Assembly (NCBI GenBank): GCA_028277795.1
Contig: JANQFP010000089.1
Coordinates: forward strand, 1-56,178
From: Rhodospirillales bacterium
GTDB taxonomy: Bacteria > Pseudomonadota > Alphaproteobacteria > Rhodospirillales > JANQFP01
Length of the DNA stretch: 56,178 nucleotides
Reading direction: 5' to 3'
Both the position numbers and the translations under genes were made by a program. Below, piece after piece: positions 1-56,178 of the stretch (within the stretch, counting starts at the first letter, position 1; each line of letters starts with the position of its first letter). The notes under the pieces were generated by a model. It ran no database searches, was not told where the DNA came from, and worked only from the letters and a program-made list of their open reading frames with translations.

Positions 1-161
1 AACCGGTACCGGGCGTCCTCGGCGACCGGGGCCACGTTCTCCAGGTTCCCGGCGTAGGTCAGGCAGTCGACGTTGGCCACGTCCGCGCCCTCGTCCCGCA
101 CAAGATGCCGGACCACCGCCGACCCGATGAATCCGGCGCCTCCGGTCACGATCACTTTCAC
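1..161 (-). CDS. rfbB: dTDP-glucose 4,6-dehydratase, N-terminal part (cut by window start)
   Basis: Only the first 53 codons are inside the window; the gene runs off the left edge. Reading begins at a GTG and gives [20 protein letters not shown], the glycine-rich Rossmann motif (GGAGFIG) of extended short-chain dehydrogenases. It continues with a [13 protein letters not shown]-like segment that is characteristic of RmlB/RfbB. In that family the enzyme oxidises, dehydrates and re-reduces dTDP-glucose to dTDP-4-keto-6-deoxyglucose for rhamnose and other O-antigen sugars. The catalytic Tyr-Lys pair lies outside the window, so another nucleotide-sugar epimerase or dehydratase cannot be excluded, although the [10 protein letters not shown] stretch favours RfbB. 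No strong ribosome binding site is visible. Confidence 0.75.
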
Positions 162-371
162 GGTTTGCGGCCTTTGTTGCTGGGAACGGGACGGTGGGGC
201 GGCGAGGGCTGTCTGATGGTGAGCCTGTCGAACCGGTCCTGTCGCGGTCGGACGACCTCGGGACCGGCGGCGATAGTAGCCCAACGATCGGCGGAGACAA
301 ACCTTGAAGCGTTCGCCCGTCCGGCCGGGACGTGCGCCGGGCCGGCCGGCCGCTGCCGGCTCAGGCCCCGG

Positions 372-2150
372 TCACGGCGGCCAGACCAGCAGGATGGCCG
401 GCACGCTGAGGGCGATAACCAGGACCTCCAACGGCAGGCCCATGCGCCAGTAATCGCCGAACCGGTAGCCGCCCGGACCCATGATCAGGGTGTTGTTCTT
501 GTGGCCGATGGGGGTCAGGAAGGCGCACGACGCGGCCACCGCCACCGCCATCAGGAACGGATCGGCGCCGACGCCCAGGCGGCCGGCGATGTCGATGGCG
601 ACCGGCGCCGCGATGACGGCGGTGGCCGTGTTGTTCATCACGTCCGACAGGGTCATGGTGATGACCATCAGCAGTGTCAGCACCACCCAGGTCGGATACC
701 CCTCGGACACCGCCACCAGCCCCGCGGCGATGAGCCCGGTGCCGCCGCTGGTCTCCAGCGCCTGGCCGACGGGGATCAGCGCTCCCAGCAGCACGATGAC
801 GCTCCATTCCACCGACCCGTAGAGCTCACGCAGGGGCACGATGCCGAGCAGCACGTACAGCACCACCACGCAGCCCAGGGCCACCGGCAGCGACAGCGCG
901 CCGACGCTGGCCAGGACGATGGCGCCAGCGAAGATGGCTGTGGCCGCCCCGGCCCATCGGCGCTGGATCACCTGCAGCCCGCGCTCGGCCAGGGGCAGGC
1001 AGCCCAGCCGGTGGGTCGCCTCCGCCAGGCTGTCGCCCGATCCCAGCAGCAGCAGGATGTCGCCGGCCTTCACGTCCACCCGGCTCAGGCGCTCGCGAAA
1101 GCGCTGACCCTGGCGGGAGATGCCGAGCAGGCTGACGCCGAACCGGCGCAGCAAACGCAGCGAGCCGACCGCCCGGCCCTCGATGGTGGATCCCTGCGGC
1201 ACCACGTACTCGCGCATCTCCAGGTCGTGGCCCGGCAGGGCGCGGTCGTCCTTGGCGCGCTCCACGTAGGCGAGGCCGAGGGCGCCGGAGAAGGCCTCGA
1301 TGGCCTCGGGCCCGCCCTCGACCACCAGCACGTCGCCCTCGGCGATCACCGCCCGCCGGGCGATGCCGGGCAGCCGCTGGCGGTGGCGGACCAGGCCGAG
1401 GACCTGGACGTCGTGCTCGTCGGACGCGCCGTCCAGGTCGGCGACCGTCTGGCCGATGCTCTTGGCCCCCTCGGGCACCGTCAGTTCGATGATGTACTGG
1501 GACAGCGCCTGCAGCTCGGCGCTGGCGCTGGTCTTGATCCGGGCCGCCGGGATCAGCCGCCAGCCGATCAGGGCCACGAACGCCACCCCGGCGACCGCGC
1601 AGACGCCGCCGACCGGCGTGAAGTCGAACATGCCGAAGGGCTCGCCCACGGCCTGCTCGCGGAAGGCCGCGATGATGATGTTGGGCGGCGTGCCGATCAG
1701 CGTGGCCAGGCCGCCCAGGATGGACGCGAACGACAGCGGCATCAGGCTCAGCGCCGGACTGCGGTTGGCCTTCGCCGCCGCCTGCATGTCCACCGGCATC
1801 AGCAGCGCCAGCGCGGCCACGTTGTTCATCACCGCCGACATGGCCGCGGCGATGCCGGCCATGACCCCGATATGGGCCGCCACGGCGCGCGAGGCGTCGA
1901 CCACGCGGCTCACCACCAGCTCCACCACCCCGGCGTTGGTCAGGCCGTGGCTGACGACCAGCACCAGGGCGATGACGATGGTCGCCGGATGGCCGAACCC
2001 GGAGAACGCGTCGTCGGCCGGGACCACGCCGGCGATGATGGCCACCAGGAGGGCCAGGAAGGCCACCAGGTCGTAGCGCCACCGGCCCCAGATCAGCAGT
2101 CCGAACAGCGCTGCCAGGATGGCGAACAGGATGCCTTGGTCGACTGTCAT
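372..2150 (-). CDS. SLC13-family permease with two TrkA-C (RCK_C) domains
   Basis: A 592-residue inner-membrane transporter of the divalent anion/sodium symporter type (SLC13/DASS, YfbS-like). The N-terminal membrane half carries NNVAALALLMPV and GTPPNIII, and the C-terminal half carries NNTATAVIAAPV followed by TPIGHKNNTLIMGPGGY. These are the paired hairpin/substrate motifs of the family. Between them, roughly residues 200-375, lie two soluble TrkA-C-like domains, as in bacterial SLC13 members thought to sense ligands or ions. ATG at 2150 was chosen because the protein then starts with a hydrophobic helix; an upstream extension to 2219 looks non-coding in composition. The substrate (sulfate, dicarboxylate or other anion) cannot be read from sequence. 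Confidence 0.88.
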   Translation of the reverse strand: MTVDQGILFAILAALFGLLIWGRWRYDLVAFLALLVAIIAGVVPADDAFSGFGHPATIVIALVLVVSHGLTNAGVVELVVSRVVDASRAVAAHIGVMAGIAAAMSAVMNNVAALALLMPVDMQAAAKANRSPALSLMPLSFASILGGLATLIGTPPNIIIAAFREQAVGEPFGMFDFTPVGGVCAVAGVAFVALIGWRLIPAARIKTSASAELQALSQYIIELTVPEGAKSIGQTVADLDGASDEHDVQVLGLVRHRQRLPGIARRAVIAEGDVLVVEGGPEAIEAFSGALGLAYVERAKDDRALPGHDLEMREYVVPQGSTIEGRAVGSLRLLRRFGVSLLGISRQGQRFRERLSRVDVKAGDILLLLGSGDSLAEATHRLGCLPLAERGLQVIQRRWAGAATAIFAGAIVLASVGALSLPVALGCVVVLYVLLGIVPLRELYGSVEWSVIVLLGALIPVGQALETSGGTGLIAAGLVAVSEGYPTWVVLTLLMVITMTLSDVMNNTATAVIAAPVAIDIAGRLGVGADPFLMAVAVAASCAFLTPIGHKNNTLIMGPGGYRFGDYWRMGLPLEVLVIALSVPAILLVWPP

Positions 2151-2234
2151 GGCGGCGTGGCGGCGGGAACCCTCAGCAGGACTGGACCCGATGGTGGCGC
2201 ACCGGGAAGCGCTGTTCAACCCGGGCTCGGCCCA

Positions 2235-3467
2235 TCACCAAGCCAGGGCTTGCAGCCCCCAGCCCCCCAACGCGCCCAGGACGACCACCAGCCATGGGGA
2301 CACCTTCCAGAACACCAGCAGGGTGAAGGCGGCCAGCCCGAGGGCGAAGTCGCCCGGCGACCGGATACCGCTGGTCCACACGGGATTGTAGAGGGCGGCG
2401 AGCAGCAGGCCGACGACGGCCGCGTTGACCCCGACCATGGCTTTCTGGATGGGGTCGAGGCGGCGCAGCGACTCCCAGAACGGCAGGGTGCCGACCACCA
2501 GCAGGAAGGACGGCGCGAAGATGGCGAGCAGGCAGATGAGGGCGCCGGCCCAGCCGTTGGGCGGCAAGTCCATCACCGTGCCCAGGTAGGCGGCGAAGGT
2601 GAACAAGGGCCCCGGCACCGCCTGGGCGGCGCCGTAGCCGGCCAGGAAGGCGTCATTGGTCACCCAGCCCGGCGGCACCACTTCCGACTGCAGCAGCGGC
2701 AGCACCACGTGGCCGCCGCCGAACACCAGCGAGCCGGAGCGGAAGAAGCTGTCGACCAGCGACAGGGCCTGGGACGGCATCGCGGCGGCGAGCAGCGGCA
2801 GGCCGGCGAGCAGAGCGAAGAACAGGGCGAGCGAGACGCCGGCGACGCCGCGGCCGACGGGGATGCCCAGCGACACGTGGCCGGACGCCCCATCGGTGCG
2901 CAATAGGGCCAGGCCGGCGGCGCCACCGGCGAGGATGACGGAGACCTGCATCAGGGGGGTCGGCTCGGCCAGCACGGCGCCCGCCGCCAGCACGGCGAGG
3001 GTGGCGCGGGGCGCGTCGGGACACAGAGTCCGCGCCATGCCCCACACCGCCTGCGCCACCACCGCCACGGCCACCACCTTGAGGCCGCGCAGCAGCCCGT
3101 CCGGGATGGCGTCGGCGAAGGTGACGACCCCGTAGCCGAAGGCCGTGAGCAGCAGGGCCGACGGCATGGTGAAGGCGAGCCACGCGGCGAAGGCGCCCGG
3201 CAGGCCGGCCTTGGACAGCCCAATGCCGATCCCGACCTGGCTCGACGCCGGGCCGGGCAGGAACTGGCACAGAGCGACTAGGTCGGCGTAGGCCCGCTCC
3301 TCGATCCAGCGCCGCCGCACCACGAAGGCCTCGCGGAAGTAGCCCAGATGGGCCACCGGCCCGCCGAAGGACGTCAGGCCGAGCTGAAGGAAAGCGACGA
3401 AGACGTCGGCGGCGGACACCCGCTGCGCTGAGAGATCGGATTGCGGTGTCTTGGATTCGTCGTCCAT
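2235..3467 (-). CDS. chrA: Chromate transporter, long (two-domain) form
   Basis: A 410-residue CHR-family membrane protein. The N-terminal domain has the signature FLQLGLTSFGGPVAHLGYF and then LCQFLPGPASSQVGIGIG. The C-terminal domain repeats the pattern with SLVFGGGHVVLPLL and AVPGPLFTFAAYLG. Two CHR domains in one chain are normal for proteobacterial ChrA, and the length is typical. The family exports chromate, probably by a proton-linked mechanism, although many chromosomal copies have not been shown to confer resistance. It lies 84 bp upstream of the SLC13 permease on the same strand, so the two anion transporters may be co-transcribed. No chrB regulator is adjacent. Confidence 0.92.
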   Translation of the reverse strand: MDDESKTPQSDLSAQRVSAADVFVAFLQLGLTSFGGPVAHLGYFREAFVVRRRWIEERAYADLVALCQFLPGPASSQVGIGIGLSKAGLPGAFAAWLAFTMPSALLLTAFGYGVVTFADAIPDGLLRGLKVVAVAVVAQAVWGMARTLCPDAPRATLAVLAAGAVLAEPTPLMQVSVILAGGAAGLALLRTDGASGHVSLGIPVGRGVAGVSLALFFALLAGLPLLAAAMPSQALSLVDSFFRSGSLVFGGGHVVLPLLQSEVVPPGWVTNDAFLAGYGAAQAVPGPLFTFAAYLGTVMDLPPNGWAGALICLLAIFAPSFLLVVGTLPFWESLRRLDPIQKAMVGVNAAVVGLLLAALYNPVWTSGIRSPGDFALGLAAFTLLVFWKVSPWLVVVLGALGGWGLQALAW

Positions 3468-3630
3468 GGGCGGCGACCCGACTCAAACATGTCGTCGGTC
3501 GCCGACCATAGGCCGCGGACGACCCGCGGCAAGTGACAACTTCGCGCGGACCGCCGTCAGCGTTGGCGGAGCGGGACCCCGTGGCCGGAGGGGTCGCGCA
3601 CCATGACGGCGGACCGGTCGTCGGCCATTC

Positions 3631-4491
3631 TCAGCCCCCGGTCTCGAACCCCGGATAGAGGGTCATGCCGCCGTCCACGTAGAGGCAGATGCCGTTGATG
3701 TAGTCCGAGTAGTCCGACGCCAGCCAGACGGCGGCGCGGCCGATGTCGTCAGGCTCGCCGATGCGCTTGTAGGGCACCAGCTTCATCAGCTCGGCATAGG
3801 CCTCCGGCGTGCTCCAGGCGTCCATGTTGATGGGCGTGCGGATGGCGCCGGGCGAGATGGCGTTGACCCGGATGCGCCACTTGGCGACCTCCTGGGCGAC
3901 GGACTTCATCATCAGCATGACCCCGCCCTTGGAGGCCGCGTAGTTCACGTGGCCGGCCCAGGGAATGATGTCGTGCACGGAGCTCATGCAGATGATCTTT
4001 CCGGCGGCGCAGGAGACATCGGCGACCACGCCCTTGCGCTTGAACTCCCGCACCGCCTCGCGGGCGCACAGGAACTGGCCGGTCAGGTTGACGTCGATGA
4101 CCTTGTTCCACTGGTCCAGGGTCAGCTCGTCGAACGGCGCGTCCTTCTGCAGGCCGGCGTTGTTGACCAGGATGTCGATGGTGCCGAACGCGTCCATCAT
4201 GGCGCGGAACATGGCCTGCACCTGCCCCTCGTTGGACACGTCGGCCTGGATGGCCATGGCCCGGACGCCGCACCGGCGCTCGATCTCCTGCACCGTCTCG
4301 TCGGCCTTGTCGGGATCGGTCACGTAGTTGACCACCACGTCGGCGCCGGCGTGACCGAGTGCGATGGCCACCTGCCGGCCGATGCCGGAGCTGGCGCCGG
4401 TGACCAGCGCCTTCTGGCCCGTGAGCACGGGCGTCCGTTCCAGCGACGGCAGGACGACGGGGGGCAGGCTCTCGGTCGCATCGGATATCAT
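3631..4491 (-). CDS. Short-chain dehydrogenase, glucose 1-dehydrogenase-like
   Basis: A 286-residue classical SDR. It shows the NAD(P)-binding TGASSGIG at residues 31-38, NNAG at about 110-113, catalytic Ser near 170 and the YAASK active site (Tyr184, Lys188). It ends with the usual YVDGGMTLYPGF, which matches the glucose/galactose 1-dehydrogenase subgroup and its stress-linked relatives. An extra N-terminal tail of about 25 residues precedes the Rossmann fold. It is the last gene of a tight run (GH15, DUF4380-like protein, this SDR; gaps of 16 and 49 bp), suggesting one transcript and a role in sugar or polyol metabolism. The true substrate is not determinable here. Confidence 0.85.
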   Translation of the reverse strand: MISDATESLPPVVLPSLERTPVLTGQKALVTGASSGIGRQVAIALGHAGADVVVNYVTDPDKADETVQEIERRCGVRAMAIQADVSNEGQVQAMFRAMMDAFGTIDILVNNAGLQKDAPFDELTLDQWNKVIDVNLTGQFLCAREAVREFKRKGVVADVSCAAGKIICMSSVHDIIPWAGHVNYAASKGGVMLMMKSVAQEVAKWRIRVNAISPGAIRTPINMDAWSTPEAYAELMKLVPYKRIGEPDDIGRAAVWLASDYSDYINGICLYVDGGMTLYPGFETGG

Positions 4492-4540
4492 GTCGGTATC
4501 TCCGTGCTTGGGGGTTTGGATGTCGGACGGGGGCGGCGGG

Positions 4541-5458
4541 TTACAGGTCGACGACGCCCGTGAACGGGAACACCGCCGCCTCTTCGCGCAAGGTGAACCG
4601 CTCGCCGGGGGCCAGGTCGACCAGGGGCCCGTGCAGCTCGACCTCGAAGTAGTCGTGGTCGGAGGCGTTGAACACCTCGGCCACGCATCCGTGGCCGTAG
4701 GCGCGGGCGGGGTCGGCCGGGACCTCCTTGCGCAGCCCGACGGGCCCCAGCCCGGGCACGTCGATGACCGCCAGCACCACGCCCCGGTCGGCGTCCACGC
4801 CGTACTTGAACTTGCGGGCCTCGCGACAGGTGATGGCGGCCAGGTCGCCGTCGCGGCGAACCACGGTGTCGCGGATGGTGGCCGACTCCCCTTCGTGGTC
4901 GAAGGCCCTCACGCCGTCCGGGTAGGCCGAGTAGCGGCGCGTGGGCAGCCACACGTCGGCCGGCCGGCACAGCATGGTGACGTCCCATGGGGCCCAGGTG
5001 ACCGCCGCGTCGGACCGGTTGATCAAGACATGGGTCACCGACCAGTTGCCGGCGTCCCGGCCCAACGCCACCGTCCGCTCGATCTGAATGCCGGTCTCCC
5101 GGCAGACGGGGCTGGTCATGGTGACGCCGGCGTCGCCGATCGCGGTCTCGTAGGCCCCTGAATCGAGATCCAGGAACGGCACCTCGTCGGTCCACCGGTC
5201 CTGGGGGGCGAGCCAAGTCTTGTCGCCGCCCCACAGCGGGAACCCGAGTCGCCGCTTGGCCTCCCGGACGTCGGCGACGGCCGCCACGTCCTCGACCCGG
5301 CCGGCGAGGTCGGGGTGGATGAAGGCCAACTCGTGGCCGTGCCAGCGGATGCCCATCAGCCGGCCGCCCACCTGGGGCACCAGCACCAGGGCCAGGGGGC
5401 CCCGCTCCAGCCACAGGGCGTCCCACCCGCGATAGTCGGCGGCGCGAACGGCGGTCAT
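4541..5458 (-). CDS. DUF4380-like protein (aldose-epimerase-like fold)
   Basis: A 305-residue protein without signal peptide or membrane segment. The order of segments (VLVPQVGGRLMGIRWHG near the N-terminus, a GFPLWGGDKTWLAPQ block, an INRSDAAVTWAPWDVTML block) resembles DUF4380 proteins, which have a galactose-mutarotase-like beta-sandwich. Such proteins are usually found beside carbohydrate enzymes, and here it sits between a GH15 enzyme and a glucose-dehydrogenase-like SDR. A role as a mutarotase or sugar-binding accessory is inference from fold and neighbours; the classical aldose-1-epimerase catalytic residues were not identified with confidence. Confidence 0.7.
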   Translation of the reverse strand: MTAVRAADYRGWDALWLERGPLALVLVPQVGGRLMGIRWHGHELAFIHPDLAGRVEDVAAVADVREAKRRLGFPLWGGDKTWLAPQDRWTDEVPFLDLDSGAYETAIGDAGVTMTSPVCRETGIQIERTVALGRDAGNWSVTHVLINRSDAAVTWAPWDVTMLCRPADVWLPTRRYSAYPDGVRAFDHEGESATIRDTVVRRDGDLAAITCREARKFKYGVDADRGVVLAVIDVPGLGPVGLRKEVPADPARAYGHGCVAEVFNASDHDYFEVELHGPLVDLAPGERFTLREEAAVFPFTGVVDL

Positions 5459-5474
5459 GGCCGGGCGGGCCCGC

Positions 5475-7316
5475 TCAGGCGCCCGGGCCCAGCGCGCGGT
5501 CGAGGTTGAAGGCGGCGCTGATCAGGGCCAGGTGGGTGAACGCCTGGGGGAAGTTGCCCAGGCCCTCGCCGTGGTGGCCGGTCTCCTCCGCGTACAGGCC
5601 CACGTGGTTGGCGAACCCCAGCATGCGCTCGAAGATCAGCCGGGCCTCCTCCAGGCGCGCCCGGTCGTGGCGGCCGGCCCGGGTCAGGGCCTCGACCAGC
5701 CAGAAGGTACAGATGTTGAAGGTCCCCTCCTCGCCGGCCAAGCCGTCGGCCGTCTCGTCGACGTTGTAGCGGTAGACCAGGCTGTTGGCGGTGAGCCCCC
5801 CCTTCTCCGGCGGCAGCAGGGTGGCGTCCAGCGTGCTCAGCATGCGCGGATCGGTGGGCGACATGAAGAAGGTGAGCGCCATCATCAGGTTGGCCGCATC
5901 GAGCGACTCGCTGCCGTAATGCTGGACGAAGGCCTGCCGCTTCTCGCTCCAGCCCTTGGTCAGGATGTCCTCGTAGATCTCGTCACGGACCCGGAGCCAG
6001 CGCTCGCGGGGGGCCGGGAACGACCGCTTGTCGGCCAAGCGGATGGCGCGGTCCAGGGCCACCCAGCACATGAGCTTGGAGTAGACGAACTCCTGCTGGC
6101 CGCCGCGCACCTCCCACACCCCCTCGTCGGTGCGGTGCCAGTTGTCGCACACCCAGTCGGTGAGGGTCCTGAGCGACATCCACAGGTCGTAGGAGATGGG
6201 GGCGCCGTGCTTGTTGAACAGGTAGGCGGCGTCCAGCAGCTCGCCGTATATGTCGAGCTGAAGCTGGTCGTAGGCGCCGTTGCCGATGCGCACCGGCTTG
6301 GAGCCCATGTAGCCGTCCAGGTGGTCCAGGGTCTCCTCGGTCAGCCGCTTGCGGCCGTCGATGCCGTACATGATCTGCAGCGAGCCGTCGGGGCCCGGGT
6401 CCTTGCACAGCGACGCGAGGAACCGCATGAAGCTCTCCGCCTCCTGGGTGAACCCGAGGCGCAGGAACGCATAGACGGTGAACGCCGAGTCCCGGATCCA
6501 GGTGTAGCGGTAGTCCCAGTTGCGCTCACCGCCGACCCCTTCGGGCAGGCTGCAGGTGGGGGCGGCGACGATGGCGCCCGTGGGCTCGAAGGTCATCAGC
6601 TTCAGCGCCAGGGCGGACCGGTGGACCATCTCGCGCCAGCGGCCGGTGTACCGGCACTGGCCGATCCAGCCGCGCCAGTAGGCGACGGTCTTGCGGAACA
6701 GGTCCTCGGCCTCGTCGGGCGTCAGCGACAGGCCGCAGCTGGTGTCGGCGGAGACGTCGCGCAGCACGAACACCGCGCTCTCGCCCTCGGCCAGGGTGAA
6801 CTCGGAGACGGCGGCTCCGTGGTCGTCGTCGTCGAGCGGGCTGGTCGAGGCCAACCCCAGGACCATGGACGGCGAGACGAACGTGGCCCCTTCGTTGGAG
6901 ATGGTGACGGTGTGCGACTCCCGGGCGTAGTTGAAGGCGGGCCGGCATTCCATGCGGAAGTCCAGGCTGCCGCGGACCGCCGTCACGCGGCGAATGAGCT
7001 GATGGTGGTGGCGGTCGCCGGAGACGGCGCGTCCGGCCGGCATGAAGTCGGTGAGCTCGGCGGCGCCGTGGGGGGCCAGGAACCGGGTTACCAGGACGTT
7101 GGTCTCCGGCCAGTAGAACTGCTTGCAGGTGACGTCGTCGTCCACCGGCGCGATGGCGAAGCGGCCGCCCTTGTCGTCGTCGAGGATGGCGCCGAACACG
7201 CTGGGGCTGTCGAAGTGCGGCACGCACAGCCAGTCGATGGACCCGTCGGTGCCCACCAGGGCGACCGTGTGCATGTCGCCGATCATGCCGTAGTTCTCGA
7301 TGGGCTGATACGCCAT
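5475..7316 (-). CDS. Glycoside hydrolase family 15 protein (glucoamylase/trehalase-like)
   Basis: A 613-residue cytoplasmic GH15 enzyme. The N-terminal beta domain starts with [17 protein letters not shown] and [18 protein letters not shown]. The (alpha/alpha)6 domain contains [16 protein letters not shown], which includes the substrate-binding Trp/Arg/Asp cluster. Near the end [16 protein letters not shown] carries the expected catalytic acid. Bacterial members of this length act on alpha-glucosidic substrates (glucoamylase, trehalase or isomaltodextranase-like). ATG at 7316 is preferred over GTG at 7325 because GGGGAG lies 9 bases upstream of it. It heads an operon with the DUF4380-like gene and the SDR, downstream of a sigma/anti-sigma pair, which is a common setting for stress-induced storage or compatible-solute metabolism. 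Confidence 0.88.
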
Positions 7317-7445
7317 CCTCGCCACTCCCCGTTCCGTATTCGCCGGTGCCAGTTGCGTGTTCGCGCACCGGTTTGGATGTCGGGACCCCGCCGCCGGTTA
7401 CAAGAACACGGGTCGATAATTCCCGCTCGGTGACGAACGCGGCGG

Positions 7446-7751
7446 CTACTCGGACTTGCGGGCGGCGAGGATGGCCTGCACCAGGTCGTCGGGGACGTCG
7501 TCGGGCAGCGGCGCGTCGGGACTCTGGAACGCCGCCTTGCCCAACGCCACAGTGGCCCGGTAGGTCTCCAGGTAGCGCCGGCAGTCGGCGCACACCTTCA
7601 GGTGCAGCTCGAAGACGCGCTTCTGGAACGGCGTCAGGCGATCCTCGAAGTAGTCGAGGATGAACGCCTCCAACTCGGCGCAGGTGATCATCATCGGCGC
7701 GCGAAACATCATCGCCTTCGCCTCGCCCCACAGGGTGCGCCAGACGCTCAT
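7446..7751 (-). CDS. Zinc-finger anti-sigma factor
   Basis: A 101-residue protein with ITCAELEAFILDYFEDRLT and then ELHLKVCADCRRYLETY, the His-x3-Cys-x2-Cys arrangement of zf-HC2 anti-sigma domains (His50, Cys54, Cys57). It starts inside the stop of the upstream sigma gene (ATGA overlap at 7748-7751), so the two are translationally coupled. The family binds its cognate ECF sigma factor and releases it on a signal, often redox stress acting on the zinc site. There is no transmembrane helix, so it should act in the cytoplasm. Confidence 0.85.
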   Translation of the reverse strand: MSVWRTLWGEAKAMMFRAPMMITCAELEAFILDYFEDRLTPFQKRVFELHLKVCADCRRYLETYRATVALGKAAFQSPDAPLPDDVPDDLVQAILAARKSE

Positions 7752-8362
7752 GGGCCGGCCTCCCGCCACACCGGCTCCAGCAGCTTCTTCAAGGCCGCGC
7801 GGGCCCGGTGCAGTCGCACCTTGACCGTGTTCTCGGTAAGCTCCAGCAGCGTCGCGGCCTCCTGCGTGCTCAGGTCTTCGATGTCCCGCAGCAGGAGGAC
7901 GATACGGTAGTTCTCGGGCAATTCGTGGATTTTCGCCAGCACCAGGTCGCGGATCTCCTTTTCGGCCACCAGGTCGTCGGCCGACTTCGGCGTGTGCCAC
8001 GCCGGCTCGACGCGGCATCCGTTGTCGTCGAAGGCGGGCAGCAGGTCGTCGATGGGCTGTTCCGACGCCCGCGCGCGGCCGCACAGCTTCATCAGGCCGG
8101 CGTTGACGGTGATCCGGTGCAGCCAGGTGGCCACGTCGGCCCGCCCCTCGAAACGGTCGATGGCGCGGAAGGCGGACAGGAACGCCTCCTGGACGCAGTC
8201 CTCGGCCAGGGCCGGATCGCCCAGCAGGCGGGTCGCCGTCGCCAGCATGCGCCCGCCGTAGCGGCGCACGAAGCGGGCACAGGCCCGCTCGTCCCCTGCG
8301 CGCACCCCGGCCAGCAGGTCGGCGTCCGCGTCGACGTCGGAAGGCTGCTGCGGCTGGTCCAC
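7748..8362 (-). CDS. ECF-type RNA polymerase sigma factor
   Basis: A sigma-70 family protein. Region 2 is RYGGRMLATATRLLGDPALAEDCVQEAFLSAFRAIDRFEG with the DVATWLHRITVN segment. Region 4 is LPENYRIVLLLRDIEDLSTQEAATLLELTENTVKVRLHRARAAL. The chosen GTG at 8362 gives about 204 residues, normal for the group, and has GAGGGA about 9 bases upstream. An alternative ATG at 8455 adds 31 low-complexity residues but would leave only 5 bp to the divergent SOUL gene. A run of ten G residues on the coding strand (10 C at 8362-8371) abuts the GTG and may affect translation. It is coupled to the anti-sigma gene. Confidence 0.85.
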   Translation of the reverse strand: MDQPQQPSDVDADADLLAGVRAGDERACARFVRRYGGRMLATATRLLGDPALAEDCVQEAFLSAFRAIDRFEGRADVATWLHRITVNAGLMKLCGRARASEQPIDDLLPAFDDNGCRVEPAWHTPKSADDLVAEKEIRDLVLAKIHELPENYRIVLLLRDIEDLSTQEAATLLELTENTVKVRLHRARAALKKLLEPVWREAGP

Positions 8363-8460
8363 CCCCCCCCCGTCCCTCGATTGGTCGCCGGTTGGACTCT
8401 CCGTGCCGATGCCGGATGCGGCAGGTGATCCGGACGCCTCCGACGTCCGTAGCATAGGAC

Positions 8461-9096
8461 ATGCGCCATTCAATCGCGTTGGTTTTCGTCGCCATGCTGC
8501 TGTCCGGATGCGGTCTCTTCGCCAGCCGGTCGGACTACGAGGAACCACCGTACGACGTGGTCGAGCGGCTGGGCGAACACCTGGAGGTGCGACGCTACGG
8601 GCCGCGGGTCGCGGCCGAGGCCACCGTCGAGTCGTACGATCGCGGCACCGGGGAGTTCACCGCCTTCCGGGCCCTGTTCAAGTACATCACCGGGGAGAAC
8701 CGGGGTGGCGCGCGCATCGACATGACGGTCCCGGTCCAGGTCGCGGGCAAGCCCGAGACCATCGCCATGACGGTTCCGGTGGAGACCGCGCAGGCCGACG
8801 GCGGGACGGTCCGCATGCGCTTCTTCCTGCCCGCGTCCTACACCGTGGAATCGGCGCCGCAGCCCGTGGATACGCGGGTCCACATCGTCCGCGTGCCGGC
8901 TCAGACGGTCGCCGTCTTGCGGTTCACCGGCTCCCGCGCCGACTCGGTGGTGACCGCCAAGAGCCGGGCGCTGCTGCGCGAGCTGGCGGAGACGGCGTGG
9001 CGCCCGGCCGCGACGCCGGTGGCCTACGTCTACGATCACCCGTGGACCCTTCCGTTCCTGCGCCGAAACGAGGTCGCCGTCGTCGTCGAGCAATAG
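8461..9096 (+). CDS. SOUL haem-binding family lipoprotein
   Basis: A 211-residue protein with an N-terminal lipoprotein signal (hydrophobic core followed by the lipobox LLSGC, Cys17). The SOUL domain follows, starting at PPYDVVERLGEHLEVRRYGP and including FKYITGENRGG and IDMTVPVQV. The family binds haem or tetrapyrroles. In a bacteriochlorophyll-making organism a membrane-anchored tetrapyrrole chaperone or scavenger is plausible but unproven. The gene is divergent from the ECF sigma gene, so it could share that regulatory region. Confidence 0.85.
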   Translation: MRHSIALVFVAMLLSGCGLFASRSDYEEPPYDVVERLGEHLEVRRYGPRVAAEATVESYDRGTGEFTAFRALFKYITGENRGGARIDMTVPVQVAGKPETIAMTVPVETAQADGGTVRMRFFLPASYTVESAPQPVDTRVHIVRVPAQTVAVLRFTGSRADSVVTAKSRALLRELAETAWRPAATPVAYVYDHPWTLPFLRRNEVAVVVEQ

Positions 9097-9173
9097 GGCG
9101 GGCGTGTCGACATGATCGACACGGATGAACGGATGAACGTTTCGGAGGTGCCGGTGCTGTCGTCCACGTGTCT

Positions 9174-9273
9174 ATTGAACGCAGTGGACGCAGAGGGCGC
9201 AGACGAGGAGTCCCGCGCCGCTTCGCGGCGCATTTCCTTTCCTCCGCGTACCTCAGCGTCCTCGGCGTTCAAT
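9174..9273. repeat. Imperfect inverted repeat with about 9-bp internal periodicity
   Basis: The left arm (9174 to about 9212) begins ATTGAACGCAGTGGACGCAG and continues in roughly 9-base steps. The right arm (about 9236-9273), read in reverse complement, begins ATTGAACGCCGAGGACGCTG and continues with further GAGG/GCGG units. The two arms are about 35 bp each and inverted, with a middle of roughly 25 bp (itself partly palindromic, CCGCGCCGC/GCGGCGC). This looks like a family of intergenic repeats built from degenerate ACGCNGAGG units; its mechanism of spread is unknown. Confidence 0.6.
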
Positions 9274-9307
9274 TCTGCCCTGCCGCTGCCGCGAAATCGG
9301 TGACAGG

Positions 9308-9363
9308 AAATCGGGGACAGTATACCAATTTTGTCGCAGAAATTGGTATACTGTCCCCGATTT
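9308..9363. repeat. Perfect 24-bp inverted repeat (REP-like hairpin)
   Basis: Arms 9308-9331 and 9340-9363 are exact reverse complements around an 8-base loop (TGTCGCAG). The arm contains GGGGACAGTATACC. AT-rich ends and a run of T at 9361-9364 mean it could end transcription of the convergent genes on either strand. Motifs of this type are often seen as REP elements associated with REP-linked (IS200-like) transposases; that association is recalled knowledge, and no transposase is in the window. Confidence 0.8.
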
Positions 9364-9442
9364 TCCTCGTCTGCCGTGACCGGATGGATCGCCGCCACGC
9401 CGGGCCGGTTCGCCAATGAAGAACGATCGGTGACGGCGGCCC

Positions 9443-10324
9443 CTACAGGCCCAGCGCGCGCAGGTCCAGCCGTCCGTCGCCCACCGGCGGGCACCAGAAG
9501 TAGCCGCCGGAGATGGGCCGCGAGAAGCGGAACAGGCCGTCGGTGATGCCGTCGTCGGCGCCGGTCATGCGGCGGAGCTGCGCCTCGAAGGCGTCCAGCG
9601 AATGGCCGAAGGCGACGAACATCAACCCCTCGCCCGACTCGTCGGCCCACGGCATGGAGCGGCGGACCACGAACGCCTCGGGCTCGAAGCTCTCCTGGGC
9701 GGTGCGCTTGACGTGGGCCGACGGTGGCGCGTCGTCCAGCTCCTCGTTGTCGCTGAGCCGGCGGCCGATGATGTGATCCCGTTCCCCCTGGGGGAGCGAT
9801 TCGAAATGGTCCAGGTCGTGCTGCCATGTCTGCACGGCGACGAAGCTGGACCCGTCCAGGCCCGCGCCGCGGCCGGCGACCACGGCCGCCACGGCGGCGG
9901 CATCGCCGGTGGGGTTCTCGGTGCCGTCCTCGTAGCCGGACAGATCGAGCCCCCGGTCGTACTTGAAGCCGTCGGTCAGGCGGTCGAGCTCGAAGGCGTC
10001 CTCCAGGGCCTGCTCCACGGCCCGGCCGGCGTGCACCAGGTGCCCGCGGTCGGCGCCGCGCAGCCAGCACCACAGGTCGGTCTGGGTGGACGGGACCGCG
10101 CAGCCCGGTCCGGCCAGGGCGGGGAACGGGCGCAGGCCGTCGACGGCCCGGCGCAGGGCCCCGACCAGCGCCGGCCCCAGGCCGACCACGGCGCCCTCGT
10201 CCACACCGGCGTCCCGCAAGGCCGCGAGGGCGTGGGCAGGCTCGGAGTCGGGCAGCAGGCTGAACTCCATATGGCGGCTCAACGGGGGAACGTCGGCAAG
10301 GATACCGGGTTGCGATTGGGTCAT
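9443..10324 (-). CDS. Dyp-type peroxidase (B-type, YfeX-like)
   Basis: A 293-residue haem peroxidase. The family signature GxxDG is present as GYEDGTENP (residues 130-138, catalytic Asp near 133). A likely proximal haem ligand is His204 in the SAHVKRT segment, and the distal Arg falls within VVRRSMPW (about 219-226). ATG at 10324 was selected because GAGG lies 6 bases upstream; the long upstream extension to 10693 is non-coding in character. No Tat signal is present, so it is predicted cytoplasmic. The family oxidises dyes and porphyrinogens, and some members can be loaded into encapsulins. No encapsulin shell gene is adjacent. Confidence 0.9.
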   Translation of the reverse strand: MTQSQPGILADVPPLSRHMEFSLLPDSEPAHALAALRDAGVDEGAVVGLGPALVGALRRAVDGLRPFPALAGPGCAVPSTQTDLWCWLRGADRGHLVHAGRAVEQALEDAFELDRLTDGFKYDRGLDLSGYEDGTENPTGDAAAVAAVVAGRGAGLDGSSFVAVQTWQHDLDHFESLPQGERDHIIGRRLSDNEELDDAPPSAHVKRTAQESFEPEAFVVRRSMPWADESGEGLMFVAFGHSLDAFEAQLRRMTGADDGITDGLFRFSRPISGGYFWCPPVGDGRLDLRALGL

Positions 10325-10700
10325 GGTGGCCTCGGAACGAGCGGTCGCAAGGAGGGGTTTCTTCGGGACATAATGGGCACGGCCGTCGGCGGTCACGGGC
10401 CGGCACCCGACCATAGCCGAGGCGAACGGACGGGGAAACCGCGAACCGCGGCACCGGTGCCGCCCCTCTCGCCTGCGGCTGGCCGTCGGCGAGACTCGGG
10501 CGGCCGAATTCGACGCGCGGGCCCCAGCTCGCGCGTGGCGCGTATTTCGTGAGGGGTGTTTCAGGTGGTCGGAGGGAAGGAGCGGGCGTATCATGGCTCC
10601 CGATCCGTGGGTTCGGCTCCGGCAGATGCCCCGAATGCTGCACTGCGGTGGCGGAATCGGCCCTATGGTGCAATCGCAACACGCCGAGGCCAATTCTCAT
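10325..10700. other. Gene-free stretch upstream of the LH2 promoter
   Basis: This 376-bp stretch separates the divergent Dyp peroxidase and pucBA genes. No open frame with plausible composition or recognisable product was found on either strand. The right part becomes AT-richer toward 10695-10730, leading into the IHF-like site and the PpsR boxes. It may carry upstream activating sites for pucBA (for example RegA or AerR targets) that cannot be identified by eye. Confidence 0.4.
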
Positions 10701-10713
10701 TAAGGTCTTGATA
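10701..10713 (-). promoter_or_regulatory. IHF consensus site upstream of pucBA
   Basis: On the minus strand the 13-mer TATCAAGACCTTA matches the IHF consensus WATCAANNNNTTR at every fixed position. It lies 53 bp upstream of the first PpsR box and about 100 bp upstream of the predicted -35 element, a distance suited to DNA bending. IHF has been reported to influence puc expression in Rhodobacter. A single 13-base match can arise by chance in AT-richer DNA, so the call is moderate. Confidence 0.5.
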
Positions 10714-10765
10714 AATCTGATTTGAGGGGTGGGTTTACGGCTGGGGATTCGGGGCTTGGGCCGAG

Positions 10766-10809
10766 TGTCAAAATGAGCTGACACTTTTTGTCGTCACTCT
10801 TTCTTGACA
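10766..10809 (+). promoter_or_regulatory. PpsR/CrtJ double operator upstream of pucBA
   Basis: Box 1 at 10766-10783 is a perfect TGT-N12-ACA palindrome. Box 2 at 10792-10809 is CGT-N12-ACA. They are separated by 8 bp, the canonical spacing for cooperative binding of the aerobic photosynthesis repressor PpsR/CrtJ. Box 2 overlaps the predicted -35 hexamer TTGACA (10804-10809), so bound repressor would occlude RNA polymerase. The regulator gene itself is not in the window. Confidence 0.8.
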
Positions 10810-10832
10810 TTTACGACCGCATCGCTAAGAAT
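10804..10832 (+). promoter_or_regulatory. Predicted sigma-70 promoter of pucBA
   Basis: The -35 element is TTGACA (10804-10809, 6/6 match) and the -10 element is AAGAAT (10827-10832, 4/6 match), with a 17-bp spacer. Transcription would start near 10839, giving a leader of about 70 nt before pucB. Confidence 0.6.
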
Positions 10833-10844
10833 CCTAATGTTCCC

Positions 10845-10873
10845 TGCGGTCCTCTCCGCGACGGAGCAATCCG
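10845..10873 (+). ncRNA. Structured 5' leader element of pucBA (shared with pucC)
   Basis: The segment has TGCGGT, six loop bases, then a CTCCG-CGA-CGGAG hairpin and CAATCCG. It is almost identical to 12492-12520 upstream of pucC. Two pairings compete: GCGG with CCGC, and CTCCG with CGGAG. Both are preserved between the copies although loop bases differ. It could be an mRNA stability or translation control element; it matches no RNA family I can name. Confidence 0.5.
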
Positions 10874-10908
10874 GGGTGAGTCCTCGGTCGCAACTTAGGA
10901 GAAAGCAT

Positions 10909-11073
10909 ATGGCAACTGATTTGGACGATCCGGATCGGGTATGGCCAACCGGCCTAACGATCAAGGAATCGGAGGAACTGCACAAGCACGTCATTGACGG
11001 GACGCGTGTGTTCTTCGCGATCGCGATCTTCGCGCATCTGCTCGCATTCGCCTTTTCACCATGGGGCGGATAA
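10909..11073 (+). CDS. pucB: Light-harvesting complex 2 (B800-850) beta subunit
   Basis: A 54-residue antenna apoprotein with a single membrane helix. The diagnostic segment [13 protein letters not shown] precedes the helix, with conserved His25. The bacteriochlorophyll-binding His43 lies in [10 protein letters not shown], and the chain ends SPWGG. This pattern matches LH2 beta chains of the Rhodoblastus acidophilus type. In the membrane it pairs with PucA in rings that pass excitation energy to LH1 and the reaction centre. A ribosome binding site (TAGGAG, 10896-10901) precedes the ATG. Transcription is predicted to be controlled by the PpsR boxes and promoter at 10766-10832. Confidence 0.96.
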
Positions 11074-11084
11074 GGAGGTAAGTC

Positions 11085-11228
11085 ATGAATCAAGGCAGGA
11101 TCTGGTGCGTTGTTAACCCCTCGGTGGGGTTGCCGCTGTTCCTGGGGGCAGTTGCGTTGATTGCGCTCCTCGTGCATTACGCACTCATTGAGAAGACGAC
11201 TTGGATGGCCCAATACTGGGGCGGCTAG
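11085..11228 (+). CDS. pucA: Light-harvesting complex 2 (B800-850) alpha subunit
   Basis: A 47-residue antenna apoprotein. It begins [17 protein letters not shown], typical of LH2 alpha chains, where the N-terminal formyl-Met ligates B800. His31 is the B850 ligand. Tyr44-Trp45 in the tail are the residues that hydrogen-bond the B850 acetyl groups, predicting an 850-nm rather than an 820-nm form. The usual longer C-terminal tail is missing, so the chain is short. It follows pucB by 11 bp with a strong GGAGG site (11074-11078), and the order B then A is standard. Confidence 0.96.
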
Positions 11229-11345
11229 TCAGAACACTCTGTCCCGGAGAAGACTGCTGACTAACGGGGGGGCGGGACCAACTGAACGCTCCCCCATTCC
11301 CTCTGTGGCCGGACGACAGCCACGGACCAACGTGGGAGCGTGAAC

Positions 11346-12062
11346 ATGACACTGATCGTTCGGGTATACGACTCCGAAAAGAAAGCTCGTGACGCGGCCA
11401 AGAAGCTCAAGGCCGACGGGTTCGGCGACGTTCTCGTCCTGGCGCCAAAGGCCGGCGGCGAAGGCGCGGCCAAGGCGGACTACGGCAGGGACGTCGCGGA
11501 TGCAGTCAGGGGCGGGCGTTTTCCGAGAGCCTCCAGCAGGATGGCGGCCGACAGTTTGCAAAAGGGTCGGGCGGTCCTGTGCGTCGACGCGCCCTACGGC
11601 GCCGGCAAGGCCGCGAACGAGATCGTGGAGAGCTTCGGCCCGATGGAAGTCAAAGAACAGGCGGAGCCGTTCGACTTCAATTCCGGGCTCACTTCCGATG
11701 CATTCAACGTGCCCTTGCTGCAGGACGGTTATACCCTGGCGAATTGGTTCGGTGGCTTGCTGAAGAGCTCGGATTACACCTTCTCGTCGTTCCTGAATCT
11801 GGCCCTCGTCACCGACGACCCGGCGCCCCTGTCATCGCGCCTTCGGTTGAGCGTGCTGTCGGACCCCAAGAAACCCTATACGGTCGGCGAACCGACCCTG
11901 TTGTCGGATCCCGCACCGTTGTCGACACGCTTCAGGTTCGACGTACTGTCCAAGCCGAAGAAGGATTGGACGCAAAGCTTCGGTCGGCCGCTGTTGATGA
12001 AAAACAACCCGACACCGCTGTCCGACCGCTTGGGCTGGTCCGTCCTGAGCAAGAATTCCTGA
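11346..12062 (+). CDS. LH2-linked protein with triplicated PLSxR repeats, function unknown
   Basis: A 238-residue protein that I do not recognise as a named family. The start is ATG at 11346, with GGGAG 8 bases upstream. Residues 1-100 (VRVYDSEKKARDAAKKLKAD, later KGRAVLCVDAPYGAGKAANE) resemble the small alpha/beta fold of YflT-like stress proteins, by weak similarity. The C-terminal half contains three tandem repeats: DPAPLSSRLRLSVLS (158-172), DPAPLSTRFRFDVLS (188-202) and NPTPLSDRLGWSVLS (221-235). A more decayed unit lies near 143-156 (DYTFSSFLNLALVT). There is no signal peptide or obvious transmembrane helix. It lies 117 bp after pucA on the same strand and before a strong terminator, so it is probably co-transcribed with pucBA. 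An antenna assembly or membrane-organising role is inference from position. Confidence 0.85.
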   Translation: MTLIVRVYDSEKKARDAAKKLKADGFGDVLVLAPKAGGEGAAKADYGRDVADAVRGGRFPRASSRMAADSLQKGRAVLCVDAPYGAGKAANEIVESFGPMEVKEQAEPFDFNSGLTSDAFNVPLLQDGYTLANWFGGLLKSSDYTFSSFLNLALVTDDPAPLSSRLRLSVLSDPKKPYTVGEPTLLSDPAPLSTRFRFDVLSKPKKDWTQSFGRPLLMKNNPTPLSDRLGWSVLSKNS

Positions 12063-12081
12063 ATCCTTCCGATTCCGAATC

Positions 12082-12111
12082 CAGCCGCGCCGTAAAGGCG
12101 CGGCTGTTTTT
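12082..12111 (+). terminator. Rho-independent terminator of the pucBA unit
   Basis: A perfect 9-bp stem AGCCGCGCC/GGCGCGGCT (12083-12091 and 12097-12105) with loop GTAAA is followed by GTTTTT. It lies 20 bp after the stop of the repeat protein, which supports a pucB-pucA-repeat-protein transcript ending here. Confidence 0.85.
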
Positions 12112-12129
12112 GTGCCTGGGCGCCAATTG

Positions 12130-12327
12130 GTGTCCGGCCCGAAATAGAGACACGTAAATCGATTGGCGACGACGATCGAGGCCAAACCGTTTCGTCACTC
12201 CCGCGCAGGCGAGAGTCCAGGTTTCCTAGGCTGTTTCTGGATTCCCGCCTGCGCGGGAATGACGGGCGGACGGGAGTCGGCCCGCCGTAACCGATCGACA
12301 TAGAGGTGTTCATTTCGAGTCGGACTC
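12130..12327. mobile_element. 198-bp MITE-like element, copy 1
   Basis: This stretch is colinear with a second 198-bp copy at 22393-22590. Both begin GTGTCCG, end CGGACTC, and have imperfect terminal inverted repeats of about 48 bp. Both carry a central REP-type palindrome (GTCACTCCCGCGCAGGCG, a spacer, then CGCCTGCGCGGGAATGAC). No open reading frame is inside. It separates the pucBA terminator from the pucC promoter. The architecture suggests a non-autonomous element mobilised in trans. Confidence 0.7.
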
Positions 12328-12412
12328 GTTTGCCGCCTTTCCGGCGCGCCACAACGGCGCTCCCCGAGTCGGTCGAAAGACGCGCCGGTATGAGGCGCCG
12401 GATGCCCCCTGC

Positions 12413-12455
12413 TGTCAGTTTTACCTGACGCTCATACTGTCAATCTTACTTGACA
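12413..12455 (+). promoter_or_regulatory. PpsR/CrtJ double operator upstream of pucC
   Basis: Box A at 12413-12430 is TGT-N12-ACG (one mismatch to TGT-N12-ACA). Box B at 12438-12455 is a perfect TGT-N12-ACA. They are 7 bp apart. Box B overlaps the predicted -35 hexamer, the same geometry as upstream of pucBA, so both antenna units should respond to the same repressor. Confidence 0.78.
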
Positions 12456-12477
12456 TCCGTTCGGGCGCTGATAGACT
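12450..12477 (+). promoter_or_regulatory. Predicted sigma-70 promoter of pucC
   Basis: The -35 element is TTGACA (12450-12455) and the -10 element is TAGACT (12472-12477, 4/6 match), with a 16-bp spacer. The leader before the pucC GTG would be about 170 nt. Confidence 0.55.
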
Positions 12478-12491
12478 TCGGCGGTGCTCCG

Positions 12492-12520
12492 TGCGGTTGT
12501 CTCCGCGACGGAGCAAGCCG
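12492..12520 (+). ncRNA. Structured 5' leader element of pucC (copy of the pucBA leader)
   Basis: TGCGGT, a six-base loop and CTCCGCGACGGAGCAA repeat the pucBA leader element at 10845-10873 almost base for base. The element starts 42 nt after the first base of the -35 hexamer here and 41 nt after it in pucBA. The stem bases are conserved while loop bases differ (TTGTCT against TCCTCT), which is suggestive of RNA-level selection, though recent duplication could also explain it. Confidence 0.5.
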
Positions 12521-12656
12521 AGTTGAAACCTGGGTAGCCGCCGTCATTGGGCGGCCCATCACAACGATCCTCCCTTGATCGGCTGCCGAGGGGGGGCGGG
12601 GCGGGACCGAAGATGCGCACCTTTGTCCGTCCGGCGATGTCAGGCTCGATGGAAAC

Positions 12657-14252
12657 GTGGGCCGCGTAACGCAGAGACTGATCAAGGGCTGGGTGTCGCT
12701 GGGCCCGCGCTTCTTGCCCTTCGCCGACGTCGCCACGCCGGACCTGCCGCTCAGGCGTTTGCTGCGCTTGTCCCTGTTCCAGATCTCCGTCGGCATGGTG
12801 CTGGTGCTGCTGGTCGGGACCCTCAACCGCGTCATGATCGTCGAGCTGGACGTCCCCGCGTCCCTGGTCGGCGTGATGATCGCCCTGCCCATCGTCTTCG
12901 CGCCGTTCCGCGCGTTGATCGGCTTCCGGTCCGATACCCACCGCTGCGAGCTGGGCTGGCGGCGGGTCCCGTTCATCTGGAAAGGCTCCCTGCTGCAGTT
13001 TGGCGGTTTCGCGGTCATGCCGTTCGCCATCCTGGTGCTCGCCGGGAAGGGGGAATCCGCTGCGCTCCCCGTTTGGATCGGCCAAGCCAGCGCCGCCATC
13101 GCCTTCCTGCTGGTGGGGGCGGGCGTGCACACCGTGCAGACCGTCGGCCTCGCCCTTGCAACGGACCTGACGCCGCCGGAATCCCATCCCAAGGTCGTCG
13201 GTCTGATGTACGTGATGCTGCTGGTCGGCATGATCGCCAGCGCCCTCATCTTCGGCGTCGCGTTGGCGGACTTCTCGCCGGGCCGGTTGGTGCAGGTGGT
13301 TCAGGGCGCCGCCGTCGCCACCCTGCTGCTGAACGGGATCGCCATGTGGAAGCAGGAGACGCGACGACCGCCAAGAGGGGCTGCGGCACCGGCCGCCGAC
13401 CCGACGTTCCGCGAATCCTGGGCAACCTTCTGTGCCGGTGAGTCCACGGTGCGCCGACTGGTGATCGTCGGCATCGGCACCATGGCCTTCGCCATGGCCG
13501 ACATCCTGCTCGAACCCTATGGCGGACAGATCCTCCATATGAGCGTCTCGGCGACCACCAAGCTCACGGCCTTGCTGGCACTCGGCGGCCTCATCGGGTT
13601 CGGCTATGCCTCCTACGTTCTCGGCCGCGGCGGCGATGCCTACCGCATGGCACAGACCGGCGCCATCATCGGTCTGCCGGCTTTCGTCTTCGTCATCATG
13701 GCGGCCCCCGCGAACCAGCCGATCCTGTTCCTGATCGGCAACTTCCTGATCGGCTATGGCGCCGCGCTGTTCAGCCACGGCACCCTGACCGCGACCATGA
13801 ACCGGGCGCCCAAGGACCAGGCCGGTCTGGCGCTCGGCTCATGGGGCGCCGTCCAGGCCACGGCCGCCGGTTGCGCCATGGCGCTCAGCGGGACCCTCCG
13901 CGATATCGCGAACGCCACCCTCGGGGCGGTGGAACAGCTTTGGGGCCTGGCCGCGAAGGCGAGCGGCTACATGACGGTCTACTCGCTGGAGATCGTCCTG
14001 CTCCTGGTGACCATCGTCGCCACCATCCCGCTGATCCAGCGCGCGTCGGCGGCCGCGCCGGTCGCCGCCCCCGCGCCCGACCGGGACGCCGGGCCGACCG
14101 AATCCCAACCCAAGCTCTCCGGCAGCCTGTCCACCTCGCAAGGTCACGCCAATGCCCCAGCTCACCATCCTCGAATACCCGGACCCCCGCCTTCATTTGC
14201 AGGCGAAGCCGGTGACCGCGTTCGACGCAAGCCTGGACCGGCTCATCGATGA
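12657..14252 (+). CDS. pucC: PucC-type light-harvesting assembly transporter (BCD/MFS family)
   Basis: A 531-residue polytopic membrane protein of the bacteriochlorophyll delivery branch of the major facilitator superfamily. Typical segments are FADVATPDLPLRRLLRLSLFQ, MIVELDVPASLVGVMI, PFRALIGFRSDTH, the LATDLTPPESHPKVVGLMYVMLLVG loop, and LLEPYGGQILHMSVSATT. PucC/LhaA proteins are required for assembly of LH2 or LH1, probably by supplying pigment to the nascent alpha/beta chains. The start is GTG at 12657 with a weak ribosome site. The C-terminal tail past about residue 470 is hydrophilic, and the frame runs 101 nt into the following def gene. This is unusual: members are typically about 460-480 residues, so the tail may reflect a lost stop or a recent frameshift. 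Confidence 0.92.
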   Translation: MGRVTQRLIKGWVSLGPRFLPFADVATPDLPLRRLLRLSLFQISVGMVLVLLVGTLNRVMIVELDVPASLVGVMIALPIVFAPFRALIGFRSDTHRCELGWRRVPFIWKGSLLQFGGFAVMPFAILVLAGKGESAALPVWIGQASAAIAFLLVGAGVHTVQTVGLALATDLTPPESHPKVVGLMYVMLLVGMIASALIFGVALADFSPGRLVQVVQGAAVATLLLNGIAMWKQETRRPPRGAAAPAADPTFRESWATFCAGESTVRRLVIVGIGTMAFAMADILLEPYGGQILHMSVSATTKLTALLALGGLIGFGYASYVLGRGGDAYRMAQTGAIIGLPAFVFVIMAAPANQPILFLIGNFLIGYGAALFSHGTLTATMNRAPKDQAGLALGSWGAVQATAAGCAMALSGTLRDIANATLGAVEQLWGLAAKASGYMTVYSLEIVLLLVTIVATIPLIQRASAAAPVAAPAPDRDAGPTESQPKLSGSLSTSQGHANAPAHHPRIPGPPPSFAGEAGDRVRRKPGPAHR

Positions 14253-14685
14253 CCTGATCGAGACCCTTCACGCGAAGAAGGCCATCGGGCTCAGCGCGCC
14301 CCAGGTGAACGACCAGCGCCAGGTGCTGGTGACGGACCTTTCGGACGACGGGTCGGCCCCGCAGGTTTACGTCAATCCGGAGATCCTCTCGAGCGCGAGG
14401 CCGGGAATCGTGGAGGAGAGCTGCCTTTCCGTACCCGGCGTCGTCGGCAACGTCGTGCGGGCCACCCGCGTGCGGGTCCGCGCCCGGGACCGCTCCGGCG
14501 AGACGTTCGAGCGCGATCTCGCCGGCATGGACGCGGTCTGCCTGCAGCACGAGATGGACCACTTCGAAGGCAAGCTCTTCGTCGATCGGCTGTCGCCCAT
14601 TCGGCGGTTTCTGTTCCGTGCCTCCGCCAAGGCCAAGGCGCGCAAGCGCGCCGTGGTGCCGGAAAGCTGCCCCGAGTCCGCCTGA
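14152..14685 (+). CDS. def: Peptide deformylase
   Basis: A 177-residue Fe/Zn metalloenzyme that removes the N-formyl group from nascent proteins. All three motifs are visible: IGLSAPQ (about 45-51), ESCLSVPG with metal ligand Cys91, and QHEMDHFEG with His133, catalytic Glu134 and His137. In motif 1 Ala is replaced by Ser, and in motif 2 EGCLS is ESCLS, a pattern seen in secondary deformylases. The gene is not beside fmt, the usual housekeeping location, but overlaps pucC. Because LH2 alpha chains keep their formyl-Met as a B800 ligand, the pairing with antenna genes is notable but unexplained. Confidence 0.92.
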   Translation: MPQLTILEYPDPRLHLQAKPVTAFDASLDRLIDDLIETLHAKKAIGLSAPQVNDQRQVLVTDLSDDGSAPQVYVNPEILSSARPGIVEESCLSVPGVVGNVVRATRVRVRARDRSGETFERDLAGMDAVCLQHEMDHFEGKLFVDRLSPIRRFLFRASAKAKARKRAVVPESCPESA

Positions 14686-14995
14686 CCGGGCGGCCACGAT
14701 TCCTCGGGGCGCCGACGTACCGGCGCACGCGCAGCTCTCAGTCGATGCGCCTGCCGGTCCGATTGCCGGTGCGCAGCGGCTTTCCGTCGGCTCTAAGTGG
14801 CGGCGATGACTCGGGCCGGCATCGCGCATCCGTAAGCTTGCAGAGCGTCGGGCCCCATGGCCGGACCGAACGATCTCCCGGACCGTCCAACGGGAAAAAC
14901 CATCCGAAAATCAAGGGGATTCGACTCCCCATTCTTGAATGCGCGGCCCGCATCGGCTAGGGTTCTGAGACCTGGGGAAACGGGAGTTTGAAGCC
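14686..14995. other. Gene-free stretch between def and the microprotein
   Basis: No plausible gene was found in these 310 bp. A short hairpin GGGGA/TCCCC with loop TTCGAC lies at about 14917-14932. It is followed by TTGAAT, which could be a weak -35 for the small reading frame at 14996. No T-run terminator for def is evident. Confidence 0.4.
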
Positions 14996-15079
14996 ATGTC
15001 ACAGCAGGAAAAGGGTGCACTGGCGGTTTCCGCCGTGTTCATCATCTTGTTCGTCCTTTTCGTCATCAACGCCATGTAG
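14996..15079 (+). CDS. 27-residue single-span membrane microprotein
   Basis: The reading frame encodes MSQQEKGALAVSAVFIILFV followed by LFVINAM and a TAG stop. It has a polar N-terminus of seven residues, one helix of about 18 hydrophobic residues and almost no C-terminal tail, implying an N-in single-pass topology. A CGGGAG ribosome site lies about 8-13 bases upstream. A GC-rich hairpin (CGGGGGC/GCCCCCG, 15094-15111) follows 14 bp after the stop. I do not recognise the family. Small one-helix polypeptides accompany light-harvesting and reaction-centre complexes in several purple bacteria, which makes the location suggestive, but no homology is claimed. Confidence 0.55.
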   Translation: MSQQEKGALAVSAVFIILFVLFVINAM

Positions 15080-15297
15080 TTTCGGCAGCGGTTCGGGGGC
15101 CGGCGCCCCCGGCCGCCGCCTTTCGGCCTGCCACGCCGTCGTGGCATCGCCCAGCCGATTCGGCGAAAGCGCTGAGGATGAAGTCGATACCCGGCCGCAG
15201 AAGCTGGCGGCCGGGATTGACGTTGTTCTGGCCCGAGGGCCCGGGATCTCCCGAGCGGTCCCGGCTCAGTTCGGCCCTTTGACGGGCCGCGGCGGCT

Positions 15298-15520
15298 TTA
15301 CGCGGTGGCGCCCTCGATGAGTTCGAAGTCCAGGTTGTGGACGCGGCGCGGGCGTTTTCCGTTCAGCCGGTCGATGACCACGCGCGCGCTCCGCGAGCCG
15401 ATCTCGAACCGTTTGACGGCCACCGTGGTCAGCGGCTGCGGCATGAGCTGGCCGATCTCCAAGCCGATTAAGGCGGCCAGGGCCGGGTCGGACGGGACGC
15501 CGCCCGGAAAGAAGATTGCC
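15298..15520 (-). pseudogene. Remnant of a LacI-family regulator (C-terminal end)
   Basis: Translation from the TAA at 15298-15300 upward gives a readable LacI C-terminus. It contains GVPSDPALAALIGLEIGQLM, QPLTTVAVKRFEIGSRSARV, VIDRLNGKRP and the ending NLDFELIEG. This corresponds to the VPxDIAIxGF...LEIG...LTTVR...EIGRRAA pattern of intact regulators. Upstream, AIFF joins directly to PGGVPSD, as if about 15-20 residues had been deleted. The rest of the frame has no DNA-binding domain before the neighbouring gluconokinase. The GntR-like ending and position beside gntK suggest a former gluconate repressor, now replaced by the intact gene at 19095-20132. Confidence 0.6.
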
Positions 15521-15675
15521 GGGGCGGCGGTTGCCGCACCCGGCGAGGTGGTCTTGGGAGAACGTTGGTTCGTGGCCCCGTCGGCGCCGGGGGAGGACGG
15601 CGGCGGGGCGGGTCTTGGCCGGTCGTGCCGATGGGGCGGGTCCCATTCCGTGCCAAGGGTCTCTGTCCGGGTCGC

Positions 15676-16227
15676 CTATGGGTCGCCATCGAGGGCGCTC
15701 AGCGTCGCCTCGGCCTCGTCGACGATGGCGTCGACGTCGTTCTCGATGGAGATGGTCACCACGGGCTCGTCGGCCTGCGGTCGCTCCAAGGCCGCCAGTT
15801 GGCTGTCGAGGAGGCTGGGCGGCATGTAGTGGCCGGTCCGGGCGCTCATGCGAGCGAACAGGGTGTCCCGGCTGCCGTCGAGCAGCACGAACACCGTCGG
15901 CAGGCCGATGGCGTCGGCAAGGGTCGTCCGGTAGGCGCGCTTGAGCGCCGAGCAGGTGGCCACCACGCCGCCAGCCTGGTCGGCATTGGCGCGCATGGCG
16001 GCGCCCAGGGACGCCAGCCAAGGCCAGCGGTCATCATCGGTCAGCGGGATGCCCCGCGACATCTTGTCGACATTGGAGGCCGGGTGGAAGTCGTCGCCTT
16101 CCAGGTACGGCAGGCCCTGGCGTCGGGCCAGCGCCGCGCCCACGGTCGATTTGCCGCAGCCCGAGACACCCATGACCACGACGACGGGCCGCCGGTCAAA
16201 CCGAACACGTGATGCCGCCGTCGACAT
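15676..16227 (-). CDS. gntK: Gluconokinase
   Basis: A 183-residue P-loop kinase that phosphorylates D-gluconate to 6-phosphogluconate, the entry substrate for Edd. It shows Walker A GVSGCGKST at 20-28, LEGDDFHPASNVDKMSRGIPLTDDDR, CSALKRAYR and the ARTGHYMPPSLLDSQ lid region, all hallmarks of the GntK family at its usual length. The ATG at 16227 lies inside the 3' end of the upstream dehydrogenase (32-bp overlap), so the two are probably co-translated. The unit is expected to be controlled by the operator at 17021. Confidence 0.93.
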   Translation of the reverse strand: MSTAASRVRFDRRPVVVVMGVSGCGKSTVGAALARRQGLPYLEGDDFHPASNVDKMSRGIPLTDDDRWPWLASLGAAMRANADQAGGVVATCSALKRAYRTTLADAIGLPTVFVLLDGSRDTLFARMSARTGHYMPPSLLDSQLAALERPQADEPVVTISIENDVDAIVDEAEATLSALDGDP

Positions 16228-16966
16228 AGAGGATGTGTCCGTTGACGAAGCTCGACGCCGCCGAGCTCAGGAAGACACAGGCGCCGACCAACTCGCTGAC
16301 CTCGCCCCACCGGCCGGCCGGCGTGCGGTTGCTCAGCCAGGCCGTGAACGCCTCGTCGGCGACCAGGGCCGAGGTCAGCTCGGTCTTGAAGTACCCGGGG
16401 GCGAGGCCGTTGATCTGCAGGCCATGCTTGGCCCAATCGGTGGCCATGCCCTTGGTCAGGTTGGCGATGGCCCCTTTGGACGCGGTGTACGGGGCGATGG
16501 ACGGGCGGGCGAGGGCCGTCTGCACCGAGCAGATGTTGACGATCTTCCCCTCCCGGCGCGGGATCATGTGCCGCGCCACCGCTTGGCCCACGTAGAAGGC
16601 GGAATTGAGGTTCAGCCGCATCATGAAATCGAAGCGGTCGACCGGGAACTCGTCCAGCGGCGCCCGGAACTGCATCCCCGCATTGTTGACCAGGATATCG
16701 ATGGCGCCGGTTCCGGCCTCGAAACCGTCGACCGCCGCCGCTACCTTCTCCGCATCGGTGACGTCGAAGCCCAGGAGATGAACGGTGGCCCCCTCGGCTC
16801 CGAGCTTCTCGGCCGCGGCCTCCAGGCGCCCGGTGTCGATGTCGTTCAGGATGACCTCGGCCCCGGCGCCGGCCAATCCGCGTGCCAGTTCGAAACCGAT
16901 GCCCTGGCCGGACCCGGTCACCAAAGCGCGACGGCCTTCAAGGCTGAACATTTTCAAGGGGTTCAC
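16196..16966 (-). CDS. idnO: Gluconate 5-dehydrogenase (SDR)
   Basis: A 256-residue SDR with NAD(P) motif TGSGQGIG at about 17-24, NNAG near 94-97, catalytic Ser147, and YTASK with Tyr160 and Lys164. Family members reduce 5-keto-gluconate to gluconate. The segments LNDIDTGRLEAA, NICSVQTALARPSIAPY and PAGRWGEVSELVGACVFL fit the IdnO/Gno group. GTG at 16966 is chosen because GAGGAG lies 6 bases upstream; the ATG at 16999 has no such site. Its neighbours gluconokinase and L-idonate dehydrogenase complete an idonate-to-gluconate-6-phosphate route. Confidence 0.88.
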   Translation of the reverse strand: MNPLKMFSLEGRRALVTGSGQGIGFELARGLAGAGAEVILNDIDTGRLEAAAEKLGAEGATVHLLGFDVTDAEKVAAAVDGFEAGTGAIDILVNNAGMQFRAPLDEFPVDRFDFMMRLNLNSAFYVGQAVARHMIPRREGKIVNICSVQTALARPSIAPYTASKGAIANLTKGMATDWAKHGLQINGLAPGYFKTELTSALVADEAFTAWLSNRTPAGRWGEVSELVGACVFLSSAASSFVNGHILYVDGGITCSV

Positions 16967-17020
16967 TGGGCGCTCCTCACCGGCGTGGACAGGCGGCAAC
17001 TTTTCTCTTGCCTGTCAATT

Positions 17021-17034
17021 TGTTATCGATAACA
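17021..17034. promoter_or_regulatory. LacI/GntR-type operator O1 (perfect palindrome)
   Basis: TGTTATCGATAACA is a perfect 14-bp palindrome lying between the divergent idnO-gntK and 2-hydroxyacid dehydrogenase-idnD units. It is one of six near-identical sites in this window (others at 20243, 20278, 27784, 27944 and 31090), all in front of sugar-acid genes. Confidence 0.85.
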
Positions 17035-17083
17035 TAAAGGTTGGGGGGAGTCGTTGTCAAGTCGCATTCGAAGGCGGGCGCAC

Positions 17084-18031
17084 GTGGACAAACCCGACAT
17101 CCTTCAGATGGCTCCCTACCCGTCCTGGGACATCGACGCCCTGGAGCGGCGGTTCTCGCTGCACCGCTATTTCGAGGCCGCGGACAAGGACGCCTTCGTC
17201 AGGGACCGGGCGGAGCGCATCCGCGGCATCGCCACGCGGGGTGAGATGGGCGCCGGGCGGTCGCTGATCGCCGCCCTGCCCAACCTCGAGATCATCGCCG
17301 TCTACGGGGTCGGCCTCGACGCCGTCGACCTGGACGCCGCCTGCGACCGCGATATCCGGGTGACCAATACGCCCGACGTGCTGACCCAGGAGGTGGCGGA
17401 TTTCGGCGTCGCCATGATGCTGGCCGCGTCGCGGGGGGTCGTCGGGGCGGACCACTGGGTGCGCTCCGGGGCGTGGGCGGAGCGGGGATACTATCCCCTG
17501 CAAACGCGGGTGTTCGGCAAGCGCGTCGGGATCCTCGGCCTGGGCCGCATCGGCCGCGAGGTCGCCAGGCGGTGCGCCGCGTTCGGCATGGACATCGCGT
17601 ACTGCGACCTGAAAGAGCGCGGCGCCGCCGAAGGCTGGGCCTTCATCCCCGATCCCGCGGAGCTGGCCGGGCGGTCCGACATCCTTTTCGTCACCCTGAC
17701 CGGTGGACCGGCGACGCGCCATATGGTCGACCGGGCCGTCATCCGGGCCCTGGGTCCGGCCGGCCTGCTGATCAACATCTCGCGGGCGTCGACGGTCGAC
17801 GAGAGCGCCCTGTTGGACGCCCTGGAGACCAGGGCCCTGGGCTTCGCCGCGTTGGACGTCTTCAACGGCGAGCCCCGCATCAACCCGCGATTCCTGGCCC
17901 TCGACAACGTGCTGCTGCAGCCCCATCAGGCCAGCGCCACCGTCGAGACCCGCAAGGCCATGGGGAAACTGCTCTACGACAACCTGGCGGCACACTTCGA
18001 GGGTCGGGTCCTCCCGACCCCCGTCCTTTGA
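17084..18031 (+). CDS. D-isomer-specific 2-hydroxyacid dehydrogenase (2-ketogluconate/hydroxypyruvate reductase-like)
   Basis: A 315-residue NAD(P)-dependent oxidoreductase. The nucleotide-binding core is GILGLGRIGREVA. The catalytic triad is visible as Arg in NISRASTVDE, Glu in DVFNGEP and His in LQPHQASATVE. In this operon, followed 11 bp later by idonate dehydrogenase, a role as 2-ketogluconate, glyoxylate or hydroxypyruvate reductase (GhrB-like) is likely. GTG at 17084 is preferred because the protein then starts MDKPDILQMAPYPSWD like its relatives; a TTG at 17054 would add ten basic residues. Operator O1 lies just upstream. Confidence 0.87.
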   Translation: MDKPDILQMAPYPSWDIDALERRFSLHRYFEAADKDAFVRDRAERIRGIATRGEMGAGRSLIAALPNLEIIAVYGVGLDAVDLDAACDRDIRVTNTPDVLTQEVADFGVAMMLAASRGVVGADHWVRSGAWAERGYYPLQTRVFGKRVGILGLGRIGREVARRCAAFGMDIAYCDLKERGAAEGWAFIPDPAELAGRSDILFVTLTGGPATRHMVDRAVIRALGPAGLLINISRASTVDESALLDALETRALGFAALDVFNGEPRINPRFLALDNVLLQPHQASATVETRKAMGKLLYDNLAAHFEGRVLPTPVL

Positions 18032-18042
18032 AAGGAAAGAAG

Positions 18043-19077
18043 ATGAAATCCATCGTATGTCACGGCCCGAAGGACCTGCGGATCGAAGAGCGGGACTCGC
18101 CGACGGCGGGCCCGGGCGAGGTGCTGATCGCCATCGAGGCGGGCGGGATCTGTGGATCGGACCTGCACTACTTCAACGACGGCGGTTTCGGAACCATCCG
18201 CATCAAGGAGCCGATGATCCTCGGCCACGAGGTGGCCGGCCGGGTGGCGGGCGTCGGCGCCGGCGTCAGCGGCTTCTCTCCCGGCGACCTGGTGGCGGTC
18301 AACCCGAGCCAGGCCTGCGGGGCGTGTCGGTACTGCCTCGAGGGACTGGGCAACCAGTGCGAGGACATGCGCTACTACGGCAGCGCCATGCGCTTCCCCC
18401 ATATCCAGGGCGCGTTCCGGCAGGCCCTGGTGGCCAAGGCCTCGCAGTGCCACGCGCTGCCCGAGGGCGTGACGCCCCAGGAGGCGGCCTTCGCCGAACC
18501 CCTGTCCGTCGCGCTGCACGCCATCAACCGCGCCGGTCGCCTGATCGGCCGCCGAGTCCTGGTCACCGGCACCGGCCCCATCGGCGCCCTGGTGGTGGCC
18601 GCCGCCAAGGCCCACGGGGCCCTGGAGGTGGTGGCCACCGACGTGGTGGACGAAGCCCTGGAGCGCGCCCGCGCGGTCGGCGCCGACACCACCATCAACG
18701 TGGCCACCAACGGGGCCGACCTGGCGGCCTACGGCGAAGGCAAGGGAACCTTCGACGTGGTGGTCGAGGCGTCGGGCAACGAGCGGGCCCTGCGCTCCGC
18801 CCTCGACGTGATCCGCCCCCGCGGCCGTCTGATCCAGCTCGGTCTGGGCGGCGAGGTGACGATTCCCCAGAACCAGATCGTGGCCAAGGAGATCGAGGTG
18901 TGCGGGTCGTTCCGCTTCCACGAGGAGTTCGCTTGGGCGGTCGCGCTGATCGGCGCCAGGCGGCTGCCGCTCGATCCGCTGCTGACCGGTGTCTTCCCCA
19001 TCGACGACGCGGTGGCGGCGTTCGAGACGGCCGGCGACCGCAAGGCCTCGATGAAGGTGCAGTTGTCCTTCAGTTAG
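18043..19077 (+). CDS. idnD: L-idonate 5-dehydrogenase (zinc-dependent MDR)
   Basis: A 344-residue medium-chain dehydrogenase. Catalytic zinc ligands are Cys37 (GGICGSDLHYF) and His62-Glu63 (GHEVAG). The structural zinc site is Cys92, Cys95, Cys98 and Cys106 in the ACGACRYC...NQC loop. The SDLHYFNDGGFGTIRIKEPMILGHE region is characteristic of L-idonate 5-dehydrogenase, which oxidises L-idonate to 5-ketogluconate, the substrate of IdnO. AAAGGAAAGAAG precedes the ATG. It forms an operon with the hydroxyacid dehydrogenase under operator O1. Confidence 0.92.
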   Translation: MKSIVCHGPKDLRIEERDSPTAGPGEVLIAIEAGGICGSDLHYFNDGGFGTIRIKEPMILGHEVAGRVAGVGAGVSGFSPGDLVAVNPSQACGACRYCLEGLGNQCEDMRYYGSAMRFPHIQGAFRQALVAKASQCHALPEGVTPQEAAFAEPLSVALHAINRAGRLIGRRVLVTGTGPIGALVVAAAKAHGALEVVATDVVDEALERARAVGADTTINVATNGADLAAYGEGKGTFDVVVEASGNERALRSALDVIRPRGRLIQLGLGGEVTIPQNQIVAKEIEVCGSFRFHEEFAWAVALIGARRLPLDPLLTGVFPIDDAVAAFETAGDRKASMKVQLSFS

Positions 19078-19094
19078 CCGGCACGCGGCTTTTC

Positions 19095-20132
19095 TTAGGT
19101 ACTTTCCCGCTCGATGATCGAGTGTGGGATGACCACCGATTGCGGCGGCAGCGGCTTTTCGGACCGTGCCCCCTTGATCGCGCGCGACATCAGGTGTCCG
19201 GCTTTGCGGCCGATCTCGGTGCAGCTCACGGACACCGTCGTGATGGTGGGCCAGCAGAACCGGGAGATCTCGAAATCGCCGAACCCGGCGATGGCCAGGC
19301 GGCCGGGCACGGCCCATTCGCGGCGGTGGCATTCCATGATGGCCCCGAAGGCCGGCAGGTCGGACACGCAGATCGCGGCCTCCACGTCCGGCCATTCCTC
19401 CACCAGCCGGACGACGGCCCGGCCCCCGTGTTCGATCGACACCGGGGGATCGCCCACGGGCACCACGTGGGATGTCTCCAGGCCCAGGGCCGCCACCGCC
19501 CGCTCGTAGCCGAGACGGCGCTCCCGGCCGCGGTCGTCGGAGCCGTTGGCGCGCCCGTCGTCGCCACCGATGAAGCCGATCTTGCGATAGCCGCGGAACA
19601 GCAGGCGCGCCATCATGTCCTCGATGGTCGCCGCGTTGGAAAACCCGACCACGTGGCCGATGGGATCGGCCGGCATGTCCCAGGTCTCGATGACCGGAAT
19701 CGCCGCCTGTTCCAGGAGCTCCCGGGTCCCCTCGGTGTGGACCCCGCCGGTCACGATGACCCCTTCGGGGCGCCGCCGCAGCATGGTCTCGATCAGGCGC
19801 TGCTCCTGGGCCTTGGAGTAGTCCGTGTATCCGACGAGGATCTGCGTGCCGTCCTCGGACAGCACGTCGGAGATCCCGTGCACGGTCTCGGAGAAGTTGG
19901 AGTTGTTCACCGACGGGATGAGAACGGACACGAAGCCGCTGCGCTTCGACGACAGGGCGCCGGCGGTCAGGTCGAGCACGTACCCCAACTCGTCGACCGC
20001 CCGCATGATCCGGGTCCGGGTCTCCTCCTTGACCGACCTGCCCCCTTTCAGGGCGCGGGAGACCGTCATCGTCGAGACCCCGGCCCTGCGGGCCACATCC
20101 GCCATGGTCGGAGCGGTTCGTTTTTGGTTCAA
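19095..20132 (-). CDS. gntR: LacI-family repressor, GntR-like
   Basis: A 345-residue regulator. The N-terminal helix-turn-helix is PTMADVARRAGVSTMTVSRALKG, followed by the hinge helix region LTAGALSSKRS. The effector domain includes VLIPSVNNSNFSETVHGI, PVIETWDMP and GFSNAATIEDM, which resemble E. coli GntR/IdnR-type proteins that respond to gluconate or 6-phosphogluconate. It is divergent from edd, and two operators (O2, O3) lie in the gap, implying autoregulation. It is the best candidate for the protein binding all six TGTTATCGATAACA-type sites. Confidence 0.9.
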   Translation of the reverse strand: MNQKRTAPTMADVARRAGVSTMTVSRALKGGRSVKEETRTRIMRAVDELGYVLDLTAGALSSKRSGFVSVLIPSVNNSNFSETVHGISDVLSEDGTQILVGYTDYSKAQEQRLIETMLRRRPEGVIVTGGVHTEGTRELLEQAAIPVIETWDMPADPIGHVVGFSNAATIEDMMARLLFRGYRKIGFIGGDDGRANGSDDRGRERRLGYERAVAALGLETSHVVPVGDPPVSIEHGGRAVVRLVEEWPDVEAAICVSDLPAFGAIMECHRREWAVPGRLAIAGFGDFEISRFCWPTITTVSVSCTEIGRKAGHLMSRAIKGARSEKPLPPQSVVIPHSIIEREST

Positions 20133-20242
20133 GCCGCGGTCTCTTCAAGGGATGACGGGTTGACGGTCTCGTGACCCGCGACCGCGCCAAAGCGGACTCG
20201 GGCCACGGTCGGATAGTGCGGTCGGCACGTCGCGGGGTCAAG

Positions 20243-20256
20243 AGATATCGATAACA
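20243..20256. promoter_or_regulatory. LacI/GntR-type operator O2
   Basis: AGATATCGATAACA matches the consensus TGTTATCGATAACA at 11 of 14 positions. It lies 110 bp upstream of the gntR start, on the side toward edd. Confidence 0.75.
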
Positions 20257-20277
20257 TTTCTTCTTGCCGCCTCTGAA

Positions 20278-20291
20278 TGATATCGATACCA
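20278..20291. promoter_or_regulatory. LacI/GntR-type operator O3
   Basis: TGATATCGATACCA matches the consensus at 12 of 14 positions. It is 35 bp from O2, a spacing that could allow cooperative binding, and about 55 bp upstream of the TATAAT predicted for edd. Confidence 0.75.
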
Positions 20292-20574
20292 TAACTGGGC
20301 TGCGGCAGGACCATCGAGCGCGGGCGGGGCGCCGCGGGCTCGGCTATAATCCGGCGGGATCGTCGGGTGAGATGCCCGGGCTACTGCCGGGACTTCGAGG
20401 TCCGCCGTGCGCCCCTTGTCTGTTCCATCGATGACGGGGCGTGGCCGTGCACCGCTTTGAGCCCTATCGCGTCCAGGCGGAGCGAGGGGGACGCTCCCGA
20501 CTACAAGACCGCTCCCCTGGGGATGGCGCGCCCGCGCCGGGCGCCGCCGCCGAGACGAGGACAAGGAGCCGACG

Positions 20575-22392
20575 ATGAACCCCTCGGTGGACGCCGTCAC
20601 CGACCGCATCCGGAAGCGCAGCGCCGACAGCCGACGCACCTACCTGGAGAGGATCGACTCCGCCATCGCCGAGGGCCCCGGGCGCGCGCACCTGTCGTGC
20701 AGCAACCTGGCCCATGCGGCGGCCGCGGCGGGGCCGGAGCAGGAGAGCATCGCGTCCGGCGCCGCCCCCAACATCGGCATCGTCACCGCCTACAACGACA
20801 TGCTCTCGGCCCATCAGCCGTTCGAGCGCTTTCCCGGCCTGATCCGGGAGGCGGCGCGCACCGCCGGCGCCACGGCCCAGGTGGCGGGCGGCGTGCCGGC
20901 CATGTGCGACGGTGTCACCCAGGGCCGGCCGGGCATGGAGCTGTCGCTGTTCTCGCGCGACGTGATCGCGCTGTCGGCCGCGGTGGCCCTGACCCACAAC
21001 TGTTTCGACGCCGCGGTGTTCCTCGGCGTCTGCGACAAGATCGTGCCCGGCCTCGCCATCGCGGCGGCCTCCTTCGGCCACCTGCCGTCCATCTTCCTGC
21101 CCGGGGGCCCCATGCCGTCGGGCCTGTCCAACGACCGCAAGTCCGAGATCCGCAACCGCTTCGCCGCCGGCGAGGTGGGGCGCGACGAGTTGCTCGCCGC
21201 GGAGATGCAGGCCTACCACGCGCCCGGCACCTGCACCTTCTACGGCACCGCCAACTCCAATCAGATGCTGATGGAGGTTATGGGCCTGCATCTGCCGGGG
21301 GCCACCTTCGTCAACCCCAACACACTGATGCGCGATGCCCTGACCGTCGCCGGCGTCCACCGGGTGCTCCAGATCGCCGCCAAGACCAACGACTTCATGC
21401 CGGTCGGCCACATCCTCAACGAAAAGGCCTTCGTCAACGGCATGGTCGCCCTCAATGCCACCGGAGGGTCGACCAACCTGGTGATGCACATGACCGCCAT
21501 GGCGGCGGCGGCCGGCATCCGCCTCGACATGGAGGACTTCGCCGACCTGTCGGAGGTGACGCCGCTGATGGCGCGGGTCTATCCCAACGGCACCGCCGAC
21601 GTGAACCAGTTCCATGCCGCCGGCGGCTTGCAGTTCGTCATTGGCGAACTTCTCGGCGCAGGGCTGATGCACGACGACGTGCTCACGGTCGCCGGTCCCG
21701 GCCTCGGCCGCTACACCCAGGAACCCAAGCTGGATGGGGACGGCGCGATCACGTGGCATCCCGGACCGGGCGCCAGCCTCGAGCCCGCCATCGTCCGGCC
21801 CGCCAGCGATCCGTTCCAGGAGTTCGGCGGGCTGAAGCTGCTGGACGGCAACCTGGGCCGCTCGGTCATCAAGGTGTCGGCGGTGGCGCCCGAGCGCCGG
21901 GTCATCGAGGCGCCGGCGCGCATCTTCCATGACCAGGAGGCGGTCAAGCTCGCATTCGCCGGTGGGGAACTGGATCGCGACGTGGTCTGCGTGGTCCGCT
22001 TCCAGGGACCCAAGGCCAACGGCATGCCGGAGCTTCATGGCCTGACCCCGACCCTCGGCGTGATTCAGGAGCGCGGCCATCGCGTGGCGCTGGTCACCGA
22101 CGGGCGCATGTCGGGGGCCTCGGGCAAGATCCCGGCGGCCATCCACGTTGCGCCGGAAGCCGCCGACGGGGGCCCCATCGCCCGGCTGCGCGACGGCGAC
22201 ATGGTTCGCCTCGACGCCACGGCGGGCCGGCTGGAGGTGCTGGCGCCCGATTTCGAGGATCGGGTTCCGGCCACCGCCGACCTGAGCGCCAATGATTACG
22301 GCTATGGCCGCGACCTGTTCGTCAACTTCCGGCGCCTGGTGGGCAGTACCGCCGACGGCGCGAGCGTCCTGGCCGGGCAGGGCCCGGCCTGA
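20575..22392 (+). CDS. edd: 6-phosphogluconate dehydratase (Entner-Doudoroff)
   Basis: A 605-residue IlvD/Edd-family dehydratase that converts 6-phosphogluconate to 2-keto-3-deoxy-6-phosphogluconate. Signatures include [61 protein letters not shown] (iron-sulfur cluster cysteines) and [17 protein letters not shown] near the C-terminus. The length matches Edd. AGGA sites precede the ATG. The stop codon abuts a 198-bp MITE-like element, beyond which eda follows. The gene shares a divergent control region with gntR. Confidence 0.96.
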
Positions 22393-22590
22393 GTGTCCGT
22401 CTCGAAACGAAGTCATGCGAATCAATTGGTTACAATGACCGGAGCCGAACCAATTCGTCACTCCCGCGCAGGCGGGAGTCCAGGTTTCCCGCGCCGTCTC
22501 TGGATTCCCGCCTTCGCGGGAATGACGGGATGAAGAGGGTCGGGACATCATAACCGATTGAAATAACGACATTCATTTCGGGTCGGACTC
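22393..22590. mobile_element. 198-bp MITE-like element, copy 2 (between edd and eda)
   Basis: This copy has the same length as copy 1 (12130-12327) and is colinear with it. It begins immediately after the edd stop codon. Its imperfect terminal inverted repeats begin GTGTCCG and end CGGACTC, and the REP-type core CCCGCGCAGGCGGG / CCCGCCTTCGCGGG is in the middle. As transcribed RNA it would fold into a long hairpin between edd and eda and could affect the ratio of their expression. Confidence 0.72.
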
Positions 22591-22622
22591 TGAGACCGGC
22601 CCCTCAAGGCGAGGACAGGAGG

Positions 22623-23267
22623 ATGACCGCGAGAGACGACAAGAGCACCGCACTCCGCAGTTTCTGTTCGGCGGGCACGGTGGTTCCGGTGCTGGTGGTG
22701 GACGATCCGGAGCGTGCCCGGCCGCTGGCCGAGGCCCTGATCGCCGGTGGGCTGCCGGTCCTGGAGGTGACGCTGCGGACCGGGGCCGCGCTGGACTGCA
22801 TCCGCGCCATGGCCCAGAGCAACTGCATCGTCGGTGCCGGCACCGTGCTGACCGCCGAGGACGTCGAGGCCGCTGTGGCGGCGGGGGCCCAGTTTGCGGT
22901 CTCGCCCGGCGCCACTGATGCGCTGCTGGACGCGGCCGAGCGGGCTGGCCTGCCGATGCTGCCCGGCGCCGCCACCGCCAGCGAGGTCATGCGCCTGTAT
23001 GAACGAGGGTATACCGTCCAGAAGTTCTTTCCCGCCGAGGCTGCCGGCGGGGTGGCGGCGCTGAAAAGCCTCGCCGGGCCCCTGCCGCAGGTGTCCTTCT
23101 GCCCCACCGGCGGAGTTTCGCCGGACAACGTCCATGCCTATCTGGCGCTGCCCAACGTGGTCTGCGTCGGAGGGTCCTGGGTGGCGCCCGCCGATGCGGT
23201 CGAATCCGGGGATTGGGCGCGCATCGAGACCCTGGCCCGCGAAGGCGCCGCGCTGGCCGTCGTGTGA
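22623..23267 (+). CDS. eda: 2-dehydro-3-deoxy-6-phosphogluconate (KDPG) aldolase
   Basis: A 214-residue class I aldolase that cleaves KDPG to pyruvate and glyceraldehyde 3-phosphate. Visible catalytic features are LEVTLRT (Glu48, Arg52), GAGTVL (71-76), SPG (94-96), and the Schiff-base Lys134 in VQKFFPAEAAGG. GGAGG lies directly upstream of the ATG. Length and motifs are standard. Together with edd it forms the core Entner-Doudoroff pathway; the MITE-like element separates the two genes. Confidence 0.95.
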   Translation: MTARDDKSTALRSFCSAGTVVPVLVVDDPERARPLAEALIAGGLPVLEVTLRTGAALDCIRAMAQSNCIVGAGTVLTAEDVEAAVAAGAQFAVSPGATDALLDAAERAGLPMLPGAATASEVMRLYERGYTVQKFFPAEAAGGVAALKSLAGPLPQVSFCPTGGVSPDNVHAYLALPNVVCVGGSWVAPADAVESGDWARIETLAREGAALAVV

Positions 23268-23384
23268 CGCCCGGCAGCGAGCCGTGGACCAGCCCCCTGG
23301 CTTCACGACCCTGGCGGCAAGCCTCTCCCCCTGATCATCCCGGTCGCGACCGAAAGATGACCGCGGTCCGCGGTGTTCGGGGTG

Positions 23385-24254
23385 TCAACCCTTGACCGCG
23401 CCGGCGGTCATGCCGGTGATGATCTGCTTGGACGCGACGAAGGTGAAGATGATCGGCGGGATCGCCAGCAGCATGCCGGTCGCCATGATCACCCCCCAAT
23501 CGATGTCGTATTCGGTCAGGGAATTGACGATGGTCACCGGCACCGTGCGGGTGTTGCGGTCGAGCAGGGCGTTGGCGATCAGGAACTCGTTCCAGGCGAT
23601 GCGGAAGGTGAAGATCGACGCCGCCGCAAGGCCCGGCTTGATGACCGGCAGCACGACCAGGAAGAACACCTGGAGCGCGTTGGCCCCGTCCATCCGGGCC
23701 GCTTCTTCCAACTGGATGGGCACCTGCACGATGAAGCTCTGCAGGATCCAGATGACGAACGGCAGGTTCATCGCCACATAGACCAGGATGATGCCCGCGT
23801 AGGTGCCGTCGAGTTGGTACTGGAACGTCCAGATTCCGAACACCGGCACCAGCAGCACGGCCGGCGGCACCATGCGCATGATCAAGGTGGTCATCGATAC
23901 GGTGCCGCGCCCCATGAACCGGAAGCGGACCAGGGCGTAGGCGGCCATGCAACCGACCACCAGCGTGATGCCGGTGGAGATCAGGGCCACCAGGAGCGAA
24001 CTGCCCAGGGCGCGCCCGAAGGTCGGATCGCAGTAGTCGATGTGCCCCGGGTCGTACCACAGCACGTTGCAGAGGACGGTCTCGTAGTTCTGCATGGTGG
24101 GGAAGAACAGCAGGCTCGACGTCTCGCTCATGATGTCGACATTGAGCCGGAACGAGGTCGACAGCATCAGGTAGATGGGCGCAATCGACATCAGGACCAG
24201 GGCGGCGATCAGCGCGTAGAAGGCCGGGTTCTGCCGCTCGTAGGTGGTGTTCAT
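23385..24254 (-). CDS. Sugar ABC transporter permease (MalG-type)
   Basis: A 289-residue inner-membrane permease with six predicted helices. The EAA loop is EEAARMDGANALQVFFLVVLPVIKPGL, which couples to the ATPase. It belongs to the carbohydrate uptake transporter 1 (CUT1) group by size and the C-terminal MTAGAVKG ending. It is the last gene of an ABC operon transcribed from about 27.8 kb. The substrate is unknown; the regulon context suggests a sugar or sugar acid. Confidence 0.93.
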   Translation of the reverse strand: MNTTYERQNPAFYALIAALVLMSIAPIYLMLSTSFRLNVDIMSETSSLLFFPTMQNYETVLCNVLWYDPGHIDYCDPTFGRALGSSLLVALISTGITLVVGCMAAYALVRFRFMGRGTVSMTTLIMRMVPPAVLLVPVFGIWTFQYQLDGTYAGIILVYVAMNLPFVIWILQSFIVQVPIQLEEAARMDGANALQVFFLVVLPVIKPGLAAASIFTFRIAWNEFLIANALLDRNTRTVPVTIVNSLTEYDIDWGVIMATGMLLAIPPIIFTFVASKQIITGMTAGAVKG

Positions 24255-24257
24255 GGC

Positions 24258-25172
24258 CTAGGCCTCCTCCGCTGCCTGGCGCACCGCCGCTTCGCGGGCT
24301 TCGACGATCTTGTTGTAGACGAACATGATGATGGTCAGCGCGAGCAGCAGCAGCAGCAGGTAGTTGGACATGGCCGCGGCCACGCCCAGCTCCCGGAACT
24401 CGGACGCGGTGCGGGCGATGCGGAGCGACAGGATCTCCGTCGACAGGCCCGGCCCGCCGTTGGTCATCACCAGGATGACCTCCAGCACCTTGAAGGAGTC
24501 GATCAGGCGCAGGAGCAGGGTCACCACCAGGACCGGCATCATCAAAGGAAGCTTGATGTGGATGATCTGCTGCCAACCGGACGCCCCGTCGATGCGCGCG
24601 GCCTCGAGGGCCGAGCGCGGCAGGGATTGCAGCGCGGCGAGGGCGAGGATGAAGATGAACGGCGTCCACTGCCAGATGTCGGCGATGATGATGGAGGTCA
24701 GGGCCCAGCCCGAGTCCGACAACCACGGGATCGGCTCGAGGCCCCAGTCCTTCAAGGTCCGGTTAAAGATCCCCACCGACGGGTGGTACATGTAGCGCCA
24801 CATCAGGCCGACGACGATGGGCGCGATCATCATGGGCAGGATGAAGATGGTGCGCAGGACCGAAATGCCGCGGATCTGGCGATCCAACAGCAGGGCCAGC
24901 CCGACCCCGACGACCATCTCCGTGGTCACGACGATGGAGGAGAACTTCAGGGTGACGACCGTGGATTCGCGGAAACTCGCATCCTGAAGAAGGCTGACGT
25001 AGTTCCTCAGGTTGATCCAGTCCGCCTCGCCGATGAGCTGGCTCGGGTTCCAGTCGAGGAAGCTGGCGTAGATCATGTACGCGACGGGATAGAGAAGCCC
25101 GACGATCATGAACGCCGCCGCGGGAGCGAGGAACATGTAAGGCGTCATCCGCCTCATATTTGCCGTCGTCAT
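24258..25172 (-). CDS. Sugar ABC transporter permease (MalF-type)
   Basis: A 304-residue CUT1 permease. The EAA loop is LEAARIDGASGWQQIIHIKLPLMMP, and the FLDWNPSQ and MWRYMYHPSVGIFN segments are typical of UgpA/MalF relatives. It has six helices and a cytoplasmic tail. Its stop lies 3 bp before the start of the second permease, indicating translational coupling. It forms the heterodimeric membrane channel with the MalG-type partner. Confidence 0.93.
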   Translation of the reverse strand: MTTANMRRMTPYMFLAPAAAFMIVGLLYPVAYMIYASFLDWNPSQLIGEADWINLRNYVSLLQDASFRESTVVTLKFSSIVVTTEMVVGVGLALLLDRQIRGISVLRTIFILPMMIAPIVVGLMWRYMYHPSVGIFNRTLKDWGLEPIPWLSDSGWALTSIIIADIWQWTPFIFILALAALQSLPRSALEAARIDGASGWQQIIHIKLPLMMPVLVVTLLLRLIDSFKVLEVILVMTNGGPGLSTEILSLRIARTASEFRELGVAAAMSNYLLLLLLALTIIMFVYNKIVEAREAAVRQAAEEA

Positions 25173-25266
25173 AACACCCCGCTCCCCATCGGACGAAACG
25201 ATCTCAGCCGGCGATGCGGAGGGCGGCGCTCGATGGAGAGACCGCCTTCCGCACCGGACAGCCCCG

Positions 25267-26595
25267 TCAGTTCCAGCTGTAGTAGCCGGCCTGTTCCATG
25301 ATCGCCCGGGTGCGCTCGGCCACGCCGTCCAGCGCCTCCTGGATGTCGAGGTTCTCCGTCAGCACCTTCGACAAGGCCGTGCCCAAGTCGGCGTTGATCT
25401 TGCCCCACACGGGGATGATCGGGCGCCAATCGGGATCGGCGTGCTTGAGCGCCTCGCCGAAGACCTTCATGTACGGATACTTGGCGTTCACGTCCGGATC
25501 GGCGTGGGTCGAGTAGCGCGACGGGTTGCCGCCCGCCAAGGCCACCAGCTTGTCCCCGTGCTTGGAGGTCAGCCACTGCATGAACAGGAAGGCAGCTTCC
25601 TTGTTCTGCGCGTTCTTGGGGATGGCGATGCCGAAGCCGCCGGTCTGCGAGCCCCGGCGAACGCCCTTGGGATGGGGCGCCCAGCCGACCTTGCCGACGA
25701 TCTTCGACTTCTTGGGGTCCTCGACCGAGCTGGCGAACACCGTCGAGTCCAGGAACATGGCGGTGCGGCCCTGGAGGAAGGCGTTGCCGGCCTCGGCGAA
25801 GGCGAAGGTCTTGGCGCCTTCGGGGCCGCAGTCGACGATCTTCTTGAGGGCCTGGGCCGCCTTGACGCCGGCCGCGTTGTTGACGATGGGGTTCCACTTG
25901 TCGTCGAAGATACGCCCCCCCAGGGGAGCCAGGTGGAGCAGGAAGGCGTGGCTGGCCTGATGGCCCGACGCGGCCCGGGACGCCAGTCCGCCCATGCCCG
26001 GCTCCAGTTCCGGGATCTTGCAGACCAGGCCCATGAGCTCGTCGTAGCTCTCGGGGACCTTCAGGTTGTGCTTCGCGAAGATGTCCTTCCGGTAGCCGAG
26101 GACGGAGGTCTCCGAGCCGAAGGGAATGCCGTAGACGGAATGAAGGGGCCCCGGCAGGTAGCCCTTGGTGCCGCCGACCACGCCGATGTTCTTGACGTAC
26201 CCGTCGATCAGGTCATTGGCGTCGTAGTCGGGGTCGGCCAGCTTCGGGTTCATGAAGAACCGGGCCAGGTTCTCGAGCTGGTCGGCGTAGACGTAGTCGG
26301 CCTTGGAGAAGACGACGTAGGCGATCAGGTCGTAGTCCCCCTTCCGCTTGGTCAGCTCGAGGGTCTGCTTCTCGCGCATCTTGAGGTATTGAAGCAGGTC
26401 GACCTCGACCCGGATGCCGGTCTCCTTGGTGAACTGGGGCAGCACCTTCATCACGGCGTGGTAGTGGGGGTGCGCCGGGAAATTGGCGACCACCGTCGTT
26501 CCCTTGTACGGCGCGTAGGGATTGGCCAACGTGGTGCCGACCGACAGCAGCAGCGCCGCGAAAGTCACGACGATCGTTTTCACCAGTGTGGACAT
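25267..26595 (-). CDS. Sugar ABC transporter periplasmic binding protein
   Basis: A 442-residue extracellular solute-binding protein (family 1). ATG at 26595 gives a Sec signal peptide (STLVKTIVVTFAALLLSVGTTLA, cleavage after Ala) and has AGGAGG upstream. The mature part starts NPYAPYKGTTVVANFPAHPHYHAV. Recognisable lobes include VYGIPFGSETSVLGYRKDIF and GNAFLQGRTAMFLDSTVF. The ligand specificity is not recognisable. It follows the ATPase gene in the same operon. Confidence 0.92.
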   Translation of the reverse strand: MSTLVKTIVVTFAALLLSVGTTLANPYAPYKGTTVVANFPAHPHYHAVMKVLPQFTKETGIRVEVDLLQYLKMREKQTLELTKRKGDYDLIAYVVFSKADYVYADQLENLARFFMNPKLADPDYDANDLIDGYVKNIGVVGGTKGYLPGPLHSVYGIPFGSETSVLGYRKDIFAKHNLKVPESYDELMGLVCKIPELEPGMGGLASRAASGHQASHAFLLHLAPLGGRIFDDKWNPIVNNAAGVKAAQALKKIVDCGPEGAKTFAFAEAGNAFLQGRTAMFLDSTVFASSVEDPKKSKIVGKVGWAPHPKGVRRGSQTGGFGIAIPKNAQNKEAAFLFMQWLTSKHGDKLVALAGGNPSRYSTHADPDVNAKYPYMKVFGEALKHADPDWRPIIPVWGKINADLGTALSKVLTENLDIQEALDGVAERTRAIMEQAGYYSWN

Positions 26596-26644
26596 TCCTC
26601 GTTCCTCCTGATTGATCCTGAGTTCATCGGGCCGGCGTCGGGCG

Positions 26645-27736
26645 TCACAGCCTGACTTCAGTCGATTCATCGAAAACCATGATGTCCTCGGGCAGGACCG
26701 AGAATGCGACGGTGCTGCCCTCCTCCACGCGAACGGAGCTGGTCATCTCGATGAGCACTTCCTCGGCACCGCACATCGTCACCAGGACCGACTGTGCACC
26801 CAGGTATTCCGACAGCTTGACGAATAGCTCGATCCGCGAGCCCGCGGCGGGTGCATCCGACGCCACCTTGAAGGCCGACGGGCGAATGCCGATGGTCACC
26901 TGGCGGCCGGAGGCCGATTCCGCGCCCTTCTTCAGGGTCGTGGGAAGGTCCAGCAGGAACCCGTCCCCTTTGGCCTTGAGGACGCCGCCGGCCTCGGTCA
27001 GTTCGGCCGTGAGGAAGTTCATGGTCGGGCTGCCGATGAAGCCCGCGACGAACTTGTTGGCCGGCGACGTGAACAGTTGCTCGGCCGTCCCTTCCTGCTG
27101 AATCAACCCGTCGGCGACGACCACGATCCGGTCGCCGAGGGTCATGGCTTCCACCTGGTCGTGGGTGACGTAGACCATGTTCTTGTCGAGCGTGTTGCGC
27201 ATCTCCGCCAGTTCGTTGCGCATCTTTCCGCGCAGCTTGGCGTCCAGATTAGACAGCGGCTCGTCGAACAGGAAGGTGGACGCATCCCGGACCAGGGCGC
27301 GGCCCATGGCGACGCGCTGACGCTGCCCGCCCGACAGCTCGCCCGGCTTGCGGGCCAGCAGGTGATCGATGCCCAACATCTGGGCGACCCGATTCACCTT
27401 CTCGTCGATGGTCGCCTTGGGGGTCTTCTGGAGTCGCAAGGCGAAGGACATGTTCTTGGCGATGTTCATGTGCGGATACAGGGCGTAGTCCTGGAAAACC
27501 ATCGCGATGTCCCGGTCTTTCGGATCGAGCTTGCTGATCGGCGTGTTGTCGAACCAGATCTCGCCTTCGGTGAGATCCTCCAGCCCGGCCAGCATGCGCA
27601 GGATGGTGGACTTGCCGCAGCCCGAGGGGCCCACCAACACGGTGAACTCGCCGTCCTCGAACTGCAGGTCAAACGGGGGCAGAACCTCGACCGAGCCGTA
27701 GCTCTTCTTCACCGAATCGAAGCGAATCCTTGGCAC
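26645..27736 (-). CDS. Sugar ABC transporter ATP-binding protein (MsmK/UgpC type)
   Basis: A 363-residue ATPase. Walker A is GPSGCGKST (36-44), the signature is LSGGQRQRVAMGRAL, Walker B is TFLFDEPLSNLDA and the switch His follows in YVTHDQVEAMTL. A C-terminal MOP/TOBE-like domain (about 240-363) is present, as in MalK, UgpC and MsmK, where it can carry regulatory contacts. The GTG start at 27736 has GGAGGAG just upstream. It is the first gene of the operon, directly downstream of operators O4 and O5. Confidence 0.94.
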   Translation of the reverse strand: MPRIRFDSVKKSYGSVEVLPPFDLQFEDGEFTVLVGPSGCGKSTILRMLAGLEDLTEGEIWFDNTPISKLDPKDRDIAMVFQDYALYPHMNIAKNMSFALRLQKTPKATIDEKVNRVAQMLGIDHLLARKPGELSGGQRQRVAMGRALVRDASTFLFDEPLSNLDAKLRGKMRNELAEMRNTLDKNMVYVTHDQVEAMTLGDRIVVVADGLIQQEGTAEQLFTSPANKFVAGFIGSPTMNFLTAELTEAGGVLKAKGDGFLLDLPTTLKKGAESASGRQVTIGIRPSAFKVASDAPAAGSRIELFVKLSEYLGAQSVLVTMCGAEEVLIEMTSSVRVEEGSTVAFSVLPEDIMVFDESTEVRL

Positions 27737-27783
27737 GGCCCGTCTCCTCCCTCGCTGAAACGTTCTCAGCCGATGCGACTTTA

Positions 27784-27797
27784 TGATATCGATAACT
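27784..27797. promoter_or_regulatory. LacI/GntR-type operator O4
   Basis: TGATATCGATAACT matches the consensus at 12 of 14 positions. It is 48 bp upstream of the GTG of the ABC ATPase gene, a position that would block the promoter or the early transcribed region. Confidence 0.75.
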
Positions 27798-27943
27798 TAC
27801 AGGATTGCGCGGGTTCGCGCAACACCATTCTGATCCCGCAAGCCGGCGCGAACATTTTGAATTCCGCGGTCTTCTCGGTGCAGCCTCGGTCGGAGCGACC
27901 GGCTTGCCCACATGGTTCGTCAGGGCTTCTGAGGGGCATAGAA

Positions 27944-27957
27944 TGTTATCGCTACCA
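27944..27957. promoter_or_regulatory. LacI/GntR-type operator O5
   Basis: TGTTATCGCTACCA matches the consensus at 12 of 14 positions. It lies 160 bp upstream of O4 (about 15 helical turns), compatible with repression by DNA looping between the two sites. Confidence 0.68.
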
Positions 27958-28032
27958 TTTTTCCGGTTGCCGTTGCGGCCGGCCGGGCCCGCGGTCATGC
28001 CAATCCCGAGGGTCGGCCCGGAGTTCCGCAGT

Positions 28033-28959
28033 CTACGGCAGGCGATCGGTCTTGCCGGGCGACACCCGATGGGGCGCGTTCGCCTCTTCGTAGGCCAGGA
28101 GCAAGGCGCTGTGATCCAAGCCGCCGCGGCCGCTGTCGACCAAGTCCCGGTACTCCTGGAGAACGGCCCGGGTCAGCGGAAGGCGGAGCGACGCACCCGC
28201 GGCCATCTCGTCGGCCTTGCTCAGGTCCTTGACCGAGAATTCGAGCGGCCCTCCGGGCACGAAATCGCGGTCGACCATCTTCTGGCCGTGCACCTCGAGG
28301 ATGCGGCTCTGGCAATAGCCGCCGCCGATGGCCTCGCGGACCTTGGCGGCGTCGACGCCCAGGGACGAGGCCAGAATCAGTCCCTCTGTCACCGCCCCGA
28401 TGGTCACGTGCACGATGGTCTGATTGACCAGCTTGCAGATCTGTCCGGCCCCGCCGTCGCCGAGATGAAAGACGTTGCCCATGACCGCGAGGACCGGGCG
28501 GGCGCGCTCCACGTCTTCCGCCGCCCCGCCCACCATGATGGCCAGGGTCCCGGCCTCGGCGCCGGAGACGCCGCCCGAGACCGGGGCGTCGAGATGGGCG
28601 TAGCCGGCCTCGGACAGGCGCCGGTGGGCCTCTTGGGCATAGTCCGGGCCGACGGAGCTCATGTCGATCAGAAGGCACGTCTGGGGCGCCGCGGGGACGA
28701 TGCCGTCGGCCCCGAAGTAGACCTGCTCGATGGCGGCGGCACCGGCGAGCATGGTGATGGCCACGTCCGCATCCGCGACCGCATCGGCCGCCGAGGCGGC
28801 GTGCCGCGCGCCCAACGCCACCAGGGGCTGGCATTTGTCCGGCGACCGGTTCCAGACCGACACCGGGAACCCCGCCTGCAGCAGGCGGGCGGCCATGCGG
28901 CTGCCCATGAGGCCGATGCCGATGAAGGCGATGCGGGTTGCGCTGTCGGTTTTCGTCAT
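28033..28959 (-). CDS. NAD-dependent 3-hydroxyacid dehydrogenase (tartronate semialdehyde reductase/3-HIBADH family)
   Basis: A 308-residue beta-hydroxyacid dehydrogenase. The Rossmann motif is FIGIGLMGSRMA (12-23), the substrate motif DAPVSGGVSGAEAGTLAIMVGG, and the catalytic Lys lies in GAGQICKLVNQ. GlxR, GarR and MmsB all share this pattern. Placement with hydroxypyruvate isomerase favours tartronate semialdehyde (2-hydroxy-3-oxopropionate) reductase, but substrate choice within the family is not safely predictable. It is the third gene of the operon starting at 30965. Confidence 0.87.
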   Translation of the reverse strand: MTKTDSATRIAFIGIGLMGSRMAARLLQAGFPVSVWNRSPDKCQPLVALGARHAASAADAVADADVAITMLAGAAAIEQVYFGADGIVPAAPQTCLLIDMSSVGPDYAQEAHRRLSEAGYAHLDAPVSGGVSGAEAGTLAIMVGGAAEDVERARPVLAVMGNVFHLGDGGAGQICKLVNQTIVHVTIGAVTEGLILASSLGVDAAKVREAIGGGYCQSRILEVHGQKMVDRDFVPGGPLEFSVKDLSKADEMAAGASLRLPLTRAVLQEYRDLVDSGRGGLDHSALLLAYEEANAPHRVSPGKTDRLP

Positions 28960-29004
28960 CGGCTCAGCCCCTTTCGACGGCCTTTACGCGGGAAGTCATG
29001 GTCG

Positions 29005-29787
29005 TCATGTGGACGGCTGGCTTCCGTAGGCGCGCATCCAGCCGAGCCCGTCCTCCGCCGTGCTACGGGGCCTGTATTCGGCCCCGACGTGGCCGTCCCA
29101 GCCCATGGCGTCGAGGGCGGCCAGCAGGTAGGGGTAGTTGACCTCGCCCTGGTCGGGCTCGCCCCGGTCCGGGACGGCGGCGATCTGCACGTGCCCCACA
29201 TGCGGCAGGACGGCCCGCAGACGCTCGGTCAGGTCGCCCTGCATGATCTGGGTGTGGTAGCAGTCGAACAGGAGCTTGAGATTGGCCGCCCCGACCGCCT
29301 CGATGGTCGCGATGCCGTCCTCGACCAGACTCATGTGATACCGGGGGGCGTCGCGCTGGTTGATGGGCTCGATGACGACGGTCTTTCCATGGCGCGCGGC
29401 CAAGTCGCAGGCGTAGGCGAGGTTGCCGCGAAACACGGCTTCGGCTTGCTCGGTGCCGCCGGTCTTGCCCGCCACCACATTGACGTTGCCGGCGCCGACG
29501 GCGACCGCATAGGCAACGGCCTCGTCGATGTAGCCCCGGGCCTCTTCTTCCCGCCCGGGCATCGCCGCGACCCCGAAGTCGTCCTGTCCGTTCACCCCGA
29601 GCTGGGTGTTGAGCCCCAGCATCCTGAGCCCGGTCTCGGCCAGCGCGGCGTTGACGTCTTCGGCCGGGAATTCGTAGGGGAAGTGGCACTCGACGGCGTC
29701 GAAGCCGGCCGCCTTGGCGCTGCGGATGGCGTCGGGAAGCGGCCGCCCCGGCCACAGGAACTGCAGACTGGCGGAGAACCTCGGCAT
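29005..29787 (-). CDS. hyi: Hydroxypyruvate isomerase
   Basis: A 260-residue TIM-barrel of the xylose-isomerase-like superfamily. The start MPRFSASLQFLW and the segments FDAVECHFPYEFP, LNTQLGV, VVIEPINQRDAPRYHMS (catalytic Glu140) and FDCYHTQIMQGD are those of Hyi/OtnI enzymes that interconvert hydroxypyruvate and tartronate semialdehyde. ATG at 29787 was chosen over an upstream in-frame start because of family N-termini. The adjacent 3-hydroxyacid dehydrogenase would reduce the product to glycerate. Confidence 0.88.
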   Translation of the reverse strand: MPRFSASLQFLWPGRPLPDAIRSAKAAGFDAVECHFPYEFPAEDVNAALAETGLRMLGLNTQLGVNGQDDFGVAAMPGREEEARGYIDEAVAYAVAVGAGNVNVVAGKTGGTEQAEAVFRGNLAYACDLAARHGKTVVIEPINQRDAPRYHMSLVEDGIATIEAVGAANLKLLFDCYHTQIMQGDLTERLRAVLPHVGHVQIAAVPDRGEPDQGEVNYPYLLAALDAMGWDGHVGAEYRPRSTAEDGLGWMRAYGSQPST

Positions 29788-29837
29788 GGAATTCACCCTG
29801 CCTCGATGCGCGTCACCCGACCACGCCCCGGCCAACG

Positions 29838-30965
29838 CTACACATTGACGAACCGGATGTAGTTGGGCGCCGGGATCTCGAAGATCTCGTCCGTCATCTC
29901 CAGGGCCCCCGTCGCCACGTCCCGGGCGAGCACACGGATGTGCCCCGAGTCCTGGTTGGCGACGATGACCGCCTTGCCGCAGGGCGTGATGGCGAAATGG
30001 CGCGGGAACTTGCCCCCTGTCGGGACCAGGCCGGTGCGCTCCAGCCGGCCATCGTCCAAGACCCTGAAGATGGCCAGCGAGTTGTCGCCGCGGTTGGAGA
30101 CGTAGAGGAACCGCGCGTCCGGCGACAGCTTGATTTCGGAGACGTAGCTGACGTTGTCGCGGTTATCGATGGTCGATTCGTATTGGAAGGGGACCAGACG
30201 CGGCTTGGTGGCGTCCGGGTCGCTTGCGTCGAGGCGGGCCACGCAGACCGTGTTGAACAGCTCGTTGGAGACGTAGCAGATGTCGAGCGTCGGGTGCATG
30301 GCCATGTGCCGCGGGCCGGATCCGGCTTCGAAGGGGATGTAGGTCTCGCGGGTCAGCGTCTTTGCGGCCGGATCGTACCGGTACTGGAAGACCGCGTTCT
30401 CGCCCAGGTCGGGGATGAACACCCAGTCGTGCCAGAAGTGCGCGCAGTGGGCGTGGGGACCGACCTGGCGGTTGCCCCAGTGGTCCTCCCGGTCGGTCAC
30501 CTGGCGCCACTCGCCCTCGGGCCGGTAGTACTGCTTGAAGCTCTGGCGCAGCGGGCCAAGCCGTCCCTCGGCATCGGCGTCGGCAACGTCGATGATGGCG
30601 TCCCAGTAGTTGATCACGATGGCGGCGTCGTCGTGGGGCGACAGCGCCAGGTAACAGGTGGACCGTCCAGAGGCGCGGAAAGTGTCTTTGTAGGCCAGAG
30701 TCCCGTCGTCGTTGATGGTGTAGCGCAGCACATCGCCCTCGTCCTGGATGGTCTCGACGATGGCGTACAGGGTCTTTCCGTTGGTGTGGGGAATCAGGAC
30801 GGCCGGGTTGAGCGCCTCGGTGGTGTCGTTGAGCCTCAGGCCGCCGGCGCGGGTCAGGGTCATGGCGTAGATCCCCTTTCCGGGGACCGGGGCGTAGGGT
30901 TGGTGGGCGAGCGCGTCCATGTCGCTGTAGCTGCCCACCAGCAGCGCGTAGTCTCGATCCAACAT
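29838..30965 (-). CDS. Seven-bladed beta-propeller lactonase (6-phosphogluconolactonase type)
   Basis: A 375-residue cytoplasmic protein of the lactonase/YkgB-Pgl type. The repeated blade motif is recognisable in GSGPRHMAMHPTLDICYVSN, LSPDARFLYVSNRGDNSLAIF and PRHFAITPCGKAVIVANQDS. The family opens 6-phosphogluconolactone or other sugar lactones, fitting a gluconate regulon. ATG at 30965 has GGGGAG upstream; ATG at 30974 would place that site too close. It is the first gene of the operon with hyi and the dehydrogenase, and operator O6 lies 125 bp upstream. Confidence 0.82.
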   Translation of the reverse strand: MLDRDYALLVGSYSDMDALAHQPYAPVPGKGIYAMTLTRAGGLRLNDTTEALNPAVLIPHTNGKTLYAIVETIQDEGDVLRYTINDDGTLAYKDTFRASGRSTCYLALSPHDDAAIVINYWDAIIDVADADAEGRLGPLRQSFKQYYRPEGEWRQVTDREDHWGNRQVGPHAHCAHFWHDWVFIPDLGENAVFQYRYDPAAKTLTRETYIPFEAGSGPRHMAMHPTLDICYVSNELFNTVCVARLDASDPDATKPRLVPFQYESTIDNRDNVSYVSEIKLSPDARFLYVSNRGDNSLAIFRVLDDGRLERTGLVPTGGKFPRHFAITPCGKAVIVANQDSGHIRVLARDVATGALEMTDEIFEIPAPNYIRFVNV

Positions 30966-31089
30966 CTCTCCCATCTCCCCTGTGCTGCGCCGGCCCGAAA
31001 CTCTATCCCGTCGGCCGCCAGCCGCCCGATCGGGGCCCGGAGCCCTGCCCTTGGCTTTCCCCGCCCGGCCGCGCTTTCGGCCTGAGAAA

Positions 31090-31103
31090 TGTTATCGATA
31101 ACA
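31090..31103. promoter_or_regulatory. LacI/GntR-type operator O6 (perfect palindrome)
   Basis: TGTTATCGATAACA is identical to O1 and lies 125 bp upstream of the lactonase-hyi-dehydrogenase operon, placing that operon in the same predicted regulon. Confidence 0.82.
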
Positions 31104-31212
31104 CTCGAACATTTCAAGGGGGAATTGAAAGCCGGGGGAGTCCCTCGTTCATTCCCTCCCGGTCGGCCGCCGGCCGGTCGGGGATACGACGGCACCGGGG
31201 GCGGCGAAGCGC

Positions 31213-31911
31213 CTAACGACGACGGACGTACGAAAGGAAGTTGTCGATCAGCCGGCCGGCGGTTTCGTTGTCGTCCGCTTGCCGGACGAGCTGGTCGTGG
31301 TCGAGCCCGTCGGCCTCGAACTGCCGGCGGTTGCCGTCGAACCAGTTGATGATCTGTCGGCGGTCGAACTCCGGATGGGGTTGAACCCCCCACACGGGCC
31401 CGTAGCGCCAGCGCCAGATCTGGTTGGCGCACGCGTCGCTCGACGCCAGGACCCGCATGTCCGGGTGGTCGGCACGGACCTCGTCCCGGTGCCAGTGGAA
31501 GATGGGAACGACCTCGGGCAGGCCGCCGGTCAGCGGATCGTCGGCCCGCGCGTGCCCGGTGAGGCGGATGGTCCCGTAGCCCTTCTCCCTGTCGTCGCGG
31601 ACGAACACCTGATCGCGGCCGCACAGGGACGACGCCAGGATCTGGGAGCCGAAACAGAGTCCGAGCATGGACACGCCGGCCCGCGCCAACGCCCGCAGGA
31701 CCTCGTGCTCGCGATGGATCCACGGCTCGTCGTCGTAGGCCCCGTTGAAGCTGGGGCTCACGTAGACGCCGCAGAAGTCCGCTCCGTCCGGGAACGCGCC
31801 GTCGTTGGTGCGCATGCGGACCACGTCCAAGCCGGTCGCGGCGAGCGCCGCATCGAGACGGTTGGGTGGTTGCGGCGCGTGGTAGTTGTCCAGATAGAGG
31901 AACCGCGTCAC
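31213..31911 (-). CDS. Class I glutamine amidotransferase-like protein
   Basis: A 232-residue GATase domain protein. The nucleophile elbow is LGLCFGSQ (Cys86) and the His-Glu pair is WGVQPHPEFD (His179, Glu181), so the catalytic triad is complete. Similar free-standing proteins act as GMP-synthase-like or gamma-glutamyl hydrolases (PuuD-like). The GTG start overlaps the stop of the hydantoinase B gene (GTGA), so it is the last gene of that operon. A hydrolase for an N-carbamoyl or gamma-glutamyl intermediate is a reasonable guess; no synthetase partner is present. Confidence 0.85.
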   Translation of the reverse strand: MTRFLYLDNYHAPQPPNRLDAALAATGLDVVRMRTNDGAFPDGADFCGVYVSPSFNGAYDDEPWIHREHEVLRALARAGVSMLGLCFGSQILASSLCGRDQVFVRDDREKGYGTIRLTGHARADDPLTGGLPEVVPIFHWHRDEVRADHPDMRVLASSDACANQIWRWRYGPVWGVQPHPEFDRRQIINWFDGNRRQFEADGLDHDQLVRQADDNETAGRLIDNFLSYVRRR

Positions 31912-33665
31912 TCGGCCACCTCGGCCGGCTCGGGCACCCGCGATCCGGCCCGCAGGGCCTCCGTGGCCTGCCGGTCCACCGTGCCGTCCGGGGCGAGCAC
32001 CACGCCGTAGTCGCGTCGGGCGTCGTCGGCACCGATGAGGCCGTCGGCCACGTCGTCGGCGACCCGCGCCGGATCCCGCTCCCACGGATCGCCATAGCCG
32101 CCGCCGCCGGGCAGCTCCAGCACCAGCCGATCGCCGAAGGGGACGGACTGCCGGCCCTTGCTCTGCAACGGGGCGCCGGACTTGAGGCGGACCTGCCCGA
32201 GGGCGCCGTCCCGGCCGCCGAACCGCCCTTCGGGTGCCGTCCACGTGCGGTCGAACATGGCGGCCACGCTGAACGGCGTCCCGTCCTCGCCGCCGATCTC
32301 CAGGACCTGGCCCAAGCCGCCCCGGTGGCGCCCGGCCCCCCCCGAGCCGCCGCGGTACTCCTTGCGCCAGATGATCAGGGGAAAGGTGGTCTCCACGGCC
32401 TCGACGGGCGGCGTCCGGACGCCGCTGGGAAAGGCCGTGGTCGACATGCCGTCCATGGTCGGTCGGCCGCCGGTGCCGCCGGTATTGAACAGGATCACGT
32501 CGTAGGCCCGCGACAGCTTGGGGGCGGCGGCGGCGATGTCCGGCTCCACCGCGGTCACGCCGCCGCGGATCATGGGATTCCACATGGCCCCGGCGCCCTC
32601 GGCGGGCACCCGGTCGGGCACCACGTGGGCCAGGCAACCGAACACCACGTCGGGCAGCATCTGGCCGATGACGTGGCGCGCCGAGACGGGCATGGGCCGT
32701 TGCGCGTTGAGGATGGAGCCCTCCGGGGCCGAAGCGGTGATGGGCTCCAAGGAGCCGGCGTTGCAGGGCACGTTCGGGCCGATGATGCAGTTCACGCCGA
32801 ACCCCGTGTAGGCGAGGGTGAAGTTGTGCACCACGTTGATGCCGAACGGGCTGGCCGGCGACGACCCGGCGTAGTCCACGTGGATGGCGCTGCCATCGAT
32901 GATCAGGTCGGCGCAGATGCGGATCGGCTCGTCGAAGCCGTCGAGCTCGGTCACGTGACGGTAGCTGCCGTCCGGCAGGGCGCGAATGGCGTTGACGACG
33001 CTGTTGCGCGACTGCTCGATGATGTAGTCGCCGATGTCTTCGATGTCGTCGAGGCCGAACTCCTCCAGCATGGCCACGAAGCGCCGCGCGCCCTCGTCGT
33101 TGCAGGCCATCATGGCGTAGAAGTCGCCCTCCATGTCGGTCGGATTGCGGACGTTGGTGCGCAGGAGCTCCATGAGGTCCTCGTTGACCACGCCCTGCCG
33201 CGCCAGATGCATGATCGGGATGTTGATGCCTTCCTCGTAGCACTGGCGGGCGTCGGGCCCGAAGCCGCGCCCCCCCATGTCGACGATGTGGCAGGTGTTG
33301 GCCAGCAGGCCGACGGCGCGATCCCGATAGAAGGCCGGCGTCACAACCGTCACGTCGTGGTAGTGGCCCACCGACAGCCACGGATCGTTGGTGACGAACA
33401 CGTCCCCGGGCCGCATGGTGTCGATGGGGAACTTGTCGAGGAAATGGCGGACGCAGATGGCCATGGAGTTGACATGGCCCGGGGTGCCGGTGATGGCCTG
33501 CGCCACCATCTGTCCGCGCCGGTTGAAGGCGCCCGCCGAAAGGTCCCCCGATTCCCGCACCGACTGGCTGAAGGCGGTGCGGATCACGGTCTGCGCCTGT
33601 TCCTCGATGGCGGCGATCAGGCGGCTCCAGATGAGCTGCTTGCGGATCTCCTCCATTTCGGTCAT
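31908..33665 (-). CDS. hyuB: Hydantoinase B / oxoprolinase subunit
   Basis: A 585-residue HyuB-family protein. Recognisable parts are EEQAQTVIRTAFSQSVRESGD at the start, PGHVNSMAICVRHFL, GDVFVTNDPWLSVGHYHDV, NPTDMEGDFYAMMACNDEGARR, HVDYAGSSPASPFGINVV and LPGGGGYGDPWERDPARV near the end. With HyuA it would hydrolyse a cyclic amide (hydantoin, 5-oxoproline or N-methylhydantoin) using ATP, or act as an acetone-carboxylase-like enzyme. GAGGAGG precedes the ATG. It lies 13 bp after hyuA. Confidence 0.92.
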   Translation of the reverse strand: MTEMEEIRKQLIWSRLIAAIEEQAQTVIRTAFSQSVRESGDLSAGAFNRRGQMVAQAITGTPGHVNSMAICVRHFLDKFPIDTMRPGDVFVTNDPWLSVGHYHDVTVVTPAFYRDRAVGLLANTCHIVDMGGRGFGPDARQCYEEGINIPIMHLARQGVVNEDLMELLRTNVRNPTDMEGDFYAMMACNDEGARRFVAMLEEFGLDDIEDIGDYIIEQSRNSVVNAIRALPDGSYRHVTELDGFDEPIRICADLIIDGSAIHVDYAGSSPASPFGINVVHNFTLAYTGFGVNCIIGPNVPCNAGSLEPITASAPEGSILNAQRPMPVSARHVIGQMLPDVVFGCLAHVVPDRVPAEGAGAMWNPMIRGGVTAVEPDIAAAAPKLSRAYDVILFNTGGTGGRPTMDGMSTTAFPSGVRTPPVEAVETTFPLIIWRKEYRGGSGGAGRHRGGLGQVLEIGGEDGTPFSVAAMFDRTWTAPEGRFGGRDGALGQVRLKSGAPLQSKGRQSVPFGDRLVLELPGGGGYGDPWERDPARVADDVADGLIGADDARRDYGVVLAPDGTVDRQATEALRAGSRVPEPAEVAE

Positions 33666-33678
33666 GGCAGGATCCTCC

Positions 33679-35769
33679 TCATTGGTCCATCCGCCGGGTC
33701 AACTCGACCTCGCCGCCGTGCAGGATGGTGGCATCGAAACGCGAGTCGACCACGGTCGAGGTCTCGTCCTCGGTGATGATCGCCGGGCCCTGGACCTTGG
33801 CCCCGGGACCCAAGGCGTCGCGGTGATGGACCTGGTAGGCGATGGGCGTCCGGGTGGCGGGATCCAGGACCTGCCAGGACACGGCATCGCGCGCCGCCCC
33901 GGCCGGCGCCCCGACCGGCTCGTCCAGGTCGGGATGGGGGTCGGTGCTGACGGTCACGCTCCAGGCCACCACCTCGGCGGCGGCGAGGGTGCCGATGTCG
34001 CGGCCGAAGGCGGCCTCGTATCCGCGGTCGAACAGGGACTGAAGGACCCGGCCCCCGTCGCCGTCGAAACTCCCGTTGGGCACGTCGATTGCGATCTCGT
34101 GCCCCTGGCCCTGATAGCGCATGTAGGCCTGACGCCGGACGTGGAGGGCGGCCCCGTTGCCGGCGCCCATGCGCACGTAGGTGCTGGCCTCGTCCTCCAT
34201 GTCCGCGAAAACGGCGTTGACCACGCCGGCGTCGAACGCATCCACTTTCTGGTACAGCGTGCGGACCACCTCGTAGGACACCGGCGCCCTCAGGAATCCG
34301 ATGGCCGATCCGACGCCGGCGTGGCGCGGCACGATGACCCGCCGGATGCCCAGCTTCTCGGCGAGCTGGCAGGCATGCAGAGGGGCGGCGCCGCCGAAGG
34401 CGATGAGGGTCCGGTCATCCACGTTCTTGCCGCTCTCGATGGCATGGACCCGGGCCGCGGTGGCCATGTTCTCGCACACGATCTCGGTGACGCCGAAGGC
34501 GGCCGCGGGGGACGACAACGACATGGGCGCACCGATGTCCGCCGTGAGGGCGTCGTCCGCCTTGTCGGCGGCCAGCGGCATCTTGCCGCCGGCGAAGCCA
34601 TCCGGATCGATGCGCCCCAGCACCACGTTGGCGTCCGTGACCGTGGCCCGGGCGCCGCCCAGGTCGTAGCAGGCCGGTCCCGGATCGGAGCCGGCGCTTT
34701 CCGGTCCCACGGTGATGCGCCCCAGGTCGTCGATCCAGGCGATGGACCCGCCGCCGGCGCCGATCTCGACCATCTCGATGACGGGAACGCGCACGGGGAT
34801 GCCGCTGTCCTTGCGGAAGCGGTACACCCGCGCCACCTCGAACCGCCGGCTGGTCTGGGCGCGGCCGTTGTCGATCAGGCAGATCTTGGCGGTCGTCCCG
34901 CCCATGTCGAAGGACAGGGACTTCTCGATCCGGTGGGTGGCGGCGATCTCCTGGGCGAAGATGGCGCCGCCGGCCGGACCGGATTCGATCAGGCGGACGG
35001 GAAACGCCTTGGCCGTCTCGATGGTGGTCAGCCCGCCGCTGGACAGCATCAGCAGCAGGGGGCAGGTGAAGCCCCGGTCCTCGAGCCGGGCCTCGAAGGC
35101 GGCCAGATACCCCTCGATGGCGGGACGCACGTAGGCGTTGGCGCAGGTCGTCGAGAACCGCTCGTATTCGCGGAACTCGGGGGACACGTCGGACGAGATG
35201 GAGATGGACCAGTCGGGCCGGCATCGGGCGAAGTAGTCGCGGGCCAGATGCTCATGCGCCGGATTGGCGTAGCTGTGGATGAAGGCGATGGCCAGCGACT
35301 CGGTACCCGCCGCGTCCAACGCCGGCAGCACCGCGTCGAGCTTGTCCGAGGTCAGGGGAACCAGGACCTCCCCGCGGCTGTTCAGCCTCTCCTCGACGGT
35401 GATCCTTCGGCGCCGGGGCACCAGCGGGACCGGCTGGATGATATTGATGTCGTATTGCTCCGGCCGGCCTTCGGTGCCGATCTGGATGGTGTCGCGGAAC
35501 CCGTCCGTGGTGAGCAGCGACGTGGTCGCGCCCTTGCGCTCGATGATCGCGTTGGTGGCCAGGGTGGTGCCATGGATGATGACGCTGACGGCGCCCGGCT
35601 CGAGGCCGGCGCGGCCCAGGACGTCGTCTAGGCACTGCATGCACCCCCGCGCGGGATCGTCGGCGGTGGTGAGCACCTTGGAAGTGAACCTCCGGTCGTC
35701 CACCTCGAGCGCCGCGTCGGTGAACGTGCCTCCGATGTCGACGCCGATCCGTGCGCTGTTGCCGGCCAT
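33679..35769 (-). CDS. hyuA: Hydantoinase A / oxoprolinase, ATP-binding subunit
   Basis: A 697-residue HyuA-family protein of the actin-like ATPase type. The phosphate-binding segment is RIGVDIGGTFTDAALEV, followed by IIHGTTLATNAIIERKG and TTDGFRDTIQIGTEGRPEQYD. Later come SFDMGGTTAKICLIDNG, EIGAGGGSIAWID and GSDPGPACYDLGG. ATG at 35769 is supported by GGAGGGA upstream. Substrate cannot be decided among hydantoins, 5-oxoproline and ketones without the acxC-type third subunit, which is absent, favouring a hydantoinase or oxoprolinase. Confidence 0.92.
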   Translation of the reverse strand: MAGNSARIGVDIGGTFTDAALEVDDRRFTSKVLTTADDPARGCMQCLDDVLGRAGLEPGAVSVIIHGTTLATNAIIERKGATTSLLTTDGFRDTIQIGTEGRPEQYDINIIQPVPLVPRRRRITVEERLNSRGEVLVPLTSDKLDAVLPALDAAGTESLAIAFIHSYANPAHEHLARDYFARCRPDWSISISSDVSPEFREYERFSTTCANAYVRPAIEGYLAAFEARLEDRGFTCPLLLMLSSGGLTTIETAKAFPVRLIESGPAGGAIFAQEIAATHRIEKSLSFDMGGTTAKICLIDNGRAQTSRRFEVARVYRFRKDSGIPVRVPVIEMVEIGAGGGSIAWIDDLGRITVGPESAGSDPGPACYDLGGARATVTDANVVLGRIDPDGFAGGKMPLAADKADDALTADIGAPMSLSSPAAAFGVTEIVCENMATAARVHAIESGKNVDDRTLIAFGGAAPLHACQLAEKLGIRRVIVPRHAGVGSAIGFLRAPVSYEVVRTLYQKVDAFDAGVVNAVFADMEDEASTYVRMGAGNGAALHVRRQAYMRYQGQGHEIAIDVPNGSFDGDGGRVLQSLFDRGYEAAFGRDIGTLAAAEVVAWSVTVSTDPHPDLDEPVGAPAGAARDAVSWQVLDPATRTPIAYQVHHRDALGPGAKVQGPAIITEDETSTVVDSRFDATILHGGEVELTRRMDQ

Positions 35770-35993
35770 TCCCTCCGCCTCGCCCCATGCCGCACCACGT
35801 CGGCCAATGCACGCGTCGTCCATCCGAACCGGGGGCCGTTCGCCCGCCGAGCCGGGCGACGCCGGTCACAGCATGCCAAGAATGAGATGCACCCGCATGA
35901 CGGTTTTCGACGCGGGCCGTCGCGGTTTCGCCGGTCGCGAATGCCCGGCCCCCCGCCCGCCATGGCGGATGCGGGACATCGCTACCGGCGTCG

Positions 35994-36263
35994 TCACCGA
36001 CGTGCCGCCGTCGGATCGCCCTCGCCGCGACGGGCCCCGAGCGTCCAGCGAATTGACGAGGTCCGCCGCCGCCATCCCGTCCGTTCCGGCGCCCCGTCGT
36101 CCCGATGTGGTCCGGCCTCGATGAACTGGAACCAGCGCCGCAACACCTCCGCATGATCCAGGACGTCGCAATCGCCGACTCCATGCAGGATCTCGACGAA
36201 TCCGTGGGACCGGGCGCCGAGGGTCGCGCGCACGGCGATGAACACGGGCGGGTCAACAGGCAT
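35994..36263 (-). CDS. Hypothetical 89-residue reading frame (uncertain)
   Basis: The ATG at 36263 overlaps the end of the preceding DHDPS-family gene by 11 bp, in operon fashion. The first 50 residues (FIAVRATLGARSHGFVEILH, DVLDHAEVLRRWFQF) have protein-like composition. The remainder is arginine-rich and looks like out-of-frame GC-rich DNA, so it could be a truncated or frameshifted gene. No family is recognised. The stretch from 35770 to 35993 holds nothing else I can support. Confidence 0.3.
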   Translation of the reverse strand: MPVDPPVFIAVRATLGARSHGFVEILHGVGDCDVLDHAEVLRRWFQFIEAGPHRDDGAPERTGWRRRTSSIRWTLGARRGEGDPTAARR

Positions 36264-37239
36264 GGCCGGGCCCTTGACGGTTGTCGGTCCGGGACCCGAG
36301 CGCCGGTGCTTCGGGGACCGTGATGCCGTCGTCCCCGGACCGGCCGGACGCGAATCCGAGGGACCGCATCAGGTCCCGCCGGTCCCCCACCGGCAGCTCG
36401 GTCAGCGGGGGGCGCAGGCGCGACCACGCGCCATTGCCCGTGGCCTCCAGCAGGAAGGCCTTGATGGCGGCGATCATGGGATAGCGTTCGAACGCGGACC
36501 GGACCGCGTTGAGGTCCTCCTGCATCGACTCCGCCTCCGCGGACTGCCACCGATCGATGAGCCGGCGGATATTGCGCACATTGACGTTCGCCGTGGCGCT
36601 GATGCATCCGGCCCCGCCGGCCCTGATATTGGCGAGCACGGTTCTCTCGGAGCCCGAGAAGACGGCGAGCTGCGGCAGGGTCTCGATCACGGTCTCGGTG
36701 TTGCGCCAGTCGCCGGAGCTGTCCTTGAGCCCCGCGATGATGCTCGGGTAGGCGATGGTGAGGCCCTGGAGGAGGTCGAGCGAGATGGGAACCTGGGCCA
36801 CCGGCGGGATGTGATAGAGGAAGATGCGCAGCCGATCGTCGGCGACCCGTTCGATAACCTCGGCAAACGCCGTGAACAGGCCCTCGTCACCGACCCCTTT
36901 GTAGTAGAAGGGCGGGAGCATCAGGACGCCGGTGCAGCCGAGCCGCACCGCGTGCCCGGTCAGATCGACCGTATCGGTCAGTGCGCAGCACCCGGTGCCG
37001 GGCATGAGCCGCTTCGGGTCGACGCCGGAGTCGACGAGCGCCTCCAAAAGGCCCTTGCGCTCGGCGAGGCCCAACGAGTTGGCCTCGCTGGTCGTCCCGA
37101 ACACCGCCAGACCGTCCGCACCGGCCCTGAGCAGGTCCTTGCAGTGCGCGACGAAGGCCTCGGCATCGGGCTCGAGGTCAAGGCCGAACGGGGTTGCTAC
37201 GGGAACCCAGACACCGGGGGATTTGGTGCCGATCGCCAT
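36253..37239 (-). CDS. Dihydrodipicolinate synthase-family lyase/aldolase
   Basis: A 328-residue TIM-barrel class I aldolase-type enzyme. The Schiff-base Lys172 is in GLKDSSGDW and the catalytic Tyr142 in LYHIPP. The GTTSEANSLG segment (48-57) replaces the GTTGE of true DapA. DapA proper is about 290 residues, and here the surroundings are catabolic, so a pyruvate-dependent lyase (for example of the N-acetylneuraminate, KDG or 4-hydroxy-ketoacid kind) is more likely. It is transcribed toward hyuA with 483 bp between. Confidence 0.85.
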   Translation of the reverse strand: MAIGTKSPGVWVPVATPFGLDLEPDAEAFVAHCKDLLRAGADGLAVFGTTSEANSLGLAERKGLLEALVDSGVDPKRLMPGTGCCALTDTVDLTGHAVRLGCTGVLMLPPFYYKGVGDEGLFTAFAEVIERVADDRLRIFLYHIPPVAQVPISLDLLQGLTIAYPSIIAGLKDSSGDWRNTETVIETLPQLAVFSGSERTVLANIRAGGAGCISATANVNVRNIRRLIDRWQSAEAESMQEDLNAVRSAFERYPMIAAIKAFLLEATGNGAWSRLRPPLTELPVGDRRDLMRSLGFASGRSGDDGITVPEAPALGSRTDNRQGPGHAC

Positions 37240-37350
37240 GTGGACGCTCGCATTCGGCCGTGTTGTCGGAGGGCGGCCCTCGGGCCACCTATCCTGATGG
37301 TACGCAGGGACGCCAGACGCTCTTGATGGAATTCGACGGGATTGGCGCTT

Positions 37351-38343
37351 TCAGGCCCTGTCCATGGCATCGAACCCGCGGGCCGTGCGCCGGTCCGCGG
37401 ACGGGGAGACGCCGAACTCCGCCTTGAAGGACCGGGAGAAGTGCTCGGTGGTCCCGAATCCACTGGCGATACCGACCTGGAGGACGCTCATGTCCGTCTG
37501 ATGCAACAGCCGGCGGGCATGGAGCAGCCGGAGCCGCGTGTAGAACCGGATCGGCGACAGCTCGACCTGGTTCCTGAACAGCCGCTCCATCTGGCGTTGC
37601 GAAATCCCGGTCAGCGCGGCCAGACGGGGCAGACCGAGCGGCTCCTCGATATGGGTCTCCATGATGTCGACGACCCGCAGCAGCTTGGGATTGGTGATCC
37701 CCAGCCGGGCGCGGTGGGACAGGCGTTGCTGTGCCGACGCCTCGCGGATGCCGCCGATGATGAACTGGTCCGAGACGTCGGTCGCCAGGGCATGGCCGAA
37801 ATGGAGGCCGATGAAGTGCAGGACCATGTCCATGGCGGCCGTGCCGCCGGCACAGGTGAAGCGGTTGCGATCGATCTCGAACACGTTGCGCGTCAACGTG
37901 GTCTCGGGGAACCTTTCGGCGAAGCTCTCCAGGTATTGCCAGTGAATGGTGGCGCGGTAACCGTCGAGCAACCCCGCTTCGGCCAGGAACAGGGTGCCGG
38001 CGCCCAGGGCGCCCAGATGGGCCCCCTTGCTGTTGAGCTTGCGCAGCCACGCCTTGACCGGACCGCGGACCTCGATGACCGGATCGAACCCGACGCAGCA
38101 GATGACGTTGGGGAAATCCCCGGCATCGGCCAACGCCCGGTCGACCATGATGGTCATCCCGTTGATGGCTTCCACCGGCTCGCCGTCGCGGGAGATGAAC
38201 GCCCACTCGAACAGGGTCTGGCCGCTCAGCTTGTTGGCCATCCGCAGCGGATCGACCGCGTTGATGAACGGAACGATCGAGAACTTGCGCGCGAGATAGA
38301 ACCCGATGCGGATGGGGTCGCGCTTACCGGACAGCTTGAACAC
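37351..38343 (-). CDS. GlxA-family transcriptional regulator (DJ-1/PfpI domain plus AraC HTH)
   Basis: A 330-residue regulator. Residues 10-190 form a DJ-1/PfpI-like domain (FYLARKFSIVPFINAVDPLR, GALGAGTLFLAEAGLLDGYRATIHW). The usual nucleophile position is not a cysteine, so it is a sensing rather than enzymatic domain. Residues about 215-320 form a double AraC helix-turn-helix (LPRLAALTGISQRQMERLFR, VLQVGIASGFGTTEHFSRSFK). The start is GTG. It sits between the TRAP transporter and the DHDPS-family gene, so it probably activates this catabolic locus. Such regulators often control dimethylglycine, carnitine or amide catabolism. Confidence 0.9.
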   Translation of the reverse strand: MFKLSGKRDPIRIGFYLARKFSIVPFINAVDPLRMANKLSGQTLFEWAFISRDGEPVEAINGMTIMVDRALADAGDFPNVICCVGFDPVIEVRGPVKAWLRKLNSKGAHLGALGAGTLFLAEAGLLDGYRATIHWQYLESFAERFPETTLTRNVFEIDRNRFTCAGGTAAMDMVLHFIGLHFGHALATDVSDQFIIGGIREASAQQRLSHRARLGITNPKLLRVVDIMETHIEEPLGLPRLAALTGISQRQMERLFRNQVELSPIRFYTRLRLLHARRLLHQTDMSVLQVGIASGFGTTEHFSRSFKAEFGVSPSADRRTARGFDAMDRA

Positions 38344-38414
38344 GGTGCTTCGAGACCCGTGATTGCGGACCCGGGATCAGGCACTCCGCCGGCTTGGTCC
38401 CGCGCGTCGCCATG

Positions 38415-39725
38415 TCATTCCCGGTCCATGGTCGACGGCAGCCAGGTCGCGATCTCGGGGAAGATCGTGAGCAGGACCGCGCCGGTCAGCAGCAGCAGGA
38501 AGAACGGGATGGCGGCGCGCGCCACCTTGAAGATACCCATTCCCGTCAGTCCCTGAATGACGAACAGATTGAAACCCAGGGGCGGTGTGATCTGGGCCAT
38601 CTCGACGACGATGATGACGAAGATGCCGAACCAGATGAGATCGAACCCGGCATGGCTGACCAGCGGCAGGACCACGGTCGCGGTGAGGACGATCATCGAG
38701 ATCCCCTCGATGAAACAGCCGAGAACGATGTAGAGCACGCACAATGCCGCCATCAGCGTATAGGGGTTCAGGTCCATGCCGCCGATCCAGCCGGCGAGCG
38801 CCCTGGGCAGACCGTTGTAGGCGAGCGACGTGGTGAGGAACGCCGCGCCGGCCAGGATGAAGAAGATCATGCATGACAGCCGCGTCGCGCTGAGCAGGCT
38901 CTCGACGAACATGTGCCGGTTGAGGGCGCGCGTCCACGCCGCCAGGATCAGGGCGCCGATCACGCCGCCGGCCGCCGCTTCGGTGGCGGTCGCGATGCCG
39001 AGGTAGATGGAACTGATGACGGCCAGGATCAGGAGCACCACCGGCAACAGGCCGCCCGAGCGGGCGACTTTTTCGCGCAGACTCAGGCGGGCCGACTCCT
39101 TGGGGACGGCGTCCGCACGGACCACGGCCATGAAGCCGATGTAGCCCATGAAGAGGACGATCAGCATCAGCCCGGGCAGCACGCCGGCCAGGAAGAGCCG
39201 CACGATGGAGACGTCCGCCGCCACCCCGTAGACGATCATGATGATGGACGGCGGGATCAGGAGCCCCAGGGTTCCCGACCCGGCCAGGCTGCCCACCGAC
39301 AGGGTGCGGTTGTAGCCGTTTCTCTCCAGCTCCGGCAGCGACATGCGGCCGATGGTGGCGACGGTGGCGGCCGAGGATCCGCAGATGGCGGCGAACACGC
39401 CGCAGCCCAGGACGTTGACGTGCATCAGGCGGCCCGGAAGCCAGGTGACCCATGGGGCGATGCCCCGGAACAGGATCTCGGACAGCCGGGCCCGGAAAAG
39501 GATCTCGCCCATCCAGATGAACAGGGGCAGTGCCGCCAGGGTCCACGAGGCCGTGGTCTGCCAGATCGACGTCGCCAGCGACTTCTCGACCGGGACCGCG
39601 CTGAAGAAGGCCAGACCCACCCAGCCGACACCCAGGAGCGACAAGGCGATCCACACGCCCGACCCGAGGAACACGAACAGCACGATGACCAGAGTCAGCG
39701 CGATCTGAGTCTGGTCGGGCGTCAA
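38415..39725 (-). CDS. dctM: TRAP transporter large permease
   Basis: A 436-residue membrane protein with about 12 helices. Family motifs include GCGVFAAICGSSAATVATIGRMSLPELERNGYN, AGSGTLGLLIPPSIIMIVYGV, EGISMIVLTATVVLPL and MAQITPPLGFNLFVIQGLTG. The start is TTG at 39725 with AGGAGG 6 bases upstream; there is no better start. It forms a sodium-driven transporter with DctQ and the binding protein. Confidence 0.93.
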   Translation of the reverse strand: MTPDQTQIALTLVIVLFVFLGSGVWIALSLLGVGWVGLAFFSAVPVEKSLATSIWQTTASWTLAALPLFIWMGEILFRARLSEILFRGIAPWVTWLPGRLMHVNVLGCGVFAAICGSSAATVATIGRMSLPELERNGYNRTLSVGSLAGSGTLGLLIPPSIIMIVYGVAADVSIVRLFLAGVLPGLMLIVLFMGYIGFMAVVRADAVPKESARLSLREKVARSGGLLPVVLLILAVISSIYLGIATATEAAAGGVIGALILAAWTRALNRHMFVESLLSATRLSCMIFFILAGAAFLTTSLAYNGLPRALAGWIGGMDLNPYTLMAALCVLYIVLGCFIEGISMIVLTATVVLPLVSHAGFDLIWFGIFVIIVVEMAQITPPLGFNLFVIQGLTGMGIFKVARAAIPFFLLLLTGAVLLTIFPEIATWLPSTMDRE

Positions 39726-39734
39726 CGCCGCCTC

Positions 39735-40265
39735 CTACTCGATCCGCCGTTCTGCGGTTTCGGACGGCCCGTCCCCGTCCATGTGGGCCGGCTGTCCCCC
39801 CATGAGGGAGACGACCAGATCGTCCATGATCGCGACGGTGAACAGCAGCGACCCCACGGCGATCGACGACTGGGGGATCCAGATGGGAATGACGATGAGG
39901 TTCTGGGAGAGCTCTCCGAACCGGAACGAATCCCAGATCATGTCGAAGGCCGAATAGGTCATGTATCCGACCAGGAACAGCGACAGGCCGATGATGAGGA
40001 TCTCCAGGATCCGGCGTCGGGCCCCCCGGAGGTGCTCGACGACGACGGTGACCCGGATATGGCCGTTCCGCCGATAGGTGTACGCGAGGGGGAGGAACCC
40101 GGCGGCGACGACGCTCCAGGCCGTCAGGTCATCGGCGCCCTTGACCTGAATGCCGAGCTCTCGGCCGACCACCTGGGAGACAATGAGGAGCCCAATGGCG
40201 ACGATCGATCCGGCTCCCGCCACTGCCCCGCCGAGATAGAGAGAGTCCAGAACCCGCCGCAGCAT
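39735..40265 (-). CDS. dctQ: TRAP transporter small permease
   Basis: A 176-residue four-helix membrane protein. It contains the AWSVVAAGFLPLAYTYRRNGHIRVTVV segment and LIVIPIWIPQSSIAVGSLLF, typical of DctQ. It is located between dctP and dctM in the standard order, 9 bp before the dctM start. Confidence 0.92.
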   Translation of the reverse strand: MLRRVLDSLYLGGAVAGAGSIVAIGLLIVSQVVGRELGIQVKGADDLTAWSVVAAGFLPLAYTYRRNGHIRVTVVVEHLRGARRRILEILIIGLSLFLVGYMTYSAFDMIWDSFRFGELSQNLIVIPIWIPQSSIAVGSLLFTVAIMDDLVVSLMGGQPAHMDGDGPSETAERRIE

Positions 40266-40316
40266 GGCAGAAGACTAGCAGAACCGATCGGCCATTGGCT
40301 CCCATTTCGATGGTCG

Positions 40317-41300
40317 TCAGTTGGCGTCCAGGGCCCTGTAAGCGGCGATGAACTTCTGCCCGTCCGGACCGGCCTTGGCCAGCCACTCCTGGACCATCTT
40401 GCCGCCGATGGCCTCCAGTTCCGCCAGCAGTGAGGGGCTGGGCGGCTGTACCGTCATGCCGTTCTTGACGAGGTTCTGCGTCAGTCCCGCCTGCACGGTC
40501 CGGCTCATGATCCAGCCCCGCGCCTCGGCCTTGGCCGCCGCGTGCATGACCACGGCCTTGGTGCCCGCATCCAGCTTGTTGAACGCGTCGGCGCTCATGA
40601 TCACCATGTTCTTGTTGTTCATGGCGTTGACGTCATAGAAGTGGGTGGTGAAGTCCCAGGCCTTGGTGTAGTTGCCGGTCGCCGCCGAGGTGATCATGGC
40701 GCTGACCACGCCGGTGGCGAAGGCCTGCGGCACCTCGGCCGACTGGACCGTGGTCGGCACCGCGCCCATCAGCTCGGCGAAGCGCGCCGTCAGGGCGTTG
40801 TAGGCGCGGAACTTCACGCCCCTGAAGTCGGACACCGCATTGATCGGTTTCTGGGCGTAGAGCCCCTGCCCCGGCCACGGCACCGAGAACAACGGCATCA
40901 GGCCCTGGGATTCGAGCTTGGCCTTGATGTACGGCAGGGTGAGCTCGTAGACCTCCCACGCGGTCATCTGCCCCTTGGACAGGAAGGGGATCCCGTCGAC
41001 CTCGAAAAACGGATCTTCCTTGCCGTAGGCCGACAGCAGGATTTCGCCCAGCTGTACCTGCCCGGTCTGCACGCCGCGTTTGATCTCCGGCATCTTGAGG
41101 AGCGATGCGTTGGTGTGCATCGTGATCTTGAGCTTGCCGCCGGACTTCTCTTCGACTTCCTTGACGAAGCGGGCGATGTTCTGGGTGTGGAAGTTGTTGT
41201 CCTTGTAGGCGGTGGCGAGGTTCCACACGGTTTCGGCCCGCACCATGGACGAGCCGAAGGCCAGGACCATGCCCGCCAGCAACACGAACAGTCTCTTCAT
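40317..41300 (-). CDS. dctP: TRAP transporter substrate-binding protein
   Basis: A 327-residue periplasmic protein with a Sec signal (KRLFVLLAGMVLAFGSSMVRA). The mature chain starts ETVWNLATAYKDNNFHTQNI. The conserved carboxylate-binding Arg is expected in DFRGVKFRAYN. The hinge region QSAEVPQAFATGVVSAMITSA is typical of DctP/TeaA relatives. ATG at 41300 has GAGGGAGG upstream. Ligands of the family are mostly organic acids, fitting a hydantoin or oxo-acid catabolic locus. Confidence 0.93.
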   Translation of the reverse strand: MKRLFVLLAGMVLAFGSSMVRAETVWNLATAYKDNNFHTQNIARFVKEVEEKSGGKLKITMHTNASLLKMPEIKRGVQTGQVQLGEILLSAYGKEDPFFEVDGIPFLSKGQMTAWEVYELTLPYIKAKLESQGLMPLFSVPWPGQGLYAQKPINAVSDFRGVKFRAYNALTARFAELMGAVPTTVQSAEVPQAFATGVVSAMITSAATGNYTKAWDFTTHFYDVNAMNNKNMVIMSADAFNKLDAGTKAVVMHAAAKAEARGWIMSRTVQAGLTQNLVKNGMTVQPPSPSLLAELEAIGGKMVQEWLAKAGPDGQKFIAAYRALDAN

Positions 41301-41656
41301 GACGACCTCCCTCGCGAATGATCGGGTATTGGGCGGGCCGCGTCTGTGCGCAGGGTCCCTCCCGGCGGCGACGGATGGACCGCTCGGTCGCCTCCGCCAA
41401 CGGGTCCGATCAGCAATTTGGGAAAAGTGTCGGCCTGCGCGCTCGCGCGCGCATGAGAAAATTCGCCGCCAATGCGATATTTTTCGACGCGAACGCCTTC
41501 GGGGCGCGGGGCGGCAGGCCCTTCCGAGGATGTCCCCGGTCGGGACCCGAGACGGCTTCGGGCGGAGGGTCAGATCCCGCTCGCCGGTCCAAACCCACCA
41601 TGGCGACTCCGCGGTGGGATGGCGGTGTTGGGCTTGGTTGCGGGAGCAGGTTCCGC
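41301..41656. other. Gene-free stretch upstream of the TRAP operon
   Basis: This 356-bp stretch should contain the TRAP operon promoter (minus strand). It includes a short alternating palindrome CGCGCTCGCGCGCG near 41440-41453 and an AT-rich patch at about 41455-41485. No confident -35/-10 pair, operator or reading frame was found. Confidence 0.4.
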
Positions 41657-43150
41657 TCATTCGATCGTGCCGGGTTCGCCACGACCTGACAGACCCTCGG
41701 CCGCGGCCTGAATGAGTGCGAGGTACGGCATCTCCGGACGAAAGGCATAGATGTCCTCCGCCGATCTGGCGACGGACGTCAGGGCATACCCGGCCAGATA
41801 GTCGAAACCGTTCGTCACCGCCGTCGTGTAGAGGCTTATGGTTCGAACCCCCAACACGTACGCCTTGAGTTGGCTCTTCTTGGCGGCATCGACGAATCTG
41901 TCCATCTGGGCCATGAGCGCCGTTTCGCCTTGATCCGGCGAGTACACGTCGATTCCCACGGCGTGCAGCCCCGCCGTCCGAAACGCCGGGAAGCTGGTAT
42001 GGTCCGGCGCGAATCGGGCCAGGACGGCCCGGCACGTCGGCCGCAGGACCGAAACGAATTCCAATAGCCGGCCCTGGGGAATCCCATTCGGCAACCCGAC
42101 CAACTCGAACACCACGCGATTGGCCAAGCCGGCGAACTCCCTCGCGCATAGACCGACGTACTGGGTCCGTCGGCGATTGTCGGCCAGGGTCTCGAAATGG
42201 ACCGGCAAAGCGAGAAGCGACCTCTTCTTGGTCTTGTTCAACATGGTGAGGGCGGCCGAAACCGCCTTCAGAGTCTGGATGTCGAGCTCGAGGATGTGGG
42301 CGGGGTTCCGGGGATCGCCGAGCACCTCGTATCCGGAATCGAAGCCGCCCTTGCGTGGCCGTATCGGAATGCACATGAAGGTCGACATGACCTTGGTGCG
42401 CACCGCCAGGAGTGGACGGAATACGTAATCGACTTCGAACAGGCCGGCGACGGGGCCCGGTCGGGTCCGGCCCGTCCGTTCCTCGATCCCCTTCTTCTCC
42501 GCGGCCTGCACTTCGATCTTTTCTTGGTGCCGCTCTGGTTGAGCGGCCTCCGAAGTCATCTGCGCGGGGCCGTCGGCAGCCCCCGCCTGATCGATACGTC
42601 CGGTATTCATCAGGCCCTCGATCAGGGACGTGAGCGGGGGCAGATCATGGAACAGCGTCTCCTGCCCGTCCGACGACTTGGCGACCTTGATGTCGATGAG
42701 TTCGGAGACCGTTTGCCGGCCCAACAACCGTTTCAGGATCTCTTCACCGATCAGGGTGCATTTGAGTTGGGCCTTCTGCTTGGTGCTTCCGGACAACACG
42801 ACGAGGTAGGACAGGTCGTCGTAACGGATGTAGAGATCGCGCGGCGTCAGGTGCTGATCGATGATCCGTTCGACGGTCTCGTGCACGCGCGCCTCGGTGT
42901 GCGGCCATTTGGCTCCCATGGCATCGCGGACCTTGCGGATGGAAATCAGGAACACCCGATCATCCAGGCCGGCCTGACGTTGGTCGAGGATCTTATCGAT
43001 CTGGCGTTCGAACCTAGCCACGCGCGGGTCGACCTTCTCCGGGGTTTTGGGGTCGGTCGGCACGCTCGCCGCCCGCTTCTGCCGTGCGCCTGCCGGGAAC
43101 CCGAGCGTCTTGAGCAAGGCGGTCAATACGGGTCCTTCGAATGCCGTCAT
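41657..43150 (-). CDS. Degenerate EAL-like signalling protein
   Basis: A 497-residue cytoplasmic protein. The N-terminal part has a segment FLISIRKVRDAMGAKW...LYIRYDDLSYLVVL that resembles a nucleotide-cyclase (GGDEF) core in which GGDEF has become YDDLS. The C-terminal half follows the EAL barrel order: VVFELVGLPNGIP, LARFAPDHTSFPAFRTAGLHAVGIDVYS, GVRTISLYTTAVTNGFDYLAGYAL. The EAL and DDFGTG residues needed for c-di-GMP hydrolysis are not seen. It may be a c-di-GMP receptor or a pure scaffold. The ATG overlaps the stop of the response regulator (ATGA). Assignment rests on pattern similarity only. Confidence 0.6.
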   Translation of the reverse strand: MTAFEGPVLTALLKTLGFPAGARQKRAASVPTDPKTPEKVDPRVARFERQIDKILDQRQAGLDDRVFLISIRKVRDAMGAKWPHTEARVHETVERIIDQHLTPRDLYIRYDDLSYLVVLSGSTKQKAQLKCTLIGEEILKRLLGRQTVSELIDIKVAKSSDGQETLFHDLPPLTSLIEGLMNTGRIDQAGAADGPAQMTSEAAQPERHQEKIEVQAAEKKGIEERTGRTRPGPVAGLFEVDYVFRPLLAVRTKVMSTFMCIPIRPRKGGFDSGYEVLGDPRNPAHILELDIQTLKAVSAALTMLNKTKKRSLLALPVHFETLADNRRRTQYVGLCAREFAGLANRVVFELVGLPNGIPQGRLLEFVSVLRPTCRAVLARFAPDHTSFPAFRTAGLHAVGIDVYSPDQGETALMAQMDRFVDAAKKSQLKAYVLGVRTISLYTTAVTNGFDYLAGYALTSVARSAEDIYAFRPEMPYLALIQAAAEGLSGRGEPGTIE

Positions 43151-44013
43151 CGCGGTGTTCCTTCGGCCGCCCATTTCTTGGTCTTCCGGTTGAGCGTCTC
43201 GGGCTCGATCGGAAGATCGATGATCTCGTCGATGGCCTCCACGGCTTGGGGACGGGGCAAGTCAGTCAGCGCTGGCGACCACGCGAGCAGAAACCGTGTC
43301 GCCCCGCCGGTACCCCGGTTTCGCGCCATCTTGGCGGTTACCGAGCCCAGCATGTCGGCGGTGTAGAACCACAGGATGGCGACGTGCGGCTGGGCGCCGA
43401 CGCAGTCGCGCAAAAACGCCTTGCCGCTCTCCGTGACGGTCACCTCATGGCCGAACCCTGCCAGCATCTGTGCTACCGCCGTCGTTTCCGCGACATCGCG
43501 CCCGACAAGGGCGACCGTGATGCCGGACCGCTTTGCCGCATGTGGGGCATCCTCCGGCAGGGCCTCTCCGCCACGCGTCTCGTCTCGGGTCAGTGCTTTG
43601 TAGAGCTTGACGTGTTCCTGTGCCTTCTTGGCCTCCATGCGGCCGACCTCACGCAACCGGGCCGCCACCTTGGCCACCAGGAGGTCGGCGTCAATGGGCT
43701 TCGTGAGGTAGTCGTCGGCGCCCAAGTCCAGGCCGGCGATAACGTCGTTGCGGTCGGCGTGGGCGGAAAGGAATAAGAACGGCATTTCGGCGAGTTGGGG
43801 ATGATCCTGCCGCAATCGCGACAGGGTTTCCTTCCCGTTCATCTTCGGCATCGAAACGTCACATAGCACCAAGTCCGGATGGTGGCGCACGATGGCGTCC
43901 AGACCCTCCTGCCCGTTGGCAGCCGCGATGACCTCGTGTCCCGCGGACTCGAGGATCTTCCGCAGGGTGACGCGGACAAGCTTTTCGTCATCGATTATGA
44001 CGAGTTTGGCCAT
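43147..44013 (-). CDS. Response regulator with a second, phospho-site-lacking receiver
   Basis: A 288-residue protein. The first receiver (1-120) is complete: acidic pair at 8-9, phospho-acceptor Asp52 in CDVSMPKMNG, Thr/Ser in FLSAHAD, and Lys105 in LTKPID. After a short linker (helical, KKAQEHVKLYKAL) a second receiver-like fold (about 160-275, ITVALVGRDVAETTAVAQML) lacks the Asp; ILWFYTADM stands at that place. There is no DNA-binding or enzymatic domain. The first receiver resembles the stand-alone regulator at 48000-48374. It is translationally coupled to the degenerate EAL-like gene. Confidence 0.85.
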   Translation of the reverse strand: MAKLVIIDDEKLVRVTLRKILESAGHEVIAAANGQEGLDAIVRHHPDLVLCDVSMPKMNGKETLSRLRQDHPQLAEMPFLFLSAHADRNDVIAGLDLGADDYLTKPIDADLLVAKVAARLREVGRMEAKKAQEHVKLYKALTRDETRGGEALPEDAPHAAKRSGITVALVGRDVAETTAVAQMLAGFGHEVTVTESGKAFLRDCVGAQPHVAILWFYTADMLGSVTAKMARNRGTGGATRFLLAWSPALTDLPRPQAVEAIDEIIDLPIEPETLNRKTKKWAAEGTPR

Positions 44014-44226
44014 CGATCCGCCCCTCATCGTCTTCGGCTCTGTTCCAACCCGGCATCCGCTCTGGCCTCCGAGTTACGCCTCGCAGGACGCCGAGCCGGA
44101 ACGCCCGCGAGTCCAGCAATGCAATACGACCTACCTCAGCTCACTGATTGTCAAATCAAGAACGCGTTCCAATGGACCTTCTGACGGCAGATTGACTGTG
44201 GAATTTGGCCTCCGGATCTGCCGCCG
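44014..44226. other. Gap with a possible promoter for the regulator/EAL-like pair
   Basis: On the minus strand TTGACA (44149-44154) is followed at a long spacing by TCGTAT (about 44124-44129). This is a weak candidate promoter about 110 bp upstream of the response regulator. No terminator or reading frame is evident. Confidence 0.3.
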
Positions 44227-45249
44227 CTACGGCATCAGTGTCGATCGATCCAGGGCATAGAACCCGTGCTCGGCCAGGAACGCCTGCGTTGGCGCGAGCA
44301 AGGTCTCGATCGCCGGCGGGGGGACGTACACGACCTCGCCGAGGCTGAGACCCCCGAACACATGGAACATCGCGTAGTCTTCGCCCAGCCCTTTCATTTG
44401 GGCCGCCGGGACCGGTTGGATGATCACATACTTCTGCTCGACCCTCCAATCACCGGCGGCGCCGGGAACCCGCAGCAACAGGGTCTTCACCTGCAGGTGT
44501 TCCAACTCGGCCGAGATCGGCTCCACCGCATGGGGCAGTCGCGTCATCAGCCCCTCGCCGACCCCCAACAGCAGCGGGACGCAGAACTTGGTCAGGCGGA
44601 AAAAGCGGTCGATCTGAAGACCGATGAAATCCGTCCTCGTCGAGACACCGAGTCGGCTGTTGAAGTTGTCGCCGGAACCGAGGTTCAGTCGGGCGCACGC
44701 GTCAAGGTAGGGTTGATCGACGGTATAGATGGCGGAGTTATGGCCGGCGAGTTCGGCGACGATGTCCTTGAGGTATTCGTATCGCTCCACATTGATCTCG
44801 ATCGGTTCGGTGACAAGGTCGACATGCGCTTTGATCGGCAGGTTGAACTGTCGCGAGGGCAGTGCGTGCGGGGATGGCGAAGCGGTCCGAAAGTCATCGG
44901 CCCGTCGCGGGCCGTCGAATCCGAGGTAGCGGTCGGCCGCAAACAGCTCGAGCAATGCCGAGAAGATCCCCCATGCCGACCGGGTAAGGGCGGCTTCGTC
45001 GTCTTCGTCCACCTCGTAGGTGTACCAGAACTCGTCTCCGATCGCCTTGACGAGGTAGAGGCGGGTATGATCGATGAATTGGTCGCTGAGCAGCCGTCGG
45101 TAGAAATCCCGTTCGATACCGAACAGGAGCTTCAGGAACTCCTGATACAGGGAATGACGGTGGGTGTCGTCGTCCACGCTCGCTTCGACCAGAGCCTGTT
45201 TGACCATCGTCGATCCGGCCAGATCGATCGAGATGCTCAAGTAGGCCAT
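44227..45249 (-). CDS. Class III nucleotidyl-cyclase-like protein
   Basis: A 340-residue soluble protein. The start SISIDLAGSTMVK (Asp9) resembles the first metal-binding strand of class III adenylate/guanylate cyclases (DxxGST). VKAIGDEFWYTYEV resembles their lysine and second aspartate strand (K-x-x-GD). The rest (QIDRFFRLTKFCVPLLLGVG, GLGEDYAMFHVFGGL) is not recognisable, and the usual Asn/Arg transition-state residues were not found. It may therefore be a cyclase of unusual type or an inactive relative. It lies between a sensor kinase and a response regulator on the same strand, 121 bp after the kinase. Confidence in coding is high; confidence in function is modest. Confidence 0.6.
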   Translation of the reverse strand: MAYLSISIDLAGSTMVKQALVEASVDDDTHRHSLYQEFLKLLFGIERDFYRRLLSDQFIDHTRLYLVKAIGDEFWYTYEVDEDDEAALTRSAWGIFSALLELFAADRYLGFDGPRRADDFRTASPSPHALPSRQFNLPIKAHVDLVTEPIEINVERYEYLKDIVAELAGHNSAIYTVDQPYLDACARLNLGSGDNFNSRLGVSTRTDFIGLQIDRFFRLTKFCVPLLLGVGEGLMTRLPHAVEPISAELEHLQVKTLLLRVPGAAGDWRVEQKYVIIQPVPAAQMKGLGEDYAMFHVFGGLSLGEVVYVPPPAIETLLAPTQAFLAEHGFYALDRSTLMP

Positions 45250-45370
45250 ATGCGTCCCCCGGCGATGGTCCCCGCCGCCTGGTCGCCGAAGCACCCCTCG
45301 CCCCGCGCAGGCCCGAGTGCCGGGGAGCTCCGCCCCGGACCCAGGCGCAGCCCTGGTGGCGCCATGGTGC

Positions 45371-47953
45371 TCACGGTGTGGCCGCCGGCCGATCGCCGGC
45401 GCAGGGGAGGTACACGTCGACCGTCGTTCCGGCGTCGGGCTCGCTGTCGATGACGACGGCGCCGCCGTGTCGCGTGACGATGCCGTGCACCACGGCGAGT
45501 CCCATGCCGATGCCGTCGCCCACGGTCTTGGTGGTGAAGAAGGGGTCGAAGGCGCGGGCGATCGTCGAGTCGTCCATGCCGCGGCCGGTATCCGAGATGC
45601 GGAGCCGGACGTAGTCCCCCTCGCCGAGGCCCTCGACCGCGGACCCCGCATCGCCACCGATCGCCGTCCGCTTCACCGTCACGCCGAGCTCGCCGATCCG
45701 TCCATCCATGGCGTCGATGCCGTTCCCCGCCACGTTCAGAAACACCGTCGCCAGATCGTCGGCGTTGCCGGCCGCCGTCCCCGCCGAGGGTTCCACATCC
45801 TCGGACACCCTGATGGTCCTCGGCACCGTGGACTTGAACAGGTCCAACGTGTGCCGCACCACCGCGCCCACGTCGACCACCTCCCGCCCGTCGGCGTCAT
45901 GGTGGCCGAAGGCGACGATCTGGCCCACCAGGTCCTTGGCGCGCTCGCCGGCTTCCACCACCATCTCGAGGTTTTCGCGGGCTTCGCTTTCGGCAGGGAA
46001 GTCGCGCATGGTGGCCCGCGCCAGCTCCAGCATCGGCAGCAGCATGTTGTTCAGCTCGTGGGAGATGCCAGCGGCCAGGTTGCCCAGACCCTGCATCTTC
46101 TCCGCTTGTCTCATCCGCTGCTCGGCGTCCTTGACCTGGGTGATGTCGGCGCGGATGAGGACCGTCCCGCCGTCCTGGGTGGGGTATGTGCGCGACAGCA
46201 TCCAACGGTCGCCCACCACGCGGTGGGGTGCGCGCGGACCCTTCTCGCGGTGGTCGGCGACGCGTTCGGCGATCCACTCCTCCTCGCGGCCCTCGGCATC
46301 CTGGTAGTATCCCCGTTCCGTGAGGGCTCGGACCATGCGCTCGAACGGCACGCCGGGCTCGAGAACATCACTGATCACGGAAAGCGAATCGCGGTAACTG
46401 GAGTTGCATAGAACCAGCCGGTCGCTTTTGTCGAACATCGCCCATCCCTCGGAGATGCTCTCGATGGCGTCGACGAGGCGCGCGTGGGCCTGCCGGGCGC
46501 GTATTTCCGTCTCCACCTGTTCGGTCACGTCGGCGCCGGTGCCCCGATATCCGGCGAACGCGCCCGAATCGCCGAACACGGGGACGCCGCTGACGCTGAC
46601 GATCCGAACGCGCCCGTCGTCCGCGACCACCGAGTACCGGAAATCCTTGAACGGCCGCGTGGCCTCCAGGTCCGCGAGGTGGCCCCGCCAATCTTCGTCG
46701 GACTGGCCCGGCGCCCCGGGGAGCTCGTCGCGACGCCGCCCGATCAAGGCCTCAGACGGAATGCCGGTGCGTATCTCGAATTGACTGGAAAACCAAGTGA
46801 ATCTCAGGTCCGCCCCCATCGTCCACAGCCAGTCCGACGACGCCTCCGCGAAATCGCGGAACTGCCGCTCGCTTGCCGACAGGCGCCGCGCCGCGCGGGC
46901 AAGCAATGCCATGTGGGTGGCCAGGCCCCCCGTCATCGCGAGGCCGGCCGCAAGGACCAGCCAGCTCATCATCAAGTCCGGTTCGAAGAGTCCGGGCACG
47001 GGGGACAGGACGAACTCCCAGCGCCGCCCGCCGATATCGATGGCGTCGGTGTAACGACGGTTCGCGCTTCGAGGGGAGGGCGTTTCGGCGAAGCCGGAAA
47101 CCACCGATGTGCTTCGCCGCCGCGAGCTATGGACGTAGAGAAACCGCTCCGAGTCGGCGGCGGATAGGTCTCGAATAGCGACATCGATGCCCACAGGATC
47201 GACATGAACCATCGCGTGCTCGACGAGGTCTCTGATCACGTAGCCGCCGGCCAGATAACCGAGGACCCGGGGCCGCCCCTGGTCAGGCGCAACGGCGTCG
47301 TCCTTGGCGTAGAGGGGCTGAAACGCCAGCACCGCGAAACCGCCCGCGGACTCTTTGAGCAGGGACGCGTCGAAGCGGCCGCTCAGGACCAGGGCTCCGC
47401 TGTCTCCCGAAGCGGCCATCGGTGCCGCGAATTGCGGGATCTGGCGCAAATCGACCCCGATGTCGAACCCGTGCCGGTCCAGCGGATCGACGAACAGGAT
47501 CGGGACGTACACGTCCCGCCGGCCGGCCGGCCGCCGTTCACCGGCCGTGCCGAGATCGACGATGGGCCGAGGCGGCCGACCCCGCACCGACTCCGACTCG
47601 AAGGCCTCCCGGTCGGCATGGCGCACGCGCGGCGCCTCTATCACGAAATGCAGTCCCGGTTGGCGGCGGCGGATGGCCGAGACGAACGTGCGGAACTCCC
47701 CGGCGTCGACCACCTCGCTGGCCTCGTACAGATCGGCGGTCGAGCGCAGGGCGTCCAGCGACCGGAATATCTCCAGTCGGATGACGTCGATGCGATCGCG
47801 CGCCGCGCTGCGGAATCGTTCCGACACCTCGGCCCCGGACATTTCGCGCATATGCTGGAAGCTGATCGCCGACGCGGCCAAGCCAATCACGACGACCACG
47901 ATTAACGCGCCGTAATAGGAGCGGACGTCGGACGATATCGCCAGCGGTCGCAT
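45371..47953 (-). CDS. CHASE-PAS-PAS hybrid-less sensor histidine kinase
   Basis: An 860-residue membrane kinase. One helix lies near 14-33, a periplasmic CHASE-type domain at about 60-300 (ending GGRRWEFVLSPVPGLFE), and a second helix at about 330-350. Two PAS domains follow (FRDFAEASSDWLWTMGADLRFTWFS; AIESISEGWAMFDKSDRLVLCN), then HisKA with phospho-acceptor in AAGISHELNNML, and the ATPase domain (NVAGNGIDAMDG, DTGRGMD, GIGMGLAVVHGIV). CHASE domains sense small extracellular ligands. There is no output domain, so it should signal to a separate regulator such as the one encoded just upstream at 48000-48374. Confidence 0.92.
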   Translation of the reverse strand: MRPLAISSDVRSYYGALIVVVVIGLAASAISFQHMREMSGAEVSERFRSAARDRIDVIRLEIFRSLDALRSTADLYEASEVVDAGEFRTFVSAIRRRQPGLHFVIEAPRVRHADREAFESESVRGRPPRPIVDLGTAGERRPAGRRDVYVPILFVDPLDRHGFDIGVDLRQIPQFAAPMAASGDSGALVLSGRFDASLLKESAGGFAVLAFQPLYAKDDAVAPDQGRPRVLGYLAGGYVIRDLVEHAMVHVDPVGIDVAIRDLSAADSERFLYVHSSRRRSTSVVSGFAETPSPRSANRRYTDAIDIGGRRWEFVLSPVPGLFEPDLMMSWLVLAAGLAMTGGLATHMALLARAARRLSASERQFRDFAEASSDWLWTMGADLRFTWFSSQFEIRTGIPSEALIGRRRDELPGAPGQSDEDWRGHLADLEATRPFKDFRYSVVADDGRVRIVSVSGVPVFGDSGAFAGYRGTGADVTEQVETEIRARQAHARLVDAIESISEGWAMFDKSDRLVLCNSSYRDSLSVISDVLEPGVPFERMVRALTERGYYQDAEGREEEWIAERVADHREKGPRAPHRVVGDRWMLSRTYPTQDGGTVLIRADITQVKDAEQRMRQAEKMQGLGNLAAGISHELNNMLLPMLELARATMRDFPAESEARENLEMVVEAGERAKDLVGQIVAFGHHDADGREVVDVGAVVRHTLDLFKSTVPRTIRVSEDVEPSAGTAAGNADDLATVFLNVAGNGIDAMDGRIGELGVTVKRTAIGGDAGSAVEGLGEGDYVRLRISDTGRGMDDSTIARAFDPFFTTKTVGDGIGMGLAVVHGIVTRHGGAVVIDSEPDAGTTVDVYLPCAGDRPAATP

Positions 47954-47999
47954 GATCTGTCAACGGCTCCCGGCCGGTCCCGGCGGACCCGGACGGCTG

Positions 48000-48374
48000 T
48001 CAGCCCGACCCCGACAGGCAGTCGCCGACCGCACCCAGCAGCTGGTCCTCCGAGAACGGCTTGGCGAGGACGGCGTCGGCGCCGAACTGCTTGGCCAGCT
48101 TGAGGAAGTCGAGGTTGCGCGTGCGCCCGCCGCCGGAGATGGCGATGATCTTGAGGTTCGGGTGGTCGCGTTTCAGCTCGATGGTGGTTTCCACACCCTC
48201 CTTCTCCGGCATGATGATGTCGGTGATCAGGAGGTCGCAGGCCTGGGCGTTCTGCATCTCGATCGCCTCCCTGCCGTTCGCGGCCTCGGTCACCTCGTGG
48301 CCGGCCGACGTGAGGATCTTGCGGATGGTGACGCGCACCAGTTTCTCGTCGTCCGCAACCAGTATCCGTGCCAT
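48000..48374 (-). CDS. Stand-alone response regulator receiver
   Basis: A 124-residue single receiver domain. The acidic pair is DDE at 8-10, the phospho-acceptor Asp52 is in LITDIIMPEKEG, Ser80 follows IIAIS, and Lys105 is in VLAKPFSED. No output domain is present. ATG at 48374 has AAGGAG upstream. It lies between two sensor kinases, 46 bp before the CHASE kinase start, and may shuttle phosphate or act on a partner protein. Confidence 0.9.
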   Translation of the reverse strand: MARILVADDEKLVRVTIRKILTSAGHEVTEAANGREAIEMQNAQACDLLITDIIMPEKEGVETTIELKRDHPNLKIIAISGGGRTRNLDFLKLAKQFGADAVLAKPFSEDQLLGAVGDCLSGSG

Positions 48375-48397
48375 GTGTCGTCTCCTTTGCTCTTTGA

Positions 48398-51300
48398 TCA
48401 CTGCGAAGCGCGTGTGTCGCCGGGGCCGGGTTCAGCGGCGTTCCCGCTGACCAGGGGGAGAAAGACGTCGAAGGTCGTGCCGACCCCCACCTCGCTGGAC
48501 ACCCGGATGGTTCCGCCGTGCCGGGTGACGATGCCGTAACAGGTGGCGAGCCCGAGCCCGGTGCCCTCGCCGACCTCCTTGGTGGTGAAGAAGGGCTCGA
48601 AAATGCGGTGCATGGTCTTTTCGTCCATGCCGTGGCCCGTATCGGTGACGGTGAGCCTGGCGTAGGGGCTGGGCGGCAGCGCCCCCTCGGCGGCCGCCGT
48701 CCCGTCGCCGATGGTGGTGCGCGCGAGCGAGATGGCGAGCCTGCCGACCCGCCCCTCCATGGCGTCGACGGCATTGGACGCCAGGTTCATCAGGACGGCG
48801 CCGAGCTGGGCCTGGTCCACGTCGACGGTTCCGGTGTCGGGCTCGATCGCCGGCTCGAGGGTGACGGTCGTCGGTACCGATGACCGCAGGAGACCCATCC
48901 AGCGCTTCATGAAATCCGAGATGTCGACGACCTCCCGTTTCGTCTCTTCGCGGCGGCTGAAGCTGAGGATCTGCTGCACCAGGGTCTTGGCCCGCTCTCC
49001 GGCCTCGGTGACCATCTCGAGGTTCTCGCGAAGTGGGCTGTCCTCGGGCAGATCCTCAATGGACAGCGCGGTAAGCGACAGGATCGGCTGCAGCATGTTG
49101 TTGAGGTCATGGGCGATGCCGCCGGCGAGGTTGCCCAGGGATTCCATCTTCTGCATCTGCGCCAGCTCCTGCTCGGTCTGCAGGCGGTCGGTGACGTCCT
49201 CCTGCACGGCGACGTAATGCATGACGGTACCGCCCACGTCCTTGATCGGCGAGATCACGGTTTCGGCCCAGTAGAGCGAACCGTCCTTGCGCCGGTTGAG
49301 AAACCGGCCACGCCAATTCTCGCCGACCCGCAGCGTCGCCCACAGCGCGTCATATCGTTCCCTTGGCGTTTCGCCCGAAGCCATGATGCTCGTTGGCGCG
49401 CCGATGGCGTCTTCCAGCGTGTAACCGGTGACCTCGGTGAAGGCACGGTTCACATACTCGATTCTGGTGTCCGTATCGGAGATGACGACCATGATCGGGC
49501 TTTGTTCGACCGCCGCCGTGAGGATCCTCAACTCCTCTTCGGTCTTCTTGCGGGCGGTGATGTGGGTATCGGTGCCCGACAGACGGACCGCCTTTCCGGC
49601 GTCGTCACGGATCGCGCGCCCGTGGGCGAGAAACCACCGGTCGCTTCCGTCCTTGTGCACCATGCGGTGCTCGATCTCGTAAGCGTCCGTCCGGCCCTCG
49701 ATGCAGTCGCGGGCGGCGGCCATGACCCGGTCGCGGTCGTCCGGATGCACCAGGGCGCCCCAGTCCTCGATGCGATTTGGTATCTCTTCGTCGGCGTATC
49801 CCAGTATCGCCTTCAGGTTGGGCGCCACGTAGATGGCGTCGGTGGCCAGCTCCCAGTCCCAGACGCCGACCCCGCCGGCGAGGACCGCGCGCTGGTAGCG
49901 CTCCTCACTCTGCATGAGCGCTTCCTCGACCCGGTGCCTCTTGGTCACGTCGAGGACGATGCCTTCCAGTGCGGTGAGGGAGCCGTCGGCGGCCCAGATC
50001 CCCTGGCCATGCTCCTGCACACGTTTCTCGGTGCCGTCGCTGGTTCGCAGGCGGTAGGAGAGCTGGAACGGTCGCCGCTCGCCCACCGCCGCCTGCACCT
50101 CGTCCCACACGCGGTCGCGGTCGTCCTGATGGATCAGGTCGACGAAGGCCAGGTTGTCCTGGCCGACCAGCGCTCCCGGTTCGAAGCCGGTCAACGCTTT
50201 CGCCCCTTCGCTGACGAATTCCATCGGCCAGTCGGGCTCGTTGCGACAGCGGTAGGCCATGCCCGGCAGGTTGGCCATCATGGTGGCGAGCTCCCGCTCG
50301 CGCTCGCGGAGCTCGCCCTCGGCCCGCCGCCGCTCCGCCGAATCGCGCAGGGCGATGAGGCCGTAGGCGAGATCGTTGGCCATTTCCTCCAGGATCTCGA
50401 TCTCGTGGGCGGTGAAGGCGTTCTTTGCCCCGGCGTAGACATTCATCGTGCCGAAGATGCGGGCATCGTCCCGCAGCGGCAGGGCGACCAAGGAACGGAA
50501 CCCACGACTGGCGGCCTCCTCGCGCCACGGCCCAACGGCCCCGTCGCCGGCCAGGTCGCGCTCGACCACGGTGCGGCCGGTGCGGATGGCGCGGCCGGTC
50601 GGCCCCCGTCCGTATTCGTCGTCGGCCCAGGTGATCCGCACCTGGTTCAGATAGCCTTTTTCGTACCCGTAGTGGGCAACGGGGCGCACCGTCTTGGCCG
50701 CATCGTCCTCGGCGAAACCCACCCAGGCCATCCGGTAGCCGCCCTCCTCGACCGCGATGCGGCACATGTCGAACAGGAGCTGCGCCTCGCTGGTGGCGCG
50801 GACCAGCATCTGGTTGCCTTGACTGATGGTGCGCAGCGCCCGGTTGGTGCGGACCAGGTCGTCCTGCGCGCGCTTGCGCTCGGTGACGTCGACGAGGACG
50901 GCGAGCGACCGGACGAAGCCGTTCTCATTCCCCTCCGCGATGGCCGACAGCTCGACGTCGATCACCTCGCCGTTCTTCTTGACCATCTGGTAGGGAACGT
51001 CCTTGCAGGCCCCGGTGCGCAGGAAGTCCGGCAGCACCACCTCGGCGGCGTAGCGGCGCGACTCCTCGGTCAGGAAATCGGTCGACGGCCGGCCGATCAC
51101 CTCGTCGCGCTCGTAGCCCAGATGCTCTAGCCAGTAGTCACTGACGCTGATCAGCCGACCACCGCCATTGATCGAATGCATCATGACGGGCGTCTTCGTA
51201 TAGAGCTCTCGGTAGCGTTCCTCGCTTTCGCGGATTGCCAGCTCGGCAAGTCGGCGAGCGGTGACGTCGTGGAGCGTGATCATCGACGCGGTCTCGCCCT

Positions 51301-51964
51301 GCCAGGTGACCTCCACCGCCGAGACCTCGGCGTGGAGGGGCGGTCCGGCCGGCCGCGTGATCTCGACCGCGTCGGAGGCGTCGGTGGCAAGCGGCAGGGG
51401 AAGCGGGCGCCCCAGGATCCCGTCCTTGGGCCGCCCCAGGATGCGCTCGGCGGCCGGATTGACCAGTTGGACCAGGCCACCGGCATCGACGACGACCATG
51501 CCGTCGGCGCTGCTGTCGATGAGCCGCGCGAAGTTGGCGCTGGCCGCCTCGGCGTCGCGACGCTGCGCCGCCAGCTCGTTCAAGGTTTCCTGTCGTTCCG
51601 CACTGTAGCGGAGCACCCGGTCCATTACGCGTCCGTCCGTCACGCCCTTGACCATGTAGTCCTGGGCGCCGGCTCTGATGGCGGCCGCCGCGAGCTGTTC
51701 GTCCTCGACGCCGGTCAGCACGATGACCGTTGTCGCCGGATCGATGGCGCGGATCGCTTCGACGGTCCTCAGGCCCGCTGAGTCCGGAAGGTTGAGGTCC
51801 AGTAGGATCGCCGCGAACGCGTCGGCCTCAAGCCGCTCGCGCGCCTCCGCCATGGTGCCGGCGGCGACCAGCTCGTAGCGATGATCGGGCAGGTCCGCCA
51901 TCACCTCGCGGATGATGTCGACGTCGACCTCGTTGTCCTCGACGATCAGGAGTCTGACGGGCAC
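48398..51964 (-). CDS. Large REC-multi-PAS-GAF sensor histidine kinase
   Basis: A 1188-residue cytoplasmic kinase with an N-terminal receiver (1-120, Asp56 in LLDLNLPDSAGL; Lys106 is followed by Gly rather than Pro). PAS domains begin near 145, 262, 625, 745 and 860, and a GAF domain lies at about 395-545 (FDMCRIAVEEGGYRMAWVGF). HisKA with LAGGIAHDLNNML (near 950) and an ATPase domain (NLASNAVDAMEG, DTGHGMD, GTGLGLATCYGIV) complete it. An N-terminal receiver makes it a phosphorelay intermediate that could be driven by another kinase here. There are no transmembrane segments. It is followed by the stand-alone receiver gene on the same strand. Confidence 0.93.
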   Translation of the reverse strand: MPVRLLIVEDNEVDVDIIREVMADLPDHRYELVAAGTMAEARERLEADAFAAILLDLNLPDSAGLRTVEAIRAIDPATTVIVLTGVEDEQLAAAAIRAGAQDYMVKGVTDGRVMDRVLRYSAERQETLNELAAQRRDAEAASANFARLIDSSADGMVVVDAGGLVQLVNPAAERILGRPKDGILGRPLPLPLATDASDAVEITRPAGPPLHAEVSAVEVTWQGETASMITLHDVTARRLAELAIRESEERYRELYTKTPVMMHSINGGGRLISVSDYWLEHLGYERDEVIGRPSTDFLTEESRRYAAEVVLPDFLRTGACKDVPYQMVKKNGEVIDVELSAIAEGNENGFVRSLAVLVDVTERKRAQDDLVRTNRALRTISQGNQMLVRATSEAQLLFDMCRIAVEEGGYRMAWVGFAEDDAAKTVRPVAHYGYEKGYLNQVRITWADDEYGRGPTGRAIRTGRTVVERDLAGDGAVGPWREEAASRGFRSLVALPLRDDARIFGTMNVYAGAKNAFTAHEIEILEEMANDLAYGLIALRDSAERRRAEGELRERERELATMMANLPGMAYRCRNEPDWPMEFVSEGAKALTGFEPGALVGQDNLAFVDLIHQDDRDRVWDEVQAAVGERRPFQLSYRLRTSDGTEKRVQEHGQGIWAADGSLTALEGIVLDVTKRHRVEEALMQSEERYQRAVLAGGVGVWDWELATDAIYVAPNLKAILGYADEEIPNRIEDWGALVHPDDRDRVMAAARDCIEGRTDAYEIEHRMVHKDGSDRWFLAHGRAIRDDAGKAVRLSGTDTHITARKKTEEELRILTAAVEQSPIMVVISDTDTRIEYVNRAFTEVTGYTLEDAIGAPTSIMASGETPRERYDALWATLRVGENWRGRFLNRRKDGSLYWAETVISPIKDVGGTVMHYVAVQEDVTDRLQTEQELAQMQKMESLGNLAGGIAHDLNNMLQPILSLTALSIEDLPEDSPLRENLEMVTEAGERAKTLVQQILSFSRREETKREVVDISDFMKRWMGLLRSSVPTTVTLEPAIEPDTGTVDVDQAQLGAVLMNLASNAVDAMEGRVGRLAISLARTTIGDGTAAAEGALPPSPYARLTVTDTGHGMDEKTMHRIFEPFFTTKEVGEGTGLGLATCYGIVTRHGGTIRVSSEVGVGTTFDVFLPLVSGNAAEPGPGDTRASQ

Positions 51965-51985
51965 GAACCGGGGTCCTTATTCAGT

Positions 51986-52435
51986 CTATTTCGGCGGCAG
52001 GATGGCGACGGACGTCCAGAAGCGGGCCATGGTCCGGATCGAGTCGGCGAACGCGTCCGCCTGGCGCGCCTTGAGGACGAAGCCGTTGGCATGCCGAGAG
52101 TAAGCGTCGATCACATCCCGTTCGTCTTCCGAAGCCGAGAGCGCGATCACCGGAATGACACAGAGTTCCGAGTCGCCCTTGACCTGCTGAAGCACGTCGC
52201 GCCAGTCCGTCTTCGGCAGGTCGAGATCGAGGAGGATCAGATCGGGGCGCACGGCACTTCGATGCGCGCCCTGTCGGCGCAGGTAGGCCATCATCTCGTC
52301 GCCGTCACGGACCACGGTCAGACGACAGCGGCCGTCGCGGTTCGCCATGATCGTGCGCACCAGATCGATCTCGGTTTCGGCATCCTCCGCCAGGAGAACA
52401 TCGATGGGCTCTCGACTGCTCTGCGGGTCAGGCAT
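51986..52435 (-). CDS. Rcp1-like response regulator
   Basis: A 149-residue receiver of the Rcp1 type (extended alpha4-beta5 region and [16 protein letters not shown]). Asp70 is in LILLDLDLP and Lys122 in FVLKARQ, where the usual following proline is replaced by alanine. ATG at 52435 is backed by AAGGAGTGAGGAGA. It precedes the large kinase gene by 21 bp, so it is likely its upstream operon partner. Confidence 0.88.
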   Translation of the reverse strand: MPDPQSSREPIDVLLAEDAETEIDLVRTIMANRDGRCRLTVVRDGDEMMAYLRRQGAHRSAVRPDLILLDLDLPKTDWRDVLQQVKGDSELCVIPVIALSASEDERDVIDAYSRHANGFVLKARQADAFADSIRTMARFWTSVAILPPK

Positions 52436-52553
52436 TCTCCTCACTCCTTCCGCCGACGACGCGCGGCGATTTGCCATATATTTTGGCGAGAATTTCTGCG
52501 TTGTTGCAACTTCTGAGACCTATCACACGGGTCCTGTCGAGTCCGTCGAGCCG

Positions 52554-53006
52554 TCACCCTTTGGGCGGCAGCTTGACGACCGAAAACCAGAAGCCCTCGA
52601 CGGCACGGACGATCTCGGAGAACTCGTCCAGCCCGAGCGGCTTCTTCACGTAGCAGTTGGCGTGCCGGGCGTAGGCCTTGGCGATGTCCTGCTCGGCCCG
52701 GGAGCTGGTCAGCACGGTGACCGGGATGTGGAGGAGGTCGGGGTCGCTCTTCATCTCGTCAAGCACCTCGCGGCCGTCCTTGCGCGGCATGTTGAGATCC
52801 AGGAGCACCAGGTCCGGGCGGGGCGCGTCGGCGTATTGGCCCTGTCGGCGCAGATAGGCCATCGCCTCGACGCCGTCGCGCACCACCGACAGGTGGTTGT
52901 GGATGCGGCTGTCCTCCATGACCTCGCGCAGCAGGTCGACGTCGGTCTCGGAGTCCTCGACCAGCAGGATCTGTATGAGGTCGGGGTCATTGGGCGCTGG
53001 GCTCAT
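52554..53006 (-). CDS. Rcp1-like response regulator
   Basis: A 150-residue single receiver. Asp70 is in [13 protein letters not shown], with Thr/Ser in TVLTSS and Lys122-Pro in YVKKPLG. It is closely similar in layout to the regulator at 51986-52435. It starts 11 bp after the stop of a kinase whose phospho-acceptor segment is the phytochrome-kinase type HDLQEPLR, the classic partner of Rcp1 proteins. Confidence 0.9.
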
Positions 53007-53016
53007 CGGATTCCCC

Positions 53017-54510
53017 TCACTTGTCCGGGATGGTGAAGCGGAAGTCGGCGCCGCCGCCGGGCTCGGAGGCGACCCGGATGGCGCCACCGTGGCGTTCGAC
53101 GATGCGCTTGCAGATGGCCAGCCCGATCCCCGATCCCGGGTAGTCGTCGCGGCCGTGCAGGCGCTGGAAGATGACGAAGATGCGGTCGGCGTATTCGGGA
53201 TCGATGCCGATGCCGTTGTCGCGCACCGAGAATTCCCAGGCGTCGTCCATGCGGTTGGCGGTGACGTGGACCTCCGGTGCCGTCTCGTTGCGGAACTTGA
53301 TGGCGTTGCCGACCAAGTTCTGGAACAGGCGCATGATCTGCGGGCCATCGGCGACGACGGTCGGCAGGGGCCCCTTGACGACGTTGGCGCCGCCCTCCTG
53401 GATGGCCGAGTCCAGGTTGGACAACGCCTGATCGAGGAGGTCGGCCGCGTCCACCGGCTCGAACGCCCCGCCGCTCGTGGTGACCCGCGAGAACGAGAGC
53501 AACGCGTCGATCATCCGCGACATGCGCAGGGCGCCATCGAGGGCCTGGCTGACATACTTTCGCCCTCGGTCGTCAAGCGCATCGAGGTAACGCTTCTGCA
53601 ATAGATCGCAGTAGCTGGAGACGGCGCGCAGCGGCTCCTGCAGGTCGTGGGAAGCGACGTAGGCGAACTGCTGCAGATCCTGGTTCGAGCGCGCGAGCGA
53701 ATCGTTCTTGAGCGCGAGTTCGCGCTCCGCCCATTCCCGCTTGACCACCTCCTTCGCCAGCCCATCGCGCGACTCGACAAGGCGTGTCGTCGCCTCCCGA
53801 AGGTTCCCCGCCATTTGGTTGAGGGCGCTGGCGACGGCCGCGATTTCGTCCTGCCCGCGGACCTCGATCCGGTGGTCGAGCTCGCCCCGCGCGTAAGCGC
53901 CGATCCCCGTTTCGATGAGGTTGAGTGCATGGCTGATCCGGCGCGCCAGGAGCGATGAAAGCACGACCAGCAGGACGAGCGCGCCACCGCCGACGATCAT
54001 CAGGACGGCCTGGACCGTCTCCGTGTGCGCCGCGACGCCCTTGTCCCCGAACCGCGCCATGCGTTCGGCCCCGAGGAACAACGACTGCGACGTCGAGGAG
54101 AGCTGGATGGCGAGACGCCTTTCGAGCTGCGCGGCCACATCCTCGGCAATTCCTTTGCCGCGGCGCACCTCCACGTCGACGAGCCGATCGAACAGCCCGC
54201 CGAGCGTCGCGTGGTCCCGGCGGACGGTAGCGAAGCCCGTCAGAGCGCGGTCGTCCGTGTCCGCAAGCAGTCGGCCGAGCGAGGCGTGCTTCTTCAGCCA
54301 CTGCAGACGCGGCCGTTCGCCTTGGCCGAGGAGATAGTCCCCGGTAAGAATCGAGAGCTCGAAGGCCCCGCGGGCGACCTCGGCCGCCGCGTCCTCCACG
54401 CGGAGCGCTTCCTCGACCTGGCGGAAACTCGCGAACACGACGGCCGTCGCCACCGCGAAGACCGCGACCTGCACCACCACGTAGCCGACCAGGATCGTAC
54501 GGATTCGCAT
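53017..54510 (-). CDS. HAMP-containing sensor histidine kinase
   Basis: A 497-residue membrane kinase. Helix 1 is at about 5-29 and helix 2 at about 180-205, with a CHASE3-like all-helical extracytoplasmic segment between ([20 protein letters not shown]). HAMP follows (205-258), then a coiled coil, HisKA with [19 protein letters not shown], and the ATPase domain ([32 protein letters not shown]). ATG at 54510 overlaps the stop of the upstream binding-protein gene by one base, so the pair is co-translated. The catalytic half is nearly identical to the truncated kinase at 55502-56178. Confidence 0.92.
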
Positions 54511-55505
54511 CAGTCGATCACCGTGACCGCATCCGGCCGGATGGCCCGCAATCCGTCGAGATGGAAGAGATCCAAGTAGTTCGGAATCGTCGACGCCTGT
54601 ACCAACCCCGACTCCGTGGCCCAACGTGCCATCTCTTCGAGGCGTGGGAGCAAGTCCTGCGGCAGATGCACGCGGAGTTGCGAGGCGGCGAGCACCTTGG
54701 AGATGGCGGCCTCGTCGCTGCCGAGCCGCTCTGCCAAGACCCGCGCCACCTCTTCCGAGTGCTGGCGGGCGAACTCCTCGGCGCGCAGCAACGCCCGTAG
54801 CGCTTTCGCGACGTCACCGGGACGGGAGGCGACCAACGCGTCCGAGGCGACGAGGAGCTCGGCCTGCACGTAGAGCCCCGGCGCGGAGAACACGACGGCG
54901 TTGTCGCCCAGGAGGTCGACGGCCTGGCCGATGAACGGCTCGCGCATCGAGAAGGCGTCGATCTCGCCGCGCGCCAAAGCTCCGGGAAGGTCCTCGGCTT
55001 TCATGTATGCGATCTCCAGGTCGGTCGCGGCGAGCCCCTGGTCGAGATGGAACAGGTGCAGGAAGAAATGAACGGCCGAAGCCCGCTGGGTCGCCACCCG
55101 CTTGCCGCGGAGGTCCGATTGCTGCACGATCGCGCGGTCACGCCGGGCAACGATCCGGTTGACGTTGTCCGTTGCGTACACGCTCGCGAGGACGCGGAGG
55201 TCCTGGCGCTCGAAGCTGCCGAAGACGACCGGCACCTCGGTCGACGAGATCACGTCGGCGCGCCCGCGAAACAGACCGTCTCTCAGCGCACGCTTGCCCG
55301 ATGGGTACCAGGTCACCTCGATGTCCAGACCTTCCGCAACGAAATATCCCCGGTCCGCGGCCAGGATGACCAGCGCGCTGGACGGCTGGCGCGCCAACCC
55401 GATCCTGAGCGGCTCCGCGGCGTCGGCGGCACCGGGCATCACGGCCGCAAGCGAGAGCGCGACGACGACCGCGGCGCGGGCCATCCTGTGAAACCTGGTG
55501 CTCAT
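54510..55505 (-). CDS. Periplasmic solute-binding protein (NMT1/SsuA-like) coupled to a kinase
   Basis: A 331-residue secreted protein with a clear signal peptide (ARAAVVVALSLAAVMPGAADA). The mature part starts AEPLRIGLARQPSSALVILA and contains DRGYFVAEGLDIEVTWYPSGKRAL and GLYVQAELLVAS, typical of nitrate/sulfonate/taurine or thiamine-precursor binding proteins. No ABC permease or ATPase is next to it. Instead its stop overlaps the start of a sensor kinase, and another kinase begins 3 bp upstream of it. It is therefore more likely a sensory ligand receptor than a transport component. Confidence 0.88.
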   Translation of the reverse strand: MSTRFHRMARAAVVVALSLAAVMPGAADAAEPLRIGLARQPSSALVILAADRGYFVAEGLDIEVTWYPSGKRALRDGLFRGRADVISSTEVPVVFGSFERQDLRVLASVYATDNVNRIVARRDRAIVQQSDLRGKRVATQRASAVHFFLHLFHLDQGLAATDLEIAYMKAEDLPGALARGEIDAFSMREPFIGQAVDLLGDNAVVFSAPGLYVQAELLVASDALVASRPGDVAKALRALLRAEEFARQHSEEVARVLAERLGSDEAAISKVLAASQLRVHLPQDLLPRLEEMARWATESGLVQASTIPNYLDLFHLDGLRAIRPDAVTVID

Positions 55506-56178
55506 GCGTTCCCCGCGCTCCGGTCCGGGATGGTGAAGCGGAAATCGGCGCCCCCGCCGGGCTCGGAGGCGACCCGGATGGTGCCGCCGTGGCGCTCGAC
55601 GATGCGCTTGCAGATGGCCAGCCCGAGCCCCGATCCCGGGTACTCGTCACGGCCGTGCAGGCGCTGGAAGATGACGAAGATGCGATCGGCGAACCCGGGA
55701 TCGATGCCGATGCCGTTGTCGCGCACCGAGAACTCCCAGGCCTCGTCCACGCGGTCGGCGGTGACGGTGACCTCCGGTGCCGCCTCGTTGCGGAACTTGA
55801 TGGCATTGCCGATCAGGTTCTGGAACAGGCGCATGATCTGCGGCCCGTCGGCGACGATCGTCGGCATGGCCCCCCTGACGACCGTGGCGCCGCTCTCCTG
55901 GATCGCCGTTTGCAGGTTGGACAGCGCCTGATCGAGCAGGTCGTCCGCGGCCAGCGGCTCGAACGTCCCGCCGCGCGTGGTGACCCGCGAGAACGAGAGC
56001 AGCGCGTCGATCATGGCCGCCATCCGCCGGCTCCCGTCGACACAATGGCGGAGGTACTTCCGCCCCCGCTCGTCGAGCCCGTCGCCATAGCGCTTGGACA
56101 GCAGGTCGGCGTAGCTGGAGACGGCGCGCAGAGGCTCCTGCAGGTCGTGCGAGGCCACGTAGGCGAACTGCTCCAGCT
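55502..56178 (-). CDS. Sensor histidine kinase, C-terminal part (cut by window end)
   Basis: About 225 residues of the catalytic end are inside the window; the gene continues past the right edge, so no start is assigned. HisKA carries [19 protein letters not shown] and the ATPase domain carries [18 protein letters not shown] and [14 protein letters not shown]. At protein and DNA level it is strikingly similar to the end of the kinase at 53017-54510, so the two arose by a recent duplication or were homogenised by gene conversion. It overlaps the start of the solute-binding protein by 4 bp. Confidence 0.88.
   Translation of the reverse strand, partial: LEQFAYVASHDLQEPLRAVSSYADLLSKRYGDGLDERGRKYLRHCVDGSRRMAAMIDALLSFSRVTTRGGTFEPLAADDLLDQALSNLQTAIQESGATVVRGAMPTIVADGPQIMRLFQNLIGNAIKFRNEAAPEVTVTADRVDEAWEFSVRDNGIGIDPGFADRIFVIFQRLHGRDEYPGSGLGLAICKRIVERHGGTIRVASEPGGGADFRFTIPDRSAGNA

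Follow-up and report, generated by a model that had tools for sequence, protein, structure and literature searches.

The window, i.e. the whole 56,178-nucleotide stretch of Rhodospirillales DNA analysed here, carries an LH2 antenna locus in which pucB and pucA are followed by a gene for an LH2-linked repeat protein, hereafter X, and then by pucC (Table 1). X was accepted as a true gene because it is conserved at 29-45% identity in other families, as found by protein and then profile searches; a GTG at 11340, two codons upstream of the listed start, is also a possible start codon. The preliminary description had called the product unrecognised, and this held, since no Pfam or NCBIfam family reached its cut-off with X and the LHC alpha/beta family PF00556 gave no match; weak Pfam matches to DUF7336, ActD and SPOR, as well as an FtsJ match at 0.0008, which is below the cut-off, were set aside as chance or fold-level similarities. 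Palindrome and promoter pairs precede both pucB and pucC, and a terminator-like hairpin follows X, so pucB-pucA-X reads as one unit and pucC as the next, and both units would be under the same kind of control; the TGT-N12-ACA palindromes we take, from established knowledge, to be of the PpsR/CrtJ type. The earlier placement of X on the antenna transcript, between pucA and a terminator, thus agrees with the promoter and hairpin as read. The 117-nt gap between pucA and X folds more stably than shuffled sequences (z -2.8), and intercistronic hairpins in puc and puf are frequently stable. Genes for a SOUL haem-binding protein and a Dyp-type peroxidase, at 8461-9096 and 9446-10324 (minus strand), immediately precede the puc genes.

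Table 1. Genes, protein regions and putative control signals at the LH2 locus of the window
Feature	Position	Strand	Basis
PpsR/CrtJ-type palindrome TGTCAAAATGAGCTGACA, upstream of pucB	10766..10783	+	TGT-N12-ACA match
Sigma-70-like promoter TTGACA-17-AAGAAT for pucB-pucA-X	10804..10832	+	consensus scan, 10 of 12
pucB, LH2 beta subunit	10909..11073	+	PF00556 E 2.2e-7
pucA, LH2 alpha subunit, Tyr44-Trp45, B850 type	11085..11228	+	PF00556 E 6.5e-11, residues read
Gene X, LH2-linked repeat protein, 238 aa	11346..12062	+	ORF list, translation, homologue searches
N-terminal ferredoxin-like alpha/beta domain of X, residues 1-100	11346..11645	+	AlphaFold2 pLDDT about 90
Repeat tail of X, units starting at residues 117, 147, 163, 193, 209, 226	11694..12059	+	autocorrelation, motif model
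Intrinsic-terminator-like hairpin, stem of 10 pairs, then T5	12082..12106	+	sequence scan
PpsR/CrtJ-type palindrome TGTCAATCTTACTTGACA, upstream of pucC	12438..12455	+	TGT-N12-ACA match
Sigma-70-like promoter TTGACA-16-TAGACT for pucC	12450..12477	+	consensus scan
pucC, LH2 assembly / BChl delivery protein, start codon uncertain	12657..14252	+	PF03209 E 7e-146

Structure prediction by AlphaFold2 divided X into two parts. Residues 1-100 were confidently modelled as a domain with the element order E-H-E-H-H-E-H, in line with the small N-terminal alpha/beta region described before, and no stable structure was predicted for the tail, either alone or attached to the N-domain. The N-domain aligned with PII and CutA folds at Z about 8 over 65-73 residues (rmsd 2.1-5), with 12-20% identity and Foldseek E-values above 0.05, a common arrangement from which we deduce neither a function nor a ligand site. 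Through the N-domain alone the X profile also matched, among others, proteins with a YflT / general stress protein 17M domain (PF11181), which is similar in size and element order; YflT proteins, however, have no repeat tail, and X scores below the PF11181 cut-off, namely with no match at E up to 1 for X itself and a match at E 0.04, still below the cut-off, for one divergent member (L060).

The tail contains the three PLSxR copies of the preliminary description, DPAPLSSRLRLSVLS, DPAPLSTRFRFDVLS and NPTPLSDRLGWSVLS, at intervals of 30 and 33 residues. In the last 135 residues autocorrelation peaked at lags 30, 63 and 15, the best of these peaks being equalled by only one of 2000 shuffles (P 0.0005), and the N-terminal 100 residues displayed no periodicity in the same analysis (P 0.34). 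A motif model built on 109 units from 20 proteins defined a unit of 16 residues, S-S-M-F-G-M-P-T/L-L-S-K-N and then x-x-P-L, with G-x-P-L-L-S-K as its core and hydrophobic positions alternating along it. The repeat of about 15 residues reported earlier is therefore real, but the elementary unit across the family is 16 residues long and the PLSxR repeat is a double unit. Six units are recognisable in the window X, at spacings of 30/16/30/16/17, and the commonest form of the family starts with a single unit and, after a gap of 25, continues with six more spaced by exactly 16, the six being contiguous in L004, L007, L008 and L049; a period of 16/32/48/64 was strict in most members. Unit number ranges from 1 to 11 (1-5 in short forms, 11 in the gammaproteobacterial form) and protein length from about 160 to 395 aa, and the Rhodobacterales-like form retains a core PIPLISRRKP at a pitch of 25, the label "Rhodobacterales-like" of this family (f53) having been inferred from the LH2 type and partial DNA matches to Paracoccus. 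The longest tail, about double the usual, belongs to the X of 395 aa in a Gammaproteobacteria MAG (L058, 5959-7143), which is flanked by two LHC gene pairs. Two tandem X genes follow pucC at L106 (5069-6169 and 4175-4855, minus strand), the first with about eight similar 25-residue repeats (MANWPIPLISRRKPADNFAFPRHAR).

Repeat-bearing X was found in 28 genomes, mostly of Alphaproteobacteria, plus one of Gammaproteobacteria and one Gemmatimonadota MAG, and in all 28 the LH2 genes pucBA lay within about 3 kb of it, usually together with pucC (G705 included). Whether homologues always neighbour pucBA, a question raised with the preliminary description, can thus be answered affirmatively for every genome in which the full-length protein was found. 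The arrangements were pucBA-X-pucC (12 genomes, window included), pucBA-pucC-X (8), pucBA-X-pucBA-pucC (2), pucBA-X with no pucC seen (2), divergent (2), convergent (1) and X-pucBA-pucC (1); as the gene orders vary and the company is constant, a functional tie is favoured over a frozen neighbourhood. In a class-wide draw of 385 genomes, LHC genes were present in 27 and LH2-type pairs in 12 of these, namely 11 with at least four LHC genes and G414 (84% complete), whose sole pair lies beside X. X occurred in 11 of the 12 LH2-bearing genomes and in none of the 373 others, LH1-only and LHC-free ones alike, apart from one chance match rejected as X (G693), which holds two stops in a genome without LHC. 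The probability that all 11 X genomes fall among the 12 LH2-bearing ones by chance is 2e-20, kinship ignored. The exception, G443, has a pucBA-pucC locus without X, and its family likewise lacks X, so that X is not essential for LH2.

Of the 17 genomes in the order of G463, four carried LHC genes, and exactly these four had full-length X; in the window's own order X was found in G000, G039, G083 and G090, and the other genomes with extra LHC pairs, inspected directly or via a congener, had a different LH type and lacked X, with pucC also missing from the stretch read. Viral contigs yielded no relatives of X, and the plasmid collection no X; in the two plasmid records that were read, PucC was part of the LH1/puh region. 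Outside LH2 genomes only the N-domain was found, widespread in YflT or DUF2382 proteins, and no full-length homologue turned up in a non-phototroph away from antenna genes. These N-domain-only relatives, which also occur in genomes without LH2, would suit a general stress protein of the YflT/GSP17M type that lies near LH2 genes by chance and has no antenna role, an explanation made very improbable by the restriction of the repeat-bearing form to LH2 genomes across many gene orders. Two further matches were not counted as X, i.e. the N-domain-like L102, and L103 (415-1941, 509 aa), a protein with repeated LSLFSRFPIPLHRLFGVFRDAL-like units from a genome of another class, with no LH2 genes in view, which is probably unrelated.

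The assignment of a few contigs should be read with care. At L056 (5986-6462), X stands with pucBA and pucC on a contig binned as Longimicrobiales (Gemmatimonadota), and it is possible that the LH2 cassette was transferred horizontally or that the contig was wrongly binned. PucC of L056 and of L058 branched deep in the tree, outside any alphaproteobacterial pair, and contamination or mis-binning could still account for both contigs. A second contig of G913 looked rhizobial, so that assembly may be mixed.

The antenna subunits at the X loci displayed features of their own. A Cys at position 8 was present in nearly all canonical X-linked alpha chains and absent from G443 and from the divergent X loci L012, L013, L059 and L080, and this residue may mark a lineage or a contact site. 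Most X-linked alpha chains carry Phe at position 44 and F/L/I/V/M at 45, from which a blue-shifted LH2 of the B800-820 type is predicted; the window, L005/L054 and L012 keep Tyr-Trp. In L069 (2775-3125) and L070 (3265-3564), an LH alpha-type ORF with C-terminal EEAAPAA repeats adjoins a second LH pair.

The position of X relative to pucC bears on two further explanations. In R. capsulatus, pucD and pucE follow pucC at the end of the puc operon, their products stabilise B800-850, and PucE is about 14 kDa. X could be the counterpart of either product with the repeats as a lineage extension, which would be compatible with the ribbon mechanism proposed below and which we consider somewhat unlikely: X directly follows pucC in eight genomes (L055, L057, L059 and L104-L108), Rhodobacterales-like and some others, and the tandem pair at L106 occupies the pucD-pucE place, whereas X of the window is placed between pucA and pucC, and X proteins of about 160-395 aa are larger than PucE. 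According to a 1989 title cited in PMC4949548, R. capsulatus requires genes lying downstream of pucBA for its B800-850. The earlier statement that none of pucC, pucD and pucE looks like X is too firm, as X takes the pucD/pucE place after pucC in some genomes; pucC itself is still present in the window, just downstream with its own promoter. X might also be an assembly factor that acts with PucC, holding alpha and beta chains or BChl while the ring closes and leaving afterwards, in which case it would be no part of the finished ring. Such a factor would show the same LH2 linkage as a ribbon subunit, so the linkage does not separate the two; pucC is the commonest neighbour of X after pucBA, with X on either side of it, and the X and PucC trees agree on two main groups, to the extent that the weakly resolved tree of the X N-domain shows them. 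However, a catalyst-like helper needs no regular repeats, and the window X groups with the structural genes, pucC having its own promoter after the terminator, so that we regard a pure assembly role as unlikely.

The closest structural precedent, and the only LH2 ribbon known, is the gamma subunit of Rps. palustris LH2, reported in Rhodopseudomonas only. It forms an extended ribbon outside the ring, close to the cytoplasmic side, and has six repeats, one per alpha-beta pair, each holding BChl through a serine (PMC9618040). Its structures are PDB 7zcu (chain S), 7zdi, 7ze3 and 7ze8, and its repeats, read from the chain sequence, are 16 residues long. A PDB profile search with the whole X profile returned chance matches only; gamma was retrieved with its own repeat as the query and not with that profile. 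Both proteins are tied to LH2 of phototrophs, X by its genomic linkage; gamma has six tandem 16-residue repeats and the commonest X form 1+6 units of 16; gamma is extended and not helical, and the X tail is predicted without structure. The units match in a single register, G-x-P-L-[IL]-x-K, at a marginal profile similarity (p 0.026 and 0.038, column permutations). In contrast, the Mg/BChl-ligating serine of gamma stands before the Gly, where X has F/L/I/M/W and its serines lie at other columns, and gamma has 97 aa and no folded domain, whereas X has an N-domain and 2-4 times the length. X was therefore not taken as a member of gamma, given the BChl-binding serine out of register and the marginal similarity. 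The earlier suggestion was that X may cap, space or dock LH2 rings with each repeat contacting one subunit; for one repeat per subunit, the gamma ribbon offers a structural precedent (PMC9618040).

The family of X is thus genuine and LH2-specific, carries no curated name and has an architecture that fits a ribbon subunit. By analogy with gamma, we give about even chances to X being an accessory subunit of LH2, each of its repeats touching one alpha-beta pair. X would be expressed with pucBA from one transcript and share its PpsR-type control by light and oxygen. Its flexible tail would offer a row of 6-7 short motifs, mostly 16 residues apart, each bound to one alpha-beta pair at its cytoplasmic or outer face, and would thereby follow a portion of the LH2 ring as an extended ribbon. 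Such a ribbon would make the ring more stable or set its size and might carry additional pigment, and the folded N-domain, presumably cytoplasmic, would cap it or link it to something else. An unstructured tail is what is expected of a ribbon that orders on its target, and the alternating hydrophobics of the unit would suit an extended strand on a surface. Against this, the spacing is inconstant: units 1 and 2 stand 25 apart, the window has two spacings of about 30, and Rhodobacterales-like forms have 25, which is at odds with a strict ribbon of one repeat per subunit.

Because the spacers vary and binding of X to LH2 is something we infer, the assembly factor keeps a place beside the ribbon, as does a multivalent tether in which each repeat binds a different LH2 ring or core complex and so clusters antennae. 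Repeat proteins such as EPYC1 and CsoS2 gather their partners into clusters, and the disordered tail, spacers of 15-40 residues, 1-11 units and a PII/CutA-like N-domain, whose namesakes are trimeric, would all suit such a protein; but most members keep a spacing of exactly 16, too short for the distance from ring to ring and too regular for a loose tether, and we judge tethering quite unlikely.

A broader proposal, which we hold to be doubtful, makes X the founding member of a widespread class of LH2 ribbon subunits that arose independently of gamma, wrap the ring with repeats that bind pigment or set ring size, and bear a regulatory N-domain. LH2 is the textbook two-subunit ring; if the proposal were true, LH2 of many uncultured purple bacteria would be a three-component complex. 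If X is an LH2-linked repeat protein with the 16-residue pitch of gamma and a far wider distribution, accessory ribbons would be common. X gives a way into the question of what determines ring size and 800 nm absorption. It also supplies a named target in several families and a possible link to the old and little-explained pucD/pucE genes.

Follow-up and report, generated by a model that had tools for sequence, protein, structure and literature searches.

A degenerate GGDEF-EAL protein recurs with receivers and a predicted class III cyclase of an unnamed clade in Rhodospirillales: a possible phosphorelay output

The window analyzed here is a 56,178-nucleotide stretch of a Rhodospirillales genome (contig JANQFP010000089.1), in which three consecutive minus-strand genes occupy positions 41657-45249, just where an earlier note made from the letters alone had placed them. 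They code for a class III cyclase-homology protein (CYC; P0001, residues numbered as translated with Met as residue 2), a response regulator with two receivers, and a degenerate GGDEF-EAL protein (pEAL). The ATGA overlap claimed for the latter two genes is present at 43147-43150, where the stop codon of the regulator overlaps the inner start codon of pEAL. As 198 bases separate CYC from the regulator, the co-transcription of these two is not certain. Scans of 41200-45500 yielded no sigma-70 promoter (mean of 0.8 in shuffles) and three terminators, no excess over the mean of 2.7 in shuffles. Kinases and receivers flank the genes (Table 1), in keeping with the phosphorylation-linked module that had been suggested.

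Table 1. Genes and motifs of the locus
Feature	Position	Strand	Basis or remark
pEAL, degenerate GGDEF-EAL protein	41657..43150	-	ATGA-coupled to regulator; alternative earlier ATG at 43174 possible
pEAL MCI, at EAL place	42368..42376	-	hhalign
pEAL YDDLS, at GGDEF place	42809..42823	-	hhalign
Response regulator with two receivers, the first intact, the second degenerate (~residues 168-285)	43147..44028	-	PF00072, hhalign
CYC (340 aa), homologous to class III cyclases, with enlarged insert before D208 motif	44227..45249	-	ATG at 45249; AF2 + VIA-align
CYC D208..G211..D215..R219: base Asp, Asp replacing transition-state Asn, transition-state Arg	44596..44631	-	invariant in alignments A5 and A8
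CYC K69-AIG-D73: base-recognition Lys + metal Asp 2 (presumed roles)	45034..45048	-	invariant in A5 and A8
CYC D10, metal Asp 1	45223..45225	-	invariant in A5 and A8
CHASE-PAS histidine kinase, adjoins CYC on upstream side	45371..47953	-	
Stand-alone receiver	48000..48401	-	62% and 71% identical to pEAL-adjacent receivers of two sister loci
Receiver-PAS-GAF-PAS histidine kinase	48398..51964	-	
Second stand-alone receiver	51986..52477	-	
Open frame with receiver in last half	52554..53348	-	true start probably internal; 59% to C61 receiver
HAMP histidine kinase	53017..54624	-	41% to C61 counterpart
NMT1/THI5-like periplasmic binding protein	54510..55505	-	35% to C61 counterpart

The first receiver of the regulator is intact (PF00072, E 1.1e-31; DD13, D57). 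The second, already read as lacking the phospho-aspartate, indeed has Phe at that place, and its identity as a receiver comes from hhalign against receiver profiles (73.5%, E 3e-5; reversed control 0.2%), which recognized it with a larger profile and missed it with a five-sequence one (0.9%). The NCBIfam model PRK09581, a PleD-type double receiver, spans the first receiver into the second (residues 6-207, E 2.6e-24), albeit with a score of 85.9 bits, far below the cut-off of 474; in contrast to the PleD type, the GGDEF part is here a separate, dead gene.

Profile comparison suggests a GGDEF-EAL type fold for pEAL: its N-terminal half aligns with the genome's own GGDEF domains (hhalign 95.5%, E 1.4e-8; reversed 1.0%) and its C-terminal half with genuine EAL domains (95.0%, E 3.9e-8; reversed 0.2%), the templates being 12 of 14 GGDEF and 5 of 7 EAL matches. 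The earlier description of an EAL-barrel-like protein devoid of the EAL and DDFGTG residues stands at this profile level: MCI occupies the EAL place, and the NVS, DDFGTG, KID, AEG and QG places are all likewise replaced. The degenerate GGDEF place was also recognized correctly, although it reads DDLSY, so that YDDLS as quoted is shifted by one residue. Both EAL and GG(D/E)EF are absent from all 33 aligned family members (29 + 4 rows, after three of 32 frames below 391 aa had been dropped). Hence, the motifs called eroded are indeed missing, but the alignment indicates that their loss is family-wide and old rather than a local erosion. Among 20 neighborhoods of pEAL homologs in other genomes, taken from 29 loci, eight have an open frame for a receiver or a kinase no more than 300 bases away (a raw count) and 12 have neither within that distance. 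Degenerate GGDEF-EAL proteins such as LapD, CsrD and YdiV are functional without one or both activities; compared by their general description, they resemble pEAL as GGDEF-EAL relatives, and pEAL differs from them in the family-wide absence of both motifs and in having a class III cyclase as its neighbor.

The modeled structure of CYC points to a class III cyclase fold, which the earlier note had proposed to check by structure prediction and fold search. An AF2 model from 17 sequences reached pTM 0.72 (an earlier one from three sequences, with pLDDT 47, was too weak for use), and the best 50 PDB matches listed for it are all class III cyclases, with VIA-align giving Z 15.0 over 188 aligned residues at 3.0 A and Foldseek retrieving 2w01_A (E 4.4e-7). 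The best match in a viral fold library is a giant-virus cyclase-domain protein (E 8e-5). Direct hhalign of a three-sequence CYC profile against ordinary cyclases (14 of the 16 cyclase matches of the same genome) is weak (12.7%, E 0.0023), and sequence searches of solved structures returned chance-level rows, one weak row being 1ybt, the class III cyclase Rv1900c (E 1.9). The link to cyclases is thus strong only via the fold comparison and a sister family, the uncharacterized cyclase homologs of the phrog_18024 type (hhalign 94.9%, E 4.5e-8).

As had been read from IDLAGST and IGDEF, CYC retains both metal aspartates. D10, K69, D73, D208 and R219 are kept in all 10 sequences of alignment A5 and all 17 of A8; K287 is nearly invariant in A5 and invariant in A8. 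By position, and from established knowledge of class III cyclases, we take K69 to be the base-recognition Lys and D73 the second metal Asp. Along with the fold, the metal pair, the Lys/Asp base pair and the transition-state Arg are those of class III; the transition-state Asn, which is usual rather than universal and which we do not treat as defining, is replaced by Asp215 in every clade member seen. As all other catalytic residues are kept, the description as eroded fails for the cyclase. Soluble guanylate cyclase, Ma1120, Rv1264, Rv1900c and CyaB share with CYC the fold (Z 13-15), the metal Asp pair, the base Lys/Asp, the transition-state Arg and the phosphate Lys; CYC differs from them in having Asp for Asn, in extra residues before the D208 motif (of low model confidence), and in going unmatched by PF00211 even at E up to 10.

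The clade is unnamed in Pfam, NCBIfam and PADLOC, the last of which holds no family for CYC at E up to 1 and likewise none matching pEAL. CYC was found in one of 385 genomes of the class Alphaproteobacteria; tblastn against plasmids and phages gave no match, and among 23 pattern matches of CYC set A3 in viral contigs none is a relative. The DUF2652 cyclase-like proteins, also unannotated and class III-like, similarly keep the metal Asp and in part the Arg and lack the Asn, with Lys-Glu or Glu-Lys pairs reported, as far as the available part of the source goes (PMC4886424). They form a separate family, no DUF2652 model matching any of the 10 sequences of A5. According to the part of PMC11224242 available, Pycsar PycC has in common with CYC the class III fold and two metal Asp. 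No Pycsar-type effector gene was present among the adjacent genes scanned, and PADLOC gave no match. PycC is not among the 50 VIA-align matches listed, which has no bearing either way.

The combination of receiver, pEAL and CYC recurs at three loci: in the window, at its paralogous counterpart C61 within the same genome, and in one Rhodospirillales MAG (L036). C61 carries a receiver (62% identical to that of the window), two pEALs (the nearer 55%) and a CYC (49%), with kinases divergent upstream, whereas L036 has kinase, receiver, pEAL and CYC in one direction. The earlier idea that the three genes co-occur elsewhere therefore holds for pEAL and CYC, but the two-receiver regulator is seen only in the window, both sister loci carrying a one-receiver regulator. 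A literature search, largely outside subscription papers, found nothing on the module, nor any paper that pairs a cyclase with pEAL or with an M78 peptidase.

We tentatively favor, as plausible though short of probable, a reading in which a two-component phosphorelay ends in the trio and acts, via pEAL, on a class III nucleotide cyclase as its effector. The sensor kinases would phosphorylate a receiver, either the stand-alone one at 48000-48401 or the intact first receiver of the regulator, or both; the phosphorylated receiver would act on pEAL, which would serve as an adaptor, neither synthesizing nor cleaving cyclic-di-GMP; and pEAL would control CYC, presumably a homodimer, whose product from ATP would be cAMP or a closely related purine compound, read by receptors of the cAMP type in other parts of the cell. 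Such receptors exist, given 12 cNMP-binding matches in the same genome. The fold and kept residues of CYC, the recurrence of the set and the eight pEAL neighborhoods with a nearby receiver or kinase speak for this reading; the many genomes with pEAL but no CYC, the 12 neighborhoods with neither, a distant CYC that stands alone (L138, below) and the gap between CYC and the regulator speak against it. So does the Asp that all clade members seen carry in place of the Asn, which leaves room for a site that is inactive or acts differently.

Accordingly, CYC might be a nucleotide-binding, non-catalytic pseudo-cyclase, with the trio a scaffold that senses ATP/GTP or relays phosphorylation by protein contacts only. 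Besides the Asp replacement, this is consistent with the dead enzymes that accompany CYC and with the 16 ordinary class III cyclase matches of the same genome, owing to which cAMP need not depend on CYC. We regard it as rather unlikely, as the metal Asp pair, the base Lys and Asp, the Arg and the phosphate Lys are invariant across 17 sequences (15 of them only ~20% identical to CYC), a conservation that points to retained catalysis; moreover, other cyclases, Rv1900c among them, also lack the Asn (PMC4886424, in the part available). Alternatively, a product other than cAMP, such as cGMP, a pyrimidine cNMP or a linked nucleotide, might be formed in a new pocket shaped by D215, K18 and K141. These residues and S8 are clade-invariant and, by eye, absent from 14 aligned cyclases of the same genome, and the clade is missing from the family libraries; nevertheless, the Lys/Asp base pair is of the ATP type, and Ser8 lies two positions before the first metal Asp, where, by our own placing, three Pycsar cyclases have the bulky aromatics Tyr or Phe (PMC11224242, available part). 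We therefore consider this quite unlikely too, and the unusual nucleotide suggested earlier finds no positive sign.

The retained GGDEF-EAL order of pEAL, together with true GGDEF and EAL proteins in the genome, would also fit a cyclic-di-GMP receptor that gates the cyclase, the receivers being mere neighbors. LapD is a cyclic-di-GMP receptor, but with every motif place of pEAL listed above replaced, and EAL or GG(D/E)EF in none of the 33 members, we deem a comparable role improbable. That the genes merely adjoin each other without shared function in a signaling-rich region is most improbable, for even though their order varies over the three loci and a kinase separates the stand-alone receiver from CYC in the window, the set recurs with pEALs 31 to 55% and CYCs ~50% identical to those of the window, and pEAL is ATGA-coupled to the regulator.

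CYC and the phrog_18024 type share, at ~20% identity, the invariants S8, D10, S14, T15, K18, K69, G72, D73, E74, K141, D208, G211, D215, F218 and R219; they differ in their partners, receiver and pEAL accompanying CYC and an ImmA/IrrE-type (M78) metallopeptidase preceding the sister cyclases of bacteria and prophages (at 11 of 12 and 22 of 24 loci; 10 of the upstream genes were included when the M78 proteins were scanned against family libraries). A fourth, more distant CYC (L138) stands alone, with no pEAL, receiver, kinase or M78 peptidase by the HMMs used. It is conceivable, if doubtful, that CYC belongs to an undescribed class III clade with Asp for the transition-state Asn and is its branch wired to two-component signaling, having taken up a receiver and a dead GGDEF-EAL adaptor in place of the protease; that ImmA/IrrE-type proteases are the working partners of most sampled members, bacterial and prophage, we hold with the same reserve. 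If so, CYC would represent a phosphorelay output of a new kind, and its sisters a cyclic nucleotide-protease switch; the product might be something other than cAMP. The clade thus exposed has a fixed residue signature and two kinds of partners, and is therefore open to a direct enzyme test. Likewise, if pEAL couples phosphorylation to a cyclase, dead GGDEF-EAL proteins would have a role outside cyclic-di-GMP signaling; as many genomes carry pEAL without CYC (69 of 385 against 1 of 385), it must serve other purposes as well. Such dead GGDEF-EAL proteins are common in Alphaproteobacteria, the pEAL family being present in those 69 genomes of the class.

CYC, the class III cyclase-homology protein of the window, is matched by no Pfam, NCBIfam or PADLOC model, and its sole PHROG match is phrog_18024 (E 6.3e-5), whose function is unknown. 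Profile comparison links CYC to the phrog_18024-type family (94.9%, E 4.5e-8) and that family in turn to ordinary class III cyclases of the own genome (92.4%, E 5.3e-7; 14 used of 16 matched, the other two lacking a usable stretch). The family occurs in 21/299 phylum genomes, own genome counted, and on 24 viral contigs, of which 17 remain distinct once near-copies are removed. A structure model of CYC from 17 sequences (pLDDT 69.4, pTM 0.72; confidence is low at the C-terminus and across the insert at about 156-207) recovered class III cyclases only among the 50 Foldseek matches listed. VIA-align superposed it on soluble guanylate cyclase (Z 15.0, rmsd 3.0, 188 aligned) and Ma1120 (Z 14.2), the modelled fold agreeing with the class assigned in the earlier note.

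Across the 17 sequences S8, D10, S14, T15, K18, K69, G72, D73, E74, K141, D208, G211, D215, F218, R219, K287, G288 and Y293 are invariant (numbering follows the translations, Met being residue 2 of P0001, CYC, and the ATGA Met residue 9 of P0003, pEAL). By position, and from established knowledge of class III cyclases, we take D10 and D73 to bind metal, K69 and D208 to recognize the base, as their adenylyl cyclase counterparts do, and R219 and K287 to be the transition-state and phosphate residues. With all six invariant, the cyclase, previously regarded as eroded, is better preserved, and also less familiar, than had been thought. Position 215 is Asp in 17/17 sequences where Asn is expected. 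According to PMC4886424, Rv1900c has His at this place and further cyclases also lack the Asn; hence, CYC may still be active. Pycsar cyclases described in PMC11224242 carry Tyr or Phe two residues ahead of the first metal Asp (the placing of the named residues is ours), whereas CYC has Ser. The adenylyl-cyclase-like base pair and this Ser make ATP to cAMP the simplest prediction from the sequence.

Genes of the CYC neighborhood in order of transcription
Feature	Coordinates	Strand
NMT1-like binding protein	54510-55505	minus
HAMP kinase	53017-54624	minus
Receiver within open frame	52554-53348 (frame)	minus
Receiver	51986-52477	minus
Receiver-PAS-GAF kinase	48398-51964	minus
Stand-alone receiver	48000-48401	minus
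CHASE-PAS kinase	45371-47953	minus
CYC	44227-45249	minus
Two-receiver regulator	43147-44028	minus
pEAL (degenerate GGDEF-EAL protein)	41657-43150	minus
TRAP transporter genes (family scan: binding protein only)		

CYC lies 121 bases behind the CHASE-PAS kinase and 198 ahead of the two-receiver regulator, which is joined to pEAL by an ATGA overlap; the receiver-PAS-GAF kinase and stand-alone receiver overlap by 4 bases. At the window edge, 55502-56158 encodes another HAMP-kinase-like C-terminal end; it is 53% identical to the kinase of the paralogous cluster C61 and suggests local kinase duplication.

The regulator's first receiver is complete. Its second, which profile comparison identifies as a receiver (73.5%, E 3e-5; reversed control 0.2%), has Phe at the phospho-Asp place, bearing out the earlier reading; a PleD model alignment spans the first and runs into the second. 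For pEAL, Pfam gave nothing above a cut-off. In a 33-protein family alignment, its N-terminal half matches 12 GGDEF domains encoded in the genome (95.5%, E 1.4e-8), its C-terminal half five EAL domains (95.0%, E 3.9e-8), with reversed-template controls at 1.0% and 0.2%, respectively. The catalytic motifs are missing, as had been noted (DDLSY at the GGDEF place, MCI at the EAL place), but the family is older and commoner than was supposed: none of the 33 proteins keeps GG(D/E)EF or EAL, and 69/385 class genomes encode members, so from sequence the loss is old and fixed. Some genomes carry tandem pEAL frames; on two Azospirillum plasmids, relatives annotated 'hypothetical protein' (L134, L135) directly precede hydrogenase maturation genes. 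Two more adjoining degenerate EAL-like frames (G000:C103:56634-58426; L046, L047) are matched by the Pfam EAL model and missed by the pEAL search.

CYC is rare: the own genome is the sole carrier among 100 relatives and among 385 class genomes, and 3/317 order genomes have it (own, G780 and G840). Receiver, pEAL and CYC stand together at 3/4 distinct CYC loci. On contig C61 of the own genome (L006), a paralogous cluster encodes in one direction a receiver, two pEALs (55% and 26% identical to pEAL of the window), a CYC (49%) and a DUF1045/TIGR03223 protein, with divergent genes for an NMT1 protein, HAMP kinase, receiver and receiver-PAS kinase. In G780, another Rhodospirillales MAG (L036, PFFW01000041.1), a kinase accompanies the receiver (71%), pEAL (31%) and CYC (50%). 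The G840 protein (L138) is a longer, more distant CYC, and HMM search found no receiver, kinase, pEAL or M78 metallopeptidase in its neighborhood. Around pEALs of other genomes, a receiver or kinase frame lies within 300 bases in 8/20 and none in 12/20 (raw counts, stop-to-stop frames). The DUF1045/TIGR03223 protein (L006:4163-4852), weakly LigT-like (2H phosphoesterase), begins 37 bases behind CYC and might serve to switch the cyclic nucleotide signal off. Near C61, a frame (L006:2545-3921) resembles a phage-type integrase in translation.

The signaling module of the earlier note is real, its reading correct in part. The data show fold, residues and gene company; beyond these, we posit that kinases probably phosphorylate a receiver, which would engage pEAL, which would in turn control CYC, whose product would reach cNMP receptors; the genome has 12 cNMP-binding matches.

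An M78 (ImmA/IrrE-type, HExxH) metallopeptidase gene lies immediately upstream of phrog_18024-type cyclases at 11/12 bacterial loci (exception L073) and 22/24 viral-contig loci (exceptions L115 and L107, the latter cut near the contig start). All 10 submitted upstream proteins passed the PF06114 cut-off, and the HMM for neighborhood counts was built from these. As M78 accompanies these sisters and is absent by that HMM from the window, L006 and L036, CYC looks, on sequence grounds, like a branch of the clade with an exchanged partner; we infer the direction of the change. With M78, this unannotated family of cyclase homologues (L064-L075, L096-L119) makes up a prophage cyclase-protease pair, on which a literature search found no paper among those listed. 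Among the sister cyclases, one carries a fused NUDIX domain (L064:1357-2859).
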